From NCBI GenBank assembly GCA_903834925.1, contig CAILLA010000159.1:1-64000 (forward strand): DNA of 64,000 nt, given 5' to 3'. The notes under the pieces are model-generated. The model had not been told where the DNA came from and made no database searches. It saw only the letters and a list, made by a program, of their open reading frames with translations. Positions within the stretch are counted from its first letter, which is position 1. Each line of letters starts with the position of its first letter. This document shows positions 1 to 64,000 of this stretch, in pieces. The translations under genes and the position numbers were made by a program. The DNA comes from an uncultured Schlesneria sp. (GTDB lineage Bacteria > Planctomycetota > Planctomycetia > Planctomycetales > Planctomycetaceae).

Positions 1-297
1 CACCCCGGCGGGCAATGACAACTTATTCAACGCGTCGACAGTCTTGCCCGTAGGCTGAATAATGTCGATCAATCGCTTATGCGTACGAATCTCGAATTGC
101 TCTCGAGACTTCTTATCAATATGCGGACTTCTCAAAACCGTATACCGCTCGATCCGGGTCGGCAAAGGAACCGGCCCATGCACAACCGCACCCGTCCTCT
201 TCGCGGTGTCCACAATTTCGGCGGCCGATTGATCCAGCACGGAATGATCATAAGCTTCCATCCGTATCCGAATTCGATCTTGTTTATTGGCGCTCAC
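1..297 (-). CDS. rpsJ: 30S ribosomal protein S10, 3' end cut by window edge
   Basis: S10 is part of the 30S head and also acts as NusE in antitermination. I read this frame directly from the minus strand. It starts at a GTG (297-295) with an AGGAAG ribosome binding site 7 bases upstream. The first residues contain the S10 hallmark [11 protein letters not shown], then [18 protein letters not shown] and HGPVPLPTR, and the visible part ends in NKLSLPAGV. About 99 codons are present and only the last few residues lie outside the window. It is the last gene of the rpsL-rpsG-fusA-rpsJ cluster, 277 bases after fusA. The tuf gene that often sits between fusA and rpsJ in other bacteria is absent. Confidence 0.95.
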
Positions 298-574
298 TCG
301 AAACTTCCTGTACACACACGCTGGTGCAAATCGGGGTTCATCTTAACCGTGCTGCAGATCGACGCCTGCGGCTGGACACCCCACAACAATCGGCATCGTT
401 CAGCCACCCTTGACTTTCGACACTGTAAACAGCGTCAGCGTGGCGACCATGCGGCGGGGGATCGGAGATACTATTGATGTCGGAGAACATTGTCAACGAA
501 GGGATTGACGTTTCTCAATGATTTTGTTTGACCGAGTCGATAGTTTGCTCCCAATCGGCAATACATTTCACATT

Positions 575-2653
575 TTAGCCCAACATTTCCTTTAATACGC
601 GAGCCGGAGCCTCGCTAAACCTGAGCGGTTCCATCGAATAAGAGGCTCTTCCTTGAGACAAACTGCGGACGTCATTGGAATAACCAAACATTGCGGCCAA
701 CGGTGCCTCGGCATCAATCACAACAAGATTTCCACGAACTTCTGTATTCACGATAATGGCTCGGCGTGAATTCAAGTCAGCCGACACATTTCCCACAAAC
801 CCTTCCGGAGTAACAACTTCAAGCTTCATAATCGGTTCAAGCAATAAAGTCCCAGCCTTCTCTAATGCCTGGCGGAACGCCATGGCTGCCGCGTACTGGA
901 TTGCCGCTTCTGTCGTCTCGCCGTCGCGATACTCTGCATTTAAAACTGTCACCTGAAGATCGTGCAGCGGATACCCCACCGCGCCACTCCCGCTAAGCTG
1001 TTCCTTCAGGGCCCGAATGAGCGTCGACTGCAATTCTTCGGGCAAATCCCCTGGTTTCAGGGAATTAACAACAGTGACCGGCAACGATTTGGATGTCGGC
1101 TCGATTCGAATCCGAACTACGGCAAACTGGTTGGCACCAGCGATTTGCCTCTCGACCCGAACTTCTGCGTCTGCTGCTTTGCAAACGCTTTCGCGATATG
1201 TCACACGGGGCCGATGTGTCCTGATTTTTAGCTTAAAATCCCGCTCGATCCGCTTACTGATGATCTCAAGATGAAGCTCACCCATTCCGCTGATAATCGT
1301 CTGGCCGGTCTCTTCGCTTGGATTCCTCGTAAACGTCGGGTCCTGCTTGGCCATCAACGTCAAGACTTCATCCAGCTTCTTTCGGTCGGCGCTGCTCTCA
1401 GGCTCGATCGCCATCGAAATGACGGATTCTGGAAACGTAATCGATTCCAGCAGAATTCCATGTAAAGGATCGCACAAGGTATCCCCTGTTACCGATTCTT
1501 TTGGCCCAACGAGACCAACAATGTCGCCAGCCGATGCTTCATCGAGCTTTTCTCTTGAGTCTGCCTGGATTCGCCAGAGCTGACTCACCAACTCTTTCGC
1601 CCCCGTCCTTGGATTGAGCAAGCGGGAGCGGCTTTTCAGGACCCCTGAGTAAATTCGAATGAAATAAAGCTCTGTGTGCTCATCGATATGAATCTTGAAG
1701 ACCAGCCCACAAAACGGCTCCTGGTCCGACGGCTTCCGAACCTCTTCCTGATTCTTTTTCGGACTCGGATTACGCCCTTTAATTGGGGGCATATCTCCGG
1801 GGCTTGGAAGATATCGAATAACGGCGTCTAAAATCGGCTGAACGCCAACATAATCCTTTGAAGCACCGCAAAGAACGGGCTGCAACTGGCACGAAACGAC
1901 TGCCTGGCGAACGACTCGAATAACCTGCTCAGGGGGCAAGTCTCCCGTTTCGTCAAACACCGCGAAGGCCTTATCATCCAGCAAGGCGATCGAATCGATC
2001 AGACGTGACCGCCACTCATTCGCACGATCAATGTCCGCATCAGGAATAGACTCAACACGAATATCGCGTCCCTGTCGGTCACCGCTGAAATAAAGGGCTT
2101 TCATCTCGATCAGATCGATGATTCCACAAAACCCCCCCGGTCGCTCAATTGGCCCCTCGCCGATTGGGATCTGCAACGCAACAGGATTTGCATGCAAGCG
2201 ACTTTTAATTTGATCGAAAACACGCTCAAAACCCGCCCCAATCCGATCCATTTTATTGATAAAACAAACCCTGGGTACATGGTAGCGGTCCGCTTGTCTC
2301 CAGACGGTTTCGCTTTGCGCCTCAACTCCTTCGACAGCACTAAACACAACCACGCCACCGTCGAGCACACGGAGGCTACGTTCGACTTCTGCAGTGAAGT
2401 CGACGTGCCCCGGAGTATCGATGATATTCACGACGTGCCCGAGCCAGGTGCATGAGATGGCTGCCGAATAAATCGTGATGCCTCGAGCGGCTTCTTCAGG
2501 ATCGAAATCTGTCACCGTTGTACCGTCATCAACGTCGCCCATGCGGTGCGTCGCTCCGGCATAAAAGAGTATCCGCTCGGTCGTTGTGGTCTTACCCGCG
2601 TCGATATGGGCGATAATCCCAATATTACGAATTTTGTCGATCGAACTGGTCAT
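575..2653 (-). CDS. fusA: Translation elongation factor G
   Basis: EF-G is the GTPase that drives ribosomal translocation and, with RRF, ribosome recycling. The 692-residue product has the GTPase motifs AHIDAGKTTTTE (P-loop), RGITIYSAAI (switch I), DTPGHVDF and NKMD, followed by domains II-V of normal length. Switch I is preceded by DPEEAA rather than the common E-R pair, so the sequence is somewhat divergent from the E. coli type. A charged insertion near residues 297-311 (KKNQEEVRKPSDQE) precedes domain II. No strong Shine-Dalgarno is visible before the ATG. The gene is separated from rpsG by 269 bases containing a terminator-like hairpin, so it may have partly independent expression. Some planctomycetes have several EF-G paralogues; which one this is cannot be settled here. 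Confidence 0.95.
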   Translation of the reverse strand: MTSSIDKIRNIGIIAHIDAGKTTTTERILFYAGATHRMGDVDDGTTVTDFDPEEAARGITIYSAAISCTWLGHVVNIIDTPGHVDFTAEVERSLRVLDGGVVVFSAVEGVEAQSETVWRQADRYHVPRVCFINKMDRIGAGFERVFDQIKSRLHANPVALQIPIGEGPIERPGGFCGIIDLIEMKALYFSGDRQGRDIRVESIPDADIDRANEWRSRLIDSIALLDDKAFAVFDETGDLPPEQVIRVVRQAVVSCQLQPVLCGASKDYVGVQPILDAVIRYLPSPGDMPPIKGRNPSPKKNQEEVRKPSDQEPFCGLVFKIHIDEHTELYFIRIYSGVLKSRSRLLNPRTGAKELVSQLWRIQADSREKLDEASAGDIVGLVGPKESVTGDTLCDPLHGILLESITFPESVISMAIEPESSADRKKLDEVLTLMAKQDPTFTRNPSEETGQTIISGMGELHLEIISKRIERDFKLKIRTHRPRVTYRESVCKAADAEVRVERQIAGANQFAVVRIRIEPTSKSLPVTVVNSLKPGDLPEELQSTLIRALKEQLSGSGAVGYPLHDLQVTVLNAEYRDGETTEAAIQYAAAMAFRQALEKAGTLLLEPIMKLEVVTPEGFVGNVSADLNSRRAIIVNTEVRGNLVVIDAEAPLAAMFGYSNDVRSLSQGRASYSMEPLRFSEAPARVLKEMLG

Positions 2654-2818
2654 GATCTTAAGCCAGAGAGTTTTCGCGTGCCTGGAAATTGATACCCGAT
2701 AATGCCGCTGCTAACCCAGTCTATTCATCAGCCCGCTGCGCAAGCGAGAGTCTTGCCGTGCCAACCCTCTCTTACTCGCAAAGTCAGGCCAACCTGGAGA
2801 AGCCGCACCCTGATTTCA

Positions 2819-2854
2819 ACACAAAAGACCCGGCATCGCGAGATACCGGGTCTT
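2819..2854 (-). terminator. Intrinsic terminator or attenuator between rpsG and fusA
   Basis: On the minus strand a stem of nine pairs (AAGACCCGG with CCGGGTCTT, plus an inner three pairs around a GCGA loop) is followed by TTTTGTGTT. It lies about 70 bases after the rpsG stop and 170 before fusA. It should end part of the rpsL-rpsG transcript and so lower fusA and rpsJ expression relative to the S12/S7 genes. Confidence 0.75.
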
Positions 2855-2922
2855 GCTGATTCGATTATGTCGAGCCCAAGCTCAAAGTCGTGCGTTCACA
2901 ACGATGGACCGAACCCAAGCCA

Positions 2923-3396
2923 TTACCATGCAAAGTGAGCGAATGCCTTGTTTGCATCGGCCATACGATGAACGTTTTCTCGTTTCGTGATGGCAGCACC
3001 TTCGCGACGGTAGGCAGCCATCAACTCTTCTGCCAGGCGACGATCCATCGGACGCCCCTTCTTGTCGCGACAGACTTCAAGAATCCAGCGAATTGCCAAC
3101 GTCTGCTGACGCTTGGAATTAACTGGGGTTGGCACCTGGTAGTTTGCACCACCGACTCGCTTTGATTTTACCTCAAGCGATGGGCGACAATTCTCGACAG
3201 CGACCGTGAAGATCTCGATCGGCTCTTTATCGGGAATCTTTTCAGAAATCAGGTCCATCGCGTTATAGAACGAACGCTGGGCAACGCTCTTTTTCCCATC
3301 GTGCATCAAACAATTAATGAACTTCGACGCGAGCTTTGAACCATATCGAGGATCTGGCTTAAGGTGCGTTCGACTGCAAGTAAATTTATCGGCCAT
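2923..3396 (-). CDS. rpsG: 30S ribosomal protein S7
   Basis: S7 binds the 3' major domain of 16S rRNA and nucleates 30S head assembly. The 157-residue product is of normal length and carries family stretches such as [43 protein letters not shown] and the C-terminal [18 protein letters not shown]. It is second in the str cluster, 165 bases after rpsL. That gap contains a short hairpin at 3520-3538 (TTTTGCCC, loop CGA, GGGCAAAA) without a T tract on the coding strand. Confidence 0.97.
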
Positions 3397-3561
3397 CGTA
3401 ATGTCTTCTTCAGCAGAAATTCAGCGAGAGAACTGCGGAGCCACTATAACCGAGACTCAAAACAAGCTCATCCCACCACAGTACAACACATTGATCAAAA
3501 AACAATTCTGGAGAATCTGTTTTGCCCCGAGGGCAAAAAAAGACACCCTGGCATCAACCTC

Positions 3562-3933
3562 TTATTTCGGTCGCTTTGCACCGTATCGACTGCGAGCCTG
3601 CATACGCTTGGCCACGCCGAGCGTATCCAGCACACCGCGAATAATCTTGTAGCGAACACCTGGCAAGTCGCGAACACGGCCACCGCGAACCAGCACGATT
3701 GAGTGCTCTTGCAGGTTGTGGCCTTCACCAGGAATGTAAGCAGTGATTTCCTTGCCGTTCGACAAGCGAACACGAGCAACCTTACGCAAAGCCGAGTTCG
3801 GCTTCTTGGGAGTTACCGTCTTGACCAACAGGCAAACGCCGCGTTTTTGCGGACAACCTTCCAGCACCGGCGTTTTGGTGCGAACTGGCTGATGCTTCCG
3901 CGGTTTCCGAATCAGTTGATTGATCGTCGGCAT
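3562..3933 (-). CDS. rpsL: 30S ribosomal protein S12 with Arg at position 88
   Basis: S12 sits at the decoding centre and controls accuracy. The 123-residue product has the conserved blocks [12 protein letters not shown] and [10 protein letters not shown]. Lys43, a main streptomycin-contact residue, is present (TPKKPNS). At position 88 the usual Lys of GGRVKDLPGVRY is Arg ([12 protein letters not shown], codon CGC at 3672-3670). K88R is a known streptomycin-resistance substitution in E. coli and mycobacteria, so intrinsic tolerance is predicted. First gene of the cluster, with a promoter about 70 bases upstream. Confidence 0.97.
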
Positions 3934-4003
3934 ACTTTTACCTGTGTGTTCTCAATTGTCGCAATTTCCAGACTGCTCCAACGGCTCGGGTCCGGAACTC
4001 TTT

Positions 4004-4032
4004 AGTGTAAATACGAAATGAAAGAACTTCAA
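4004..4032 (-). promoter_or_regulatory. Promoter of the rpsL-rpsG-fusA-rpsJ cluster
   Basis: On the minus strand TTGAAG (4032-4027) and TACACT (4009-4004) are separated by 17 bases, a good sigma-70 type promoter about 70 bases upstream of rpsL. It lies in the 356-base gap 3934-4289 between rpsL and the end of the kinase gene. I see no other feature in that gap. Confidence 0.6.
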
Positions 4033-4289
4033 GCTCTACGTTGAAGTGTCCTCGCTTCGGTTCAGAATTTCTTTGCTCCCGCGAGCGAGGATGCTTAATT
4101 CCTCACAACGAGCCCCGTTCCGCAGCAAACAACGAGGTTTTGTTCAAACAGACAGGACTTCAACTGGCACTACCGTCCTTGAACGGGATTTCAAGTCAAA
4201 ATCAGGAAAGCTTGATTGGGTCGGAAATTCTATGATCCCGCTCATGAAACTGCAACGCAAAGATTTTCGTTTATTTTTCAGGCTTCATT

Positions 4290-6497
4290 TCAATCTCGCG
4301 GAAAATTCGGAGGTGGTCGCCTTGGTGGTCGCCCATCCCCATTCAGTCCACCTGGGCGCCGATCCGGTGGACCGGGACGTCCAGGAAAAAACATCGGGCC
4401 AACATAGGGCTTGCCGGTCAATTTCTTCCATTGCTGCAATTGCTCTTGCGTCAGCACTTCAAGCATTTCACTCGTAGCGTTTTTGGCCCTTTGGCTGAAG
4501 TCGTCTAGCGAAGGTGGGCCTTTGTGAAAATCATCTCCCCCATGAAATAGAGTTTCATTTTCGATGTCCCGTAACCGTTTCCTTTGATCGGCGGTCAACT
4601 TCAGTTTGTTCATGACGTCTGGCTCGCGAATCGCGCGTGGACCTTGGCACTGGAGGGCAATTTGAGGAAGCCGCTGCAATTGATCAGGATTCAGAATTCC
4701 CTCGAGTTCCAATTCGTTTTTTCGAGCGACCTCCAGCGAATGCTGGCGATGTTCCTCGGGATACAAATCGCGATCATCTCGCGGGCGTCCGCGGCGAGGG
4801 CGTTCCAAACGAGATATCATTTCCCCAATTTTCATCCGCTGATCAGGCGTCGCTTCAAGGTCGTCCAGAACTTCCACTTCTCGCAGAAGAAACGTATGTC
4901 GATCCGCTTGCAACACCGCCAGGTCAGCCAGAATCCGTCGGACACGGTCACGCGTAATCTCGAGTTCCGCCTGAGTGTCCGGGCTTTCTTTTCGAATGGA
5001 AATGAATTCCTGATAATATGTCAGCGATGTCTCAAGCAACTGTTTTCGAAGACCATCCTGAAACGGGTTTTCCGAAAGTTCATCCTCGGCAATTCGGATC
5101 ATTTCATCGGCAGCACTTCGCGCCAGTTGAAACCTTGCTTCAGCTTCAACAACTCGCTGCTTTTCTCGCTCATAAGCCGCCTTCGTGGCCGCTTGCTCGC
5201 GAGCCACAGCGGCTAGCCCAACCGCAAGACCTAGCGTGCCACACACAAGCAGCAAAAACGTCGCTCGGACAAAGGCCGGATGTCGGCGCATCCACTTTCT
5301 TGTTTGATCGAGCAATGTAGGTCTCCTCGCAAGAATCGGACGTTCCTCCAGAAATCGCCTGAGGTCCGCGGCCATCTCGCCCGCCGTCACGTACCGATCC
5401 ACAGGACTTTTGGCGATTGCCTTGAGTACAATCGTTTCGAGTTCAATCGGGATGGTGCGATCGATTTGCTTTGGTGGTCGAGGCTCCTCATGGAAGATCT
5501 GGTGCAGCAGCGTTGCTCGGTCCTGACCGGGAAAAATCGGCTGTAGAGTCAGTAGCTCGTACAACGTCGCTCCGAGAGAATAAACATCCGTTCGATGATC
5601 GACTGGAACGCGTCGTCCCGCCGCCTGCTCGGGACTCATGTACCTCAATGTACCGACCAGATCACCTGTCTGAGTCACACTGACATCCGCGACAACCTGC
5701 GCGAGTCCAAAATCAGTAATCCATACGGATCCTTTGAAATCAATCAATAGGTTTGCCGGTTTGATATCGCGATGAACAACTCCCGCCTCGTGAGCATAAT
5801 CGAGGGCGTCGGCCACTTGAGCAGCGATACGAGCCGCCGTTCGAAATTTGTCACTGTTGTTGTTCGTCCGCGTTGACATTCGCAAAGTTGACATTCGTAA
5901 ATCGGAACTGGCAATCGTCACGGATTCATGACGCGCTGCAGTAGTGCCCTGCGATTTGGGATTCTCAATTTCTTGATCGTCGCCGCGTAACTCATGAATG
6001 ACCGCAGAAAGCGATCGACCGTTAATCAGCTGCATTGCATAGAAGTGAACTCCACGCTCGCACCCGACAGCATAGACAGGGACAATGTTGGTATGGTGCA
6101 ACTGAGCCGCCGCATGTGCTTCATTTTTAAATCGCTGTAAATGTTTCGCATCCAGCGAGGAAGCAAACGGCAGGACTTTGAGAGCAATTCGCCGACCGAG
6201 CGATAGTTGAATGGCTTCGTAGACAACCCCCATCCCCCCACGACCGATTTCGTGTAGAATCTGAAAATCGCCAAGGGGACTCGCTGAAAACTCGGGGGGT
6301 GGACTCGAGAGAGGGGCAGTTGGTCGAAGCGAATGAGCAAGCTCAATGCCGTCCAGGCACTCTGACAAGACCTCGGCCAATTCGGGCAGCTGATCCAGAT
6401 AGGCCTGACGGTCTGGCTTCCCGCCCGTCTCCAGTTCCGCAAGATAACCCCGAGACAGCTCCAGAATACGAGGGTCGTCATCGAGATCTTCGGTCAT
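4290..6497 (-). CDS. Membrane Ser/Thr protein kinase with CpxP/Spy-like sensor tail
   Basis: A Hanks-type kinase predicted to phosphorylate proteins in response to an extracytoplasmic signal. The ATG at 6497 overlaps the sigma-factor stop as ATGA, which fixes the start (735 residues). In order: an N-terminal segment of about 80 residues, the Gly loop [12 protein letters not shown] (about 84-95), the ATP-binding Lys in ALKVLP, catalytic [10 protein letters not shown] (242-251), DFGLA (262-266) and [12 protein letters not shown] roughly 50-residue insertion lies in the N-lobe/C-lobe region and contains the direct repeat [10 protein letters not shown]. One membrane segment follows (about 407-432). 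The outside part is not WD40 or TPR. It has several helices of the type [12 protein letters not shown] and [14 protein letters not shown], like the LTxxQ motif of CpxP/Spy proteins, and ends in a Pro/Arg/Gly-rich tail. Confidence 0.9.
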
Positions 6498-7102
6498 GTT
6501 GTGACCTCGCCAAATTCTTTCTTCAATCGCGTCAGGCCCCGAAGCCACAGTTTTTCGACACTATCAACGCTGCGTCCCATTCGTTCGGCAACCTTGGGAA
6601 ACGACAATCCTTCGAGATGACGGAGTACCAGAACGGTTTGATAATCCGCAGGCAGTCGGCTCATCGCTGCAGCCACCAGTAAGCTCTGTTCACCCCGCAT
6701 CGCTTGCTGACTGGGCGAGCTATGTTGATCGACAAGGATTCGTTCCAAAGCACAAGTCGACTGGTTCAGATCCGCAGCGAGATCGAGTTCCAACCGAAGA
6801 TCGCGAGCCTGTGTTCCGACATATCGGCGAACGGTATTGGCCATCGTCCCGACCAGAATCGTCCGTAACCACTTCGTCAACTGCCCTTCCGCATTTCCCT
6901 GAAATGACGCGAATTGTCGGTGTGCTTCAAGAAACGTCTCCTGAACAATGTCCGAAGCATCAACCTTCCCTTGCAGGCGACGTCCGATTTCAATCTGAGC
7001 CAGCAGCCGCAGGTAATTGTGATAGGACTCAAGCAATTGTCCCAATGTCGCACGATTTCCCGCACGCGCTTCGTCAATCAGGCGACCAAAATCCGCAACC
7101 AT
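6494..7102 (-). CDS. ECF-type RNA polymerase sigma factor, kinase-linked
   Basis: A group 4 sigma factor of about 202 residues. Region 2 is [16 protein letters not shown] through [17 protein letters not shown], and region 4 is [19 protein letters not shown] followed by [17 protein letters not shown]. The start at ATG 7102 (MVADFGRL) is preferred because the open frame further upstream has no sigma homology. GTG codons at 7114 and 7111 are possible alternatives. Its stop overlaps the start of the kinase gene by 4 bases, so the two are translationally coupled. Pairing an ECF sigma with a Ser/Thr kinase and no obvious anti-sigma factor is a recognised planctomycete arrangement. Control of the sigma by phosphorylation is an inference. 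Confidence 0.92.
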
Positions 7103-7591
7103 CTTTTTCACCACTCTGGCCGAGTTATCACTTCTTGATAGTAACGATGAAGCGCAAAAAACCGCCGCAGGAATTTGGATTTCCCCCAAACCACGATTCG
7201 ACTGTCCACCGAATTCGGGACCACTCAACCTCGCGGAACACAGTTTTTTTGTCAAAAAAAAGGCGGCGCCCGCGACGTCCCATGAATGGTTTGTTGGTTT
7301 CCGTTGGCTTGCCCCGATGGAAGCGGCGATTCGATACCTCTCCTCGCAGGCAGGAGTTGAAGACCTGCATGACATGCTCGGGGTGAATTCTTCATCCTGA
7401 ATTGCTAAGTTGCCTTCGTCAACGTCATTTCAAACGACTTTATATTTCGAACTTCAATTTCACAGACGTTTTTGTTGATCTGGATGTTCCATCAGAGATT
7501 GGTTAGATATCGCGATCGTATCCGTTTGATCAACAGATGGAACAGCTCTCGCGAATTGACAATCGCAGAAGATACCTACGAAAGACGACCC
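7103..7591. other. Intergenic region between divergent sigma and FliJ-like genes
   Basis: About 490 bases with no supported gene. The ends should hold the promoters of the divergent sigma-kinase and fliJ-like transcripts. There is an A/T tract around 7243-7261 but no box pair I would assign with confidence. Confidence 0.4.
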
Positions 7592-8032
7592 ATGCTGTTT
7601 CAATTCCGTTTGGAATCAGTCTTGAAGTTACGACAACGTGAAAGAGAGCATGAACGCCAGTCTGCCGCATTTGCCCGTAAAAGGCATGCCGAATTCATCG
7701 CGAGAAGAGATACAATCGTTCAAAAGCGACTTTCCGTGATTAGCGAACTTCGCCAGATGAATTGTGCAGAGGTCTGGGTCAGTGACCATGTCCAACGTCG
7801 CCAAAGTCACATTGAAATCCTGAATCAAGACCTACTCAGAGCAGAAGTCGATGTGGCTATAGCAGAAACGCAACTTGCCGAATGCCTGAAGAGATTAATT
7901 TCCGCCGATCAGGCTGCCCGTGCACTCGAACGGCTTGCTGAACTTCAAAGTGCCGAATTTCGCCGAAAAGAAGACGGAATCGAGTTACGGCGGTTTGAAG
8001 ATCTTGCTAAGCCGGATCGAAGAGTCGCGTAA
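7592..8032 (+). CDS. FliJ-like flagellar export chaperone (coiled coil)
   Basis: A 146-residue, highly charged, almost wholly helical protein. The N-terminus MLFQFRLESVLKLRQRERE matches the FliJ pattern (F-x-F-x-L-E-x-V-L-x-x-R) and the length matches FliJ (about 147). FliJ links the FliI ATPase ring to the FlhA export gate in the flagellar type III system. ATG 7592 is chosen because the FliJ signature begins there; the open frame extends 40 codons further upstream without family similarity. No other flagellar gene is adjacent; csrA, which often travels with flagellar genes, is 13 kb away. The family call rests on the N-terminal motif and predicted helix only. Confidence 0.65.
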   Translation: MLFQFRLESVLKLRQREREHERQSAAFARKRHAEFIARRDTIVQKRLSVISELRQMNCAEVWVSDHVQRRQSHIEILNQDLLRAEVDVAIAETQLAECLKRLISADQAARALERLAELQSAEFRRKEDGIELRRFEDLAKPDRRVA

Positions 8033-8143
8033 AAATCTCGTCGAGTTTTGCACAGCACTGTTCTGATCACTGGTGGACCATCGGTCGGCTGCTCACTAGA
8101 ATCCGAGTTCGTGTGATTAACAGGCGACACAAGGAAGCGACAA

Positions 8144-9292
8144 GTGGAACTTCGACGAAACGCAACTCGGGCAGTTAAAATCGGTTCGACGACGATTGGG
8201 GATGGAAATCCGATTGCTGTCCAAAGCATGACAGCAACGCAAACCCAAAACATTGATGCGACGGTTGGTCAAATTGAAGCGTTGTATGCCGCCGGAGCTG
8301 ACGTGATTCGAGTCGCGGTTGACAGCAACAAGGACGCGGCCGCTCTGGCCGAAATTCGCAAGCAAACAAAAGCAAATCTCGTGGTCGATTTGCAAGAGAA
8401 CTACCGACTCGCTGAAGTCGTCGCGCCTTTCGTCGACAAGATTCGCTACAACCCCGGTCATCTCTATCACCACGAACGTGAAAAGCCCTGGCAGGAAAAA
8501 GTTCGATATCTGGCGACGGTCGCGAAGGATCACGACTGCGCGATGCGAGTCGGCGTGAATTGCGGATCAGTCGACCCGGCCAAAAAGGAAAAGTACGACC
8601 CAGAGGATTCAATCACTCCGATGCTTGAAAGTGCCTGGGAGCACTGTGACTTTCTCGATTCGATTGGTTTCACTCGGTATTGCGTTTCATTGAAAGATTC
8701 GGACCCAAAAAAGGTGATCGAAGGGAACCGGCGATTCGCGGAAAAGCGTTCCGACATTCCCCTGCATCTCGGTGTTACCGAGGCAGGCATGCCTCCCGAC
8801 GGTATCATCAAAACACGAATTGCTTTTGAGCAGCTGATCAGTCAGGGTATCGGAGATACGATTCGAGTTTCGCTCACCGTTCCGAATTCACAAAAGTCGG
8901 AAGAAATCATCGCGGGTCGGAAAATCCTGGATGATATCGCCGCAGGTCGCGTCCGATCCGTTGTCGATTACGGGCTGAAAACACTGAACATTATCAGTTG
9001 TCCGAGTTGCTCTCGTGTGGAAAACGAGGCGTTTATTGAATTGGCTCAACAAGTCAAAGCAATGACAGCATATGCGGAAGACCACGCCGTGACGATTGCT
9101 GTGATGGGTTGCCGCGTGAACGGCCCCGGCGAAACCGACGATGCCGATCTCGGTCTTTGGTGCGGACCAAACTTTGTAAATCTGAAAAAAGGATCGGTCG
9201 AACTCGGGGCCTTCCCTTATGACGCAATATTGCCACGACTCAAAGCCGAACTCGACATTGTCATCGCATCGAAGTCTACCTCTGGAAAGTGA
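8144..9292 (+). CDS. ispG: 4-hydroxy-3-methylbut-2-enyl diphosphate synthase (MEP pathway)
   Basis: IspG (GcpE) reduces the cyclic diphosphate MEcPP to HMBPP, the penultimate step of isoprenoid synthesis, using a [4Fe-4S] cluster. The 382-residue product starts at a GTG with AAGGAAG upstream and has the family start [20 protein letters not shown], the TIM-barrel strand DVIRVAV, and the cluster ligands in [12 protein letters not shown] and [10 protein letters not shown]. The barrel and the Fe-S domain are directly joined, as in the short bacterial form. Its last 17 bases overlap the end of the convergent TPR gene. Confidence 0.97.
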
Positions 9293-10520
9293 ATGTAAAG
9301 ACATCGGTAATCGAAGAGAAAACGGGGTTCGCATTGATTCGTACGTATCTTCGATCCCCGGAAACTGTCGCCATCGCACTCATGCGAACCCCTTCGGCAA
9401 TTTGAGTGACGACCGGCGTATATCCAATCGCTGAACCTCGCTGAGTAATCTGACCCACACCCCCTCCAGGGCCGAGTTGCGCGAGGACCGACTGGCGGTT
9501 GCGCAGGTTTGAGTTCAGTTTCAAATCCCCATTACGTCGCTCAAGATTCGGTTGCTGTCTTCTACCACGGTTCAGTGAAAAGCGAATGCTTTGATCTGTC
9601 GGACCAATGAACAGCGTTTCCGTTATCGATTCTTCGTAGGGGGTCCCTCTGTCTCGTGTAATCGTTATCCGGGCTCGCTTCCCAACGATATCACCGGAAG
9701 CATGCTTTACGATGGCTTGATACTCTCCTGCCAAGCCTTGAGGGCAGAGGTATTCTTCGTAACAGTGGTCTTGGATTGGACCGAACCCGTCGTGAACAAA
9801 AATCCCGCCAGCCGGCGTCATCGTTTGCGCCGACGAACAAATTGATCCGCCCGGCTCGCGAATTTGCAAATCGAGGTCGCCCTGACCGCTCCACTCCAAG
9901 CGAACGACGACATCCAAACGGCGAGCCTTCTGCATTTCAGTACGAAGTTCGAAAGCTCGGGCAAAGTCGCCACTTTTCATGAGGGCGGATTCGGCCGCAG
10001 CAGCAGATTCTTCTGCCAGTCGATTGAAGAGCTCACGGCCTTTGACCCAGGAGAATGCCAGCACTTCAGGAGCCGACCAGGCAATTGCATTATAGTTTTT
10101 TGTCCGTGCCGCGATTTCTAAAGCAAGAACATAAGGCTCAGGACGTGACGGGTCCAATGCGGCGGCCTGCCTGTAAAGCTCCAGTGCGCGATCAAATCGT
10201 TCGAAGCGGACTAGATATGCCGCCAGATGCATCATCGAACGGGGATCGTTTAAAATGACATCCTGACTCGACAACAGCACTCGCTCGATCTGCGACTTTG
10301 GTCGTCCAACGACTTCCATGGAAACGGCGAGAACCTCGTACATCCAAGGTTGAATCTGGCTGTGCAAGATCGCCTGTTCAATACAGGCGATGATATCTTC
10401 ATGCTTACGATTTTCGATCAGCTCGGCGACGACATCATGCACAATTTCTGGCGGGACTTCTTTCTCGAAGAAACGACTCCAAACGGCCAAGCGTTCTTCT
10501 GGACTGGAAGCTGACGGCAC
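9276..10520 (-). CDS. TPR protein with DUF2135/YfaP-like beta domain
   Basis: A 414-residue protein if it starts at GTG 10520. Residues up to about 190 are helical repeats with a TPR-like unit ([20 protein letters not shown]). Residues about 200-320 form a beta domain with [29 protein letters not shown] and [11 protein letters not shown], resembling the DUF2135 (YfaP) domain often found with VWA proteins. The tail is Gly/Arg/Asn-rich. The GTG has no spaced Shine-Dalgarno. The frame is open upstream for 43 more codons without a usual start, back to an A8 run inside the preceding VWA gene, so translation may instead enter by -1 frameshifting there. Function unknown. Confidence 0.75.
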
Positions 10521-10554
10521 CTTTGTTGAAGATCGCTTTGGACTATCAACGGAA

Positions 10555-10590
10555 GCAGCGGGATTCGTCGAATCCGACGAACTCCGCTGC
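10555..10590. repeat. 16-pair inverted repeat in the VWA-TPR junction
   Basis: GCAGCGGGATTCGTCG (10555-10570) pairs with 10575-10590 around the loop AATC, with one G-U and one A-C. There is no T tract, so it is not a normal terminator. It lies about 59 bases downstream of the A8 slippery run on the coding strand. It could slow ribosomes, protect mRNA ends or be a remnant of a palindromic repeat. Confidence 0.7.
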
Positions 10591-10636
10591 TTCTTGTTAT
10601 TGTCAATTTCAGTCGATTCAGCTTTCCCTGATGGGA

Positions 10637-13222
10637 TTACTTGATTCGCTTTTTTTTCAAATTCTTAATCGTCGAATTGTCCAGCTTCGGAGCATCAGCA
10701 GGATTGGCATCGTCAGCTTTATTCGCTTTTGGTTTCACTTGTTCTGGAGGAATACTGAAGAAACCACCACCGCCAAATCCACCACCACCCATACCCATAC
10801 CACCACCGCCCATACCCATACCGCCACCACCCATACCCATACCACCACCGCCCATGCCCATACCGCCACCACCCATACCACCACCGCCCATACCAGCCCC
10901 CGACTGGATACGGATAACAAGGTCTGCAACAGGATAAACGCGAGTCGACATTTTTTCGTCGGCCTTTTCCTGGGTTGTGATTTTCATCACCTCATCTTCG
11001 ATGACGTAGGTCAGTTGCAAAGGCTCAAGCAAGAGTCTCAAGGCGCTACGCAACGAAATACCGGACATCACCAGATTTACGCTTTGATCGGTGCTGATAC
11101 CAGCATCTGCCAACGCGGGGGCGTCAATCCAGATTTCGATCTTGTGCAGGTCTTCGAGATAATCCAGTGCGTCCTTCAGCGGTTGGTCTGTAAACTGGAC
11201 TTCGGTTGTATCTTTCAGTGCCTGCTGAATTCGTTGTTCGTTCGGGCTGTCTTTGCGAAGGTCAACCGTTGCCCATTTACGACGTCGTTCGGTCAAAGCC
11301 TTCCAGACTTCTGCATTCGGGAACCGAATTGGAGGTTCGTCTGGGAATGGGATATGAGCCAGTTCAACCTGATACAGAGCTTCCAGGAACTGATCGGCAC
11401 GACGTGCTCTTAAGCGGTTCGCTCGTGCGAGTTGGTGAGCCGCTTCAGAGTCAAACCGAGCTGCCGCTGAGGTTCCTTCACCCGGTCGAAGATTGATCGC
11501 AACGTCGGCGACATTTTGAGCTTCGCCAAAGGCTTCTTCACGTCCATGAAAACCTTCGGACATCAACGATCGAACCCGGTCGATCAGGCCTTCCAGTCGT
11601 TCTTCATCCAACTGAAGCTGTTCAGTCAATCGCTTTTGAGCTTCCAATTGGGAAAGCTCTTCTGCGAGGTGAACCTTATCCTGAGCTCGTTTATCAGACA
11701 AATTCTTCGTCTGATTGATTTCGCTCTCCAAGCGCTTCTGCATTTGAAGGCGATCTTCGGGAGCGATGTCGATCGATGTACGAACGGCGTTTTCAACCTG
11801 CTTGAGTTGTGCCAGACTGGATTCAGGATCATCTGTCTTTCGAGCACCGTCAATCGCGTTGCTGACCTGGTTTCGAAGCTTTTCGGTTTTCACTCGAATC
11901 GCCTGCTCCTGATCTCGAGTCAAGCTGGAATTGGCATTCGGTATCGTTCGACTCTCGAGATCTGAGGGTTCAGGAGCTGCGGGGATTTCCGCTGCCTCAA
12001 TCTGCGAGACTTGCATGACGCGAAGTCTGTCGGTCGAGCTTGCCAGCGATTTCGCGGCTCGATTTCCGGGGTCAACTTCGCCAACTCGACGAGCAATTTC
12101 GGCAGCCTGATCAAACTGGCCCCGAGCAAGTTGCTGAGCACCGAACTGCAAAGCCCCTTCCATCGAATCAATGAAGCTTCCCTGGTATACGTTCATCAAT
12201 CCACGACCGGCAAGTGAATTGCTTAATCCCTGATCTTTTTCGACCTGGTCTGCAACGGCAGAAAGAAATGCAGAACCCGGTTGTTCAAGGGGAGCTGAAA
12301 GACGCCATTCCAATGTTTCGGCGGCATTATCCGCAGCGAAAACGACTCGGGCGTCAGCGGCAATCGCACCGCGAACAATATGGATCGTTTCGCGATCGGT
12401 CCTCAGTGGCAATTGCGGCAGCGATGAAACTTCGTTGTTGGAAATCGTGACTTGTGACGGGAAAAACACCGGTTGCTGAATGGCTCGCCCCAGCTTCTGA
12501 CCCGCTTCCGACGCAAGCTGAGATTGTCCTTCCCCAGCTCGACCGATGTCTTTACGGTTATCAAAGTCAACATAGCCACCGGTTTGATGCGCCATCACAC
12601 CAAGCAACTGAAGGTTAATCTGTGGACCGACACCGTAACTGTTAAACGGCGTTTTCTGGCTTCGCAACCGAGCAACCATGCCGCGAAGTTCTTTCGATTC
12701 CAAAAGATCTGCGGTGCTGAGCCCATCACCGATGTAGGTAATCGACTTGTTGCTATCGGTGCCAGCAGACTCCAGAGCGGTCTGGATAATCGCGTGAAAA
12801 TTCGTAGCACCAAGAGGAATTCGTGACTTTAACGCAGCGAGACTTGACCGTGCTGCTTCGCTTGTCGGACTTGCTAGTGTGGCCATCAGCGGTTCTGCTT
12901 GAACGTCAACGGCAAAAACCTGAACTCTGTCTGTTTCAGGCACGGACTTCAACAACGATTCAAGCACGGCCAAAGCGTGAAGTCGGTGCGCCCCGATCTG
13001 ACTCGCCGACGTATCGATGAAGATCAGATGGTCGTGAGCGGTCACTCCGTAAGAAGGTTGTTGCAGCTGGAACAACAGAGCCTGTGCAATGTTGCCATCG
13101 CCGGAGACATGTTTCAATACCTGTGCAGGCACCGAGATTTCGGCTGCACACAAATCGCTCCCGACAAAGCCGGCGGCTAACGCCGGAACCAGGAACAGTC
13201 TCTTGAAGATTGATCGGCTCAT
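10637..13222 (-). CDS. Secreted VWA-domain protein with STN-like domain and Gly/Met repeats
   Basis: 861 residues with a signal peptide (RLFLVPALAAGFVGSDLCAA). A von Willebrand A domain follows: LIFIDTSASQIG supplies the MIDAS DxSxS, GATNFHAI the Thr, and SITYIGDGLST the later Asp. After a Gln/Glu-rich coiled-coil middle region comes a secretin/TonB N-terminal-like (STN) segment: LKDTTEVQFTDQPLKDALDYL through SGISLRSALRLLLEPLQLTY. The C-terminus has the repeated unit GMGMGGGG, then a Lys-rich end. Good Shine-Dalgarno (GAGAGGGAAG) before the ATG. It is probably an envelope protein that assembles or binds ligands. The last sense codons contain A AAA AAG in frame, the dnaX-type slippery sequence, 9 bases before the stop. 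Confidence 0.85.
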   Translation of the reverse strand: MSRSIFKRLFLVPALAAGFVGSDLCAAEISVPAQVLKHVSGDGNIAQALLFQLQQPSYGVTAHDHLIFIDTSASQIGAHRLHALAVLESLLKSVPETDRVQVFAVDVQAEPLMATLASPTSEAARSSLAALKSRIPLGATNFHAIIQTALESAGTDSNKSITYIGDGLSTADLLESKELRGMVARLRSQKTPFNSYGVGPQINLQLLGVMAHQTGGYVDFDNRKDIGRAGEGQSQLASEAGQKLGRAIQQPVFFPSQVTISNNEVSSLPQLPLRTDRETIHIVRGAIAADARVVFAADNAAETLEWRLSAPLEQPGSAFLSAVADQVEKDQGLSNSLAGRGLMNVYQGSFIDSMEGALQFGAQQLARGQFDQAAEIARRVGEVDPGNRAAKSLASSTDRLRVMQVSQIEAAEIPAAPEPSDLESRTIPNANSSLTRDQEQAIRVKTEKLRNQVSNAIDGARKTDDPESSLAQLKQVENAVRTSIDIAPEDRLQMQKRLESEINQTKNLSDKRAQDKVHLAEELSQLEAQKRLTEQLQLDEERLEGLIDRVRSLMSEGFHGREEAFGEAQNVADVAINLRPGEGTSAAARFDSEAAHQLARANRLRARRADQFLEALYQVELAHIPFPDEPPIRFPNAEVWKALTERRRKWATVDLRKDSPNEQRIQQALKDTTEVQFTDQPLKDALDYLEDLHKIEIWIDAPALADAGISTDQSVNLVMSGISLRSALRLLLEPLQLTYVIEDEVMKITTQEKADEKMSTRVYPVADLVIRIQSGAGMGGGGMGGGGMGMGGGGMGMGGGGMGMGGGGMGMGGGGFGGGGFFSIPPEQVKPKANKADDANPADAPKLDNSTIKNLKKKRIK
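10649..10655 (-). promoter_or_regulatory. Candidate -1 ribosomal frameshift site (A AAA AAG)
   Basis: On the minus strand the codons TTG AAA AAA AAG CGA ATC AAG TAA end the VWA gene. The heptamer A AAA AAG is in the correct phase for -1 slippage. The -1 frame then stays open for 43 codons and runs into the TPR/DUF2135 gene, giving a fused VWA-STN-TPR-DUF2135 protein. In the -1 frame the nearest upstream stop is a TAA just before the A run. Transcriptional slippage on A8 would give the same product. No nearby stimulatory hairpin is seen. Confidence 0.45.
10780..10895 (-). repeat. Tandem repeats encoding GMGMGGGG
   Basis: Short in-frame tandem repeats (unit about 24 bases, CCCATACCCATACCACCACC-like on the plus strand) encode a glycine/methionine-rich stretch near the C-terminus of the VWA protein. 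Such tracts expand and contract easily by slippage. Confidence 0.85.
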
Positions 13223-13408
13223 TTTTCTTCCCTCTCGTCCGAATCAGGTCGAATGCCTGAATCAGAGAATTCCTGGTTAGTACGTCGCGTTAGACTTGAT
13301 AAAAAAAATTCTACCCAATTGGATGCCCGAAATGAAAACAAATTTCCTTCGAGACCCTGAATTTTCAAAAAGGTACGTCGTCCGCTTCAAGCGGCTGACG
13401 AAAAACCA

Positions 13409-13927
13409 TCACCTTGATTGTTTGACTTCTTTCGTTTCACCTAAAATCACCATGCGCTGTGCATTGAGTTTTCGGAGTTTCGAAATTGAATAGATTCTTA
13501 CGACTTTATTCCGATACGTCAGGTGACCATTGTTGTCGTATCCCAAAAGGTTCGTATCTACCCAGTCGGCCAGCGATTCATCTTTAACGTTGTTCTTTTT
13601 CAGTTGGTAAACGGCCACGTTCAATGCTGCAAAGGTGTCCGGGTCAACTCCGTGTCCCCCTTCCAGATCTTCTTTCGCATTGATTCCGCCGACCAGGACG
13701 GAATAGGGGTTAACCCCCTTTGTGACCGACTCGTAACGAGATTCGAGCTTTAACTGCTCGACTGCTTTCTTCAACGCATCATTGGCGTCACTGATTTTTT
13801 TTGTCGCTTCGTCTGATACAGAGTCTTCAGGTTCAGCAAATGCCACTCGGTGAACCTGACAGGTTCCAAGAATGTATCCGACCGCAATCAAACACCCTGC
13901 CGTAAAAACCTGAACTGAACTTCGCAT
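13409..13927 (-). CDS. Exported or membrane-anchored protein of unknown function
   Basis: 172 residues with an N-terminal hydrophobic segment (VFTAGCLIAVGYILG) that could be an uncleaved signal anchor, then a helical, acidic/Lys-rich domain (ATKKISDANDALKKAVEQLKLE) and a mixed C-terminal part. The ATG has an excellent Shine-Dalgarno (AGGAG, 7-base spacing). It is 186 bases upstream of the VWA gene on the same strand and may be co-transcribed with it. I do not recognise a family. Confidence 0.75.
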   Translation of the reverse strand: MRSSVQVFTAGCLIAVGYILGTCQVHRVAFAEPEDSVSDEATKKISDANDALKKAVEQLKLESRYESVTKGVNPYSVLVGGINAKEDLEGGHGVDPDTFAALNVAVYQLKKNNVKDESLADWVDTNLLGYDNNGHLTYRNKVVRIYSISKLRKLNAQRMVILGETKEVKQSR

Positions 13928-14095
13928 GAGATTACTCCTGTTTTGTGTCGAACGCTACTTGAAAATATCGCCGACACGGACGGCTTGCCACAGGATTTGC
14001 CTCCTCAGCCAGCACAAAATCAAATTTCACGATGGAAACAACTTGCAGGATCAGAGAACGCTTGAAACAGGTCATTCAACAAGTTCTTCGTAAGG

Positions 14096-14308
14096 TCACG
14101 CAGCGCGGTCATGTGAACGATAGGCTTCCGTGGATATTGACGGCAGTTTTTTCGATTCAGACCTTTTTTGTTCCAATTCGCTATTTTTTCGACCAGCTGG
14201 TCCGAGGTGAAAACTGACGAACATAAAAAACGCGGAAACACTCAGTGCAAGAACGCAAAACCCGATCGCCGTTTGATCGTCGCTTGCTGTTTGTAACAGA
14301 TTGAACAT
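14096..14308 (-). CDS. Small single-pass membrane protein
   Basis: 70 residues: a short N-terminus, one membrane helix (TAIGFCVLALSVSAFFMFVSF), then a basic cytoplasmic tail. It is supported by a near-perfect Shine-Dalgarno (GGAGGGG, 3-5 bases before ATG) and by the clean transmembrane profile. It lies upstream of the previous exported protein on the same strand. Function unknown. Confidence 0.6.
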   Translation of the reverse strand: MFNLLQTASDDQTAIGFCVLALSVSAFFMFVSFHLGPAGRKNSELEQKRSESKKLPSISTEAYRSHDRAA

Positions 14309-14804
14309 ACGCCCCTCCGTGCAGCTTGAACTTCAGAAATCCAGATATCCCTTGAATTCGGTTCTATAGCGGCAAGCCTTCAACATAGTCACACCCAACT
14401 TCACTGTTTCCGAGTTCAAGCTGACGAACGAGCGGTCTATGGCAGTCTGTTCGAGTTTGAGGGCTGTTTCGGTCAGGAAAAAGCTTCGGATGATTTCCCA
14501 AATGTGGGTTTACGTGTCATCTTGCAAATCAAAGGCTTTGCAATTCTTTCATTTCTGTTATGCGACCGTCGCAATTCACCGCAAGCCATTTGGCGGAAAA
14601 GATTTAACAATTCGCGACTGAATCCGAACATTTCTTTGATCCAAGTGTCCGGTTTCAACGTATTGTTAATATGTGACGGCCAAAGCCTCCTAATCCACAT
14701 CAAAAGCAAACGGCATCAGCTTTGCTGCGATTGAAGCGGTCGGGCTCGTTCTGTCAGACTGACAAGTGTGTTTCGGACCTGTCCCATTTGGCAGGAGGAA
14801 AATC
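14309..14804. other. Intergenic region between divergent genes
   Basis: About 500 bases between the small membrane protein (minus) and the sigma-70 gene (plus). Short open frames here lack ribosome binding sites and recognisable content. It should contain the sigma gene's promoter, which I could not place confidently. Confidence 0.35.
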
Positions 14805-16469
14805 ATGCAACGCTATCGAAATCCCGCACTGAAGCAATTACGCGACCAACAAATCAAATACGCGCCACGTGACGTCCAATTGACGCAAATTTCGCGCGCT
14901 GAACGGCTGCTCGACGAACTGAACCCGGCTGGAACTTATCGATATCCGGAATTGTGCGAGAAAATCACGACTTATCGGGGCGAAATGTACCCAGACCTGG
15001 TCGTAAGTGGCGCCGAAGCTGTGCATGACCTGCGCTGCTTTGTTGAAGATCTTTCTGACAGTGCAGACATTGCCGCCGAAAATGCAGGCGAGGAAGTCTG
15101 GACCGTGGAGGATGTCAGCAAGCGGTTTAACGTTTCATCCAAGACTGTCTCGCGTTGGCGTGATCGCGGACTCGTAAGTCGGCGGTTTCGTTTTGGAGGA
15201 CGTAAACGCGTCGGCTTCTTGCGATCATCCGTCGAAAGGTTTGTGACCAGGCACTCGGAAGACGTAGTTCGGGGATCGCAATTCAGCCAACTAAGTGTTG
15301 AAGAGCGTGAAAAACTCATTCTTCGGGCTCGGCGACTGGCCAAAGCGGGCGGTTGCCCCACGGAAATCAGTCATCGTCTCGCGAAGAAATTTCATCGATC
15401 TCCAGAGACCGTACGTTACACACTGAAGAACCACGATAAGGACCATCCGGAGTCAGCAGTGTTCCCAAATGCGCTCAACACGATCACTGAGGAACATAAA
15501 GCCGATATTTATCGAAGCTTCCGGAACGGTGTTTCTGTCGACGACCTTGCCAGAAAGTTTGACCGAACTCGCGCCAGTATCTATCGAATGGTTTCCGAAG
15601 TACGTGCCGAGTCTTTGTTGGCAAAGCCAATCGAATTTATGGGCGCTCCATTATTTGATGAACCTGATGCTGTCGCTCAGATCCTTCAGGAACTTCCTGT
15701 TGTGGAACGAAAAGCAGCGCCATTAAAGACCCCACCCGGTTTGCCGCCATACTTGAATAGTCTGTATTCCGTACCGCTGCTGACGAAGGAAGAAGAGGTC
15801 TATTATTTTCGCAAGATGAACTTCCTGATGTTTCAGGCAGCCCAATTGCAAAAGCAGATCGATGTTTCCCGGCCGAATACCAAAGATCTGGATTCCATTG
15901 AACGATTGGTCGAACAGGCCAGCGAAGTCAAGAACTTCCTCATCCGAAGCAATTTGCGTCTGGTCGTATCGATTGCCAAAAAGCATATGAAGCCCAACTC
16001 AAACTTCTTCGAAATGGTCAGCGATGGGAATATTTCCCTGATTCGCGCCATCGAGAAATTTGACTACACGCGGGGATTCAAGTTTTCGACCTATGCAAGC
16101 TGGGCGATCATGAAGAATTTCGCGCGGTCCATTCCTGCTGAATACACTCAGCTGGAACGGTTTCGTACGGGAAATGACGAAGTGTTCTATCAGGCGTCTG
16201 ATCCACGTAGCGAACGTTTGAACGAAGAAATGGTAAATCAACGCCAGCACGAGGCCTTGATGCAGATTCTCGCACAACTCGACCCGCGTGAACGCGACAT
16301 TATTGTTTCTCGGTACGGCTTGAAAGATGGAAAGCCCGCTCAAACCCTCGAACAGGTTGGCCAGAAGCTCGGTGTCACAAAAGAACGGATTCGACAGCTA
16401 GAATCACGTGCACTTCAAAAGCTTCGCAAGATTGCAGAAGAAGAACACCTTGATGTTCCGGGAATCTAG
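14805..16469 (+). CDS. Sigma-70 family factor with N-terminal HTH domains and no region 3
   Basis: 554 residues, starting at ATG 14805 behind AGGAGG. Residues about 100-150 form a MerR/HTH_17-like module (WTVEDVSKRFNVSSKTVSRW then GLVSRRFRFGGRKRVGF). A second HTH follows around 180-275 (CPTEISHRLAKKFHRSPETV and GVSVDDLARKFDRTRASIYR). Region 1.2-like LPPYLNSLYSVPLLTKEEE precedes region 2 (NLRLVVSIAKKH to FKFSTYASWAIMKNFARSI). A short linker leads directly to region 4 (LDPRERDIIVSRYGL, VGQKLGVTKERIRQLESRAL). Region 3 is missing or very short. The architecture suggests a sigma factor that reads DNA with extra HTH domains. Ends in a strong terminator. Confidence 0.9.
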   Translation: MQRYRNPALKQLRDQQIKYAPRDVQLTQISRAERLLDELNPAGTYRYPELCEKITTYRGEMYPDLVVSGAEAVHDLRCFVEDLSDSADIAAENAGEEVWTVEDVSKRFNVSSKTVSRWRDRGLVSRRFRFGGRKRVGFLRSSVERFVTRHSEDVVRGSQFSQLSVEEREKLILRARRLAKAGGCPTEISHRLAKKFHRSPETVRYTLKNHDKDHPESAVFPNALNTITEEHKADIYRSFRNGVSVDDLARKFDRTRASIYRMVSEVRAESLLAKPIEFMGAPLFDEPDAVAQILQELPVVERKAAPLKTPPGLPPYLNSLYSVPLLTKEEEVYYFRKMNFLMFQAAQLQKQIDVSRPNTKDLDSIERLVEQASEVKNFLIRSNLRLVVSIAKKHMKPNSNFFEMVSDGNISLIRAIEKFDYTRGFKFSTYASWAIMKNFARSIPAEYTQLERFRTGNDEVFYQASDPRSERLNEEMVNQRQHEALMQILAQLDPRERDIIVSRYGLKDGKPAQTLEQVGQKLGVTKERIRQLESRALQKLRKIAEEEHLDVPGI

Positions 16470-16483
16470 CACGTCCACGGAGA

Positions 16484-16519
16484 TCAGATCTCTGAGAAGT
16501 CTCAGAGATCTGATTTTTC
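16484..16519 (+). terminator. Rho-independent terminator of the sigma-70 gene
   Basis: A perfect 14-pair stem (ATCAGATCTCTGAG, loop AAGT, CTCAGAGATCTGAT) followed by TTTTT, 14 bases after the sigma stop and just before the end of the convergent acetyltransferase. Confidence 0.95.
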
Positions 16520-16528
16520 GACATTACT

Positions 16529-16969
16529 TCAAAGATCGATCCGCATTGCACGTTCCCAGCGGTGAAATCCAATCTTTTCATAGAATGGGATAACCCCTTC
16601 TGCGCAATCCAGGATGACTTTATAACAATGGAATTCGCGGCAGACATTTAACAAATGCTCGACCAGCAATCGTCCGATTCCATGTTTTTGAAAACCGGGG
16701 TGTACGGCGACATCCTCAATATGGCCGACGACTCCACCCGAGTTGATAAATTTGGGTTCGATAAAGACGGAAGCGGTCCCCGCGATTCGGTCATCAATCA
16801 CAGCAACGTATGTTCGAATTCTGGATTTCAACCGATCGCGATAGACGTCGATTGCTTGCTGTTCCGTCAATTCGATTGGCTTCAGTGCCCGGAGCGCGTC
16901 CAGAAAACCCCGACCAAGATCGGTTGCGTCCATCAATCGAATTGAAATTCCGCTTGTTTCGTGTGACAT
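16529..16969 (-). CDS. GNAT acetyltransferase closely resembling eukaryotic GNA1
   Basis: 146 residues of the GNAT fold. The motifs match glucosamine-6-phosphate N-acetyltransferase (GNA1) of fungi and animals along nearly the whole length: ISIRLMDATDL at the start, GHIEDVAVHPGFQKHGIGRL (motif A, acetyl-CoA binding), CYKVILDC, FYEKIGFHRWERAMRI at the end. GNA1 makes GlcNAc-6-phosphate for UDP-GlcNAc, whereas bacteria normally acetylate glucosamine-1-phosphate with GlmU. The assignment is from recalled family motifs. The substrate is inferred, and another amino sugar is possible. Stand-alone gene. Confidence 0.75.
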   Translation of the reverse strand: MSHETSGISIRLMDATDLGRGFLDALRALKPIELTEQQAIDVYRDRLKSRIRTYVAVIDDRIAGTASVFIEPKFINSGGVVGHIEDVAVHPGFQKHGIGRLLVEHLLNVCREFHCYKVILDCAEGVIPFYEKIGFHRWERAMRIDL

Positions 16970-17024
16970 GAGATTCGCCCCCCCTATGGAAAGGTTGCGA
17001 TTCTGTCAGAACCCGGTGCGCGAT

Positions 17025-17894
17025 TCAACTGACTGGATGACGTCTGATTACCCGGTGAAAATGTAATTCAACTTCTCGGTCCACGACCCGACGCATCCCT
17101 TCAACGAGACAACTTGGTTCGTGGTCCGTTTCTCCCTGTCGCTTAATCATCTCTAACGATGTACCGGGGAAAACCGTAAACGTATTTTGATGAATGATCT
17201 GATTTCCAGCGTCCAATTCTGGAACGATAAAATGGACCGTCGCCCCGTACGTCAACATCCGGTGTTGAAATGCGTCTTCATAAGGACGAAATCCGGGGAA
17301 CGGTGGCAATAAACCATGATGAAGATTGATAATTCGCCCGGCAAACCTCCAACATGTACTTGCAGGAAGGACTCGCATGTAACGAGCCAGGACGATGTAG
17401 TCCACCTGGTACTGGTCGAACAGTTCAATCATTCGCTGGTTGTCAGGTTCACCTCGCCCGTTACCAACAAGGTGCCAGTCAACGCCAAACTGTTCCGCTA
17501 CACCGCGACAGCTATCGCGATTTCCTAACATCACCGCTGCTGTCGCATTCAGTCGTTTATCCCGGATCGACCTCAAGAGAGCCAACGCCGGCTCTGGGCG
17601 ATAGGTCGTGCAAATCGCCAAACGGGGTGGTTGGGAACATTCGTCCCGAGACCAGGTCCGAATTGAAAGATTCTTCAAACGGCCGATCTCGTTCATCTGC
17701 CGCCGCAGTTCGGGAATGTCCTGATTCGCTGTCGAAGGCCAGTCGAAACGGAGCAGCATGGCAAATAGTCGCTCGGAATCGTGGTCGTACATCTGGATTT
17801 CGTAGATATTTGCGCCGGCGTCCGTCACATGATGAACGATTGGGTCAGCCAGCCCCCGGTTATCGGGGCCGACTGCGGTAATCACGACTTGCAT
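17025..17894 (-). CDS. purU: Formyltetrahydrofolate deformylase
   Basis: PurU hydrolyses 10-formyl-THF to formate and THF, supplying formate for PurT or balancing one-carbon pools. The 289-residue product has an N-terminal ACT domain (MQVVITAVGPDNRGLADPIV) and a formyltransferase-fold domain with LARYMRVLP, RIINLHHGLLPPFPG (His and Asn catalytic region), and GATVHFIVPELDAG. ATG 17894 is chosen because the longer frame would start inside a transcription terminator (17930-17970). Purine context: purL lies 6 kb away. Confidence 0.92.
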   Translation of the reverse strand: MQVVITAVGPDNRGLADPIVHHVTDAGANIYEIQMYDHDSERLFAMLLRFDWPSTANQDIPELRRQMNEIGRLKNLSIRTWSRDECSQPPRLAICTTYRPEPALALLRSIRDKRLNATAAVMLGNRDSCRGVAEQFGVDWHLVGNGRGEPDNQRMIELFDQYQVDYIVLARYMRVLPASTCWRFAGRIINLHHGLLPPFPGFRPYEDAFQHRMLTYGATVHFIVPELDAGNQIIHQNTFTVFPGTSLEMIKRQGETDHEPSCLVEGMRRVVDREVELHFHRVIRRHPVS

Positions 17895-17921
17895 GGTCGT
17901 TGCTTGACTTCCATTAGGGCT

Positions 17922-17970
17922 TGAAAAGGATGACGAGAATGGGGACTTCACTGAGCCCCATTCTCGTCAT
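17922..17970 (-). terminator. Rho-independent terminator of the DUF1598 gene
   Basis: A perfect 15-pair inverted repeat, ATGACGAGAATGGGG (17930-17944) with 17956-17970, around an 11-base loop. On the minus strand it is followed by CCTTTTCAA. It lies 60 bases after the DUF1598 stop and just before purU, so it separates the two transcripts and rules out the longer purU start. Confidence 0.85.
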
Positions 17971-18030
17971 GACCGGATCTTGAATTCAAAAGTCGCCAAT
18001 TATCTCAGCTTAGCAATCAGCGATCAGGTG

Positions 18031-19767
18031 TTACTTGACCGCATCCCACCACCAGCGTCCAACAGGAAGCTGTGGAGCCTTCACCGTTGTCGAGAGGTCA
18101 TCAAGCTGACCGTCTGATTTGTTTTTCCCGGAATCCTTGGCGAGTGACATCACGTCACATCGGACTCCACCCGCAGCTTGTACGACGATGTCACGTCCTC
18201 GGTAGACTCGATGATTAACGACTGAATCAACTTCTTTCGGTACGGGATACGTGGCGGGAGCATATGCACCGTTAGGAGCAAACACGCCCATATTCCATCC
18301 CGTCTTTCCTCGAAGATCTTCGTGCTGAATCAAGGCCGAACACAATGCCATGTCGAAGATGTTCTGAGCATCTGCAAATACCAGATCTTTCTGGGCCAGT
18401 TTGCCATAGTTCGCAGTAAAATTCTGAGCGAACAGTCGGTTGGTCGGTTCGGATTGTCCCGTTGGGAGATGCTTTCCGTCGGCCGTCACGAGTTGGTTTT
18501 CCGACAGGCACAACACAGAGGAACCTTGAATTTCAAACACATTTTTGTCCGCGCTGTGCAGAACAGCATCGCATTTGACGGTCAACCACCACCGCAAAGC
18601 ATCCATGTTTGGCTGAATTTTCTGTTGATTAACGGGAAGCAGGTCAAAATAACCTGGAATATCTTTGCCGGCATTCAGCTTGTTAATTCCGATCAGCTTC
18701 ATTCGGTAGTCGGCTTCAACGATCACTCGGGCGACGCGACTTTCTCCGGGAACACCCCAAACCACGACGTCCTGACGACCCAATTTTTGCTGAAGTTGTT
18801 TGACCCAAGAACGGACAGCCAGATCGCTGATCGGCCCTTTGGCCTGCGACTTTTCGACAAATTCTTTTAAGGTCTTCACGCCTTCGTCGCGAGTGTTAAT
18901 CGAGCAACCAAAGTCGGCGTGACCGCGAGCAAAGGTTCGCAACACTGTCACCAGATCGTCCAGCTGCAATGTTGGTCGACCCGTCGCCGATGACACGGGC
19001 TGACCCTGTTCGTTGTATTGCCAAGCCTGAGCTGGACCAGCGATGACAATTTCATTTGTTTCAGGCATCGCGAATACGTACTTGACTTGCGCCAAGCCAG
19101 CAAGTTGTGCCATGGTTTCAGGGACTGGCAAACCTTCTTCGATACGTCGAGCGACGGATCTTTCGAGTCGGGTCAGCGAGACCATTCGCAATTCACTTGG
19201 CCGCGAAACGTCTTCGTTGAGATCGGCCTTACGGGCTTGAGCAGCAACAGCGGTCAATTGGCCCGTTTGTTCTTCGCTCGTCAATCGTTGCAGCAAACCT
19301 GTTGGTGAAACTCGAACGCCAGTCTGGAAGGGGGTCATTGCCCCACCTTCGCCGTCATCCTCTTCCCATTTGCCCGGAACGTTTTGTCGAATCAAATTCA
19401 TCAAAGTCATGAAGTCAGCTTGAGCACCACCGCGAAGGATGCTTGGCTCAGCAGCTCGCTTCATATTTCGAGGAATGCGCCGGAGCGTTCCCGTCGCCGC
19501 TTCTGTTTCTCCGGCCGCCTGTTGAGCTGTTGCGACTTGCTTGAGCAGCGTCGATCGTTCATCGGGGCTAGGGGCAGCCAGCGCTTGGACCATGGCCGGG
19601 CCAAATTCGCCCGAGTTAAGATGTTCGGTCACCTGTTGCGACCTGGCCAACGTTACGGCCGATTCGGCAGCGATCGTCGATGATGCCAGTGCAATCAAAC
19701 AACCACAGAGGGTTAACAACCGACCAAAAACGTTCTTACCAGCAGTCAATCGGCTGAGCTGGACCAT
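18031..19767 (-). CDS. Secreted DUF1598 protein (planctomycete family)
   Basis: 578 residues with a signal peptide (LLTLCGCLIALASSTIAAES). A helical N-terminal part is followed by the large conserved domain I recognise as DUF1598, known mainly from planctomycetes: FAMPETNEIVIAGPAQAW, DFGCSINTRDEG, VARVIVEADYRMKLIG, LRWWLTVKCDAVLHS, WNMGVFAPNGAYAPATYPVP. The ATG has GAGG at 8-base spacing. Single-gene unit with its own terminator. The role is unknown; a periplasmic location is inferred from the signal peptide. Confidence 0.85.
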   Translation of the reverse strand: MVQLSRLTAGKNVFGRLLTLCGCLIALASSTIAAESAVTLARSQQVTEHLNSGEFGPAMVQALAAPSPDERSTLLKQVATAQQAAGETEAATGTLRRIPRNMKRAAEPSILRGGAQADFMTLMNLIRQNVPGKWEEDDGEGGAMTPFQTGVRVSPTGLLQRLTSEEQTGQLTAVAAQARKADLNEDVSRPSELRMVSLTRLERSVARRIEEGLPVPETMAQLAGLAQVKYVFAMPETNEIVIAGPAQAWQYNEQGQPVSSATGRPTLQLDDLVTVLRTFARGHADFGCSINTRDEGVKTLKEFVEKSQAKGPISDLAVRSWVKQLQQKLGRQDVVVWGVPGESRVARVIVEADYRMKLIGINKLNAGKDIPGYFDLLPVNQQKIQPNMDALRWWLTVKCDAVLHSADKNVFEIQGSSVLCLSENQLVTADGKHLPTGQSEPTNRLFAQNFTANYGKLAQKDLVFADAQNIFDMALCSALIQHEDLRGKTGWNMGVFAPNGAYAPATYPVPKEVDSVVNHRVYRGRDIVVQAAGGVRCDVMSLAKDSGKNKSDGQLDDLSTTVKAPQLPVGRWWWDAVK

Positions 19768-20067
19768 GTCAGGTTCCTCGTGGCGAAAAAGACGGAGATG
19801 AAAGCGACATCATCAACACGGGCAAAACTGTTCGTCAAACAGACAGAAAACAGAAAGACCCCTGTATCGGATTAGAATCGTCCTCCGAAGCGTCCACGTC
19901 AAGAAGATTCTGAGAATTTCTGTCGTTGTAGTCCGACACGTCGAGTCTCATCCCAACAATCCGATTTGCCGTTAGAATGGACGGTCGGTCGCAATCGTGG
20001 TGAAATTTGAGAATTGATTAAGATCGATAAGGTCACCGCATTCGGATTTTTTTCCAGGAGATGGAAA

Positions 20068-20919
20068 TTGCCAGAACTTCCCGAAGTGGAAACGATGGTT
20101 CGTGGAATTCGTTCGCACGTCATCGGCAGGATCATCGATGATATTGTTGCATGCCCGAACGATCACAAACCAATTTCGATTGCACCAAAGTTAGCGATGA
20201 TTCGTAAGAAACTCCTCGGGCAACGTTTTGCCGAAGTCCGGCGGCTCGGCAAACGCATTGTTTTCGATGTCTCCGGTGGATCAAATCTCGTCATCGAGCC
20301 ACGTATGACCGGGCTTTTGGTGCTGGCAAACCCTCCTGACGTGGACCACTTGAGGGTCGAGATCCGTTTCCAGGAATCTCGAGAATTTGACTCGATCTGG
20401 TTTTGGGACCGCCGAGGCCTGGGGACTGTCACATGGTTTGAACCCGGCGCACTTCAACGCAAGCTTGGGTCAGGAGCGTTAGGACCTGATGCACTAGATA
20501 TTGACGTATCAGAATGGATTGAATCCTGCGGAAAAACCGGTCGCGAAATTAAAGTAGTGCTTTTAGATCAAAAGATTGTGGCGGGGATTGGGAATATTTA
20601 CGCGAGTGAAATCCTCCACAAAGCGGGGATTCACCCCACGCAGCCTGCAAATTCATTAAACTCAGGAAGTATCGATAAACTGGCTGTGGCCGTACGCTCG
20701 GTGCTCTCAAAAGCAATTCTATGTGAAGGATCGACCCTTGGAGACGGAACATACCGAAACGCACTGAATCAAAATGGCCGTTACCAAAATGAACATCGCG
20801 TCTATATGCGCGAAGGGCAAACTTGTATTTCCTGCGAAAAAGGTGAAATTGCCCGAATCACCCAGGCGCAACGATCAACATTTTTTTGCCCAAACTGCCA
20901 AAAAGGAAAGAGAAAATGA
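20068..20919 (+). CDS. mutM: Formamidopyrimidine-DNA glycosylase
   Basis: MutM (Fpg) removes 8-oxoguanine and formamidopyrimidines from DNA. The N-terminal Pro after the initiator Met is the catalytic nucleophile, so translation must begin at TTG 20068 (L-P-E-L-P-E-V-E), which has AGGAG 7 bases upstream; a longer frame from 20014 would bury the active site. Other marks: RRLGKRIVFD (Lys of the lesion pocket), EPRMTGLL, the H2TH helix region KIVAGIGNIYASEILH, and a C-terminal zinc finger CISC...CPNC. 283 residues, normal length. The stop overlaps the next small frame as ATGA. Confidence 0.95.
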   Translation: MPELPEVETMVRGIRSHVIGRIIDDIVACPNDHKPISIAPKLAMIRKKLLGQRFAEVRRLGKRIVFDVSGGSNLVIEPRMTGLLVLANPPDVDHLRVEIRFQESREFDSIWFWDRRGLGTVTWFEPGALQRKLGSGALGPDALDIDVSEWIESCGKTGREIKVVLLDQKIVAGIGNIYASEILHKAGIHPTQPANSLNSGSIDKLAVAVRSVLSKAILCEGSTLGDGTYRNALNQNGRYQNEHRVYMREGQTCISCEKGEIARITQAQRSTFFCPNCQKGKRK

Positions 20920-21053
20920 CCGGAGCACCCCGAAAGCCCGCCACCAAGCTGCCACACCTGCGTAAGCAAATGCAAAAAAACCAAACCATCAAAGCTGCAC
21001 GCGACCTAAAGACGTTACGTATTAAGCCAGCCGAAAAAAAGAAGCCTTTTTAG
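20916..21053 (+). CDS. Small basic protein coupled to mutM
   Basis: A 45-codon frame whose ATG overlaps the mutM stop by 4 bases, an arrangement typical of coupled genes. The product is very basic (about 14 Lys/Arg, starting MTGAPRKPATKLPHLRKQMQ) with no membrane segment. It could bind nucleic acid. Evidence is only the overlap, the coding-like composition and the clean end; no family is recognised. Confidence 0.45.
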   Translation: MTGAPRKPATKLPHLRKQMQKNQTIKAARDLKTLRIKPAEKKKPF

Positions 21054-21249
21054 ATGAGTCTTGTGAAATTTCATTAATATTTTTCAATAAAAACTCAGTA
21101 CCGCTGAGCTCAATCGAGCAATACGTTATTAATCGTAAAATGAAGTGCAATATGATTTTGCGAGTCAGATTCCGTCGCAGTCTACTCCGAATTCGAATAG
21201 GATCGACGTCGAGAGAGACTTGCATGCCAAGAAAGCAGATTCTACAGGG

Positions 21250-21277
21250 TTGACACGACGCGTGTAGAGTCTACAAT
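21250..21277 (+). promoter_or_regulatory. Promoter of csrA
   Basis: TTGACA (21250-21255), a 16-base spacer and TACAAT (21272-21277), very close to the sigma-70 consensus, about 100 bases before csrA. The spacer contains the palindrome ACACGACGCGTGT, and TCTACA occurs on both sides, which would suit a repressor site. The rest of the gap 21054-21374 shows nothing else. Confidence 0.7.
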
Positions 21278-21374
21278 TCTTGCGATCTGTAAACCTCGGT
21301 ATCGTTGCGCAGACAGCTTCAGAGACTTGAACTGCACGGATGAAGAAAGGGCTTGGCCCTCGGAGTTGTGGGAA

Positions 21375-21596
21375 ATGTTAGTTCTGTCGCGGAAAAAAAA
21401 CGAAAGCATTATCGTCGATGACACGATTGTCATCACCGTTGTTGAAATTCGGGGTGACAAAGTTCGACTCGGGATTGAAGCTCCCCGCGAAGTTTCCATT
21501 CATCGAAGCGAAGTCCGCGACGCTATCGCGGCGGCAGAAACTGAACAAGCCACCACAGTGGTGCCAGTAGAGGAAGTAAAAGCTGTTGTTGAATGA
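21375..21596 (+). CDS. csrA: Carbon storage regulator, RNA-binding
   Basis: CsrA binds GGA motifs in mRNA leaders and controls translation of carbon, motility and biofilm genes. The 73-residue product starts MLVLSRKKNESI and has the family core VEIRGDKVRLGIEAPREVSIHRSEV, including the RNA-contact Arg of the last strand. ATG 21375 begins the family signature and has GGAG 9 bases upstream; an upstream ATG in the same frame lacks homology. The C-terminal tail after the core is Ala/Val/Glu-rich. Own promoter with a palindromic spacer. Confidence 0.95.
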   Translation: MLVLSRKKNESIIVDDTIVITVVEIRGDKVRLGIEAPREVSIHRSEVRDAIAAAETEQATTVVPVEEVKAVVE

Positions 21597-21760
21597 TTGA
21601 AATTTTTGGCATAACTCGCCATAATTGAGTCTGTCAGTCGTACTTCCCGGTCGTTTAGTCTGCTTGTTTGTCATCTAAGTGAAAATTTTCGGAAGTCTCG
21701 TTGAAGAGTAGCTCCGTAGACTCCGATCTTCTCCTCACCTGTGCTATACTGTTGATAGAC

Positions 21761-21833
21761 GGCCCCATCGTCTAGAGGCCTAGGACATCGGATTTTCAGT
21801 CCGAGTACTGGGGTTCGAATCCCCATGGGGTCA
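21761..21833 (+). tRNA. tRNA-Glu (UUC anticodon)
   Basis: A 73-base cloverleaf. The acceptor GGCCCCA pairs with TGGGGTC (one G-U), the anticodon stem TCGGA/TCCGA encloses loop TTTTCAG with anticodon TTC, and the T-arm contains GGTTCGAATCC. CCA is not encoded and must be added. A TATACT -10 box lies at 21745-21750 and a terminator starts 4 bases after the gene, so it is transcribed alone. Confidence 0.97.
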
Positions 21834-21836
21834 GTT

Positions 21837-21870
21837 GCGTCCGAGTCTTAAGACTCGGACGCTTTTTTTT
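21837..21870 (+). terminator. Rho-independent terminator of tRNA-Glu
   Basis: A 26-base perfect palindrome (GCGTCCGAGTC, TTAA, GACTCGGACGC) followed by eight T residues, directly after the tRNA. Confidence 0.97.
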
Positions 21871-21958
21871 GCCATTACCAATTTGAATCCTGTGACGGAA
21901 TCTGCGATGACCTGAACCAGAAGTCCTATTAAAACGTGAAGTGAGAGATCCTACGAAC

Positions 21959-23098
21959 GTGGCCAAAAAGCTCTCCAAGAAAGTACGCGTTGACTTCCGT
22001 AAGAACCGACAGAACCCGACGCGCCAGAACAATTTTACGCGTCAGGTGCAAGCTGACGAAATCGACATTGACCGTATCGACCGCGACCAGCGAGTCTCTG
22101 GTAAGGGAGAATTGACCAGGCGACGAACGGTACTCGGCGAGACGGGAGAAGGGGATACCTTTGTTCTTTCAGTCGATGAAACCGCGTGTCTCTATGGACG
22201 GGTGCTGTCCGCAATCGGTTCAACGCAATGCACGGTTCAAGTGGATGAAGGACAACCTTTCGCGGGAACACACTTTGAATGCACAGTCCGGCGCGTAGTA
22301 AGGACAGTCGCACGCAACGCACGAAATGCCGTGGTCACCGGAGATCGAGTACTGTTTCTGCCAAGTGAGAATGCCCGTGGCGTCATTGAGCGAGTTGAAC
22401 CCCGTCGCGGAGTCTTAGCCAGGGGGCATCAATACAAGCAACATATTCTGGTTGCCAACGTCTCGCAGGTCGCAATTATTGCTTCCGCCGAAGAACCTCC
22501 ACTGAAGCCCGCACTAATCGACAGATTTCTCGTCAGCTCGGCCAAAGGAGATGTCCGTGCGATCATCGTCATCAATAAGTGCGATCTCGTGGATTTGGCC
22601 GATCTGCAACCAATGATTGGACAGTACGTTCGACTTGGATACACGGTCGTGCCAGCCAGCGTTCAAACAGGACTTGGGATTGCCTGGCTGCGCCGATTGT
22701 TGAAGCACGAGCAAACCGTTTTTACGGGACAAAGCGGCGTTGGTAAGTCGTCGTTGTTGAATGCGATTCAACCGGGGCTGGCGATCAAGACGGGTGATGT
22801 CAGCCGTGTGACGCAAAAGGGACGCCACACGACTCGTTTTGCCCAGCTTCGGGAACTGACCTTTGGCGGATGGGTTGTTGATACACCAGGCATCCGTCAG
22901 TTGGAACTTTGGGATGTTCACCCGGCAGAAATGGAGGGATTTTTTGTCGAATTCCGTCCGTTTGTTCCCCAATGCAAGTTTCCGGACTGCTTGCACATGG
23001 TTGAAGACGGATGCGCTGTACGCGAGGCAGTCCAGAAGGATCTGATTTCTCAGATCCGATACGAAAGTTATTTGCGACTCGTAATCGGCGACGATTAG
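21959..23098 (+). CDS. rsgA: Small ribosomal subunit biogenesis GTPase RsgA
   Basis: RsgA (YjeQ) is a circularly permuted GTPase that checks late 30S assembly. It has an N-terminal OB-fold, then the G motifs in permuted order: NKCD (G4), GQSGVGKSSLLN (G1), DTPGIRQ (G3), then a C-terminal zinc site around CKFPDCLHMVEDGCAVREA. The start is uncertain: GTG 21959 gives a basic start (AKKLSKKVRVDFRKNRQ) typical of planctomycete RsgA as I recall it, while GTG 21941 would add six residues. The basic N-terminal tail likely contacts rRNA. Stand-alone gene after tRNA-Glu. Confidence 0.93.
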   Translation: MAKKLSKKVRVDFRKNRQNPTRQNNFTRQVQADEIDIDRIDRDQRVSGKGELTRRRTVLGETGEGDTFVLSVDETACLYGRVLSAIGSTQCTVQVDEGQPFAGTHFECTVRRVVRTVARNARNAVVTGDRVLFLPSENARGVIERVEPRRGVLARGHQYKQHILVANVSQVAIIASAEEPPLKPALIDRFLVSSAKGDVRAIIVINKCDLVDLADLQPMIGQYVRLGYTVVPASVQTGLGIAWLRRLLKHEQTVFTGQSGVGKSSLLNAIQPGLAIKTGDVSRVTQKGRHTTRFAQLRELTFGGWVVDTPGIRQLELWDVHPAEMEGFFVEFRPFVPQCKFPDCLHMVEDGCAVREAVQKDLISQIRYESYLRLVIGDD

Positions 23099-23163
23099 CA
23101 TTCGCGAATGCATCGATAAGTGCTCAGTCAAAACGCGTACGTACATCATAGGTGAATGTAGGC

Positions 23164-26112
23164 TTATTCCCAGGCAAGAGGCGTCTGCCAGGCTGACTTC
23201 AACTCGACACACCCCTGGTCAAGCACGGTCGCCCCGTTTTGAATGACGGCTCGAACTCGATTTGTCGAATCAACCTGACCAATCCGAGTGAGTGGCAGTC
23301 CGGCAAATTCCTTTTCAACTTGCGCGCAATGTTCTGGTTCGACCTCAATCACAAAACGGGTTGTACTTTCCGAGAATAGAAGTGCGGCAGCTTCAGGCAG
23401 GCCGGTGTTCGTCGCGAGCTGCGACAAATCAAGGTCGACGCCTAATCCGCCGGCGAACGCCATTTCCGCGACGGCGACGGCCAGGCCCCCTTCACTCAAA
23501 TCATGACAACTGCGAACAAGCTGTCGTTCGATCGACTTGTGGACGGCCGTGAAGATTCGAGGTGCCAACGTCATATCAACGCGTGGTAAGCGACCACCTG
23601 TGAGATGATTCACCAGCGCATAATGACTTCCGCCCCTCTCGTCTCGTGTTATCCCAACCTGGAACAGGACGTTTCCTGATTTTTTAAGGTCCATCGTTAC
23701 GCACCGACGAACATCAGCGACTTGACCAATCGCACTGATTAAAAGCGATGACGGGATCGCCACGGTTCGCTTTTCGCCCGTCTCCGCATCTGCATAAGAA
23801 AACTCGTTATTCAGGCTATCTTTGCCACTGATGAACGGCGTTCCAAATGCGATTGCGGTGTCTTTACATCCGATCGCGGCACGTACAAGCGAACCGAGCG
23901 TTTCTGGACGCTCGGTGTTTCCCCAGCAGAAATTATCGAGGACTGCAATTCGAGAAGGGTCGGCCCCCACGGCGACACAGTTACGAACCGCTTCATCGAT
24001 TGCTGCGGCCGCCATCCAGTAAGGATCGGAATCACCATAATGCGGGTTCATGCCATTGGAAACCACCACACCTCGGTACGACGTCAAATCTGGCCTGACA
24101 ACCGATGCATCGGAAGGGCCGTCACAGGCGACGCCGACGAGTGGTTTTACGACCGAACCGGATTGAACCTCATGATCGTACTGCCGGATGATCCACTCTT
24201 TGCTGCAAACGTTCAAAGAACCGAGAATCTGCTTGAGCGTCGAATTTAAGTGCTCGCAAATGTTTCGATTCGCAGAAATTGACTCCCCTAACGGAGTCTC
24301 TTTTGGCGGCGAATAGACGGCATCCCGAGTGACATGCGGGCGACCATCGTGAAGGAACGACATCGCCACGTCCCCTACGGTTTCGCCTTGATATGTCAAA
24401 CGCAATCGTCCTGCGTTTCCGAATTGACCGATGGCAGAAGCTTCAACCCCTTCAGCCTCGCAAAGAGCGTGGAATTCGTCCCACTTTTCCGGAGGAACTG
24501 AAAGTACCATTCGCTCCTGAGCTTCACTGATCCAGATTTCCGTGTAGGAAAGACCCGTGTATTTGAGAGGGCACTTATCAAGCCACACCACGGCACCGAT
24601 TTCTTCTCCCATTTCGCCAACAGCAGAACTGAATCCGCCCGCTCCACAATCAGTGATCGCGTGATAAAGGCCAAGATCACGCGCTTGTAGCACGACATCG
24701 GCGACCATTTTTTCAACAACGGCATTACCGATCTGAACCGCACCACCCGAGATCGTCTCACTTTCGTGAGTTAATTCCGCCGACGAGAATGTCGCTCCGT
24801 GAATCCCGTCTCGGCCTGTGCGTCCTCCGACAGCCACGATGAAATCGCCAGGATGAACCGTCTTCTCGACACGGTCAACAGGAATCATCGCCGCCGTGCC
24901 ACAGTAAACCAACGGGTTGCCCAGATAACGCTCATCGAAGAAGACCGCCCCATTCACCGTGGGGATTCCCATTCGATTGCCGTAGTCTCGGACTCCTGAA
25001 ACAACCCCCTTCATCACGAGCTTCGGATGCAGCACGCCGGGAGGAAGGGACGCGACCGGTGTATCAGGCGGAGCAAAACAAAATACGTCGGTATTCAAGA
25101 TCGGTTTCGCACCAAGGCCTGTGCCAAGCGGATCACGGATCACGCCGCCAATGCCGGTATTCGCTCCGCCGTAAGGCTCGATTGCTGACGGGTGATTATG
25201 CGTTTCGACCTTGAAACAGACGTGCTGTTTGTCGTCAAACTTCACGACGCCTGCATTGTCTTTGAATACACTGACGCACCAGTCGTCGGCCCCTAATCGT
25301 TGACGGATCTCGACAGTCGCCCCGAAAATTGTTTCCTTCAACATGTTTTCAAAGACATGTTCTCCAGATTCGTCGCGATATCGAATACGACCTTTCAATG
25401 TCTTGTGTGAACAATGCTCGCTCCACGTTTGTGCCACGGTTTCGAGTTCGATGTCGGTTGGATCACGCTGTTGATCAACCCAATGCTGCTTGATCGTCTG
25501 CATCTCGGTCAGGCTCAAATAGAGCTGGCCATATTTGCTGAGATCTTTCAAAGCAGCGTCATCCATCGCTCGAATCGGAATGGTTTTCAATTGAAATTTG
25601 TAATCCGAACCGGCCCCGATCTTGTTCATCCGGATTGCACCGGAAATTACCCGTTCAACGGCTTCATTGGCCAGAACACGTTTTGTAACGCGTTCGAGAT
25701 CGCCGGTTGAAACGTTCTGTTCAAACCAATACTTCCGAACTGTCGCAACGGTATCGACAGCGAAACCGAGGTCAACGAGGGCTTTTTGAGTACTTGTCGC
25801 AACGTTGTCCGTCACACCTGGCTTATACAGGACGTTGAGCAACGTTGCAGAAGTTACCAAATTCGAAACGGCCGATTTCTTGTCCGAAATCTCACGGACT
25901 TCGAACTTTTCAGCAACGGGATCAACGAGCAGTATCGATGCGGCCCGTTTGATATCAGTCGCGTTCAGCGACTCTCCCTGCAAAAGAAATGACCGGGCCG
26001 TTTCAACCCGGCTGATCGTTGAAGCTCGCAGATCATGAGCCTCCTGCACGATTCGAAGTCCTTCGCGGTCAATTTCATTAACAGACGGACGAATTTCGAC
26101 TTCCCACAGCAT
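23164..26112 (-). CDS. purL: Phosphoribosylformylglycinamidine synthase, PurS-like domains fused to PurL
   Basis: FGAM synthase converts FGAR to FGAM in purine synthesis. The 982-residue product is longer than small-type PurL (about 740). The extra N-terminus has PurS-like units: [20 protein letters not shown] at the start and [18 protein letters not shown] near residue 95. The PurL part follows with [40 protein letters not shown]/Mg-binding [19 protein letters not shown] and a second AIRS-like half with [18 protein letters not shown]. There is no glutaminase domain, so a separate PurQ is needed. It is downstream of tyrA on the same strand with a 129-base gap. Confidence 0.93.
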
Positions 26113-26241
26113 TCGAATTCAGTTCCCAAAAAATATGCGTGTCCTTCCAATTGATCTCTGGAAGGAGGTTTGAAAAAAATCTGACCGACAATGCAATTGT
26201 GGCAACCTCGCGTTCGCTGTGCGAGGGTCACCTGTTTCTAT

Positions 26242-27144
26242 TTACTCGTGAATGGTCTCATCCAGTGACATTCGGAATTGCTGACCATCCTTTAAAAGCT
26301 CTCGGACCTCTTCAAGATTGTGATTTTCAAGAGCCTTTCGATATGCGGAAAGCCGCTGTTGCATTTCATCAATTCCATTGACGACCTGCTCGGCATTGTT
26401 CATCAGGATCCCCGCCCATAAATCGGGGTCACCAGCAGCGACGCGTGTCGTATCGCGAAAGCCGGTTCCCGTCAGTCGGCGGTGATCATCGCAAACGGTC
26501 GTTGCCAAGGCGGCAGCCACCACATGCGGCAAGTGACTAGTCACAGCTAATGCAGCGTCGTGAGAATCGGGCGACATTCGAATCGTTCGCATACCGAGGG
26601 CCCGCCAGAATCGCTCGAGCCGCGAGATCGAAGGTTCGAGAGTTGCTGAAGTCGGTGTTAGAACACAGAGCCGACCTTCAAATAGTCGTGCGTCGGCAGC
26701 CTCAAAACCTTGTCGATGAGAACCGGCAATCGGATGCGAACCGACGAAATTCGGGATGTTCAATAGCTTAGAACAGATTGGCCCCTTCACGCTTCCAACG
26801 TCTGTCATCAAAAGGCCAGACTCGGATGCCTGTGCAACGGCTTTGACAGAAGTGAAAGACTGGTCGGCAAAGGCGGAATGAACGTCCGACGCAACTCGTT
26901 CGACCGGAGTGCAGAAGACTACCAGATTGGCTCGGGCTAAAACGCTGCCTGCTTTGGTCGTCGCTTCATCGATCAATCCGGCAGCACGAGCGGCCTCGAT
27001 CCGGGCCTGATCTCGACCGACTCCGATAACTGTTCGAGCAATTTTCCGACGCTTGAGTGCAGCAGCCAAAGAACCGCCGATCATCCCCACGCCGACGATA
27101 ACGACGGTCTCTTCGAGCGGCGACGAAAACGGTAGTTCGTTCAT
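26242..27144 (-). CDS. tyrA: Prephenate/arogenate dehydrogenase (TyrA family)
   Basis: Catalyses the NAD(P)-dependent oxidative step of tyrosine synthesis. The 300-residue product starts with a Rossmann motif (VVIVGVGMIGGSLAAALKRR), then MTDVGSVKGPI, FVGSHPIAGSHRQGFEAA (His and Arg of the active site) and the helical domain AVTSHLPHVVAAALA with FRDTTRVAAGDPDLW. ATG 27144 is preferred because it starts the family region just after the ferredoxin gene (25-base gap); the longer frame would overlap that gene. Shine-Dalgarno is weak, so coupling to ferredoxin translation is likely. Confidence 0.93.
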   Translation of the reverse strand: MNELPFSSPLEETVVIVGVGMIGGSLAAALKRRKIARTVIGVGRDQARIEAARAAGLIDEATTKAGSVLARANLVVFCTPVERVASDVHSAFADQSFTSVKAVAQASESGLLMTDVGSVKGPICSKLLNIPNFVGSHPIAGSHRQGFEAADARLFEGRLCVLTPTSATLEPSISRLERFWRALGMRTIRMSPDSHDAALAVTSHLPHVVAAALATTVCDDHRRLTGTGFRDTTRVAAGDPDLWAGILMNNAEQVVNGIDEMQQRLSAYRKALENHNLEEVRELLKDGQQFRMSLDETIHE

Positions 27145-27169
27145 TGAGAAGACATTGTAACAGAAAGTT

Positions 27170-27571
27170 CTATTTCGAACTTGCCTGTTCTGCAGCGAGT
27201 TCCGCCATGCGCTGAGCGGGAACAACCAATCGATCCCAGTTCTTAATCATATAGTCTGGCGGGCCACCCTTGTTGGCGACGTACTGAGCAACCTGAATTG
27301 TTGGAATCAGCTCAATGGCATCCCATGGACAGACGGTTAATTCGTAAGGATCAGACTTTTTGGTGGGAATATGGACGCAAACTTCACAACCCACGCATCG
27401 CTCGACGTCGATCTCACACCACGATTGAAGCACTGAGATCGATTCGCCTTTTACTTTGTAAATGCAATCTACAGGGCAAACTTCCAAACAAGCTTCACAC
27501 CCGGTGCAATTGTCGGCATTGATGACGGCGACTTCCTTTGGAAGCTTTTTTCGCGAACCCGCTTTGGCCAT
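27170..27571 (-). CDS. Two-cluster ferredoxin with insertion in cluster II
   Basis: A 133-residue bacterial-type ferredoxin. Cluster I ligands are CTGCEACLEVCP (C22, C25, C28, C32). Cluster II is CVGCEVC (C59, C62, C65), but the fourth ligand comes 16 residues later (VCPWDAIEL, C81) after the insertion VHIPTKKSDPYELT, instead of the usual four. Extra Cys at 36 and 52. The C-terminal helical extension of about 45 residues may bind a partner. AGGA precedes the ATG, and a promoter lies at 27644-27671. It is co-oriented with tyrA; the partner enzyme is unknown. Confidence 0.9.
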   Translation of the reverse strand: MAKAGSRKKLPKEVAVINADNCTGCEACLEVCPVDCIYKVKGESISVLQSWCEIDVERCVGCEVCVHIPTKKSDPYELTVCPWDAIELIPTIQVAQYVANKGGPPDYMIKNWDRLVVPAQRMAELAAEQASSK

Positions 27572-27643
27572 AACATCCTACCTCGAACTGAGCAGTCAGT
27601 CGATAAATTCGACTGAAATCCAACTCGCCAAATTCAAACTGTG

Positions 27644-27671
27644 AACGTAGCGAACCACGAAAGCATGTCAA
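27644..27671 (-). promoter_or_regulatory. Probable promoter of the ferredoxin-tyrA unit
   Basis: On the minus strand TTGACA (27671-27666), a 16-base spacer and TACGTT (27649-27644), about 73 bases before the ferredoxin start. A strong -35 box with a weaker -10 box. Confidence 0.45.
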
Positions 27672-28150
27672 TCACCCCGCCAACAATGGAGGAGGTTGAC
27701 CTCATCGACAAAGTATAGTCATTTCTCTTAACAGACGGCGAGTGGAAGGGATGAGGATTCTCGACTTTGGAAATTCCGCGAATTCTTTTTCGGCAATCGC
27801 GTTATTGCCTAAAGCCACAAATCCTCCGCAACACAATGAGTTTTCCTCCCTACGTAAGTGATCTAATCGGCCCATTTATCTTACCCAAATTCCTTGACCC
27901 TCAGTTCATGAACGATCGAGCTGAAGCCGAACGCGCCTGAACTCACGCCTCAAACACGAACAATCCGATAAAATCGTTACTTCCGTCAGAACACGCGATT
28001 CGGGCCGTCGACGGGTGACGGCCTTATGCATAAGCAGGTTTTTATTTTCACCGGGTTTCAACAGTTCTGGCAGGTTGAGATCGGCTTTCGTTTTTTGGAT
28101 TCAAACCAAGTCATGGGCTTCAATCCGCAAATTCAACGGAGTCTGACCTG
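27672..28150. other. Intergenic region between divergent transcripts
   Basis: About 480 bases with no supported gene or RNA. It should hold the promoter of the outer-membrane barrel gene. I looked for SRP RNA, RNase P RNA and tmRNA signatures and saw none. Confidence 0.35.
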
Positions 28151-29401
28151 ATGTCGTGCTCCGTGAAGACCGAAAACGAGATTCGTCCCCAAAATCAACT
28201 TTTTTGGGGATTTTCTGGGACATTGACCTCCGGACTGATAACTGGATTCGTTCTAACTCTAGCAATTGCTTCCACTTGTTTCGCCGCAGACAATCCATTC
28301 ACAACACGACTCGATGAGCAAAAGCCGCTCGTTCGGCCGGTCTTAGACGAGAATTCTTTCTGGCTGAACCGCGAAAATCCGGTCGTATCGCAATTGATAC
28401 CGCCAACAAAATCGATCAATGCCAAGCCCGTTCCAATGTGGCCCTGGCGATCTCTTCCAGTCAAATCAACTTCTCAAACGTATCTGAGACTCGTTAACGA
28501 TAACGGGGAGGGAGCCGACAAAAAAGACGACGATCAAGGCGAAAAGAAGATTGACGACAAGCCCGACGATAACAAGCCGGACAAAAAGGACGACGACAAA
28601 CCCGATCAAAAAACGCCGCCGGAACCGGATATTTCAAAACCTGGTGCCGATTTCGGCGATTACCCGAACAGCGCATACACCTTACCCAAGGGACGAGCCT
28701 ATCTCGAAGTTGCTCCGATCAATTACCTGGGCAAAGATCGCCATAACTCGGCATCCAACAGCTACAACTACTTGTTCAGATACGGGATAACGGATGACGT
28801 TGAGTTTCGAATAACTGGGTCTGGGTTAACAACCGTGTTTGATCCAGGTGCGGCGGTCGTTGGCTTTGCGCCGCTGATCCTCGATACGAAGATTCATCTC
28901 TGGGATGATCAAATTGACAAACTGATCCCAGCCATGTCGTTTGAGGCATTCCTCCAGACCAACCTGGCCAGTCCCTCGTTTCAAAGCGGCTTTCAACCGT
29001 CGATCAACTTGAACATGGATTTTCCGTTTACAGAAAAGACGAACGTCGAAATGACCTTCGGCTATTCGGGAGTTCAAGACGCAGTCGCGGTGATCGGAGG
29101 CGAGCGTTTCGTTCCCCGATTGGGCCACAAAATTCCTACGCTTTCAAAAACGAACCTCAACGTGAACCAGTTCTCATTTCAATGGGCACTTGAGCAACAA
29201 GTCACCGAAAAATTCCAGGTTTTCCTGCAAGGTTATTACAACGGCGATGTGTTCCGACAAAGTGCCGAAGGGCGCGTGATCGGTGTCGGATACTTCTATC
29301 AGTTCAATAAACGAGCCACATTCTTCAATTCCTACAATGGGGGACTCGATCCAAGTACGCCCAATTTTTCATCGCAAGTTGGGTTTGCATTTGCCTACTG
29401 A
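28151..29401 (+). CDS. Outer-membrane beta-barrel protein with acidic/Lys linker
   Basis: 416 residues. A signal peptide (ITGFVLTLAIASTCFAAD) is followed by a linker and a low-complexity segment rich in Asp and Lys (residues about 118-155, KPDDNKPDKKDDDKPDQK). The C-terminal 250 residues show alternating beta strands ending in an aromatic residue (GFAFAY), as outer-membrane barrels do. Strands such as GRAYLEVAPINYL and VEFRITGSGLTTVFDP resemble the transporter family called phenol-degradation MetA-like barrels. The substrate is unknown. Stand-alone gene. Confidence 0.75.
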   Translation: MSCSVKTENEIRPQNQLFWGFSGTLTSGLITGFVLTLAIASTCFAADNPFTTRLDEQKPLVRPVLDENSFWLNRENPVVSQLIPPTKSINAKPVPMWPWRSLPVKSTSQTYLRLVNDNGEGADKKDDDQGEKKIDDKPDDNKPDKKDDDKPDQKTPPEPDISKPGADFGDYPNSAYTLPKGRAYLEVAPINYLGKDRHNSASNSYNYLFRYGITDDVEFRITGSGLTTVFDPGAAVVGFAPLILDTKIHLWDDQIDKLIPAMSFEAFLQTNLASPSFQSGFQPSINLNMDFPFTEKTNVEMTFGYSGVQDAVAVIGGERFVPRLGHKIPTLSKTNLNVNQFSFQWALEQQVTEKFQVFLQGYYNGDVFRQSAEGRVIGVGYFYQFNKRATFFNSYNGGLDPSTPNFSSQVGFAFAY

Positions 29402-29433
29402 GCGAGCCACTTCAAGACGTTGACTCAATCTGA

Positions 29434-30600
29434 CTACCACATCTGCTGCAAGATTTCGAGTAATTCCTGATCACTCACATCACGAGGATTTCCGCTCAAG
29501 CTATTCCCGCGCGAACCGCTGACAAGTGCCGGTAATTGGTCGATCGTGACTCCGATTTCTCGCAAGCGTGGGGGGATTCCAACGTCTCGACAAACGCCAT
29601 CGATTCGGGAAACAAAGGCTTTCGCGGATTCCATGTCGTTGGAATGACTGTTGTCAAACAGCCGTTCCATCTCTGCAAGTTCACGTTCCCGGACTGACAT
29701 GTTGACTCGTAATGCCGTCGGCAACATCACAGCACAGGCGAGTCCGTGCGGCACACGACAATGCGAACCGAGGGCCGCTGCAACTCCATGTGCCAGGCCA
29801 AGCCCCGAGTTCGCCAGCGCCAACCCGGATAACAACGCGGCCTGGGACATTGCTTCCCGATTTTCACGCGACGAACCATCTCGCACGACAGCAGGCAGAG
29901 CTGGTATCGCGAGCTTCAATCCCGACAGCGCCAATGCCTGTGGAATCGGCGCGGCGCGGCGAGAAATATAACTTTCAATCAATTGCGTAATCGCGTCCAT
30001 CCCCGTGTATGCCGTAGTTTCGCAAGGCAAACTGACGGTCAACTCGGGATCAACCAGAACGATTCGTGGAATCATCAAGTCACTGCGAAGGCTTTTCTTA
30101 AACGCAGGTTGATAGGACGAAATGACGGCGTTCTTCGTCACTTCTGTACCCGTCCCGGACGTCGTAGGAACGGCAATCACATTCAGCGGTGGTTGTGTGA
30201 TCTGCATGCCACGCCCGACCCCTTCAAGAAAATCGGCAACCGATGAACCTTGACGGTTTCTCACGACGGCCGCAGCCGCTTTGGCCAGATCGATCGTTGA
30301 TCCGCCGCCGATGGCAACGACCACATCGCGTTCCGTCAGTTCCCGTTTTAAGAATTCGGTGACCAGCAAATCGACGTCAGCGACTTCAGGTTCACGAGAT
30401 GCCGCCGCGAATCGTTCGGACTTCACTCCACATTGGTCGAGACCGGCAGCAACCTGCTCGATCACTCCGATCCGCTCAAGCGTCCGGCTACCGGAAACAA
30501 GAAACACTCGCGATCCGAGCTTCGCGGCAAGCTTGCCGAGTTCAGATCGACGTCCCCAGCCGAAGACGATTTGGGTCGGTGATAGAAAGTCATAATTCAT
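29434..30600 (-). CDS. Iron-containing alcohol dehydrogenase (group III)
   Basis: 388 residues of the Fe-ADH family, which oxidises or reduces small alcohols and aldehydes with NAD(P). The N-terminal dinucleotide domain has the GGGSTIDLAKA motif. The C-terminal helical domain carries the metal ligands: Asp in YTGMDAITQLIESY and His residues in GLAHGVAAALGSH and VPHGLACAVMLP. Substrate not predictable from sequence. Stand-alone gene, divergent from the glutaminyl cyclase, with no clear Shine-Dalgarno. Confidence 0.92.
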   Translation of the reverse strand: MNYDFLSPTQIVFGWGRRSELGKLAAKLGSRVFLVSGSRTLERIGVIEQVAAGLDQCGVKSERFAAASREPEVADVDLLVTEFLKRELTERDVVVAIGGGSTIDLAKAAAAVVRNRQGSSVADFLEGVGRGMQITQPPLNVIAVPTTSGTGTEVTKNAVISSYQPAFKKSLRSDLMIPRIVLVDPELTVSLPCETTAYTGMDAITQLIESYISRRAAPIPQALALSGLKLAIPALPAVVRDGSSRENREAMSQAALLSGLALANSGLGLAHGVAAALGSHCRVPHGLACAVMLPTALRVNMSVRERELAEMERLFDNSHSNDMESAKAFVSRIDGVCRDVGIPPRLREIGVTIDQLPALVSGSRGNSLSGNPRDVSDQELLEILQQMW

Positions 30601-30715
30601 GATGGCAAAAGGATAGCGAAAATCCGACTGGACGTCTGTCTGATAGGTTGCGAAAGTATTCTTGTATGTTCAGTCAGACTTGATTCGATTTGTTCACGAC
30701 ATTGAGGATGGCGAG

Positions 30716-31543
30716 ATGTCCGCGAAAGTCACCTCGACTTCAAAATCATATTTACGCCGCTCAGGATGGCTGCTGGCGATAGTACTGCTGGTCAGTAGTG
30801 TGGTCGGCATTCGTGCGTACGCCCAGTTCAAACGCGCTCCCAAAGGGGAAGTCTGGGGATTCAAGGTGATCGCAACCTATCCGCATGACTCAGCCGCGTT
30901 CACTCAAGGTCTGGTGTTCGTCAAGGGGGCCTTGTTAGAAGGGACCGGAAAAAAAGGGGAATCCTCGTTACGCCTTGTCGAGCTGGAATCAGGCAAAGTC
31001 GAAAAAATCGCCCCGTTAAACGCTCATTATTTTGGTGAAGGGATCACGCTTCTCGACAATCGAATTTACCAGCTGACCTGGCAGAATCGGATCGGAATCG
31101 TTTACGACTTTGAGACGTTCAACGTCGAAAAAACGTTTCAATACACCGGCGAAGGCTGGGGCCTGACAAACGATGGCAAACGACTGATGATGAGCGACGG
31201 GTCTGCTACGATTCGGTTTCTCGACCCGAAAACATTCGAAGTCGTCAAACGAATCACGGCCCACGGGACCGATGGCAAAGTCAACAAATTAAATGAACTC
31301 GAATACGTCAACGACGAGATATGGGCCAATATCTGGTACGAAGACAAAATCGTTCGACTATCACCGCAAAACGGCGAGGTCCTTGGCTGGATCGACCTGT
31401 CCGGCCTGTATCCGAGGAACAAACGCGATTCCACCGAAGACGTCCTGAACGGAATCGCCTACGACCCCGAGAAAAAACGACTCTTTGTCACAGGTAAAAA
31501 TTGGCCAAAGCTGTTCGAGATCACGGTCGGTCGAAAGCAGTAA
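30716..31543 (+). CDS. Glutaminyl-peptide cyclotransferase (plant/bacterial beta-propeller type)
   Basis: Cyclises N-terminal Gln to pyroglutamate in exported proteins. 275 residues with one N-terminal membrane anchor (GWLLAIVLLVSSVVGIRAYA), then a five-bladed propeller with the family start YPHDSAAFTQGLVF, LLEGTGKKGESSLR, YFGEGITLL, QLTWQ, GEGWGLTNDGKRLMMSDGSA, LNELEYVNDEIWANIWY and VLNGIAYDPEKKRLFVTGKNWP. ATG 30716 is chosen for its GAGG at 8-base spacing; the longer frame from 30662 lacks one. The periplasmic-side location is inferred from the anchor. Confidence 0.92.
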   Translation: MSAKVTSTSKSYLRRSGWLLAIVLLVSSVVGIRAYAQFKRAPKGEVWGFKVIATYPHDSAAFTQGLVFVKGALLEGTGKKGESSLRLVELESGKVEKIAPLNAHYFGEGITLLDNRIYQLTWQNRIGIVYDFETFNVEKTFQYTGEGWGLTNDGKRLMMSDGSATIRFLDPKTFEVVKRITAHGTDGKVNKLNELEYVNDEIWANIWYEDKIVRLSPQNGEVLGWIDLSGLYPRNKRDSTEDVLNGIAYDPEKKRLFVTGKNWPKLFEITVGRKQ

Positions 31544-31569
31544 CTTGCCAACGTGTTTTATCTCGTTAT

Positions 31570-31624
31570 CTCGTTACCAAGCTCCAGCTTGGTAACGCCT
31601 CTCTTCGAAGCTCCGCTTCGCGAA
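31570..31624. repeat. Dispersed double-palindrome repeat, copy 1
   Basis: Two adjacent hairpins: GTTACCAAGCTCCAGCTTGG with its closing TAAC, then CGAAGCTCCGCTTCG. The same layout recurs at 33426 and 33633. This copy has GGTAAC where the others have GGGAAC on both arms, a compensatory change that keeps the stem. It lies just after the cyclase gene and before the convergent DUF4173 gene. Confidence 0.85.
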
Positions 31625-31739
31625 TATCGAGTTACCTTCTTGTTTGAAAAACGTGATCCAACTTCAATCCGCAGTCCCACTGAATTTTCTGAAACCCAGT
31701 CGACGCGAAAGCCGTAGAATGGGCGTTAACCGATGGATC

Positions 31740-33368
31740 TCAGTACCATTGGTACGCATATTTGCGAAACTTTTCGATCACATCCTGCCTTGGTGAGAAA
31801 GTCGAACGGCTCCACCATCGATCAGTTGTCCATTTGGTTTTTGCCGTACGAAGCTGATCAACCAATTGATCCGTCGCGAATTGTTTTGCCGTCCAACTTT
31901 GAGATTGTTCGGACGCCAGTTCGGTTTCCAGTTGAAATAACTTTTCGTCGAGCATTCCTCGAATCCCGTCCTTGATGATCGGATCGCCACAGTCGATCAA
32001 GGGTAACAAACGAAGAAAACCTTCATTGCTTGTCGGATGCCAACCAATCTGGACGGATGGCCGAGGATCGCCCGCCATAATCCGATTCACATTGAACTGA
32101 TTCACAAACGAGTCGACCGGTAAAACCGCGTACAGGAACACGGCAAACGCAACCGTCCATAACTGACGCCGGATCAGCCACGTAAACCCGTGATTGCAGG
32201 CAATTTTTCGTAAAACCAGCAAAAAGCCACCGACGACGGAGGCGACCCCTAACATACCGACGACTCGCATGCGAGTCATCCCGTTAAAGCCAATATAAAT
32301 CGAAAGTCGATTAAACACGGCAACCGCCAGCAACAGATTTTCAATCGACCAGATCCAGGACAAGCTCCTCAATCGAGACAAACGACGGTCCGCCAGGATC
32401 GTGCCTCGAAAAATCAGCGACAGCATGAGCGTCGCCAGACCGAGTGCCACAGTCAGCCACGCGGCCCCCTCGTGCGCATACCCTGAATAGTGGAACCCGT
32501 CGGGAAATTTCCTGAACCAGAGCGTCTGGAATTCGAAAACCAGATAGAACGCGAACAGGCCAATCACGACTGCCAGTGTATTTCGATAAGCGTCGTAATA
32601 AGGTGACTTTGCTGCGGCATTTGTAACAACGTCGTGGTGGTCGATCGCTTGATGCTGACTGACAATCGGACGCAGCAGTCCGGTCGCAAGCCAACCCGCA
32701 CACGCACAGAACAGAATCTCGGTGAATTGGAACTGTTGCAGCCAGTTGTCAATGGAGTCGGCGATCCAGGCAATGTTCTCGCCAAACGATTTCACCAGAT
32801 CCGGATTCGCCATCACGAAAATCGTCGCAAACACGAATAGCGTGACTGTCGGCAACACGACCGCAAACAACTGAGTCCTCAAAATCGCAGGACTGAACCG
32901 AGAGAGCGTCCGAAAGTAATGATGCAGCCCGCGATATCCCGCAGCGATCAGCTGAGACGCGAACACAACCGCTTGAGTCAAATAGGGTCGTAAACCCGCA
33001 AGGCTCATCGCAAACAAAACCAGCAGAGCGAATCCCAGGACAATGGCCAGAAACGATCCACACCATAAAAGCCGTGCCGACAGCGAAACGAGCAACGGAA
33101 TCAGCACCCAAAGGCTATTTTCGCATTTCCGCCGCACGGTCCCCAACCATAACAGCAGCGGAGCAACCAGAAACAACACACCCGGCCCGGCATAACCAGT
33201 CGAACGATAAATGGTCAGATCACAAACCAGCACCAGCAGGATGAGTGCGACAATTTCACGAAACAGGACGGTTGCTGACGACGCACCACCGATTGGCGGT
33301 GGGACCTGCCCACCCTGTGGCCCGCCGTCATCAATGAACTCAAGCACATCATCGCCTGTTTCGGACAT
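31740..33368 (-). CDS. DUF4173/DUF4153-like multi-pass membrane protein
   Basis: 542 residues with about 11-12 membrane helices, preceded by a short acidic, Gly/Pro-rich cytoplasmic N-terminus and followed by a soluble C-terminal tail of about 130 residues. The stretch FHYSGYAHEGAAWLTVALGLATLMLSLIFRG, read in two parts, matches the conserved G-Y-A-x-E-G segment I associate with DUF4173. Function unknown. It sits between two copies of the double-palindrome repeat. Confidence 0.7.
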   Translation of the reverse strand: MSETGDDVLEFIDDGGPQGGQVPPPIGGASSATVLFREIVALILLVLVCDLTIYRSTGYAGPGVLFLVAPLLLWLGTVRRKCENSLWVLIPLLVSLSARLLWCGSFLAIVLGFALLVLFAMSLAGLRPYLTQAVVFASQLIAAGYRGLHHYFRTLSRFSPAILRTQLFAVVLPTVTLFVFATIFVMANPDLVKSFGENIAWIADSIDNWLQQFQFTEILFCACAGWLATGLLRPIVSQHQAIDHHDVVTNAAAKSPYYDAYRNTLAVVIGLFAFYLVFEFQTLWFRKFPDGFHYSGYAHEGAAWLTVALGLATLMLSLIFRGTILADRRLSRLRSLSWIWSIENLLLAVAVFNRLSIYIGFNGMTRMRVVGMLGVASVVGGFLLVLRKIACNHGFTWLIRRQLWTVAFAVFLYAVLPVDSFVNQFNVNRIMAGDPRPSVQIGWHPTSNEGFLRLLPLIDCGDPIIKDGIRGMLDEKLFQLETELASEQSQSWTAKQFATDQLVDQLRTAKTKWTTDRWWSRSTFSPRQDVIEKFRKYAYQWY

Positions 33369-33425
33369 CCTGAGATTCCTTTCGACTACGGCGGTTTTTT
33401 TGTTTTTAATGCAAAGCGTTTATTT

Positions 33426-33480
33426 CTCGTTCCCAAGCTCCAGCTTGGGAACGGCCTCTTCGAAGCTCCGCTTCGCAATC
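33426..33480. repeat. Dispersed double-palindrome repeat, copy 2
   Basis: GTTCCCAAGCT-CCA-GCTTGGGAAC followed by CGAAGCTCCGCTTCG. In one frame such units read VPKLQLGN, a peptide seen in spurious frames where this repeat occurs in many bacterial genomes. The following 30 bases also resemble those after copy 3, so the duplicated unit may be about 90 bases. Confidence 0.85.
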
Positions 33481-33632
33481 TTTCAACAGGCCAGAGAATT
33501 ACGCTTGTGTCACATTATTCGTTGGAAATAATCATCAAAGATGAACGGCCCCGAATCTCTGAATAACCCGCACGAATTAAATCGGCCCCCCGGACAATAT
33601 TCAGTTTGCACAACAAAGTCAAACTGAAATTA

Positions 33633-33688
33633 CTCGTTCCCAAGCTCCAGCTTGGGAACGCCCTCTTCGAAGCTCCAGCTTCGCAATC
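33633..33688. repeat. Dispersed double-palindrome repeat, copy 3
   Basis: Same first hairpin as copy 2. The second hairpin is CGAAGCTCCAGCTTCG with one extra base in the loop. It is 207 bases after copy 2. Confidence 0.85.
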
Positions 33689-33907
33689 TGTCAATAAACC
33701 CGAACCATTAGCTTTCGCGACCGTCTGTCCAAATTCTTCTCTTCATATTCCTGTCATCATCGGCGATCGATCAGAAATCCGTCGTCTCACCGAAAAGCAA
33801 ATAATGTTGGCAAAGTTGACCGACTTCCGTTTTTTGTAGGGTTTTGTTCGTTCCCAACAATCGCCGGTGTTTTGAACACGAACGACTATCACATTCGATC
33901 TCTCTTC

Positions 33908-33940
33908 TTTCTCCGTGTCCTCTGTGCCTCCGTGTTAAAA
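33908..33940. repeat. Dispersed CCGTGTCCTCTGTGCC-type repeat
   Basis: The stretch CTCCGTGTCCTCTGTGCCTC followed by CGTGTT matches an element I recognise as scattered through intergenic regions of many planctomycete and other genomes. Only one copy is in this window, so its repeat status here rests on prior knowledge. Confidence 0.5.
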
Positions 33941-34080
33941 TTCTGTCTTCATCTTCCGTTCTGCTGGAATTAAATCGCCTAGAAATTTGGTGTCAAAGTT
34001 CGATTAAATTCGATCGACTTCGACGAATCCTCGTAATTCATAGGGTTTTCGCGATTGTTTTCTCGTTTTTTCGGGGTGTT

Positions 34081-34130
34081 CGAGTTCGATCGAGTTCGAC
34101 GCAGTTCGACGCAGTTCGACCGACTTCGAA
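34081..34130. repeat. 10-bp tandem repeat, five units
   Basis: Five consecutive decamers of the form (C/G)(G/C)AGTTCGA(C/T): CGAGTTCGAT, CGAGTTCGAC, GCAGTTCGAC twice, CGACTTCGAA. A looser series with 10-11 base spacing lies at 33998-34026. The spacing equals one helical turn, so TTCGA motifs face the same side of the DNA. Confidence 0.8.
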
Positions 34131-34671
34131 TCCGATCATTCCTTCCAGGCGGGGCGACCCGCGCCGGCACCCCTCGGACTCTTATTCAATTGTCTACCCT
34201 CAACTCTCTCAAAACTACTCTCTGCCGCTTCGGCCCCCGGATTCTTCGTCCTGTTGAATCATGACTTACTCCTGTCAACTCGCTGGGTGCCTCGCCGCCA
34301 TGTAAAATAAGTCGCTCTTCGTCATGAAAACACAAATTGCGACAAAAACCTAAAAATACACGTGACGGCATTGTGTGTCAATGTCGTTTTTTCGATTTTG
34401 TTGAATCGATAAGAAGATACCCTGTTTGAAGACTCCGTTTCACCAGGCCAGATGATGCCTGCTTACAGTGCTGAGGGGCTGCCCGTGGTGACGAGGCGAG
34501 GATTCCGCCAAACAGCGACGTGTGCATCAGTTGCGGGTGTTAAACGCTGGTCACCAGCTGGGTTGGGCGTTGGCCTAATTGACGTGTGGTCGGTATCTTG
34601 AAAAGAAGAGTCGTGTTCACGCCATTGTGGACCAACGAACATCCCCCCATGTCCGACTTGTCGATCATCCC

Positions 34672-37665
34672 ATGATTTTCATCAGTTATCGCATTGCAGA
34701 CTCGAACGAAGCCGTCGCCAGGTTGGACAACGATCTCAAAAACGTGTTCGGTAAAAAGATCGTCTTCCGCGACAAGACTCGACTCCAAGGGGGAGACTTC
34801 TGGTCGACCGAAATCGAAAATCAGTTGGCGTCCTGTCAGGTGATGCTGGTCGTGATCGGGAGCTTTTGGGAGACAGTCAAGTTCGAAGGGGGCAAGCTCA
34901 AGGGGTATCCCCGGCTCCATGACCCCGAAGACTGGGTTCGACGTGAAATCACGTTTGGGTTGAACAAAGTCAAGTTGCCAGAACCTCGACAACTGAAAGT
35001 CATCATCCCAGTCCTGCTGAATGAGACCTCCATGCCCACAGCGGATTGGCTCGAAAATTTTGGACTGCAAGACCTGGCTGCAATTCAATCTCACCGATTA
35101 TGGACTGATTATTACACACGCGACTTCGAAGAATTGGTCGCCTTGATTCGCGAAAACTGTGATGATCTTCCTGAACCGCCAGCAAGCGACGGCGAAACGC
35201 CACCACCCTTGGTTTTGCCGGACAGCATCAGCCTCTACCTGCGTCGCCTCTCGAATGAGACTGCGTATATCCGATTGCTCGGCATGGGGCGTAATCTCCA
35301 GATCGATCTGCCGATTTCCGAGGCCTATGTCCCGTTGCAAACGACGCTTCGATTGTCGTTGGAACAAAACGCGACTGAGCGGTTTAAACCTGTTGCCGAG
35401 GAACAGGAACGGCGAATTGACCTGGGGCAGGTCTTTCAACAAGCAGCCCTGCGCGATGAACGGGGCGTGGTGCTGCTGGGCGAACCGGGTTCGGGGAAAA
35501 CAACCGGTGCCCGGCAGATCGCCTGGCGACTTGCAAATGGCGGTCAGACTGCCGCCGAGGAACTCGGTTTACCGGCGTCCATTACGCCCGTTCTGCTTCG
35601 CTTCCGCAATCTGACGAATGAGATGCTGAAAGAGAAGAATGGTCTACAACTGCTGCTGGACTCGGAGACGCACTGCGACAATGTAAGGGAGACACTTCAA
35701 AACCCCGGTCAAATACTGTGGGAAGAAACGCCCGGCGGATTGCTTTGGATTCTCGACGGTTTGGATGAAGTGGTCGATCCCGCAGCGCGAATCAAGGTGG
35801 CCGAATGGGTTAGCAAAGCCATCAACGAACGTTTGGACGACTGGTTTCTTGTCACCTGTCGATTCCAGGGCTATTTTCGAGACGGCGTTCCCTTGGGGCC
35901 GCGATTTATCGAGTTTCATGTCCGACCACTCGACGAAGCTCAGGTCGAACGGTTCATTCACGACTGGTTTCATGCCGCCTATGGTAAAATGCATGGCGCT
36001 GGTCATACTGCCGTGGAACTCGCTGAGGTCGACTGTGGCCAATTGCTGAAAATCCTGGTGCTCCCCGAATACCATTTAGGTCGGATGCGTGAACTGGCAA
36101 CGAATCCGCTACTGCTGACAATTCTGTGCATTGTGTTTCATCAAGAACGGCGACTACCGACAGGTCGAGCGGAACTTTACGCACATTGCGTACGCGTCTT
36201 GCTGGAACATTGGCGACGAGGTTTGTACGCGACGTACGACGCGAAAGCGGCTCAATCGGTGCTGGCTCGAATCGCCTGGTGGATGCACCAGCAGCAGGAT
36301 CGTGCTTCGGCTCCGCTGGCAGACTTGACGGACGAAGCAGCACGTGGCCTGGCTGACGTCGCCGAGAGTTCCGGCCTGGGCCGCGATGGCGAAGCCTTCG
36401 TCAAACGGATGCGGGAAGAGGCCGGTATCCTGGCGATGTCGGGCGACGGCACGGGTCGATGCGGATTTCTGCACCTGAGTTTTCAGGAATATCTCGCCTC
36501 GGAATACGCAGCGAGCGAAAATCAGTCGGGGTTTCTGGCCCAACACGCCAGCGAAAGCTGGTGGCGTGAAGTGGCCCTGTTGTCGCTTCGTGGCTCACGA
36601 TCCTATTGCGAATCATTCTTTCGTGCGCTTCTGGCTGCGGACGTTGCCGAAAACAACGCTGACCTGTTCGACCGCTGTCTGACGGAAGCACTGCATCCGG
36701 TCGCTTCGCCGTTTCTTGAGGCCCTGCATTGTGCAGACGGAAAACCGGTTGGGGCGATTCTTCGATTGCTCCGCAACCTTGTCAAAAACTTGACAACGGG
36801 AGAACGACAAGAGCTGGAACAAATTTGCCGAGACCTCGTCGTATCTTCCGACTCGCCGTCGGCGAGTTTCGCTCGAGAAATTCTCGGCGAGCTGGGGGTG
36901 TCGCTGCCAAAAACCGGCCCACAAACGTACCTTCACAAACGAACCGGAATCACATTCATCGAGATCCCCGCTGGCGAGTTTCAGATGGGTGAAAATCCGT
37001 CACATCTGGTTCGTCTCACGAAGCCGTTCTGGTTGGCGAAGTATCCGGTGACGAACTCGCAATACGAATTGTTTCTGAAGTCGACTTCGGCGGGAGCGAA
37101 GAAAACCCAACCGGAGTATAGGGACGATCGTCGCTTCAATCAGCCCGAGCAACCCGTTGTAGGGGTGAGCTGGGACGATGCGCAGGCGTATTGCCAATGG
37201 ACGGGATGTCGACTGCCGACGGAGGCAGAATGGGAATATGCGTGCCGAGCGGGCAGCGAACATGCCTTTTGCTTCGGCGACGACGAGTCGCTTTTAGGTG
37301 ACTACGCATGGTTTTATGCGAACAGCAACGGTCAAACGCAACCGGTGGGGACGAAGAAACCGAACGCCTTGGGCCTGCACGACATGCACGGAAACGTTTG
37401 GGAATGGTGTCAGGATTGGTATGGCAAATATCCAACCGAACTTGCCGTTGATCCGTTAGGACCGCCTTATGGCTCGTCCAGGGTGTGCCGGGGCGGTGGC
37501 TGGCGCCTCGAAGAGTCCAACTGCCGGTCGGGGGCCCGCGACAGGAGCAATAAAGACTACCGGCTCAACGACCTGGGCTTTCGCGTCGCCCTCAGTCCGT
37601 CCAACCAGCCGCCGGAGGCAAAGGAAAAAGCAGGTAGCGGAGCCGGGAGCGGAGGCCCGGAGTAG
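34672..37665 (+). CDS. TIR-NACHT-FGE/SUMF1 fusion protein (NLR-like, candidate defence protein)
   Basis: 997 residues from ATG 34672, which begins the TIR signature MIFISYRIADSNEA; a TTG at 34579 would add 31 residues. TIR domain about 1-155 with FRDKTRLQGGDFWSTEIE and DPEDWVRREI; Glu92 is the likely NADase residue by analogy. NACHT-type STAND ATPase: P-loop GEPGSGKT (270-277), Walker B LLWILDGLDEV (357-367), TCRFQGY and HLSFQEYLASEY, then helices to about 755. FGE-sulfatase/SUMF1 domain 760-973: FIEIPAGEFQMG, WLAKYPVTNSQYE, CRLPTEAEWEYACRAG, GLHDMHGNVWEWCQDWYG, GFRVA. The first redox Cys of true FGE is Leu here, so this is probably a binding module. Overall it resembles bacterial NLR-like anti-phage proteins. 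The trigger and effect are inferred. No partner gene adjacent. Confidence 0.88.
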   Translation: MIFISYRIADSNEAVARLDNDLKNVFGKKIVFRDKTRLQGGDFWSTEIENQLASCQVMLVVIGSFWETVKFEGGKLKGYPRLHDPEDWVRREITFGLNKVKLPEPRQLKVIIPVLLNETSMPTADWLENFGLQDLAAIQSHRLWTDYYTRDFEELVALIRENCDDLPEPPASDGETPPPLVLPDSISLYLRRLSNETAYIRLLGMGRNLQIDLPISEAYVPLQTTLRLSLEQNATERFKPVAEEQERRIDLGQVFQQAALRDERGVVLLGEPGSGKTTGARQIAWRLANGGQTAAEELGLPASITPVLLRFRNLTNEMLKEKNGLQLLLDSETHCDNVRETLQNPGQILWEETPGGLLWILDGLDEVVDPAARIKVAEWVSKAINERLDDWFLVTCRFQGYFRDGVPLGPRFIEFHVRPLDEAQVERFIHDWFHAAYGKMHGAGHTAVELAEVDCGQLLKILVLPEYHLGRMRELATNPLLLTILCIVFHQERRLPTGRAELYAHCVRVLLEHWRRGLYATYDAKAAQSVLARIAWWMHQQQDRASAPLADLTDEAARGLADVAESSGLGRDGEAFVKRMREEAGILAMSGDGTGRCGFLHLSFQEYLASEYAASENQSGFLAQHASESWWREVALLSLRGSRSYCESFFRALLAADVAENNADLFDRCLTEALHPVASPFLEALHCADGKPVGAILRLLRNLVKNLTTGERQELEQICRDLVVSSDSPSASFAREILGELGVSLPKTGPQTYLHKRTGITFIEIPAGEFQMGENPSHLVRLTKPFWLAKYPVTNSQYELFLKSTSAGAKKTQPEYRDDRRFNQPEQPVVGVSWDDAQAYCQWTGCRLPTEAEWEYACRAGSEHAFCFGDDESLLGDYAWFYANSNGQTQPVGTKKPNALGLHDMHGNVWEWCQDWYGKYPTELAVDPLGPPYGSSRVCRGGGWRLEESNCRSGARDRSNKDYRLNDLGFRVALSPSNQPPEAKEKAGSGAGSGGPE

Positions 37666-37909
37666 GCATAGCGGTAGCTTGCCTACGCAGGTGCCGGAGC
37701 GGACGGCGGAGCGGGGAATGTGATCGACTGACGTAGGATAGGCTTTAGCCTGTCCCCCGGACCGAGTTCCCTTCCGAGGGAACGAGGCGAAAGATTTCAT
37801 CAGTCGGCTAGAAATTACCCGAAGCAAGTTCCACATCTCGATTGCATGACGGGCGGATTTGGAAATTATTGGGATTTGCGCAACGGTCGGACGATCAGCT
37901 ATCGACGAA

Positions 37910-38012
37910 GGCTCGCCCAGGTGGAAGCGAATTTGGAAACCAGATAACGCCTTCATCTCAGCGACTCTTTGTCTTGCTTTCCACCGTGGCTCGCCCATGT
38001 GGAAGCGAATTT
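37910..38012. repeat. 25-base direct repeat pair, 78 bases apart
   Basis: GGCTCGCCCAGGTGGAAGCG+AATTT at 37910-37934 and the same with one change (CCCATG) at 37988-38012. In the minus frame both encode IRFHxGEP. They look like two units of a dispersed element. Confidence 0.75.
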
Positions 38013-38133
38013 TGACGAATGCTGATATCCAAAAGTTGAGATCGCAATGGCAAACGCGTTGGTGAGCGGCGAAGTGCGTAACGACTTGGGCTGGCGACCA
38101 AAGTCGCCTCCACTTGGACAATCTATGGCGGTT

Positions 38134-38179
38134 CCGACGCTAGCAGCGTCGGCCACGTAGCCGATGCTGCCAACATCGG
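38134..38179. repeat. Pair of REP-like palindromes
   Basis: CCGACGCTAGCAGCGTCGG (38134-38152) and CCGATGCTGCCAACATCGG (38161-38179), separated by CCACGTAG. The two related hairpins in tandem suggest a REP/BIME-type intergenic element. A RayT transposase remnant, the enzyme class linked to REP elements, is present at 57.1 kb. Confidence 0.7.
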
Positions 38180-38329
38180 AGTTAATCGAGAGTTTCTTGG
38201 CCTGGCGACGTCAATACGCTTCCCGTGCCAATCTGGAATGCAGAAAAAATACAGCGGACCGAGGCGCGTGATGATTCATTTCTTGCGGTCACAATGGTTG
38301 ATGGATCGTCAATGAAAATTAAGAAAACA

Positions 38330-39415
38330 TCATTGGGGACGCTCGTAATTTTCGTGCCCATTAATGAGTTTCAATTCGGACTTTTCGTGCTGATGACCGT
38401 GCGTATGTGCCGGCTCAAGAAATCCAATCGCCCATGCGGTCACAATTCCAAGTAACAGTGCCGCCGACAGTTTTAGTCGATCGTGCGAATGAAATTGCAC
38501 TTCCGGTAATAGATCACTTAAGGAGATGCAGATGAAGACGCCGGCTGACATGGCCAGGGCTCCTGCGACCACGGTTTCCTGTCCGCTCGTAAATCGCTGA
38601 ATTCCGAAGAAAAATAGAAAAGCACCGATCGGACACATCAGTGCATATCCCAGATTCACAAGCTTCATCGATCGGCCCGACCAGCCTCCTGCGGCCATCA
38701 TGGATGTAATCGACATCGAATCGAGTGGCTTATGAAGCGCGATTCCCAGGAACGTTCCGATCCCGAGCGGAATGAAACCTGTGAACTTACTGTACTCAAG
38801 ATGATGTAACGCGTCCGCCTGAACATTCGCCGCCAAGGCAACTCCATCGAGCAGTGTATGCAATGAAAGCCCGAGAAAGATCCCGATCCAACTCGACCCT
38901 TTTAATGCCCCTTGCGGTCCATCGTGACTGTGGTCGTGATCGTGGTCGTGATCGTGATCATGGTGATGATGATCATTGTCATGGTCGTGAGTACAGTCGT
39001 GCGAGTGCGAGACATCATCTTCTTCAACCGGGCCATGGCTGTGAAAATGAAACATGCGAAGCATGAAAAACGTCAGCAGTAAGCCGAACATTAACCAGCC
39101 CATGCACCAGTCGAGCGAGAATGAGGGATCATGGTTTCCGGAAGACATGGTGATGACGGCGTGAGGTAATTGATGGAAAATTCCCACACCGAGCATGAAC
39201 CCGCCGACAACGCTGACCAGAACCTGCATCCGTGTATGCGTCAATCTGATCAGCAACGGCAATGTTCCACCGCTGAGTGATGCAATCGCAATCAATCCGC
39301 AGTAAACGATTAGCAGAATCAGCGGAGACGAGGTCAAGGCTCCTGTGGCAATATGATCCGTGACGCCGAGCGTCATTGACGCCGTAATCGGATGCAATGC
39401 CCAGTACGTACCCAT
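38330..39415 (-). CDS. ZIP family metal transporter
   Basis: 361 residues, about eight membrane helices. The loop between helices 3 and 4 is a long His/Asp metal-binding tract (DHDNDHHHHDHDHDHDHDHS). Helix 4 has LSLHTLLDGVALAANVQ and helix 5 LGIALHKPLDSMS, the ZIP metal-site motifs (H-x-x-x-D-G and H-K). The last helices have ISLSDLLPEVQFHSHD. It probably moves zinc or another divalent metal into the cytoplasm, or out as some ZIP relatives do. The C-terminus is also His-rich. Stand-alone gene. Confidence 0.88.
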   Translation of the reverse strand: MGTYWALHPITASMTLGVTDHIATGALTSSPLILLIVYCGLIAIASLSGGTLPLLIRLTHTRMQVLVSVVGGFMLGVGIFHQLPHAVITMSSGNHDPSFSLDWCMGWLMFGLLLTFFMLRMFHFHSHGPVEEDDVSHSHDCTHDHDNDHHHHDHDHDHDHDHSHDGPQGALKGSSWIGIFLGLSLHTLLDGVALAANVQADALHHLEYSKFTGFIPLGIGTFLGIALHKPLDSMSITSMMAAGGWSGRSMKLVNLGYALMCPIGAFLFFFGIQRFTSGQETVVAGALAMSAGVFICISLSDLLPEVQFHSHDRLKLSAALLLGIVTAWAIGFLEPAHTHGHQHEKSELKLINGHENYERPQ

Positions 39416-39530
39416 CGGGGGTGACCTTTTTGATTTCGCTGAAAAAAATGACTATCGATTAACGAAATGCCTATTAAGGCGATTCGCCATCAGAGTTGCA
39501 GCAAGCTGTTCAGGAGAAAGTTTTGTCAAA

Positions 39531-40073
39531 TCAGCGAAAACCACGACGACGCGAAAGACTGTATCTTTCAAGAGCTTCTAGAATAATCGGGAACGCTGTC
39601 TTGGCTTCGGTCAATTCGTCGACTTCGACCGCTTTTCCTTCTAACATCTTATAGTCCTGAAAAAAACGGCGGATCATCGCCAGCTTGTGACTTGGCAACT
39701 CCGATGCTTCCCGGAACGAATTGTATTCGGGGTCCTTTGTTGCGACGGCAAGAACCTTGTGATCACGCTTTCCGCAATCCACCATCGTCATCAGCCCAAT
39801 CGCTCGGGCCTCAACAAGCGTCAAGGGATCAACCGGCTCCTGACACAGCACAAGCACGTCCAATGGATCGTCGTCTTCAGCCAACGTCTGAGGGATAAAG
39901 CCATAGTTCGCCGGGTAATAAACTGCCGAATGCAGCATGCGATCCAAACGGAGTAGTCCCGTATCCTTATCCAATTCGTATTTGACGCTGGAACCCCGTG
40001 GGATTTCAATAACGGACGTAAACTCCGATGGAAGATCTTCTCCCGGCGTAACATCGTGCCATGCGTGCGTCAT
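39531..40073 (-). CDS. ppa: Inorganic pyrophosphatase (soluble, family I)
   Basis: Hydrolyses pyrophosphate, driving biosynthetic reactions. The 180-residue product has the family I signature [10 protein letters not shown], with upstream [36 protein letters not shown] and the later KDPEYNSF and [14 protein letters not shown]. Length and motif order are normal for the bacterial enzyme. Upstream AGGGAATCGGGA serves as ribosome binding site. Stand-alone gene between the ZIP transporter and an intergenic region. Confidence 0.96.
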
Positions 40074-40568
40074 TCCCGATTCCCTGCAAAATAATTTTGA
40101 TCGAAATGGATGTCTCGAGCGTAGAAAAGGCCGTTTCGTAAAGGATTAAACTGTTTGATTAATCCCGTTTGATTCGGAAATCGCACCCTGCCAATCCATT
40201 TCCCTGAGCCTGAAGCCGGATTTCCTGAGATTGAGCGTTGTTTTCCGCGATCGAATCCGGAAACGAAGTGTAACAGTCCCGGCAGGACAAGAAAACTGAT
40301 GACAATCGATGTTTCGAATCCCGTTTTTGAATGGGTTCAATGAATAAAGCCCAAGTCGCTGACTTGGGCTTTTCATTCAGATCGAATTCGTATTGCGGAA
40401 GAGCATCGGAATGGGGGCAAATGGCCTAGTGCGGTGTCAAGACTCAAAAATCGGGTTGTGTGCCACTGCATTGGAGTCTTCTCCGACGCAGTGTCTTCCC
40501 TTTTTTCGACGCAATCGAAGAGTACTGGGTGATCGAAGACTGTCATCCAGTGGCACCCGAATCATTAA
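40074..40568. other. Intergenic region with terminator and inverted repeat
   Basis: About 495 bases. It contains the terminator at 40347-40373 and, further right, GTGCCACTG near 40462 and CAGTGGCAC near 40549 as a long-range inverted repeat, perhaps a decayed mobile or dispersed element. No supported gene. Confidence 0.5.
40347..40373. terminator. Intrinsic terminator, probably of the Cys-rich lipoprotein gene
   Basis: Stem AAGCCCAAGTC, loop GCT, GACTTGGGCTT, with T-rich flanks on both strands (TTTTC on plus, TTTATT on minus). It lies about 200 bases beyond the minus-strand lipoprotein gene and in front of ppa. Confidence 0.75.
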
Positions 40569-41330
40569 CTAGTTGTTTCTCGACGGTGCCCAGACCGCTT
40601 GATGGTTCGTTGGCGAGACAGCGGATCGTTGTGCCCTAATCGCAGTCGGGGTCGGTGACGGCGGAGGCGCGATTGACTGTGGACCCGCTGAAACTTGTTG
40701 AATCGGAGCTGGACTGCTGCCGGTAACAGGCGCAATCGATCCTGGCCCCGAAATCACGTTGCCTGGAAGACGCTGAAATTCTTCGTAGGAAACCATCTGC
40801 GGCTGTTGGCCGGATGGTGGTGGAATTGTGAGCGTCGTTTCAGGCGTTGGCGTAACTGGCGGTACTGGAGCATTCGGCAGATTGTAACTTGGTGGGACGT
40901 CGGGAATCGGCTGCACCGATCCGGATGGAGACGGGTACGAGCCTGGGGTCGACGGCGGATAATAACCTCCGCCGTACGATACTGGTGACGGAGAGAAACC
41001 GCCTGACTGTGAACAGTTGCAGCCACTCGAAGTCGGTGCGCTCGTCATGACCGGTGCCGCACAGGAGCCGGCACAACTACTCGTTTCGCCATACGAGTAA
41101 TCAATCATATCTCCACCGCCGCCACCGCAGTGGCATCCGCCACATGTGCAGGCGTTATTCCAGCTGTATCCAAAGCTTCGCGGCATCGACCAGAACTTGG
41201 ACAAGCACGATTGATGAACAGGCATCGCACCACACGGGTCGCAAGGATCGGTCACATAGCACTGGCTACAACAGCATCCAACCATTGAAACCGTCATCAG
41301 GGCGGCCGTTAAATATCGAAGGAGTTTCAT
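40569..41330 (-). CDS. Cys-rich, Pro/Ser-rich putative lipoprotein
   Basis: 253 residues from ATG 41330 (MKLLRYLTAALMTVSMVGCC). The signal sequence ends in VGC, a lipobox-like site, directly followed by many Cys (CCCSQC, DPCDPCG, CTCGGCHCGGGGG). The remainder is Pro/Ser/Gly-rich and disordered, with QMVSYEEFQRLPGNVI near residue 185. Planctomycetes encode many such Cys-rich surface proteins; a structural or wall role is an inference. An upstream in-frame ATG (41354) is possible but adds only eight residues. Confidence 0.7.
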   Translation of the reverse strand: MKLLRYLTAALMTVSMVGCCCSQCYVTDPCDPCGAMPVHQSCLSKFWSMPRSFGYSWNNACTCGGCHCGGGGGDMIDYSYGETSSCAGSCAAPVMTSAPTSSGCNCSQSGGFSPSPVSYGGGYYPPSTPGSYPSPSGSVQPIPDVPPSYNLPNAPVPPVTPTPETTLTIPPPSGQQPQMVSYEEFQRLPGNVISGPGSIAPVTGSSPAPIQQVSAGPQSIAPPPSPTPTAIRAQRSAVSPTNHQAVWAPSRNN

Positions 41331-41717
41331 TCTCAATGTCCTACCCAAATCCATGCTGGTTCAAAGTACAAAGACTCTTTCCCTTCTTAAATCGACGCGT
41401 TTGAGTGTCAAACTTTAACGATTGCAGCGATTTTTCCGGATTTTCCGTTTTTTTTGATTGGCTGTAAGACTATATGGAGAAGCGTATTATGTGTTGTGTG
41501 TGATTTTGGTCTGGATTTTTTTTCGAAAATCTCGAAATTATCGTGAACCTTTTTTCGATGAGACAGGTCTAATGGGCAGTCGCGGAGGAAATTGTTTCCA
41601 CTCCGCCCGCTATTCGTGAGGCGTGATTCACGAAAATCTCAGTATTGTGGATTTTCCCCAACACAGAATTCTTATCTCGTTTCCACGGAGACTGCGGCTA
41701 TCGCAGGAGGTATCACG

Positions 41718-42053
41718 ATGCAAGCTTTCAATCGCATTCAAAACGCAACGATCAACGCCATTGTCGGGTTTCAAGCCGGCCTGGTAGTCGATAGCGCGAA
41801 TGCACATCGTGCTTATCCCTCTATCATTACGTGCGATTTGTACCCAGTACCGAAATGTCCCGATCTGATGCCCGATTCCTCGAGTGCCCTAAAGCTAATG
41901 CGTTCAATAGAACGCCCGCGTCTGGCACTTATGGAATGTGGGAGTCTCGTCACCCCTCAAAGTGCTGTTTCATGGCAAGGTAAACGCCAAAACAGCCAGA
42001 AGCCATCCAAGCGATGCAGCACGTCAGGACTCAGAACCACAACGTGTGGTTGA
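41718..42053 (+). CDS. Small protein of unknown function
   Basis: 111 residues from ATG 41718, supported by a perfect AGGAGG with 7-base spacing (41705-41710). It begins MQAFNRIQNATINAIVGFQ and has no membrane helix. The composition is mixed and the C-terminus is basic and Ser/Thr-rich, so the true coding extent is uncertain. The 390 bases upstream (41331-41717) are A/T-rich and hold no gene. It precedes the ECF sigma gene on the same strand. Confidence 0.45.
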   Translation: MQAFNRIQNATINAIVGFQAGLVVDSANAHRAYPSIITCDLYPVPKCPDLMPDSSSALKLMRSIERPRLALMECGSLVTPQSAVSWQGKRQNSQKPSKRCSTSGLRTTTCG

Positions 42054-42355
42054 GTTCTTCGAGGACAGGACATTTCTCAATTTGGATTCCGGTGAGCCCT
42101 GATCTGGTTCCCTTTGCCTGCACGGCATTTTTGTGCAGCGAGGTAGCCGTTCAGGAATAAAACTCAACGGATGATCAGGCGAATAACCCCAAGAAGCGGT
42201 CACTCACGTTGACTGCTGATTTGTGTAACGTGTCGAACGACGCGCAACCAAGGTCATCGCCAGATCTTCCGGTCGACCTCATCGGGATTCGCCAACCATT
42301 ACGCCCGCAGTCTCGCGAAAAATTGCGTCGCTGTGTGGCTCAGGGAAACGAGCGA

Positions 42356-42910
42356 ATGATGGAAACACAAGAATTCTTGCCGACTGTTTTGAACGCTCAG
42401 GCGGGTTGCCGAGTGGCGTTTGGTGAACTCGTTTGCCAGTTTGAAACGACGGTTTATGCAATTGCATTGCGGCGACTGCGGAATCAGGCGGAGGCAGCAG
42501 AATTGACTCAGGATGTCTTCGTTCAGGCCATGCGAAAACTGGATCAGTTACGCGAGCCGGAGCGTTTTCCTGGTTGGTTGAAACGAATCACCATTCGATT
42601 GTCGATTAACCGGGCCGTTCGACGCCCACCAGTCACTCCTCAAGATCCAGAAATCCTTGGGGCCATCGATTCCGAAACGCGAACGCCGCTCGACGAATTG
42701 ATGACCGGGGAACGAGCCGATCAATTGTGGGGTGGATTAAAGCGGTTGCGGACTCTCGATCGACAAACACTCGTTGCTTTCTACTTTGAAGGTCAGTCAT
42801 TGATCGAGATGAGCGATCGTTTTCGCAGCCCTGTGGGGACGATTAAGCGACGGCTGCACACAGCTCGAATCCGGCTGCGTGAGGAACTTGCACACCTTCA
42901 ACCCGTGTGA
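42356..42910 (+). CDS. ECF-type RNA polymerase sigma factor
   Basis: 184 residues from ATG 42356 (a second ATG follows directly). Region 2: RVAFGELVCQFETTVYAIAL, EAAELTQDVFVQAMRKLDQL and FPGWLKRITIRLSINRAVRR. Region 4: LRTLDRQTLVAFYFEGQSLI and FRSPVGTIKRRLHTARIRLR. The frame is open 49 codons further upstream to a TTG, but that part is not sigma-like. AGGG and GAG lie upstream. No anti-sigma gene is recognisable nearby; the preceding small protein or the Cys-rich lipoprotein could be functionally linked, without evidence. Confidence 0.9.
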   Translation: MMETQEFLPTVLNAQAGCRVAFGELVCQFETTVYAIALRRLRNQAEAAELTQDVFVQAMRKLDQLREPERFPGWLKRITIRLSINRAVRRPPVTPQDPEILGAIDSETRTPLDELMTGERADQLWGGLKRLRTLDRQTLVAFYFEGQSLIEMSDRFRSPVGTIKRRLHTARIRLREELAHLQPV

Positions 42911-43106
42911 ACGCAAATTCGCGACACACTGAATTCGAATGCACACGATTTGGGGAAATCCCCGATCGTGTGCTTTGTTTTTTTGGTGAGCAGAAGCGTT
43001 TTAACCGTGTCATAAAGGTCGATGTGAATTGCTGTAAGAAGGAGTTGCCCCTAAAATCCCACCGCGTTTTGAGCTTGCTCTCCCCGCAGAAAAAGTGAGG
43101 TCACCG

Positions 43107-43490
43107 ATGATTCCCAAGTCCGAATTAATTGAAATGTTCGATGCCATTGCCGAGCAGACTGATTGGGACATGTCCGGAGAGATGCTTTGGGGTTATTTTT
43201 TTACCGACGACGATCGTGAAAAACTCGAAGCTTTCTCAGAACGTCTGACGGAAAAGGGGTATGAGTTCGTTGAAATCACGGACGGCGATGAGCCCGATGA
43301 CCCGCTGACTCTTCAGGTCGAAAAAATCGAAATCCACTCGCCGGATACGTTGTTCCAACGGAATCTCGAGCTGGCTCAATTCGCCGAAGAAATGGGAATC
43401 AGTTCCTACGATGGTATGGACGTCGGTAGTCTGGACGGTGATGATGATGACTTCGATGACGAAGATGAAGATGAAGATGATGACGAATAG
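43107..43490 (+). CDS. RraB-like (ribonuclease E inhibitor family) protein with acidic tail
   Basis: 127 residues from ATG 43107, with GAGG 8 bases upstream. The central part (WGYFFTDDDREKLEAFSERL, GYEFVEI, EKIEIHSPDTLFQRNLELAQ, SSYDGMDVG) fits the RraB fold (DUF695/RraB), whose E. coli member binds RNase E and alters mRNA decay. The last 20 residues are almost pure Asp/Glu. The acidic tail could mimic RNA. The assignment is by pattern and moderately sure. Confidence 0.65.
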   Translation: MIPKSELIEMFDAIAEQTDWDMSGEMLWGYFFTDDDREKLEAFSERLTEKGYEFVEITDGDEPDDPLTLQVEKIEIHSPDTLFQRNLELAQFAEEMGISSYDGMDVGSLDGDDDDFDDEDEDEDDDE

Positions 43491-43532
43491 TCGCTGATCG
43501 TATCCCGCGTCAGCGGCGACAGGACAGATGAT

Positions 43533-44000
43533 ATGAACCGCAACGAAAAACAGAATTCTGTTAGCCTGATGATCGTGCGGCTATGTTTCGTTTTGTCTTT
43601 GTGGCAAGGACCCGTCCCTTGGTTGCACTGTCATGAGTCGGAATTCGCCTCGCCGGCATCCAATGTGGAGCTCCGACATCATCTGGCGATCTTTCACGAC
43701 GGTGCGGTACTCGATCAAGACCACGATTTCGGTTGGCATTTCCATTGGATTCTGCCCAATTGGAGCCAGGTATTTCACGCATCGTCCCATGACGAACAAC
43801 CTGCAAAAGACTTAGCCAGTCTGGACTCAATCGTTGTCTCGTCAACAATTCCGACTTCAATTGACCGTTTATTCGAAGGCGAGTTGTGTCAGCACTGCGC
43901 GTTGCCGAAATCGATTGTGCCTCGTTGTACAAACAGGCGGATCGGACGAGGCCACCGGCCACGAAGAAATCGCGACTTACCCCTCGTGCTGCGCTGTTAA
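43533..44000 (+). CDS. His/Cys-rich exported protein, unknown function
   Basis: 155 residues with an N-terminal hydrophobic stretch (LMIVRLCFVLSLWQGPVPW) likely to be a signal. After it come many His (LHCHE, LRHHLAIFHDG, DHDFGWHFHW, FHASSHDE) and a CxxC-like site CQHCALPK, which suggests metal binding. It lies 43 bases after the RraB-like gene and 221 before the efflux adaptor, both on the same strand. A metal-related role with that adaptor is an inference. Confidence 0.6.
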   Translation: MNRNEKQNSVSLMIVRLCFVLSLWQGPVPWLHCHESEFASPASNVELRHHLAIFHDGAVLDQDHDFGWHFHWILPNWSQVFHASSHDEQPAKDLASLDSIVVSSTIPTSIDRLFEGELCQHCALPKSIVPRCTNRRIGRGHRPRRNRDLPLVLRC

Positions 44001-44221
44001 CGCTGATGGGTACGCGCTGTCATGCCGTTTGACCACGGAATTACGTGGTACAAATTGATCTTCAGGGTTCGCTTCCAGATTATTGGTTGCTTGCGGGTCA
44101 TTCGGAAAACAACAGCCCGTATTTGATCAATGGACATCGCTCGTTTTGTCGAGGCTCAGCCGGTCGATCCCAATGATTCGGCTTTCAACGATCAGTCATC
44201 TCTTTTGAATGGGATATCGCC

Positions 44222-45658
44222 ATGAAACGTCCGGCTGTAATACTCGCGTGCATCGCTCTACTCGCTACGGCGGCAGCAGCAGGTTATCAGGTTTGGAATT
44301 CGTTGGGGCGACCGGTTGAGGCTGCGCATCCCGAGCCGACGGGACCTCGAGATCATGTTACGTTGAGCGACGAAAAATTCGCAGCGGCAGAGATCCAGGT
44401 GGCCACCGCATCAAGACGCGAATTGCAGTCTGTGCGAACGGTTCCGGGCCGAATCGAATACAACGCCACAAGGCATGTCGAAGTCAAAAGTCCGTTTGAC
44501 GGTTTGATCCGACGAATTGAAGTCAAAGTCGGTGACCGGGTGACTGAAGGTCAAACGATTGCCGTTGTCGATAGTCCCGAACTGGGTGAAGTACGTGCGG
44601 ACGTTCTGCTACGAGAAACCGACCTGCAACAGGCAGTTAACGAGCACGATTGGTGGCATTCGATCCAAGCCAATCTCGATGAATTACTGGCTCGACTGAA
44701 ACGTCCCCAGGAAGTTCAACAGATTGAAAAAGAGTTTGCTGATAAGGTGCTCGGTGATTGTCGCCAACAGATCTTAACGGCCTATTCCCGGATGCGGCTT
44801 GCGGAAAAACTGAACTCCAACGTCAAACCGGCACTCGAAGCAAGCGCCGTGAGCGTCCGAATGGCTCTGGAACTTGGTTCCGCGCGGGATACAACCACCG
44901 CAGAATATGCGGCAGCATGCGAACAGGCGACGTTTGACGTGAAGCAAAAGCATCTTAAAGCGGAATCGGCGATGAAAAATGCCGAAAGACGCCTGACCGT
45001 GGCAAAACAGCGACTCGGCCTGATTGTGAACCAGCCATACGAGGCGATTAAGGATTTGGGAAATGCAGAAAATCTCAGCACGTGGCCCGTAAAAGCGCCC
45101 TTCACGGCGACCGTGGAAGAAATCCTTCTGGCACCCAAGGAACGAGTTCAAACGTCGCAAGGTTTATTTCAACTGGCCGATGCATCGCGCCTTTGGGTGC
45201 AGGCTGAGATTCGAGAACGTGACTGGGAGGCATTGTCGATTGAGCCGGGGCAAGCCGTGTCGGTGCAAACACTTGCGTTAAAGGGAGAAACCTTGAAGGC
45301 CAAGGTCGCCATTGTCGGTCGAAAAGTCTCACCGGAAACTCGTGCCGTCCCTCTCACCGCAGAAATTGACAATATTGAAGGGAAACTGCGGCCCGGGATG
45401 TTTGTCCGCGTGCTGATCCCTGACGGACAAACTCATGAATGTCTGACGCTGCCTCAATCTGCCGTTTCAACAAATGATGGACGCACCTTTGTCTTTGTCG
45501 AGACGGGATCACGCGAATACCATTTAAGGGACGTCACAACCGGCCTGAGCGTTGATCCGTGGATCGAAATCAAATCGGGAATCGAACCGGGCGACAAGGT
45601 CGTAATTTCAGGAACGTCTATTCTGAAGGCAGAATTCCTGCTGGAACCCGAGGAATGA
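44222..45658 (+). CDS. Periplasmic efflux adaptor (RND/HlyD family), orphan
   Basis: 478 residues. A signal/anchor (VILACIALLATAAAAGYQVW) is followed by a membrane-proximal part, the lipoyl/barrel-sandwich halves (GRIEYNATRHVEVKSPFDGL, VKVGDRVTEGQTIAVVDSPELG and VKAPFTATVEEILLAPKERV), a long helical hairpin between them, and a beta-barrel domain (LRPGMFVRVLIPDG). This is the CusB/CzcB-type arrangement. Such adaptors normally precede an RND pump gene. Here the next gene is tsaB on the opposite strand, so the pump must be encoded elsewhere or lost. The preceding His-rich protein hints at metal efflux. Confidence 0.88.
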   Translation: MKRPAVILACIALLATAAAAGYQVWNSLGRPVEAAHPEPTGPRDHVTLSDEKFAAAEIQVATASRRELQSVRTVPGRIEYNATRHVEVKSPFDGLIRRIEVKVGDRVTEGQTIAVVDSPELGEVRADVLLRETDLQQAVNEHDWWHSIQANLDELLARLKRPQEVQQIEKEFADKVLGDCRQQILTAYSRMRLAEKLNSNVKPALEASAVSVRMALELGSARDTTTAEYAAACEQATFDVKQKHLKAESAMKNAERRLTVAKQRLGLIVNQPYEAIKDLGNAENLSTWPVKAPFTATVEEILLAPKERVQTSQGLFQLADASRLWVQAEIRERDWEALSIEPGQAVSVQTLALKGETLKAKVAIVGRKVSPETRAVPLTAEIDNIEGKLRPGMFVRVLIPDGQTHECLTLPQSAVSTNDGRTFVFVETGSREYHLRDVTTGLSVDPWIEIKSGIEPGDKVVISGTSILKAEFLLEPEE

Positions 45659-45695
45659 TACTCAACGGAATCGCGTCCAATGTTCGCTGGAGATT

Positions 45696-46421
45696 CTACG
45701 GAATCTCGGCTTGAATCGTCGTTGCGAGTTTTTCTTCGGCGGCACTTAATCGAAGATAAAACGGGGAAGCTCGCCAAAAATCGGTTTCTCTTGTTAAGGC
45801 TACGTCGCCGGTTGATTGCTCGTGTAATCGGCCGAGAGATGCAATCGTCAATGCTCGTGGTTGCCGAATGCCTGGGTCTTGCAGCCAATGATCCAACCCT
45901 GTCTCCGCTTCAACTTTCGCCACTCCTGGTCCCGTGACAATTGCCATATCGCGGCGGGATTGAAGAAACACGTCTCTCGAAATGATCTGAATCGGGGAGA
46001 CTTGACTCCATTGATGAAGAGAGTTGCGCGCATACTCACCGACGAATAAATCGTCCCGCTGAGCATCTTCGATCACAAAAAGTCGCGTGATGTCGCCGGG
46101 GGCGTTTTCTGCGATGGCTGCGAATGTGTCGACGGCAATAAATCGACAACCAGTGGCGTAGGCAAACGTCTTGGCGCAAACCATCCCGACTCGCAATCCC
46201 GTGAAGCTACCCGGTCCACGGCTGACAGCAACCAGATTGACATCGCGAGGGGTCAGTGAATATGCCTTCAATAGTTCGCCGATTTCAAGTACCAGTGCCT
46301 GGGCATGGCGGCGGCCAACCTGATTCAGGCGTTTCTCGGCAAGGCAAACCTCATCGCGGACAATGGCTACCGAACCTTCCAAACCGCTGGTTTCAATTCC
46401 AAGAACAAGCATGCGAGTCAT
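45696..46421 (-). CDS. tsaB: tRNA t6A biosynthesis protein TsaB
   Basis: TsaB (YeaZ) is the partner of TsaD in making t6A at position 37 of ANN-decoding tRNAs. The 241-residue product has LVLGIETSGLEGSVAIV, RRHAQALVLEI, VAVSRGPGSFTGLRVGM (the family hallmark) and AVDTFAAIAEN. The C-terminal half is less conserved, as usual. Start at M1 (46421) or M4; both are close. No tsaD or rimI is adjacent. It is convergent with the adaptor gene and divergent from terC. Confidence 0.93.
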   Translation of the reverse strand: MTRMLVLGIETSGLEGSVAIVRDEVCLAEKRLNQVGRRHAQALVLEIGELLKAYSLTPRDVNLVAVSRGPGSFTGLRVGMVCAKTFAYATGCRFIAVDTFAAIAENAPGDITRLFVIEDAQRDDLFVGEYARNSLHQWSQVSPIQIISRDVFLQSRRDMAIVTGPGVAKVEAETGLDHWLQDPGIRQPRALTIASLGRLHEQSTGDVALTRETDFWRASPFYLRLSAAEEKLATTIQAEIP

Positions 46422-46654
46422 CTACCGAACAAGACCATCAAACGCCAGTCCAGAGAATACTCGTTTTGACATTCCGGTAGCGAGGCTTTCGAACGGGTAT
46501 TTCGTCCCTAGACTTGCATTCTCATACTCCGTTCTTCAAATTCTGCAAATTCGGAGGCAGGCCGCACGTTGACCGTGATCCGATTCGATTTGTTTTTCGT
46601 ATGCAGAGTGCGCAAGTTTATTCGCCGACGCTATACTTTGGACAAACGTGAAGC

Positions 46655-46692
46655 AGCCCGATCGCGTCTGGCGGTCGGGCTGTTCTGTTCTC
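46655..46692 (+). promoter_or_regulatory. Leader hairpin with T-rich tail upstream of terC
   Basis: An 11-pair stem, AGCCCGATCGC, loop GTCTG, GCGGTCGGGCT (one G-U), followed by GTTCTGTTCTC. It lies just downstream of a TATACT -10-like box (46632-46637) and 104 bases before the terC start, so it looks like an attenuator or a stable leader stem. I could not match the yybP-ykoY manganese riboswitch that precedes many terC/alx genes. Confidence 0.5.
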
Positions 46693-46795
46693 AACGGATC
46701 GGGGACGAACTTGTTGCCGGGCCAGAATTGGACAATTATGCCATTAGACGGAAATGGCAACCTGACGGAAATCACTCGGACAAAGGGGCAATCGC

Positions 46796-47935
46796 GTGAC
46801 GGGGTTAGTATGGACAGCGTTTGTGCCGCAGGTTTTGAACGTTCAGGGTACGTCGTTGGATAGCAACAATACTGGGCTCGTTTGGGCAGCGTTTGTGCTA
46901 CTGGTTTTAGTGATTCTCGCTTTCGATCTCGGCGTCTTTTCACGCGAATCAAAGGCTTTGAGTGCGAAAACGGCCCTGTTCCGAACCGGCATCTATTTTG
47001 TGCTGGCAATGTTGTTTACGGTGTTTGTCTACTTTGCTTATGAGAACCATTGGTTCAATCTGGGTTTATACCCGAACCTCAAACTCGATGATCCTGATGC
47101 CGATACAGGGTTGCCGGACTCAGGACTTCAAGCGGCATTTATGTTCTTCATGGGCTACATGCTGGAACAGTCACTCAGTGTCGACAACATTTTCGTGATT
47201 GCACTGATTCTCGCTTATTTCAAAGTTCCCAACGCCTATCAACATCGCGTATTGCTGTGGGGCATTTTGGGAGCATTAATCATGCGAGCGGTGATGATTT
47301 TTGCAGGGGTTGAACTGATCAAACACTTCGAGTGGATGACGTACCTGTTTGGCGCGTTTTTGATTTTCACGGCACTGAAGATGCTGTTCACCGATGAAGA
47401 CGAAGAGGTCGATTTTGAGAAAAATTACTTGATTCGACTGCTTCGCGGTCGGTTGTCTCCAACGTTTGTGGATGACCGATTCTTTACCAGAATCGATGGC
47501 CGCTTTGCCTTCACTCCACTGTTTATTGCGTTGTTAATGGTGGAGACAACGGATCTGATTTTTGCCGTCGATTCAATTCCCGCAGTGATTGGTCTGACGC
47601 GAGACCCGTTTCTTGTGTTCACATCCAATGTGTTCGCTATCCTGGGGCTCAGAAGTCTTTACTTTGCCCTGGCTGATCTGATGGGACGCTTTCACCTGCT
47701 GAAATATTCGCTGGTGATTATCCTCGCGTTTGTCGGTTTGAAAATGTTGCTGGAAAAGCACGTGGTGCCACAAACCGATGAATACGAAGGATTGGTTAAC
47801 GCCGTGTCATTTGCTGTGATCATCGTGACGTTGATCGGCGGCGTGGCCGCATCGTTTATTTTTCCCGAACCACCCGAAGCACACGACGAACCGGCCAAAG
47901 AGGACAAGCCAGGAACGAGTTCAAGCTCCACCTGA
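46796..47935 (+). CDS. TerC/Alx family membrane protein
   Basis: 379 residues, about nine helices. TerC/Alx proteins are linked to manganese homeostasis and tellurite resistance. Family marks: FDLGVFSRESKALSAKTAL, GYMLEQSLSVDNIFVIALIL, ADLMGRFHLLKYSLVIILAF, and MVETTDLIFAVDSIPAVIGL with the two acidic membrane motifs (E..LSVDN and ETTDL..AVDS). The start is GTG 46796. Its first 40 residues contain a duplicated TGLVWxAFV segment that is also visible in the DNA (46802-46900). The last 15 bases overlap the convergent small gene. The C-terminal tail is acidic and Pro-rich. Confidence 0.92.
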   Translation: MTGLVWTAFVPQVLNVQGTSLDSNNTGLVWAAFVLLVLVILAFDLGVFSRESKALSAKTALFRTGIYFVLAMLFTVFVYFAYENHWFNLGLYPNLKLDDPDADTGLPDSGLQAAFMFFMGYMLEQSLSVDNIFVIALILAYFKVPNAYQHRVLLWGILGALIMRAVMIFAGVELIKHFEWMTYLFGAFLIFTALKMLFTDEDEEVDFEKNYLIRLLRGRLSPTFVDDRFFTRIDGRFAFTPLFIALLMVETTDLIFAVDSIPAVIGLTRDPFLVFTSNVFAILGLRSLYFALADLMGRFHLLKYSLVIILAFVGLKMLLEKHVVPQTDEYEGLVNAVSFAVIIVTLIGGVAASFIFPEPPEAHDEPAKEDKPGTSSSST

Positions 47936-48145
47936 GCTCGCTGCCCGGCGTTCCGCTGCGTAATCTTCGGCTCGTTCCATTTGCGTTGCAACCGTCTCAG
48001 CCAATGCGGAAAAAACCCCGCCCGCTCGTTGACCCGCTTCCATGATGACCGGACCGAGGTGACGTCGCAGTTTTGGAACGCTCGCACCGAGCAAAGCCCC
48101 GGCAACAAGCCCGCCGCCGATTAATAACCAATCTCGCTGAGTCAT
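47921..48145 (-). CDS. Small membrane-associated protein
   Basis: 74 residues from ATG 48145 (GGAAAATC upstream). MTQRDWLLIGGGLVAGALLG is a membrane segment, followed by an amphipathic helix-rich part (LAETVATQMERAEDYAAERR). The type resembles YtxH-like small envelope proteins. The frame extends upstream to 48304 but that part is not coding-like. It overlaps the terC end by 15 bases, tail to tail. Function unknown. Confidence 0.65.
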   Translation of the reverse strand: MTQRDWLLIGGGLVAGALLGASVPKLRRHLGPVIMEAGQRAGGVFSALAETVATQMERAEDYAAERRAASSGGA

Positions 48146-48433
48146 GATTTTCCGATTTCGTTCGATCGACCGTAAATTGTTACCTGAGACGAATCCGTTC
48201 CCAACGGATTGGATTACAGGCAAGAATGCTTCGTGCGCCCTCTGATGACGAATAGTCAATTGGCTGATGCCAGTTGCGTATCGCGAGGAGGATGCTGCGA
48301 ACATACATCACCGGCGGCGGCGATGAGGCAAAACGGCAGCAGCGATCGAAAAAAAAGCAACGGCGTCACTCGACATTAACGAATGTGCCGTCGGTAGGGA
48401 TCGGACTTGATAAAACCCGAAGGAAGATCAGCA

Positions 48434-48889
48434 TTAACTGATCATCAGGTCCTTGCGCAGAAGTTCATGACCCTGCCCAACCCATTCTTCCAGTTGCGAT
48501 AGCACCAGTTTACGTGTCACGACAAACCCCAGCATCCCACTTGGTGGTTCGAAACTGACAATGCTGGTCAGTAATGTGTTTCCGTCGTCCGAGTCCGCAA
48601 AGTGCTGCTCCTGTGTCCAGGCTTTGAACGGACCTTGAATCTGTTTGACCACAATGATTTCTGAGGGCGTGACCTGCGTGATTTCGTGAACGAACTGAAA
48701 CTTGCTTCCCATCGCTTTGACCTGAAACTCAATACATCCGCCAACTTCCATGATCTCCGGATGTTTCATCGCGAGATCACCAGCAGTGTTTGACGGAAAC
48801 ATTTTCAGCAGGTTCGCGGGACGACGAAGATACTCGAACGTTTCGACACGAGGTCGCGGCAAAATAACAGAGGCTTTGAAGTCACCCAT
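48434..48889 (-). CDS. SRPBCC (START/Bet v1-like) domain protein
   Basis: 151 residues of the helix-grip fold. The N-terminal strand and helix (FKASVILPRPRVETFEYLRR), then NLLKMFPSN, the strands FQFVHEITQVTPSEIIVVKQ and the C-terminal long helix (VVTRKLVLSQLEEWVGQGHE) fit the polyketide cyclase/SRPBCC family, which binds hydrophobic ligands. No catalytic residues can be inferred. Stand-alone gene. Confidence 0.8.
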   Translation of the reverse strand: MGDFKASVILPRPRVETFEYLRRPANLLKMFPSNTAGDLAMKHPEIMEVGGCIEFQVKAMGSKFQFVHEITQVTPSEIIVVKQIQGPFKAWTQEQHFADSDDGNTLLTSIVSFEPPSGMLGFVVTRKLVLSQLEEWVGQGHELLRKDLMIS

Positions 48890-49068
48890 TCAATTTTCTC
48901 TCGTTCTACAACGTCACTTACCGCAGGTCAGGAATTGTCATGTCCGCTTCCAGCCGACACGCATATTCTATTCGGCTTTGGCTGGAAGCCCTAGCGACTG
49001 AAATCAATTTGCCGTTTCAAAATGACAAAAGCGGATCGCTTTCGTTTGTGACGTCGGGGTCACCACGT

Positions 49069-50289
49069 TCAAATGACCATCTCAGTCAGCTTCTTCAGTA
49101 TCTCTTGCACCGGGACCACCGTCGCTACCAGTGGTAGAAAAGGGAATAGAGCGGCAAAAACAAGCACCGCGAAACCCTTCATGTCAAACGGGATCAATAG
49201 CATGTCATTCACATGCTCGTAGGCACTGGCGATATCGGCCAATGATTGAATATCCGCTGATCCTAACAGCGAATCGTCGGTCTCGCCTGTTTTTCTTTCA
49301 ATCCATTTTTCTTCGAATTTCCGATCGTACCGCAAGACGAGCGTGCTGAAGTCGAGAAGTCCAGCAAATCGGCATCGCGACAGACGACCAAAAAAGACAA
49401 GCAGCGGGGCGTGAATGATCACGATCGCAATCACAACAAATGCCATCACGTGATATTTCAACGTGTCCAGTGTTTCGTGGTTGTGAATGATCTCGTAAAA
49501 AAAGGCGGATGAGAACATTGCCGCGATCGCCATCAGCACAGTCGAAAAACTTGCCAGGCCCCAACCAAGAAATCCCAACCCCCCTGCGTGATCCGGATGA
49601 GTTGCCGTCAATTGCAGATCAAGTCTCGAGATTCGAAACAAAAATAAACCCCAAAGTAAAAAGATCCACAGCCAATTAAGCAGAAAGAAAAACAGAACTG
49701 GCAAGCTGACCAGTGCATACCACCAACCGGCAAGTGTTCTGGCTGTCTGGTGTATTTCCCAGGTCGAAGAAGTGGCATCAAACACGTAGATTCTGGCACA
49801 TATTGCTAATATAAACGCAAGAATTCCGATCACGATTTCAGACGTGTTCGAGGATCGAAATTTCAGAACCTCTTGAACAGCGGCATCAAATCGGGGACGT
49901 TCACGGTCAGTCACAAGGTCCGATTGGAGAAAATGTCGTGCCTGAACCGGAAGACTGATCGCGATAAGCGTTTCAGACAACTCAAGCAACGGAAGGACAA
50001 AAAGATACCTACCAAAAAGGGCCGGGTCGTGAAGGAGAGGGATTTCGACAATCGTTTTTGTAAAGGCATGGCCGGAAACAATCGCCAGCAGCAGCAGTGG
50101 AACCCAGGTGATCAGGATTAAAATCCCGATCCGTCGCAACCGATATGCCATGCTCGGTTGCGGAAGACTAAAGTACTCAGCAAACGAATGAACCGAGCCT
50201 CCCCCCACCAGCGGGAACTCGATCGCGTCCAAGTCAACTTGGCTTTCTGACATTTCGATATCCAGTGAACCAGTCAGTTCATAATTCAT
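49069..50289 (-). CDS. Multi-pass membrane protein of unknown function
   Basis: 406 residues with about seven helices, including RRIGILILITWVPLLLLAIV, IVIGILAFILAICARIYVF, LVSLPVLFFFLLNWLWIFLL and HVMAFVVIAIVIIHAPLLVF. A soluble segment of about 60 residues near the C-terminus precedes the last helix. ATG 50289 begins the longest frame; ATG 50253 (MSESQVDLD) is equally possible. No family recognised. Stand-alone gene. Confidence 0.75.
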   Translation of the reverse strand: MNYELTGSLDIEMSESQVDLDAIEFPLVGGGSVHSFAEYFSLPQPSMAYRLRRIGILILITWVPLLLLAIVSGHAFTKTIVEIPLLHDPALFGRYLFVLPLLELSETLIAISLPVQARHFLQSDLVTDRERPRFDAAVQEVLKFRSSNTSEIVIGILAFILAICARIYVFDATSSTWEIHQTARTLAGWWYALVSLPVLFFFLLNWLWIFLLWGLFLFRISRLDLQLTATHPDHAGGLGFLGWGLASFSTVLMAIAAMFSSAFFYEIIHNHETLDTLKYHVMAFVVIAIVIIHAPLLVFFGRLSRCRFAGLLDFSTLVLRYDRKFEEKWIERKTGETDDSLLGSADIQSLADIASAYEHVNDMLLIPFDMKGFAVLVFAALFPFLPLVATVVPVQEILKKLTEMVI

Positions 50290-50700
50290 TTACGTATGGT
50301 CGTGACCGTACGACATCCCGGCGGCTCGTGTTATGACCGATGTGGAAAATAATTTCCATGCCTTTTTCGCAACCAATTCCTTCGTCGGGTTTGAGCACCT
50401 TCGTCGATAAACAACATTTCCAATAATCAAACAAGGCCAGGCGAGCCGGGGTGTGAACTCTCGAATTCTTCCCGCCTCTCAATATCAATCCTGCCAATAA
50501 ACGACAAAAACAATACAAATATATTAGTAGAATGTAAATTGAAATTGTTTGGCCACCTTCTTAACGTTTGGAAGGTGCTCATGGAAGCTGTCATTTTCAG
50601 TGTCGATCGACTTGTCAGCCACAAAGCGACGCGACCACTCTGCGGCTTCACTTCTGTCTGTCCGGCAGTGTACGAAAGCCACTAATCCCATCAGTCTGGT
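50290..50700. other. Intergenic region upstream of the ATPase pair
   Basis: About 410 bases, A/T-rich around 50500-50540, with a small inverted repeat (CACCTTC ... GAAGGTG near 50560-50580). The stretch GGCCAGGCGAGCCGGGG (near 50430) resembles a dispersed planctomycete element. No supported gene; long frames through here lack ribosome binding sites. Confidence 0.4.
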
Positions 50701-50729
50701 TTGACTACACCAAAACTGGTGTATATCAT
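50701..50729 (+). promoter_or_regulatory. Promoter with palindromic operator for the ATPase pair
   Basis: TTGACT (50701-50706), a 17-base spacer and TATCAT (50724-50729). The 18-base palindrome TACACCAAAACTGGTGTA (50706-50723) fills the spacer exactly, where a bound repressor would block polymerase. Two more half-site-like GGTGT motifs follow at 50734 and 50762, before the start at 50787. No regulator gene is adjacent. Confidence 0.65.
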
Positions 50730-50786
50730 TTGCGGTGTGTAAATTTTTGTACGGCAATGGTGGTGTACATCGTTAAGGGTGTGGGA

Positions 50787-52040
50787 ATGGATTCGAATCA
50801 GGCGGGCTTTGATTTTTATACCGGTGCGCCTGTTGACGATGAGCACCTCTGGTTTCGTGATCCGTTTATCGAGCAGGTCTGGGAAAAGCTGCGAACGCAA
50901 CATGTGCTGATTACCGCACCGCGCCGTACGGGAAAAACCAGCGTGATGTTCCATATGTTGAGTCGACCTCGCGCCGATTATCTGGTCATTTATCAAAACG
51001 TCCAGGATTTCAAACATCCCGCACAACTGTTCCAGACCGTCATTGAAAATTTTCACGAAAAACATCCGCAACTGCTGCAACAGCTTGCCGCGAAGGGTTA
51101 CAAATTCCTCGAGCAGACGTGGTCAAACCTGATGCGCAGGCTCGAAAACGTCGAAGCGGGTGGAGTCAAGATTGCCTTACGTGAATCTGATCCAAATTGG
51201 GAGGTGAACTGGAAACGACACGCCGAGGATTTGCTCAATCAAATCCGTAGTGTTGGTAAGCCCATTCTGCTGATCGTCGACGAACTGCCGGACATGATAC
51301 TCAACATGAAACCAGATCATTCCGCCGAGGCGCGGGAATTCCTCGCCTGGTTCCGAACCCAGCGTCAAAACCCTCAACCATCCAAAGATTGCATTCGCTG
51401 GTTATGCGGCGGCTCGATCAACCTGGCCGGCACGCTTGATGATCTGGGTCGAGTCGACCTGATCAACGATTTGTCCGTCGAAGAACTTCCTGTTTTCACG
51501 CCCGAACAAGTGGAGGAATTCGTGGCGACAATGCTTTCCAGTCGCGGGGTGGCATTAGATGACAGCGTACCCCGGCGAATGGTCGAGCAATTAGGACGAC
51601 CGATCCCATTTTTTCTGCAACTGGCAACGCAAAATCTTCATCGACACTGGCAGAAAGTCCAACGGAAGCTGATTCCGAACGATGTCGATTTCATTTTCAA
51701 GGAATTGATTGCCAGACCCTCCGCACGCGAACAACTGCAACATTATTACTCGCGCATTCGAACGTACTACACCGAGCCGCGGCAAACCGCCGCCTACCAG
51801 TTACTCGCCCTCATCAGTCAGAGTGGCCCCGAGGGATTATCGCGAAAAGGACTGAAGACCAGCTTCGAACAATCGCTCGCGGAATCAGACCTCAAGCTGA
51901 CCAAAGCCGAACGTGATAACCAATTCAGTAAGTTGCTTCGAGACCTGGAAAACGATTTTTACATCTGTGAGGTGGCCGAAGATCAATACGACTTTGCCAG
52001 CGGCCTCTTGAAAAGTTGGTGGAGGCGAAATTATGGCTGA
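50787..52040 (+). CDS. AAA/STAND-type P-loop ATPase (ATPase_2-like), first of a pair
   Basis: 417 residues from ATG 50787, with AAGG 8 bases upstream; the open frame extends further but without homology. Walker A is APRRTGKT (44-51), Walker B LLIVDELP (160-167), and a sensor-like RWLCGGSINLAG (about 203-214) resembles the archaeal-type ATPase_2 family. The C-terminal third (LLALISQSGPEGLSRKGLKT to DFASGLLKSWWRR) looks like a winged helix. There is no effector domain. The stop overlaps the next gene by 8 bases. The family includes ATPases of conflict systems and uncharacterised regulators; the role here is inferred from the partner and the regulated promoter. Confidence 0.85.
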   Translation: MDSNQAGFDFYTGAPVDDEHLWFRDPFIEQVWEKLRTQHVLITAPRRTGKTSVMFHMLSRPRADYLVIYQNVQDFKHPAQLFQTVIENFHEKHPQLLQQLAAKGYKFLEQTWSNLMRRLENVEAGGVKIALRESDPNWEVNWKRHAEDLLNQIRSVGKPILLIVDELPDMILNMKPDHSAEAREFLAWFRTQRQNPQPSKDCIRWLCGGSINLAGTLDDLGRVDLINDLSVEELPVFTPEQVEEFVATMLSSRGVALDDSVPRRMVEQLGRPIPFFLQLATQNLHRHWQKVQRKLIPNDVDFIFKELIARPSAREQLQHYYSRIRTYYTEPRQTAAYQLLALISQSGPEGLSRKGLKTSFEQSLAESDLKLTKAERDNQFSKLLRDLENDFYICEVAEDQYDFASGLLKSWWRRNYG

Positions 52041-54903
52041 AAAACCTCAACCCCGTTCGTACCTGGGCCTGTTTCGTGCCGGACTTTCGACACCGGAGCA
52101 TCGGCAGTTCATTACCGTTGCCCGCGATTCGATGGTCAAAGACATTGTCGATCACTTGCAGCGGTCGAAGTCGCGAAAGTCGAAACATCACCTGATGTTC
52201 ATCGGCCCACGCGGCAGTGGCAAGACTCACCTGTTGTCGTTAATCGAAGACCAGATCGCCAAACAGCACGAAATGGCCAGCCATTATGTCGTCGCCCGGT
52301 TCCCCGAAGAATCAAACCGCACTGTTTCATTTGCCGATTTTCTGCTCGGTCTGTGTGAAATCCTGCGCGATCAGCTCCCGGACGAACCCCTCTGGGGGCA
52401 ACTACATCAGCAACTTGCCACGACCGAAGATGATTCCATCATTATCGACACGATTGTCCCGGCCATTCGCAAACAGAATCACGCTCATAAGCGCACGATC
52501 GCGGTGATGCTTGAGAACGTGCATGAGATGTTCGAGAGGCAGATGAGCAAACGGATTGATGTTGGAGCGCTACGCAAATTCTTCATGGACGATAATGGCT
52601 GTCTGCTGATTGCGACGGCTCCAATGCACTTCGATGCGATTACCAGCGTCAAGGAACCATTCTTTGATTTCTTCGATGTCCAGGTGCTTGATCTCTTGAG
52701 CAAAGAGGACTCGATCAATCTGATTCGGCTGAATCTTGAGTGGGATAAACGGACTGATTTACTCGACGATTTCGACAACATGCGTCCCAAGCTGATGGCG
52801 CTGCACGACATGACCGACGGCAATCCCCGCCTCACATTGATGCTGTACGAATTGATTTCGCACGATTCAGTGTTGCAGGTCCGTCAGCAGTTTTTGCAGC
52901 TTCTCGACCGAGTGACCCCGTTTTATCAGGACCGCCTGCGAGACATCGCACCTCTTGAAAGAGCCGTTCTGGAAACGATCGCCACAATGCGAGATTCGAC
53001 TCAGCCCAAGACCCCGGCCAACGTCGCCGCAAAAATGCGGATGTCGCAACAACAGACCTCGAATTTGCTCAAGCGGATGACTGACAGTCTGTATTTAAAG
53101 AGCGTCGTGAATCCTGACGACAAACGATCACGGCTATACGCCATCCGCGAGGGTTTTTTCGATATCTGGCTAGCGATGAACCTGTCGCGTAAGGACCGGG
53201 CACGCTTGCCGATTCTGGTGGAATGCTTGGCAAAGTTCTATCCGCAGCTCGAAGAACGGGAAAAGAAACGCCGCGAGTACCGTGAAAAATGGGGTGACGC
53301 TAACGCTGAAGCGGCGATGGACTTGATGTCAGACATTGGTCCGCCCGAAGAACGGTTTAAGTCGAAACTCGAACTCGCACGCCTTTATGGCGAGCGCGGT
53401 AATCAGAAATTGAAAACGGGCTACATTCGCGAATTGCAGCAAATGACTCTCGACCGAGTCGGTCAATGGATCGTCAGCAGTGCCGAGACCGAAACAAAGA
53501 CGAACTATCTGGACGAAATCCAGGAAATGATTGGCCACTGGTCGGTCTATCGTAGCGGCGATCTGGAGCGGTTCGTCGAACGGCTGTCTGAACTAGGAGA
53601 CGATCTTTCGTTGGAGACATATTCCGAAGTCAAGCTTGGATTCTTACGCCAGCATCTCGATCTCGTGACAGATCCCAAAGAAAGAAGTCAATTGCGATCC
53701 AGAATCGGCGGATTGTTTCTAGATTTGGCTCGCTGGTCGGATGCGGAGTTAGAACTTGAAACCGCGCTTGATGAAGCGGAGATGGTCGGTGATGACGCTA
53801 CGATTGCCGAAGCGCTAAACAATCTGGCAATTTTGTTTCAAAAAACAAATCGTCTTAAAGATGCGGAACCAATGATGAGGCGTGCGCTCGTCATCTTTGA
53901 ACGATTATTCGGGGCTATTCACCCCAATGTTGCCACATGCCTCCATAACCTTGCGTCAATGTTGCAAGGCGTGAATCGCGTGAAAGAAGCGGAGCCATTG
54001 ATGAGGAGAGCCCTCGCGATTTTCGAGCATTCACTCGGTGCTGAGCACCCGAATGTCGCCACCGTCCTTCACAACTTGGCATTTTTACTTGATGACGCGA
54101 AACGCTTTAAAGAAGCGGAGCCGTTGATGAGACGTGCTCTCGCCATCGACGAGTGCTCATTTGGTACCGAGCACTCGACTGTGGCTACAGACCTTAACGA
54201 CCTTGCATTGTTGCTGCGGGAGACGAATCGAATGGAAGAAGCGGAACCGTTGATGAGACGTGCGCTCGCCATCAATGAACGAGTATACGGTGCGGAGCAT
54301 CCGAGAGTGGCTACCGGTCTGAGCACGCTGGCATTGTTACTGGAAGACACGGGTCGCGTAAATGAGGTGGAACCTTTGATGAGAAGAGCACTCAGCATCG
54401 ACGAACGTTCGTTCGGTGTCGAGCACCCGACGGTCGCCATACGTCTCAACAACTTGGCTATGGTGTTGAAAGACACAAATCGCCTCGAAGAAGCCGAATC
54501 GATGATGAGACGTGCGCTTGCTATTAACGAACAGTCATTCGGTACCGAGCACCCGAGTGTCGCAACTTGTCTCAACAACTTGGCTATGTTGTTGAAAGAC
54601 ACAAACCGCCTGGAAGAAGCCGAGCCGATGATGAAACGTGCGCTCGCGATTTATGAGCCGTTATTCGGTGCAGAGCACCCAAATGTCGCGACTTTTCTTA
54701 ACAACTGGGCTAGGTTGTTGGTAGCCACAAATCGCCACGATGAAGCGGAACCGTTGATGAAGCGTGCCTTGGAAATAAGTGTGGCGCATTTTGTAAAACA
54801 CCACCCTTTGACAGTTGGGACGGGAAAGGGGCACGAAAAAATGATTGGAGAACGCGAACGACAAACAAAAAAGTCTTCCAAGAAAATGAAGAAGTCGAAT
54901 TAA
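52033..54903 (+). CDS. P-loop ATPase with winged helix and eight TPRs, second of a pair
   Basis: 956 residues. GGAGG lies 7 bases before the ATG, inside the first gene. The N-terminal ATPase domain has Walker A GPRGSGKT (58-65) and an unusual Walker B-like IAVMLENV (156-163) in which the acidic pair is replaced by Glu-Asn. LLIATAP (about 190) is sensor-like. A winged helix follows (TPANVAAKMRMSQQQTSNLL). Then a helical region, and eight near-identical 42-residue TPR/kinesin-light-chain-like repeats (ALNNLAxLLxxTNRxxEAEP type) from about 590 to 915. The C-terminus is strongly basic. The TPRs probably sense a partner or ligand. STAND-like overall; a sensor role is an inference. Confidence 0.85.
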   Translation: MAEKPQPRSYLGLFRAGLSTPEHRQFITVARDSMVKDIVDHLQRSKSRKSKHHLMFIGPRGSGKTHLLSLIEDQIAKQHEMASHYVVARFPEESNRTVSFADFLLGLCEILRDQLPDEPLWGQLHQQLATTEDDSIIIDTIVPAIRKQNHAHKRTIAVMLENVHEMFERQMSKRIDVGALRKFFMDDNGCLLIATAPMHFDAITSVKEPFFDFFDVQVLDLLSKEDSINLIRLNLEWDKRTDLLDDFDNMRPKLMALHDMTDGNPRLTLMLYELISHDSVLQVRQQFLQLLDRVTPFYQDRLRDIAPLERAVLETIATMRDSTQPKTPANVAAKMRMSQQQTSNLLKRMTDSLYLKSVVNPDDKRSRLYAIREGFFDIWLAMNLSRKDRARLPILVECLAKFYPQLEEREKKRREYREKWGDANAEAAMDLMSDIGPPEERFKSKLELARLYGERGNQKLKTGYIRELQQMTLDRVGQWIVSSAETETKTNYLDEIQEMIGHWSVYRSGDLERFVERLSELGDDLSLETYSEVKLGFLRQHLDLVTDPKERSQLRSRIGGLFLDLARWSDAELELETALDEAEMVGDDATIAEALNNLAILFQKTNRLKDAEPMMRRALVIFERLFGAIHPNVATCLHNLASMLQGVNRVKEAEPLMRRALAIFEHSLGAEHPNVATVLHNLAFLLDDAKRFKEAEPLMRRALAIDECSFGTEHSTVATDLNDLALLLRETNRMEEAEPLMRRALAINERVYGAEHPRVATGLSTLALLLEDTGRVNEVEPLMRRALSIDERSFGVEHPTVAIRLNNLAMVLKDTNRLEEAESMMRRALAINEQSFGTEHPSVATCLNNLAMLLKDTNRLEEAEPMMKRALAIYEPLFGAEHPNVATFLNNWARLLVATNRHDEAEPLMKRALEISVAHFVKHHPLTVGTGKGHEKMIGERERQTKKSSKKMKKSN
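53812..54780 (+). repeat. Eight tandem 126-bp TPR-coding repeats
   Basis: Units of exactly 42 codons sharing EAEPLMRRALAI and GAEHPxVAT. DNA-level similarity between neighbours is high, especially units 6 and 7, so unit number can change by recombination. Confidence 0.85.
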
Positions 54904-54931
54904 ACCACTAGGCTAAACTTTCATCGTAATT

Positions 54932-55099
54932 TCAAAACGATCCCGACATCTTTTGCGGATTTTGCTCTAAGTAGGTCACGTTGCCGTTGTCATCGTTGCC
55001 GACGCTATAGACGGTGACCGATTTGGCGCTCTCTCGAAGGTAATGCATATGCTGACTTGTCGAGCAGAAATGTACAACGGGGCAATAAGCCGTTTTCAC
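54932..55099 (-). CDS. Possible small ORF or gene remnant
   Basis: A 55-codon frame I read from the minus strand: GTG 55099 with AGGA 8 bases upstream, stop at 54932. It contains VTVYSVGNDDNGNVTYLEQN, which looks like the end of a larger secreted protein. It may be a small gene or a remnant. The rest of the gap 54904-55311 shows no gene. Confidence 0.3.
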   Translation of the reverse strand: MKTAYCPVVHFCSTSQHMHYLRESAKSVTVYSVGNDDNGNVTYLEQNPQKMSGSF

Positions 55100-55291
55100 T
55101 CACTGTCCTGACAAGAATAGTAATCTCTCCAAGCGGACGGCGTGAATGAAAGAATCATAGCTCGGTCATCTCGTACATTCACGCCAAGCCTGACTCATCT
55201 TCTGCGACCGATCCGCCGCAAATTCGGCGGATTGACGGAATTGCAGAGCCAGTACAATGTTTCTTTTCTCGAATTGAATGATGCCGAATCA

Positions 55292-55312
55292 ATATCGACC
55301 TGAGGTCGATAT
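55292..55312. repeat. Hairpin at the lpd stop codon
   Basis: ATATCGACC, loop TGA, GGTCGATAT: nine perfect pairs abutting the lpd stop. There is no strong T tract, so it may be a rho-dependent or weak terminator. Confidence 0.5.
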
Positions 55313-56730
55313 CAGCGTTTTGGTTTGTACGAATGCGTTGCCTGGCCGTAGACGCTTTCTGCCGCTTCCATCACGGTTTCGCTGAGTGTTGGGTGCGCGT
55401 GGATCGTTTCCGCCAGGTCCCGCGCAACGGCAGCCATTTCGACTGCCAATGTGGCTTCGGCGATCATTTCACCGGCTCCCACACCAACGATCCCGACACC
55501 GAGAATCCGTTCGGTTTTGGGGTCGACGATCATCTTCGTCAGACCTTCGCTTCGAGCCAATGTGATGGCTCGTCCCGAGGCGGCCCAGTTGAATTTAACT
55601 ACCTTGACTTCGCGATTTTTGGCGATCGCTTCGGGTTCGGTCAGGCCGCACCAGGCAACTTCCGGATCAGTGAAGACGACGGCCGGGATGGCGATATTAT
55701 CGAATTCCGCCGGACCACCGTTCATCGCCTCGACCGCAACCTTGGCTTCGCGAGTCGCCTTATGAGCCAGCATCGGTTCACCGGCGACGTCACCAATCGC
55801 ATAAATGTTGGCAACATTTGTCTTTCGCTGACGATCGACCTTGATGAATCCTTTTTCATCCACGTCGACGCCGGTCGTTTCCAGACCAAAGCCTTTACTG
55901 TTGGGACGACGACCGATCGCAATCAAAACTCGATCGAAAGTCTGTTCAGGAGCGACCCCTTCGCCCGTTAATTTTGCGGTGATCCCATTCTTTGCGGCCT
56001 TCAAACCTTCGACCTTCGTGTTGAGATGGATTGCGGCAAACTGAGTTTCCAGTCGTTTCTGGAGCGGTCGAACCAGATCTCGGTCAGCACCAGGAAGTAA
56101 TTCTTTTGTCCATTCGACGACGGTGACTTTGGAGCCGAGTGCCGAATAAAACGAACCCATCTCCAGTCCGATATATCCGCCACCGACGACGAGTAATGAA
56201 CCGGGGATGTCCGCCAGTTCGAGGGCACCGGTCGAGTCCATCACGCGCGGGTCGCCGATTTGAAATGCGGGTGGCATCGCAGGGGACGAACCTGTGGCAA
56301 TGATCGCTTTTTCAAACGTCACCGTGTCGGTTTTTCCATCAGCATATTTCAATTCGATGGTGTTCGGGCTGAGAAAAGTTCCGCGAGCACTGATCAGTTT
56401 GACACCGCGAACCCGGCATAACTCTGCAACCCCGCCGGAAAGTTTTCCCACGACTCCCGTGTTTTTCCATTCCCGCAATTTTGCCAAATCAATTTTTGGG
56501 GGAGCGAACGTGACACCAATCGCCGCCGATTCGTGCGTTTCGTTAATCATTTTGGCGACGTGAAGCAGAGCCTTGGACGGGATGCAGCCCCGATTCAGGC
56601 AGACTCCACCTGGTCGTGCCCCTTCGTCAACGAGCATGACTTGCATCCCGTGATCTGCCGCTTCAAACGCAGCAGGATATCCGCCAGGACCACCACCGAG
56701 CACGAGCAATTGTGTCTGCAATTCCGCCAT
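55312..56730 (-). CDS. lpd: Dihydrolipoyl dehydrogenase
   Basis: E3 of 2-oxoacid dehydrogenase complexes and the glycine cleavage system; re-oxidises dihydrolipoamide with NAD. 472 residues: FAD motif [18 protein letters not shown], redox-active [19 protein letters not shown]-binding [17 protein letters not shown], second FAD motif [17 protein letters not shown], and the C-terminal catalytic His-Glu pair in [12 protein letters not shown]. Normal length. No E1, E2 or glycine-cleavage genes are adjacent, so it is unlinked. The upstream Shine-Dalgarno is weak. Confidence 0.96.
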
Positions 56731-57022
56731 GTTTTATTTCAATCTCAAGGTCTATTTCGGGTGTGAATGAAACAAGGGTGCCGATCGCACCTCCGCAAAA
56801 CGGCCAGACAACGACCGAGCGGTTTGACGAGACCGAACACATGATTTGTAGTCTAGTGATTTTGAGTTCGCGAGGCACGCGAGTCGCAACGTTTGGCTTT
56901 TTCGTATCAGCGGCTTTCCCGAAATCGAAAATACAACCGAGACGTCAATCAAATCTCCCTTTGAAATCCTCGACCAAGTACACGTACTCAGCCGGTTTTA
57001 ATTTCATTTCTCATAATTCTTA

Positions 57023-57160
57023 TTCGTGCAATTCGTTAGATTCGTGGTTAAAACGCTTCTGCATTTTTTCCACATTGAGCAGAACGTAACTCAAGGCATT
57101 GATTAACGTTGAGTTCTTCCGTGGCTGGAATCCTCGCTTCTTGCCCCAATACTGGTGGTG
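57023..57160 (-). pseudogene. RayT-like transposase C-terminal remnant plus dispersed repeat
   Basis: On the minus strand, HHQYWGKKRGFQPRKNSTL and NALSYVLLNVEKMQKRF match the end of REP-associated tyrosine transposases (RayT), whose N-terminal His-Tyr domain is missing. It is followed by a CCACGAATCTAACGAATTGC-type element (57021-57054), a sequence I know as dispersed in planctomycetes. The remnant begins just beyond the end of the ABC-2 permease gene. The rest of the gap 56731-57022 shows nothing further. Confidence 0.5.
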
Positions 57161-57164
57161 AGTA

Positions 57165-58715
57165 TCACGACTGAGACGAAATCGTGTCCATTCGCTGCCA
57201 GACGACAAAGTAGCTAATCAAACACACCGAAAGAACAAAAAACGACACGAACAACATGACGTCCTTTTCGGATGAGCCCCCGCGCGTGGCGAGAGCGGTG
57301 ACAATGATCAGTCCCATCGTCATAAAGAATGATGCAATCCCGCAACAAATACCCAGTGGCAATGCTCCCCATCTGACATACGTCGCAAAGACCGCCGCAG
57401 CGTGAGGTACCAGGATCATATTCGTGAATAGCCAGATCCACAGTTCTGGTTGGTTGTGCAGGGCGTCACCGACAATCTCATGACCGTATGGCAAGAATAC
57501 GATGCCCAGCCAGAGGCTGATGGGACCGGGCAACCAGCAGAGACAGCAACCGATCCCTTTGGAGAACAAAATTGTGATGGTCGAGGTCGGAAGCAAAACA
57601 AGCGAGGTCCACGTCTTGCCGCGGATTTCTTCATGAAGCGAACGGGATATCACCAGTCCCGCATCGATCGACATCACCATGATGGTCAGAAACAGAAAAC
57701 AGCCAGTCCTGGTCCTTTCCATTTGAAACGGAATCGGGCCAATCATCGTTGTGATGATCGCAACGGAAATAAAATACAGTGCGATATACATGGCAAATCG
57801 GATAAAGACGGCGACGACCCCGCCCGCGCTGAAATAGAAATCTTTCCACATCAGGGGGCTTCCCCACGGACGTCCAGCATTCAACCAGCGGAACCTGTGG
57901 CCGTTTCTGGCGACAAGTCCTCGCGAAGTCGCCTCAGTCGTCGGTTCGCGAGAAGTAAAACTGAATAAACTCCACGACAATGGATAACAGAGGATTCCGA
58001 CAATCAGGTTGATGATGACTTGCGTGCTCCACACCGATTCATTGAAACCGGTTGTCATGGTTGGACCGATCTGTAGGAAAACACACGATTCGGACACGCA
58101 TGTCAGGACCCAGACGAGTGCATTCGGCATTCCGGGAAAATCGATCATTGCTCGGCGACAGGCCACGGGAAACAGCCAATATCCGATAACGATCACAAAC
58201 AGACGAATCGACGCCACGCGATTATTCTTCGAGATTGTCGAACACAACAGGCCAGTCCCTGATAGCAGCACCATGTACGCAATCATTGCCACGTAGGTCG
58301 CACGAATCTGATGTTGAGTGATCCCGCCAAGCGTGATCGCAAGTAACGTAAACGGATATTGGACGACGATCAGAAGTGTCGCCTGCACAAGCCGCCCGCC
58401 GGATTTCCCTAACAGCAGCCCCAATGAACTGACTCCAGCCATCAGCAACAACCCGAGCGTATCTTCTTCTTTTTCTTCAGTAATTGAGGTCGAAAAAAAG
58501 CTGAAACCAAGCAACGTCATGAAAATCAGATCGATATAGGCGATGTTCAAAAAGAATCGCAAACCCGGTGCGCCCAGAACTACGGCGGTCGAATACGAAA
58601 AGATGATCGCGATGTAGATTGATGTCAGCAAAAACAATCGAGCCAAATGCGGTCCGAGCGCCCGCGCATCGACTCGAAGAGATCGCTCAAAAAGGGCCGT
58701 CGCACCGTCAAACAT
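57165..58715 (-). CDS. ABC-2 type transporter permease, orphan
   Basis: 516 residues with about 12 membrane helices. The segment STSITEEKEEDTLGLLLMAG after the second helix is the characteristic E-x-x-x-x-T-L cytoplasmic loop of ABC-2 export permeases, and it is partly repeated in the second half (SLHEEIRGKTWTSLVLLPTS), so the protein seems to be two permease halves fused. GGAG precedes the ATG. No ATP-binding subunit is adjacent. Substrate unknown. Confidence 0.8.
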   Translation of the reverse strand: MFDGATALFERSLRVDARALGPHLARLFLLTSIYIAIIFSYSTAVVLGAPGLRFFLNIAYIDLIFMTLLGFSFFSTSITEEKEEDTLGLLLMAGVSSLGLLLGKSGGRLVQATLLIVVQYPFTLLAITLGGITQHQIRATYVAMIAYMVLLSGTGLLCSTISKNNRVASIRLFVIVIGYWLFPVACRRAMIDFPGMPNALVWVLTCVSESCVFLQIGPTMTTGFNESVWSTQVIINLIVGILCYPLSWSLFSFTSREPTTEATSRGLVARNGHRFRWLNAGRPWGSPLMWKDFYFSAGGVVAVFIRFAMYIALYFISVAIITTMIGPIPFQMERTRTGCFLFLTIMVMSIDAGLVISRSLHEEIRGKTWTSLVLLPTSTITILFSKGIGCCLCWLPGPISLWLGIVFLPYGHEIVGDALHNQPELWIWLFTNMILVPHAAAVFATYVRWGALPLGICCGIASFFMTMGLIIVTALATRGGSSEKDVMLFVSFFVLSVCLISYFVVWQRMDTISSQS

Positions 58716-59187
58716 TTATGACTCCAGAAAATCCCCCGCTGTTTTACAATCGAGAAGAATGGTTCCAGGATTTCTTCAATCATCAACAGACTACAGCCTA
58801 AGACAGAATACTACAATTTGATGAGGCGAAATATCCAGGACGTGTCGAAGAAAAGGGGATAAGCAATTAAGCGTTAACAAGGGGCATTTTCTTGGGAGAT
58901 TCTCGTAGGCATGCCACGAACAGAACGTCAATCACCGGGGGGGGGGGGAGATCTTCACGATCTCAATCGTGGAAATGCCCGGGATCGGATTTTCGACGAT
59001 GACACTGACTATGCCGCGTTTGATTTTTATGCCCATAGCCAATCCCACAACAAGACGACTGGGTCATGCGAGTGAATTGAACCTTGACAATAAAGGAACT
59101 GGAAATCGTGCAAGCCTTGGTCATTCGAAGCGTTCCCAGGTCACCCGAACAAGACAATCAACGACATCAATTCCTGGATCATCGGAA
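58716..59187. other. Intergenic region with a G12 tract
   Basis: About 470 bases with no supported gene. At 58937-58948 there are 12 consecutive G residues, a slippage-prone tract. Short frames around it have no family content. Confidence 0.5.
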
Positions 59188-59994
59188 TTATCTCATCTTC
59201 CTCGACCCGAAGAACTCTTGACGGAGAGCAACAGAAATATAACGAATCGACATGATTCGACGCAAATATTTGAGTGCGTAAACAACGCGGGGGGTCCAGT
59301 ACCAACTGAGACCAGGAAACCAAATTCGACTGGCCGCTTCTGAATGTCCAACTCGGTAGACAGCGCCAATGAAGGGTAAAGGCAATAACGAAGTTCCATC
59401 ACTTTCCAGGATCTTTTCAATCATGATATGACTACCCAACATCCTTTTGATGTAAGTATCAGACGCCGCCTCGAGAGACTCTGGAATCCTGAGCAAGTCT
59501 GCTCGAACAATATGGCAAGTTCCGCATAATCCAGAGAATTCGCGATTTTCATAAAACAGCGAACTACCATCAAGCCACACATAGCCGCGTCCAACGTACC
59601 ATCCATTGGCATTCGGGGTCCCCTCGACAAACTCAGCGAGTCGGTTGCTGACAAGATCATCATCGTCCACGAACATCACATGTCCGCTGGCCTTTGCTTG
59701 CAATAGACCAGCCAGGACCCGCTTTCCCTTATCCATTCGAAAACTATCGACCTCCCAATCCCTATCCAATTGCTCGCCACACCGCTGCTGCTTTGGCGGG
59801 AAATCAACCCAGCACACCTGGAATCGCTCTGGCAATTCCGGTAAATCCGCACCGTGATTTGCCACAATGACCGCGGTCCAGCTATTGCAAGTCTGCGCGG
59901 CAATCGAAGCCACGGTCTGAGCCAGATTTCGCTTGAGCACGGACCAGTTCCTGGCATTCTGAGGATGCCTGACAGGAATGACAAATTCGAGCAT
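59188..59994 (-). CDS. Glycosyltransferase (family 2-like)
   Basis: 268 residues with a GT-A fold pattern: FVIPVRHPQNARNW at the start, VASIAAQTCNSWTAVIVANH, DKGKRVLAGLLQAKASGHVM and the metal-binding MFVDDDDLVSNRLAEF. It has a few aromatic-rich stretches near the C-terminus and no membrane segment. The start at ATG 59994 has AAGGAA 7 bases upstream, overlapping the pyruvyltransferase stop, so the two genes are coupled. The sugar donor and acceptor are unknown; cell-surface polysaccharide synthesis is likely. Confidence 0.85.
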   Translation of the reverse strand: MLEFVIPVRHPQNARNWSVLKRNLAQTVASIAAQTCNSWTAVIVANHGADLPELPERFQVCWVDFPPKQQRCGEQLDRDWEVDSFRMDKGKRVLAGLLQAKASGHVMFVDDDDLVSNRLAEFVEGTPNANGWYVGRGYVWLDGSSLFYENREFSGLCGTCHIVRADLLRIPESLEAASDTYIKRMLGSHIMIEKILESDGTSLLPLPFIGAVYRVGHSEAASRIWFPGLSWYWTPRVVYALKYLRRIMSIRYISVALRQEFFGSRKMR

Positions 59995-60005
59995 GGACGG
60001 GTTCC

Positions 60006-60965
60006 TTAAACTCTGGTGGCCCCTGACGAACGGCTCCAGTCGGCACGCAGCCGATCACATGCGGCCAACAGTAAATCCTGACATTGGTTCAATAAAACGA
60101 GATCGCTGAGCACCCCGGTATGTGTCCGAACCAGCGAGTTTAACGAAAGAGTACGCGCATCCAGAACGCGTTCACGAAAACAGCGGAAACGTTGCAACAT
60201 CAGGCTGGAAAACTGCCAGCGGACACGGCGTCTCAATGACTCGATGAATCCGGGGCGTTTCAGCAGGAGTTCACCACCCACCTCACGACTCTGATCGTGG
60301 CTCGTGAACGCCAGTCGTTGCAAACCTGGAGCGTCAAGCATGTGCGGTACATATTCGAGATGAAATGGAGAAAGCCAGTCTCGCCATTTGAAATCCATGC
60401 GATGGGTGCAAACTACGGGAATCCAGGGAATACGAAAAGAATCCGCGATGATGGCGGCATGCATCGATTCTGCAATGACGAGCCGGGCACTCGCGATCTG
60501 GTCAAACACCGAAAAGTATTCCGATCGGGGATCGACGAGTACACACCCCGAGCGCCGGCATGGTTCTTCCCATCCGCCAAGCTCCATAGTGGTCCAGTGC
60601 GGCACAAAGACCACCGGCAGCCGATCCGACGCCGCAATTTTCGGCTGATAGAGGCGTGAGATCAGAACCGCAGGGTCACCCAATGGAATTTCCGCAGGAG
60701 CTTTCATCGCTCTTGCCGTCAGCTTACCCCGTAACGCGTAGATCTGATAATTCCGCTTCGGAATCGAGTCGTACCCTGCACCCGGCCCGAGCAAAACATT
60801 CACGGAACCCTTGGGCAAAAGTTCATGCAATGATGAACCTACGCCCGAAAAGACAACGGTGTCGTCACCTAGCTCTGAAAGCTCGGGAATGAGTTGTTCC
60901 CATAGCCAGGGGTTGAGGTCATCCCCAAAATTTCCAGTCGGCGATTCCCAGTAGTACAACCGCAT
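60006..60965 (-). CDS. Polysaccharide pyruvyl transferase family protein
   Basis: 319 residues from ATG 60965 (MRLYYWESPTGNFGDDLNPW), which begins the family signature; a TTG at 61034 would add 23 residues. Members transfer pyruvate ketals to exopolysaccharide or wall sugars. Marks: NFGDDLNPWLW, VVFSGVGSSL, LGPGAGYDSIP, ALRGKLTARAM, IPLGDPAVL, and the C-terminal Rossmann half with ARLVIAESMHAAIIADSFRI. The last 80 residues are a divergent extension. Coupled with the glycosyltransferase downstream. Confidence 0.85.
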   Translation of the reverse strand: MRLYYWESPTGNFGDDLNPWLWEQLIPELSELGDDTVVFSGVGSSLHELLPKGSVNVLLGPGAGYDSIPKRNYQIYALRGKLTARAMKAPAEIPLGDPAVLISRLYQPKIAASDRLPVVFVPHWTTMELGGWEEPCRRSGCVLVDPRSEYFSVFDQIASARLVIAESMHAAIIADSFRIPWIPVVCTHRMDFKWRDWLSPFHLEYVPHMLDAPGLQRLAFTSHDQSREVGGELLLKRPGFIESLRRRVRWQFSSLMLQRFRCFRERVLDARTLSLNSLVRTHTGVLSDLVLLNQCQDLLLAACDRLRADWSRSSGATRV

Positions 60966-61052
60966 TAATCTGCCGTATGCGTTAACTTCAGCCAAAAGAC
61001 AAACTTCGAAAGCTGTCAATTCTCTTTCTGACAAATTTTTTTGGATGTTGGT

Positions 61053-63746
61053 TTACGGGTAAAATACCGCTTGAAACAGTTTACCCTTATAGGTCTCGCT
61101 CGTCGAAACAATCGTGGTACTATAGGTGGCGATCACCTGGCTCGCCGTCAAATTGACCTTTGGAGTCGAAGTCACGTGACGGAAGTCAAGCGCGTTGTAT
61201 CCCGTACCGCTTGGAGTGAGTATCGCACTGTAAGCATGATCTAAGAAAATAAACGTGTTTGCATCCCCATTAGCCCCGTTCATTTGATCGAGACCAGTTC
61301 CAGTTGTGAAAGCGTTGTTCCCCGCCCCACCTATCAACGTGTCGGTGCCCGATCCTGCTGTCAGATCGTTGATCGCGGCGTAACCGGACGCATCCAGTGT
61401 CACATTCGACCCCGAGCCTGCCCTCATACGGTTTTGACCGCCAGCGTTCGTTGAGCCATACACGCGCTGAAACGCATTCGTATCGACCCCATTGAACACA
61501 TACACCCTTCGGTTTGTCGCAGACGCCATCCACAACGTGTCACCCGGGTCAGTTGTTCCTCCACTCGTTGCGAGATTCACTTGAAGCGGGGCGGTGGCTG
61601 AGGAGGTCACGTTTGAGAAATCGAGCGTGTTTGATCCCGCTCCCGGCACAATTGCGTTCAGCGAAATGCCGACAGCATTACCGAATTTGTAGGTGTTTGG
61701 TCCGAAACCCCCTTTCAATTCTTCGTTGCCGAAATTCCCAGCCGTCAGCGTGTTCGTTCCCGAGGAACCGGAGACATCCAGTGTCACACCCGGCCCTGCA
61801 CCGCCAGTTAGCTGGTTGGCGCCGCCAGCATTGGCAGAGCCGATCACAAACTGAAACGCGTTCGTATCGCTGCCATTGCCAACATACACTCGTCGATTTG
61901 TAATCGAGGCCAGCCACAACGTATCGGTTGGATCATTCACCCCCCCGCTGGTTGCCAGATTGACTTGAAGTGGCGCAGCGACTGAGGACGTTACACTTGA
62001 GAAGTTGAGCGTGTTTGGTCCCGTACCCGGTACGATGGTGTCGAGCGAAATACTGGCGGCATCACCGAACTTGTATGTGTTCGCCCCAGTCCCCCCTTTC
62101 AGGAGCTCATTTCCCGCATTCCCAGCGATCAGCGTGTTCGTTCCCGATGAACGGGTGACATCCAGTGTCACATTCGGCGCTGTCCCCCCCGTCAGTTGGT
62201 TTGCACCGCCGGCATTGGCTGAGCCGATCACGAGTTGAATCGCGTTCGTGTCGTTACTATTGGCAACATAAACTCGTCGATTTGTCGTCGACGCCAGCCA
62301 TAAGTTATCAGCCGGATCATTCACCCCTCCGCTGGTTGCCAGATTCACTTGCAGCGGCGTAGCGGGTGCGGACGTCACGCGTGAGAAGTCGAGCGTGTTT
62401 GGTCCCGATCCCGAAACGATCGTGACATGCGAAATGCTGACAGCATCACCGAATCTAAAGGTGTTCGCCCCAGCCCCCCCTTTCAACACTTCATTTCCCG
62501 AATACCCTGCTGTCAGCGTGTTCGTTCCCGATGAACTGGATGTATCCAGAGTCACATTTGGCCCGGCACCGGCCGTCAGTTGGTTTGCTCCGCCTGCATT
62601 GTTTGAGCCAATCACAAGCTGAAAGGCGTTCGTATCGCTGCCATTGAAGACGTACACTCGTCGACTTGTTGCAGATGCAAGCCACAAGTTATCAGCCGGA
62701 TCAGTCGCCCCCCCGGGGGTCGCAAGATTCACTTTAAGCGGCGCGGCGAGTGACGAGGTCACACGTGAGAAGTCGAGCGCATTTGTTCCCGCTCCCGGCA
62801 CGATGGCGTTAAGCGAAACGCCGACGGCATCACCGAATTTGTAGATGTTCGCCCCCGCCCCCCCTTTCAATTCATCATTTCCGGAATTCCCTGCTGTGAG
62901 CGTATTAGTTCCGGATGAACCGGAGACATCCAATGTCACACTCGGCCCGGCACCTGCGGTCAATTGGTTTGCTCCGCCAGCATTGGCTGAGCAAACCACA
63001 AACTGAAATGCGTTCGCATCGCTGCCGTTGGCAACATACACACGACGTCTTGTTGCAGACGCAAGCCACAACGTATCGGTCGGGTCATTCACCCCTCCGC
63101 CGGTTGCTAGATTCACTTGCTGAGGCGCGGCGAGTGAGGACGTCACGTTTGAGAAGTCGAGTTTGTTTGTTCCCGCTCCCGGCATGATCGTGTCGAGCGA
63201 AACGCCGACAGCATCACCGAATTTGTAGGTGTTCGTCCCCGAACCCCCTTTCAATTCGTCATTTCCCGAATTCCCTGCGGTCAGGATGTTCGTTCCAGAT
63301 GAACTGGAGACATCCAAAATATCGTTACCAGCCCCGGCCGTCAGAGTATTGCTTGCCACGCCACCAACAACATTGATATTTGACGAAACCGTGTTCGACG
63401 TCAGCGAGAGATTCAGGTTCGCATTCCCCGTGTTGACTTGCTGAATGGACGTGATTCCGAGATTCAACTGAACACCGAAACTCTTCGAAAAGTCCAGTTT
63501 GTCCTGAGCAGCAGATCCCGTCAGATCATCAATGACGACATTGCCAATAAGATTCGTCGAAACGAAGTCGTAAGTGTTGTTTCCAGTCGCGCTGACGAAG
63601 CCGCCTGCTCCTGATGTAGAACCAGATAGTTCAATACCACCCGGAATATTTGAAAACCCATGATTGGTTGAGTCGATATGAATGGTATCGTTATTGTTCC
63701 CGGTCAACACCCAGATTGCATTGAATGAAGCGAGATTTGCAGTCAC
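61053..63746 (-). CDS. Secreted repeat protein (RTX-like), main part, cut off from its N-terminus by a stop
   Basis: 897 residues from GTG 63746. It consists of an N-terminal beta-rich part and five 128-residue repeats followed by a partial sixth. Each repeat holds GGANQLTAGAGPNVTLDVSG-like and NDELKGGAGANTYKFGD-like stretches and a NRRVYVxNGSDTNAFQ motif. These are degenerate calcium-binding-like hemolysin repeats (TAGAGNDIL, LIGGAGNNAF). The GTG is two codons after an in-frame TAA (63752-63750) that interrupts the frame of the upstream N-terminal part, so this is the body of a longer protein. No signal sequence of its own. A surface or extracellular role is likely if it is made. Confidence 0.75.
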   Translation of the reverse strand: MTANLASFNAIWVLTGNNNDTIHIDSTNHGFSNIPGGIELSGSTSGAGGFVSATGNNTYDFVSTNLIGNVVIDDLTGSAAQDKLDFSKSFGVQLNLGITSIQQVNTGNANLNLSLTSNTVSSNINVVGGVASNTLTAGAGNDILDVSSSSGTNILTAGNSGNDELKGGSGTNTYKFGDAVGVSLDTIMPGAGTNKLDFSNVTSSLAAPQQVNLATGGGVNDPTDTLWLASATRRRVYVANGSDANAFQFVVCSANAGGANQLTAGAGPSVTLDVSGSSGTNTLTAGNSGNDELKGGAGANIYKFGDAVGVSLNAIVPGAGTNALDFSRVTSSLAAPLKVNLATPGGATDPADNLWLASATSRRVYVFNGSDTNAFQLVIGSNNAGGANQLTAGAGPNVTLDTSSSSGTNTLTAGYSGNEVLKGGAGANTFRFGDAVSISHVTIVSGSGPNTLDFSRVTSAPATPLQVNLATSGGVNDPADNLWLASTTNRRVYVANSNDTNAIQLVIGSANAGGANQLTGGTAPNVTLDVTRSSGTNTLIAGNAGNELLKGGTGANTYKFGDAASISLDTIVPGTGPNTLNFSSVTSSVAAPLQVNLATSGGVNDPTDTLWLASITNRRVYVGNGSDTNAFQFVIGSANAGGANQLTGGAGPGVTLDVSGSSGTNTLTAGNFGNEELKGGFGPNTYKFGNAVGISLNAIVPGAGSNTLDFSNVTSSATAPLQVNLATSGGTTDPGDTLWMASATNRRVYVFNGVDTNAFQRVYGSTNAGGQNRMRAGSGSNVTLDASGYAAINDLTAGSGTDTLIGGAGNNAFTTGTGLDQMNGANGDANTFIFLDHAYSAILTPSGTGYNALDFRHVTSTPKVNLTASQVIATYSTTIVSTSETYKGKLFQAVFYP
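61446..63365 (-). repeat. 384-bp tandem repeats, five full units
   Basis: Equivalent positions recur every 384 bases (for example at 61813, 62197, 62581 and 62965), matching 128 codons. Period is exact while the sequence has diverged, so the repeats are old but kept in length. Confidence 0.9.
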
Positions 63747-63749
63747 GTC

Positions 63750-64000
63750 TTAAACAGCTTTGCCGTTAATCGTCGTGCTTGTGGTCCCCGATCCGACCAG
63801 AAAAAAATCCATCGTCGGCGACTGGCCACTTGTCAGATGGTATTCCAGAGTGAGGTCATTTATTGCCAGGTTGGACGAATCGGTTACGACCAGTACTCCG
63901 GCAGGGTTCACATCGGCCGTAAGGTCCGTCAGCAGGCGACGATTTTCCAGGATTTGAACATCCGCAAAAGAGCGAGCCGCTTGAACTGGACGGCGACTGC
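63750..64000 (-). pseudogene. N-terminal part of the repeat protein, ending at an in-frame stop (5' end outside window)
   Basis: On the minus strand the frame entering from the window edge reads SRRPVQAARSFADV, then QILENRRLLTDLTADV, then a beta-rich segment ending INGKAV and TAA at 63752-63750. The motif L-E-x-R-x-L-L is the LEPR-XLL-type signature near the N-terminus of giant secreted planctomycete proteins. The same frame continues after the stop into the 897-residue body (DVTANLASFNAIWV). This looks like one gene broken by a nonsense codon, or a sequencing error, or an unusual read-through. Confidence 0.6.

What the first reader, a model, noticed from the sequence alone, without database searches (positions are those of the whole stretch)
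34672..37665. TIR-NACHT-FGE fusion: an NLR-like protein with a formylglycine-enzyme-fold sensor
Seen: TIR domain with a likely catalytic Glu92, a NACHT with P-loop at 270-277 and Walker B at 357-367, and a full-length FGE/SUMF1 domain at 760-973 in one 997-residue chain, flanked by repeats. Known: TIR domains of bacterial NLR-like proteins degrade NAD on infection, and NACHT proteins act as sensors. Inferred: the FGE fold, lacking the first redox Cys, is probably the ligand-binding end rather than an enzyme.
Basis: partly seen in the sequence, partly recalled or inferred. Interest (0 to 1): 0.72.

Follow-up and report, generated by a model that had tools for sequence, protein, structure and literature searches.

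The report
Immune-type receptor with once-hypermutated sensor tip
This bacterial gene encodes a receptor built like animal and plant immune sensors, a likely self-destruct enzyme at one end and a binding domain at the other, and the binding tip bears the marks of a natural targeted-mutation machine that relatives still carry but that was not found for this copy.

Summary
In detail: one 997-residue protein with TIR (2-155), NACHT (266-435) and FGE (762-973) domains. Glu92 aligns with the TIR NADase SARM1. The first redox cysteine of human FGE is Leu946 here.

The last FGE segment (nt 37480-37584) is a variable region of the kind written by diversity-generating retroelements (DGRs). Some homologous NACHT-FGE genes lie beside a reverse transcriptase and a template repeat and differ from it almost only at template adenines: 17/28 A against 0/77 other sites in one SIR2-NACHT-FGE gene. 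The window's segment keeps the signature (10 of 10 codons at template AAC/AAT positions end in C, p=5e-6) but has drifted (best of 24 templates 17/28 A, 16/77 other). Neither template found in its own genome fits well. The FGE model matches a DGR variable protein (TvpA, Z 30.4, tied with PvdO 30.2).

Best reading: an NLR-like TIR receptor whose sensor tip was DGR-diversified and is now probably orphaned. DGR-diversified STAND sensors are already in print (PMC10907252), so this is a new member of a known kind.

The parts
34672..37665 (+). TIR-NACHT-FGE gene, 997 aa
   Evidence: Open frame; Pfam domains; homologues with the same order
34675..35136 (+). TIR domain, residues 2-155; Glu92 in the WVRRE motif aligned to the SARM1 NADase motif
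35467..35976 (+). NACHT STAND NTPase, residues 266-435, P-loop 270-277, Walker B stretch 357-367
35977..36954 (+). region between NACHT and FGE, residues 436-761; no Pfam family at E 0.1 or better; helical only in a low-confidence model
36955..37590 (+). FGE-type (C-type-lectin fold) domain, residues 762-973
   Evidence: AlphaFold model pLDDT 92.4 of residues 747-985; VIA-align matches TvpA 2y3c Z 30.4, PvdO 30.2, FGE 27.9
37480..37584 (+). DGR-type variable region, residues 937-971; 10 of 10 codons at template AAC/AAT positions end in C
37100..37793 (.). tract of high identity with the paralogue on contig C123 (0.80-0.93 per 60 nt), interrupted by the variable region (0.67-0.68) and running about 130 nt past the stop codon
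37736..37755 (+). hairpin-forming sequence after the gene; in the genome exact copies only here and after the C123 copy, two further sites at 3 mismatches
37766..37783 (+). second hairpin, 7-bp stem with TCCG loop, also after the C123 copy

Best explanation
An NLR-like bacterial immune-type receptor. The C-terminal FGE-fold domain is a binding domain (not an enzyme) whose tip, residues 937-971, descends from a DGR variable region: a DGR copied an AAC-rich template repeat into it with random changes at adenines. Ligand binding there is proposed to release NACHT, which oligomerises with ATP and brings TIR domains together; the TIR then destroys NAD+ and stops the infected cell. In this genome the matching template and reverse transcriptase were not found, so this sensor is probably no longer rewritten and works with a fixed specificity. 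Shown by computation: domains, loss of the FGE redox Cys, DGR signature, direct DGR targeting of some homologues, no matching template found in the assembly searched. Inferred: ligand sensing, NACHT activation, NAD+ loss, role against phage, present inactivity of diversification.
For: Domains. TIR profile hits SARM1 NADase, E 6.5e-15; 7 of 8 aligned TIRs keep the Glu. Homologues are DGR targets with the template in the same locus (105-nt rows): G142 SIR2-NACHT-FGE 17/28 A and 0/77 other sites; L084 DUF4062-NACHT-FGE 14/27 and 0/78; G059 21/25 and 3/80 (in a 679-aa relative of residues 378-978 that Pfam calls FGE only; the SIR2-NACHT-FGE gene in the same locus is cut by the contig end); also TIR-FGE L114 13/24 and 1/81, and L102 13/25 and 0/80 (L102 not scanned by Pfam). 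Among the 10 loci with a NACHT-FGE gene scanned, 3 held such a pair; those 3 also hold a DGR-type reverse transcriptase. Window VR: differs from its C123 paralogue at 17/25 template-A sites against 19/80 others, p=8.5e-5, with the G059 template (uncorrected, template chosen as the best fit of six); 10 of 10 codons at template AAC/AAT positions end in C against 29.5% of the gene, p=5e-6; best of 24 templates 17/28 A and 16/77 other, p=1.7e-4 (uncorrected). The 10 template-N positions are all among the 25 most variable columns of residues 762-971 in a 44-sequence FGE alignment. The FGE model's top VIA-align match is TvpA. NACHT-FGE relatives and DGR-type reverse transcriptases co-occur: 8 of 13 against 18 of 157 other family genomes, p=8e-5; by genus 5 of 7, p=0.014.
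Against: No matching template found in the own genome, so the DGR origin rests on homologues and on signature; 7 of the 10 NACHT-FGE loci scanned showed no template/variable pair in view. Non-A differences from every known template are many (at least 16/77), so ordinary divergence has also acted. Across the whole protein, 150 of 942 windows of 35 codons differ from C123 at codon positions 1 and 2 at least as much as the VR, and the ratio of position-1/2 to position-3 changes in the VR (1.30) is close to that of the 35 codons just before it (1.25); only in amount, inside the FGE domain, does the VR stand out. TvpA is tied with PvdO and close to true FGEs in fold, and Foldseek ranks human FGE first and TvpA 16th. 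PMC7159879 (passages) lists such FGE domains as effectors rather than sensors. No defence genes among the ten neighbours tested. No assay of any kind.
Confidence: 0.7

Rival explanations
1. The variable region is still served: the DGR cassette with the matching template lies in an assembly gap, or one of the two known templates reaches it, so this is a live hypermutated sensor.
For: 307 contigs. Four homologue contigs end at or inside the FGE domain (L057, L165, L168, L173), as expected if this repeat breaks assemblies. Apparent trans-targeting exists in this genome: the C245 template fits a gene on contig C278 at 17/28 A and 2/77 other sites. The NNC codon signature is perfect at the ten positions. 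By the loose rule of PMC7517822 (50% nucleotide identity) the window VR, 55/105 and 58/105 identical to the own C229 and C245 templates, would count as a remote target.
Against: Completeness 99.99%; only two DGR-type reverse transcriptases found; no better template by DNA search or by one hand-made 42-nt degenerate pattern, which could miss a drifted template; against the own templates 36/82 and 30/76 non-A sites differ, unlike live targets.
Confidence: 0.2
2. An ordinary FGE-fold STAND protein that never met a DGR: loop positions vary because they bind ligands, and resemblance to templates is shared ancestry of the FGE fold.
For: The same loop positions vary widely in the 44 FGE domains aligned, not all of them shown to be DGR targets; non-A differences from every template are many.
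Against: The NNC pattern in 10 of 10 codons and the excess at template-A sites between paralogues are not explained by loop variation alone; relatives at 54% (G142) and 56% (G059) identity are direct DGR targets.
Confidence: 0.12
3. The FGE domain is still an enzyme (oxidoreductase or sulfatase-maturation type) attached to a signalling protein.
For: Fold close to human FGE and PvdO; Cys951 is kept.
Against: The position of human Cys336 is Leu946 and is an AAC/AAT codon in 22 of 24 templates, i.e. a position meant to vary.
Confidence: 0.03
4. A TIR-NACHT regulatory or developmental switch rather than anti-phage defence.
For: No defence genes among ten neighbours tested; a kinase-FGE variable protein occurs in the same genome.
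Against: N-terminal domains differ (TIR, SIR2, calcineurin-like phosphoesterase, DUF4062) on one NACHT-FGE core, typical of conflict systems (knowledge); patchy presence of relatives, 3 of 15 genus genomes.
Confidence: 0.2

Closest known systems
DGR-diversified STAND-CLec putative antigen sensors (clade 5D, Thiohalocapsa PB-PSB1 DGR 3 and 6; PMC10907252, section 12 and passages read)
   Same: Central NACHT or nSTAND1 plus C-terminal FGE/CLec domain with a variable region; some have TIR or peptidase N termini; proposed as antigen sensors, untested
   Different: Here no matching DGR was found in the genome and the variable region has drifted; the targets discussed there sit in DGR loci
Remote variable proteins and variable-protein homologues of cyanobacteria (PMC7517822, passages read)
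   Same: CLec genes dispersed in the genome away from the DGR cassette, variable region near the 3' end, other domains grafted N-terminally
   Different: Those were tied to their own genome's DGR by a 50% identity threshold; this VR passes that loose threshold (55 and 58 of 105) but fits templates of other genomes better
Bacterial NACHT (bNACHT) and Avs anti-phage proteins (mentioned in PMC10907252, section 12; otherwise recalled)
   Same: Effector-STAND-sensor order
   Different: No NCBIfam equivalog passes its cut-off (EruA 28.5 of 1000 bits, HyoA 12.9 of 1200); PADLOC gives only weak partial matches; C terminus is FGE-fold
Treponema denticola TvpA (PDB 2y3c)
   Same: FGE-subtype CLec fold with the variable region at the C terminus; top VIA-align row, Z 30.4
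   Different: Single-domain protein (PMC6328139, passages read), no TIR or NACHT
Formylglycine-generating enzyme SUMF1
   Same: Fold and Cys951
   Different: First redox Cys replaced by Leu946; C-terminal segment has the DGR signature

Membership tests
DGR variable protein (active target) | Template repeat in the genome from which the variable region differs almost only at template adenines | tested here: not met
   Two DGRs found (C229, C245); window VR against their templates 14/23 A and 36/82 other, 17/29 A and 30/76 other; no other template found. An assembly gap is not excluded
DGR variable protein (by descent) | NNC codons at template-N positions, excess of change at template-A sites, homologues that are targets | tested here: met
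DGR variable protein (by descent) | FGE/CLec fold with the variable region at its C terminus | tested here: met
STAND/NACHT NLR-like protein | NACHT with P-loop and Walker B, N-terminal effector-type domain, further C-terminal domain | tested here: met
   the sensor role itself is inferred
TIR NADase | TIR domain with catalytic Glu | tested here: met
   (by alignment)
TIR NADase | NAD+ cleavage | not testable with these tools
   needs an assay
Formylglycine-generating enzyme | Cys336/Cys341 redox pair | tested here: not met
   Leu946/Cys951
Known anti-phage NACHT system | Match to a curated NCBIfam equivalog over its cut-off, or a full-length PADLOC match | tested here: not met
Defence-island gene | Neighbouring defence genes | tested here: not met
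   0 of 10 neighbouring proteins tested match PADLOC at 1e-3; neighbours of homologues not tested

The most novel reading that the evidence does not exclude
This genome keeps a repertoire of retired DGR sensors: TIR-NACHT and TIR-nSTAND1 receptors whose tips were once hypermutated and are now fixed, and whose FGE cassettes are exchanged between loci by recombination. The window and C123 copies share a ~690-nt high-identity tract with the tip as a divergent hole. That would be a bacterial parallel to a germline store of past somatic-like diversity.
Probability: 0.3. Interest if true: 0.75.

Novelty: new member of a known kind. Interest (0 to 1): 0.56.

Why it matters
It links the NLR layout of animal and plant immunity with a targeted-mutation system that builds binding tips in bacteria, here in what looks like a planctomycete family (contigs of two of its family's genomes, G133:C381 and G016:C27, correspond in length and match to the named planctomycete records L081 and L083). 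On one NACHT-FGE core the N-terminal domain is TIR, SIR2 (both known as NAD-consuming types), a phosphoesterase or DUF4062, while the tip is rewritten separately. Because the tip of this copy seems fixed, it is a practical subject: its ligand could be sought without a mixture of variants.

Tried and rejected
Own-genome template for the window VR: DNA search, a hand-made 42-nt degenerate pattern with 3 mismatches that recovers only the gene itself and the G059 template as query (best hits C123 and the gene itself, then one on C146 at E 0.18 and weaker ones). Whole-protein AlphaFold without alignment failed (pLDDT 37.6) and was not used except to say the middle is helical at low confidence. A single-sequence PDB search with the TIR found nothing; the 8-sequence profile did. 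Downstream hairpins as a general DGR element: in 28 variable regions that I chose (not all with a template), perfect stems of 7 bp or more lie within 260 nt after 10 and before 1; too uneven to claim a conserved element. VR as the most divergent part of the whole protein: not so. Tree of the NACHT core: only 4 of 16 inner branches well supported, so the 6 label changes are not placed in order. Synteny: the pyrophosphatase-ZIP pair next to the gene is kept in 5 of 6 genus loci fetched (of 13 relatives with a ZIP match); in the 2.4-5.0 kb in view beyond ZIP none of the six window genes tested from the other side was found, so the gene lies at a break of synteny, without a clean empty site.

Literature: searches (title lists and abstract starts seen); passages of PMC10907252, PMC7159879, PMC8195603, PMC8144416, PMC7517822, PMC6328139; section 12 of PMC10907252. 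I make no claim that orphaned TIR-NACHT-FGE genes are absent from print.

Full report
OBSERVATION. The frame at 34672-37665 + encodes 997 residues. Pfam places TIR_2 at 2-155, NACHT at 266-435 and FGE-sulfatase at 762-973, each above its cut-off. A profile of eight TIR domains hits SARM1 TIR structures best, with the Glu92 motif on SARM1's KDWVHKEI; seven of the eight keep the Glu. Against human FGE the first redox cysteine is Leu946 and the second is Cys951.

DISTRIBUTION. Relatives of the protein, whatever their N terminus and some only partial, are patchy: 3 of 15 genus genomes at E 1e-60 and 13 of 170 family genomes at 1e-70, own genome included. The NACHT-FGE core is joined to different N termini: TIR, SIR2, calcineurin-like phosphoesterase, DUF4062, or none recognised. 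On a tree of 19 cores the labels need 6 changes (4 is the least possible), but the tree is poorly resolved. Besides the window gene and its C123 copy, the own genome holds at least two further TIR-STAND-FGE genes: C81 (TIR-NACHT-FGE) and C192 (TIR-nSTAND1-FGE); its other FGE genes were not all scanned for TIR. The C123 copy has one in-frame stop in its Walker B stretch.

THE DGR LINK. Searching the own genome for FGE domains gave 32 matches, two of them C-terminal fragments beside reverse transcriptases. These are template repeats. On C229 the template and two variable regions differ at 14/23 and 10/23 A sites and 0/82 others. On C245 the template fits a kinase-FGE gene nearby (14/28 A, 8/77 other; below the thresholds) and a gene on contig C278 (17/28 A, 2/77 other) (kinase-FGE domains). 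So the genome has two DGRs, and one appears to act on another contig.

Some homologues of the window gene are themselves targets. In the scan of 14 loci, 5 held a template/variable pair at the set thresholds; of the 10 loci with a NACHT-FGE gene, 3 did (L161, L165, L084) and 7 did not. Those 3 also hold a DGR-type reverse transcriptase. In 105-nt rows: SIR2-NACHT-FGE of G142 17/28 A, 0/77 other; DUF4062-NACHT-FGE of L084 14/27, 0/78; a 679-aa relative in G059, matching window residues 378-978 but called FGE only by Pfam, 21/25, 3/80; TIR-FGE of L114 13/24, 1/81. L102 adds 13/25, 0/80; it was not scanned by Pfam and no reverse transcriptase was seen in that locus. In the family, these relatives and DGR-type reverse transcriptases co-occur: 8 of 13 against 18 of 157 genomes, Fisher p=8e-5; by genus 5 of 7, p=0.014 (from; relatedness is not corrected in the first figure).

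THE WINDOW'S OWN VARIABLE REGION. It spans 37480-37584 (residues 937-971). At the 10 positions where at least 70% of 24 templates have AAC or AAT, all 10 codons end in C, against 29.5% in the gene (p=5e-6). That is the trace of AAC rewritten to NNC. Other FGE tips in the same listing range from 2 to 10 of 10. Against the 24 templates the best is L190 (G100): 17/28 A, 16/77 other, p=1.7e-4, and 9 of 24 give p below 0.01 (uncorrected). Compared with C123 and judged by the G059 template, changes fall on 17/25 A sites and 19/80 others, p=8.5e-5 (uncorrected). The own templates fit badly: C229 14/23 A and 36/82 other, C245 17/29 A and 30/76 other. Three further searches of the own genome found no template. 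I conclude descent from a DGR target, with ordinary drift since. Against this: the amount of change in the VR is not exceptional for the whole protein (150 of 942 windows reach it), and its codon-position ratio resembles that of the codons just before it.

THE SHARED TRACT. Between the window and C123 copies, identity per 60 nt is about 0.4-0.8 from the TIR to the region before the FGE, rises to 0.80-0.92 at 37101-37460, drops to 0.67-0.68 over the variable region, returns to 0.80-0.93 up to about 37793, past the stop codon, and then falls to background. Third-position mismatch is 0.29 in the FGE before the variable region and 0.57-0.63 in the parts before the FGE; it is 0.65 over the 17 codons aligned after the variable region, where the protein alignment is gappy. 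This fits exchange of the 3' cassette between loci with the tip changed separately. Two hairpins lie in the shared 3' part; the first occurs exactly only at these two places in the genome, with two more sites at 3 mismatches.

STRUCTURE. An AlphaFold model of residues 747-985 with 44 sequences has pLDDT 92.4. By VIA-align the top match is the DGR variable protein TvpA (Z 30.4, rmsd 2.2, 219 aligned), tied with PvdO (30.2), above true FGEs (27.9 and lower); Foldseek ranks human FGE first and TvpA 16th by E-value. In solved DGR variable proteins the variable residues are solvent-exposed and form the ligand site (PMC6328139, passages). The 10 template-N positions are all among the 25 most variable columns of residues 762-971. 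Exposure of these residues in the model was not computed.

MECHANISM. Proposed: ligand at the FGE tip, NACHT assembly, TIR NADase, growth arrest or death. Only the anatomy and the tip's origin are shown; the rest is inferred from known NLR-like and TIR proteins. Neighbouring genes are ordinary and none of the ten tested is a PADLOC match, so there is no island support in this window.

KNOWN OR NEW. PMC7159879 (passages) describes FGE domains with DGRs in conflict systems, listing them as effectors that bind invader molecules; PMC10907252 (section 12 and passages) describes DGR targets with STAND and FGE/CLec domains, some with TIR, as proposed antigen sensors. Variable proteins away from the cassette are described in cyanobacteria (PMC7517822, passages). 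This gene is therefore a new member of a known kind; the probably orphaned state and the exchanged cassette are its less usual sides.

Noticed in passing
L036 (own genome C229:3000-15000): TIR gene, MoxR-like ATPase, FGE variable protein, reverse transcriptase, template and a second FGE target in a row: looks like a DGR-bearing ternary conflict system (MoxR label from reading the sequence, not from a family search).
   Followed up: partly
L035 (own genome C245) and L006 (C278): The C245 template fits a variable region on another contig (17/28 A, 2/77 other sites), i.e. apparent trans-diversification.
   Followed up: partly
L041 (own genome C123:31000-37500): Second TIR-NACHT-FGE copy broken by one in-frame stop in the Walker B stretch while its FGE and 3' flank stay close to the window copy.
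   Followed up: partly
L057, L165, L168, L173: Contigs of homologues in three genomes end at or inside the FGE domain, as if this repeat breaks assemblies (L169 ends just before it).
   Followed up: no
L192, L193, L200, L212, L227: Further loci of relatives carry two or more FGE variable regions; L227 has a clear template, the others were not examined.
   Followed up: no
window 34073-34129 and 33430-33690: Ten-nt AGTTCGA-type tandem units and a CCCAAGCTCCAGCTTGGG-type inverted repeat in the intergenic region before the gene.
   Followed up: no
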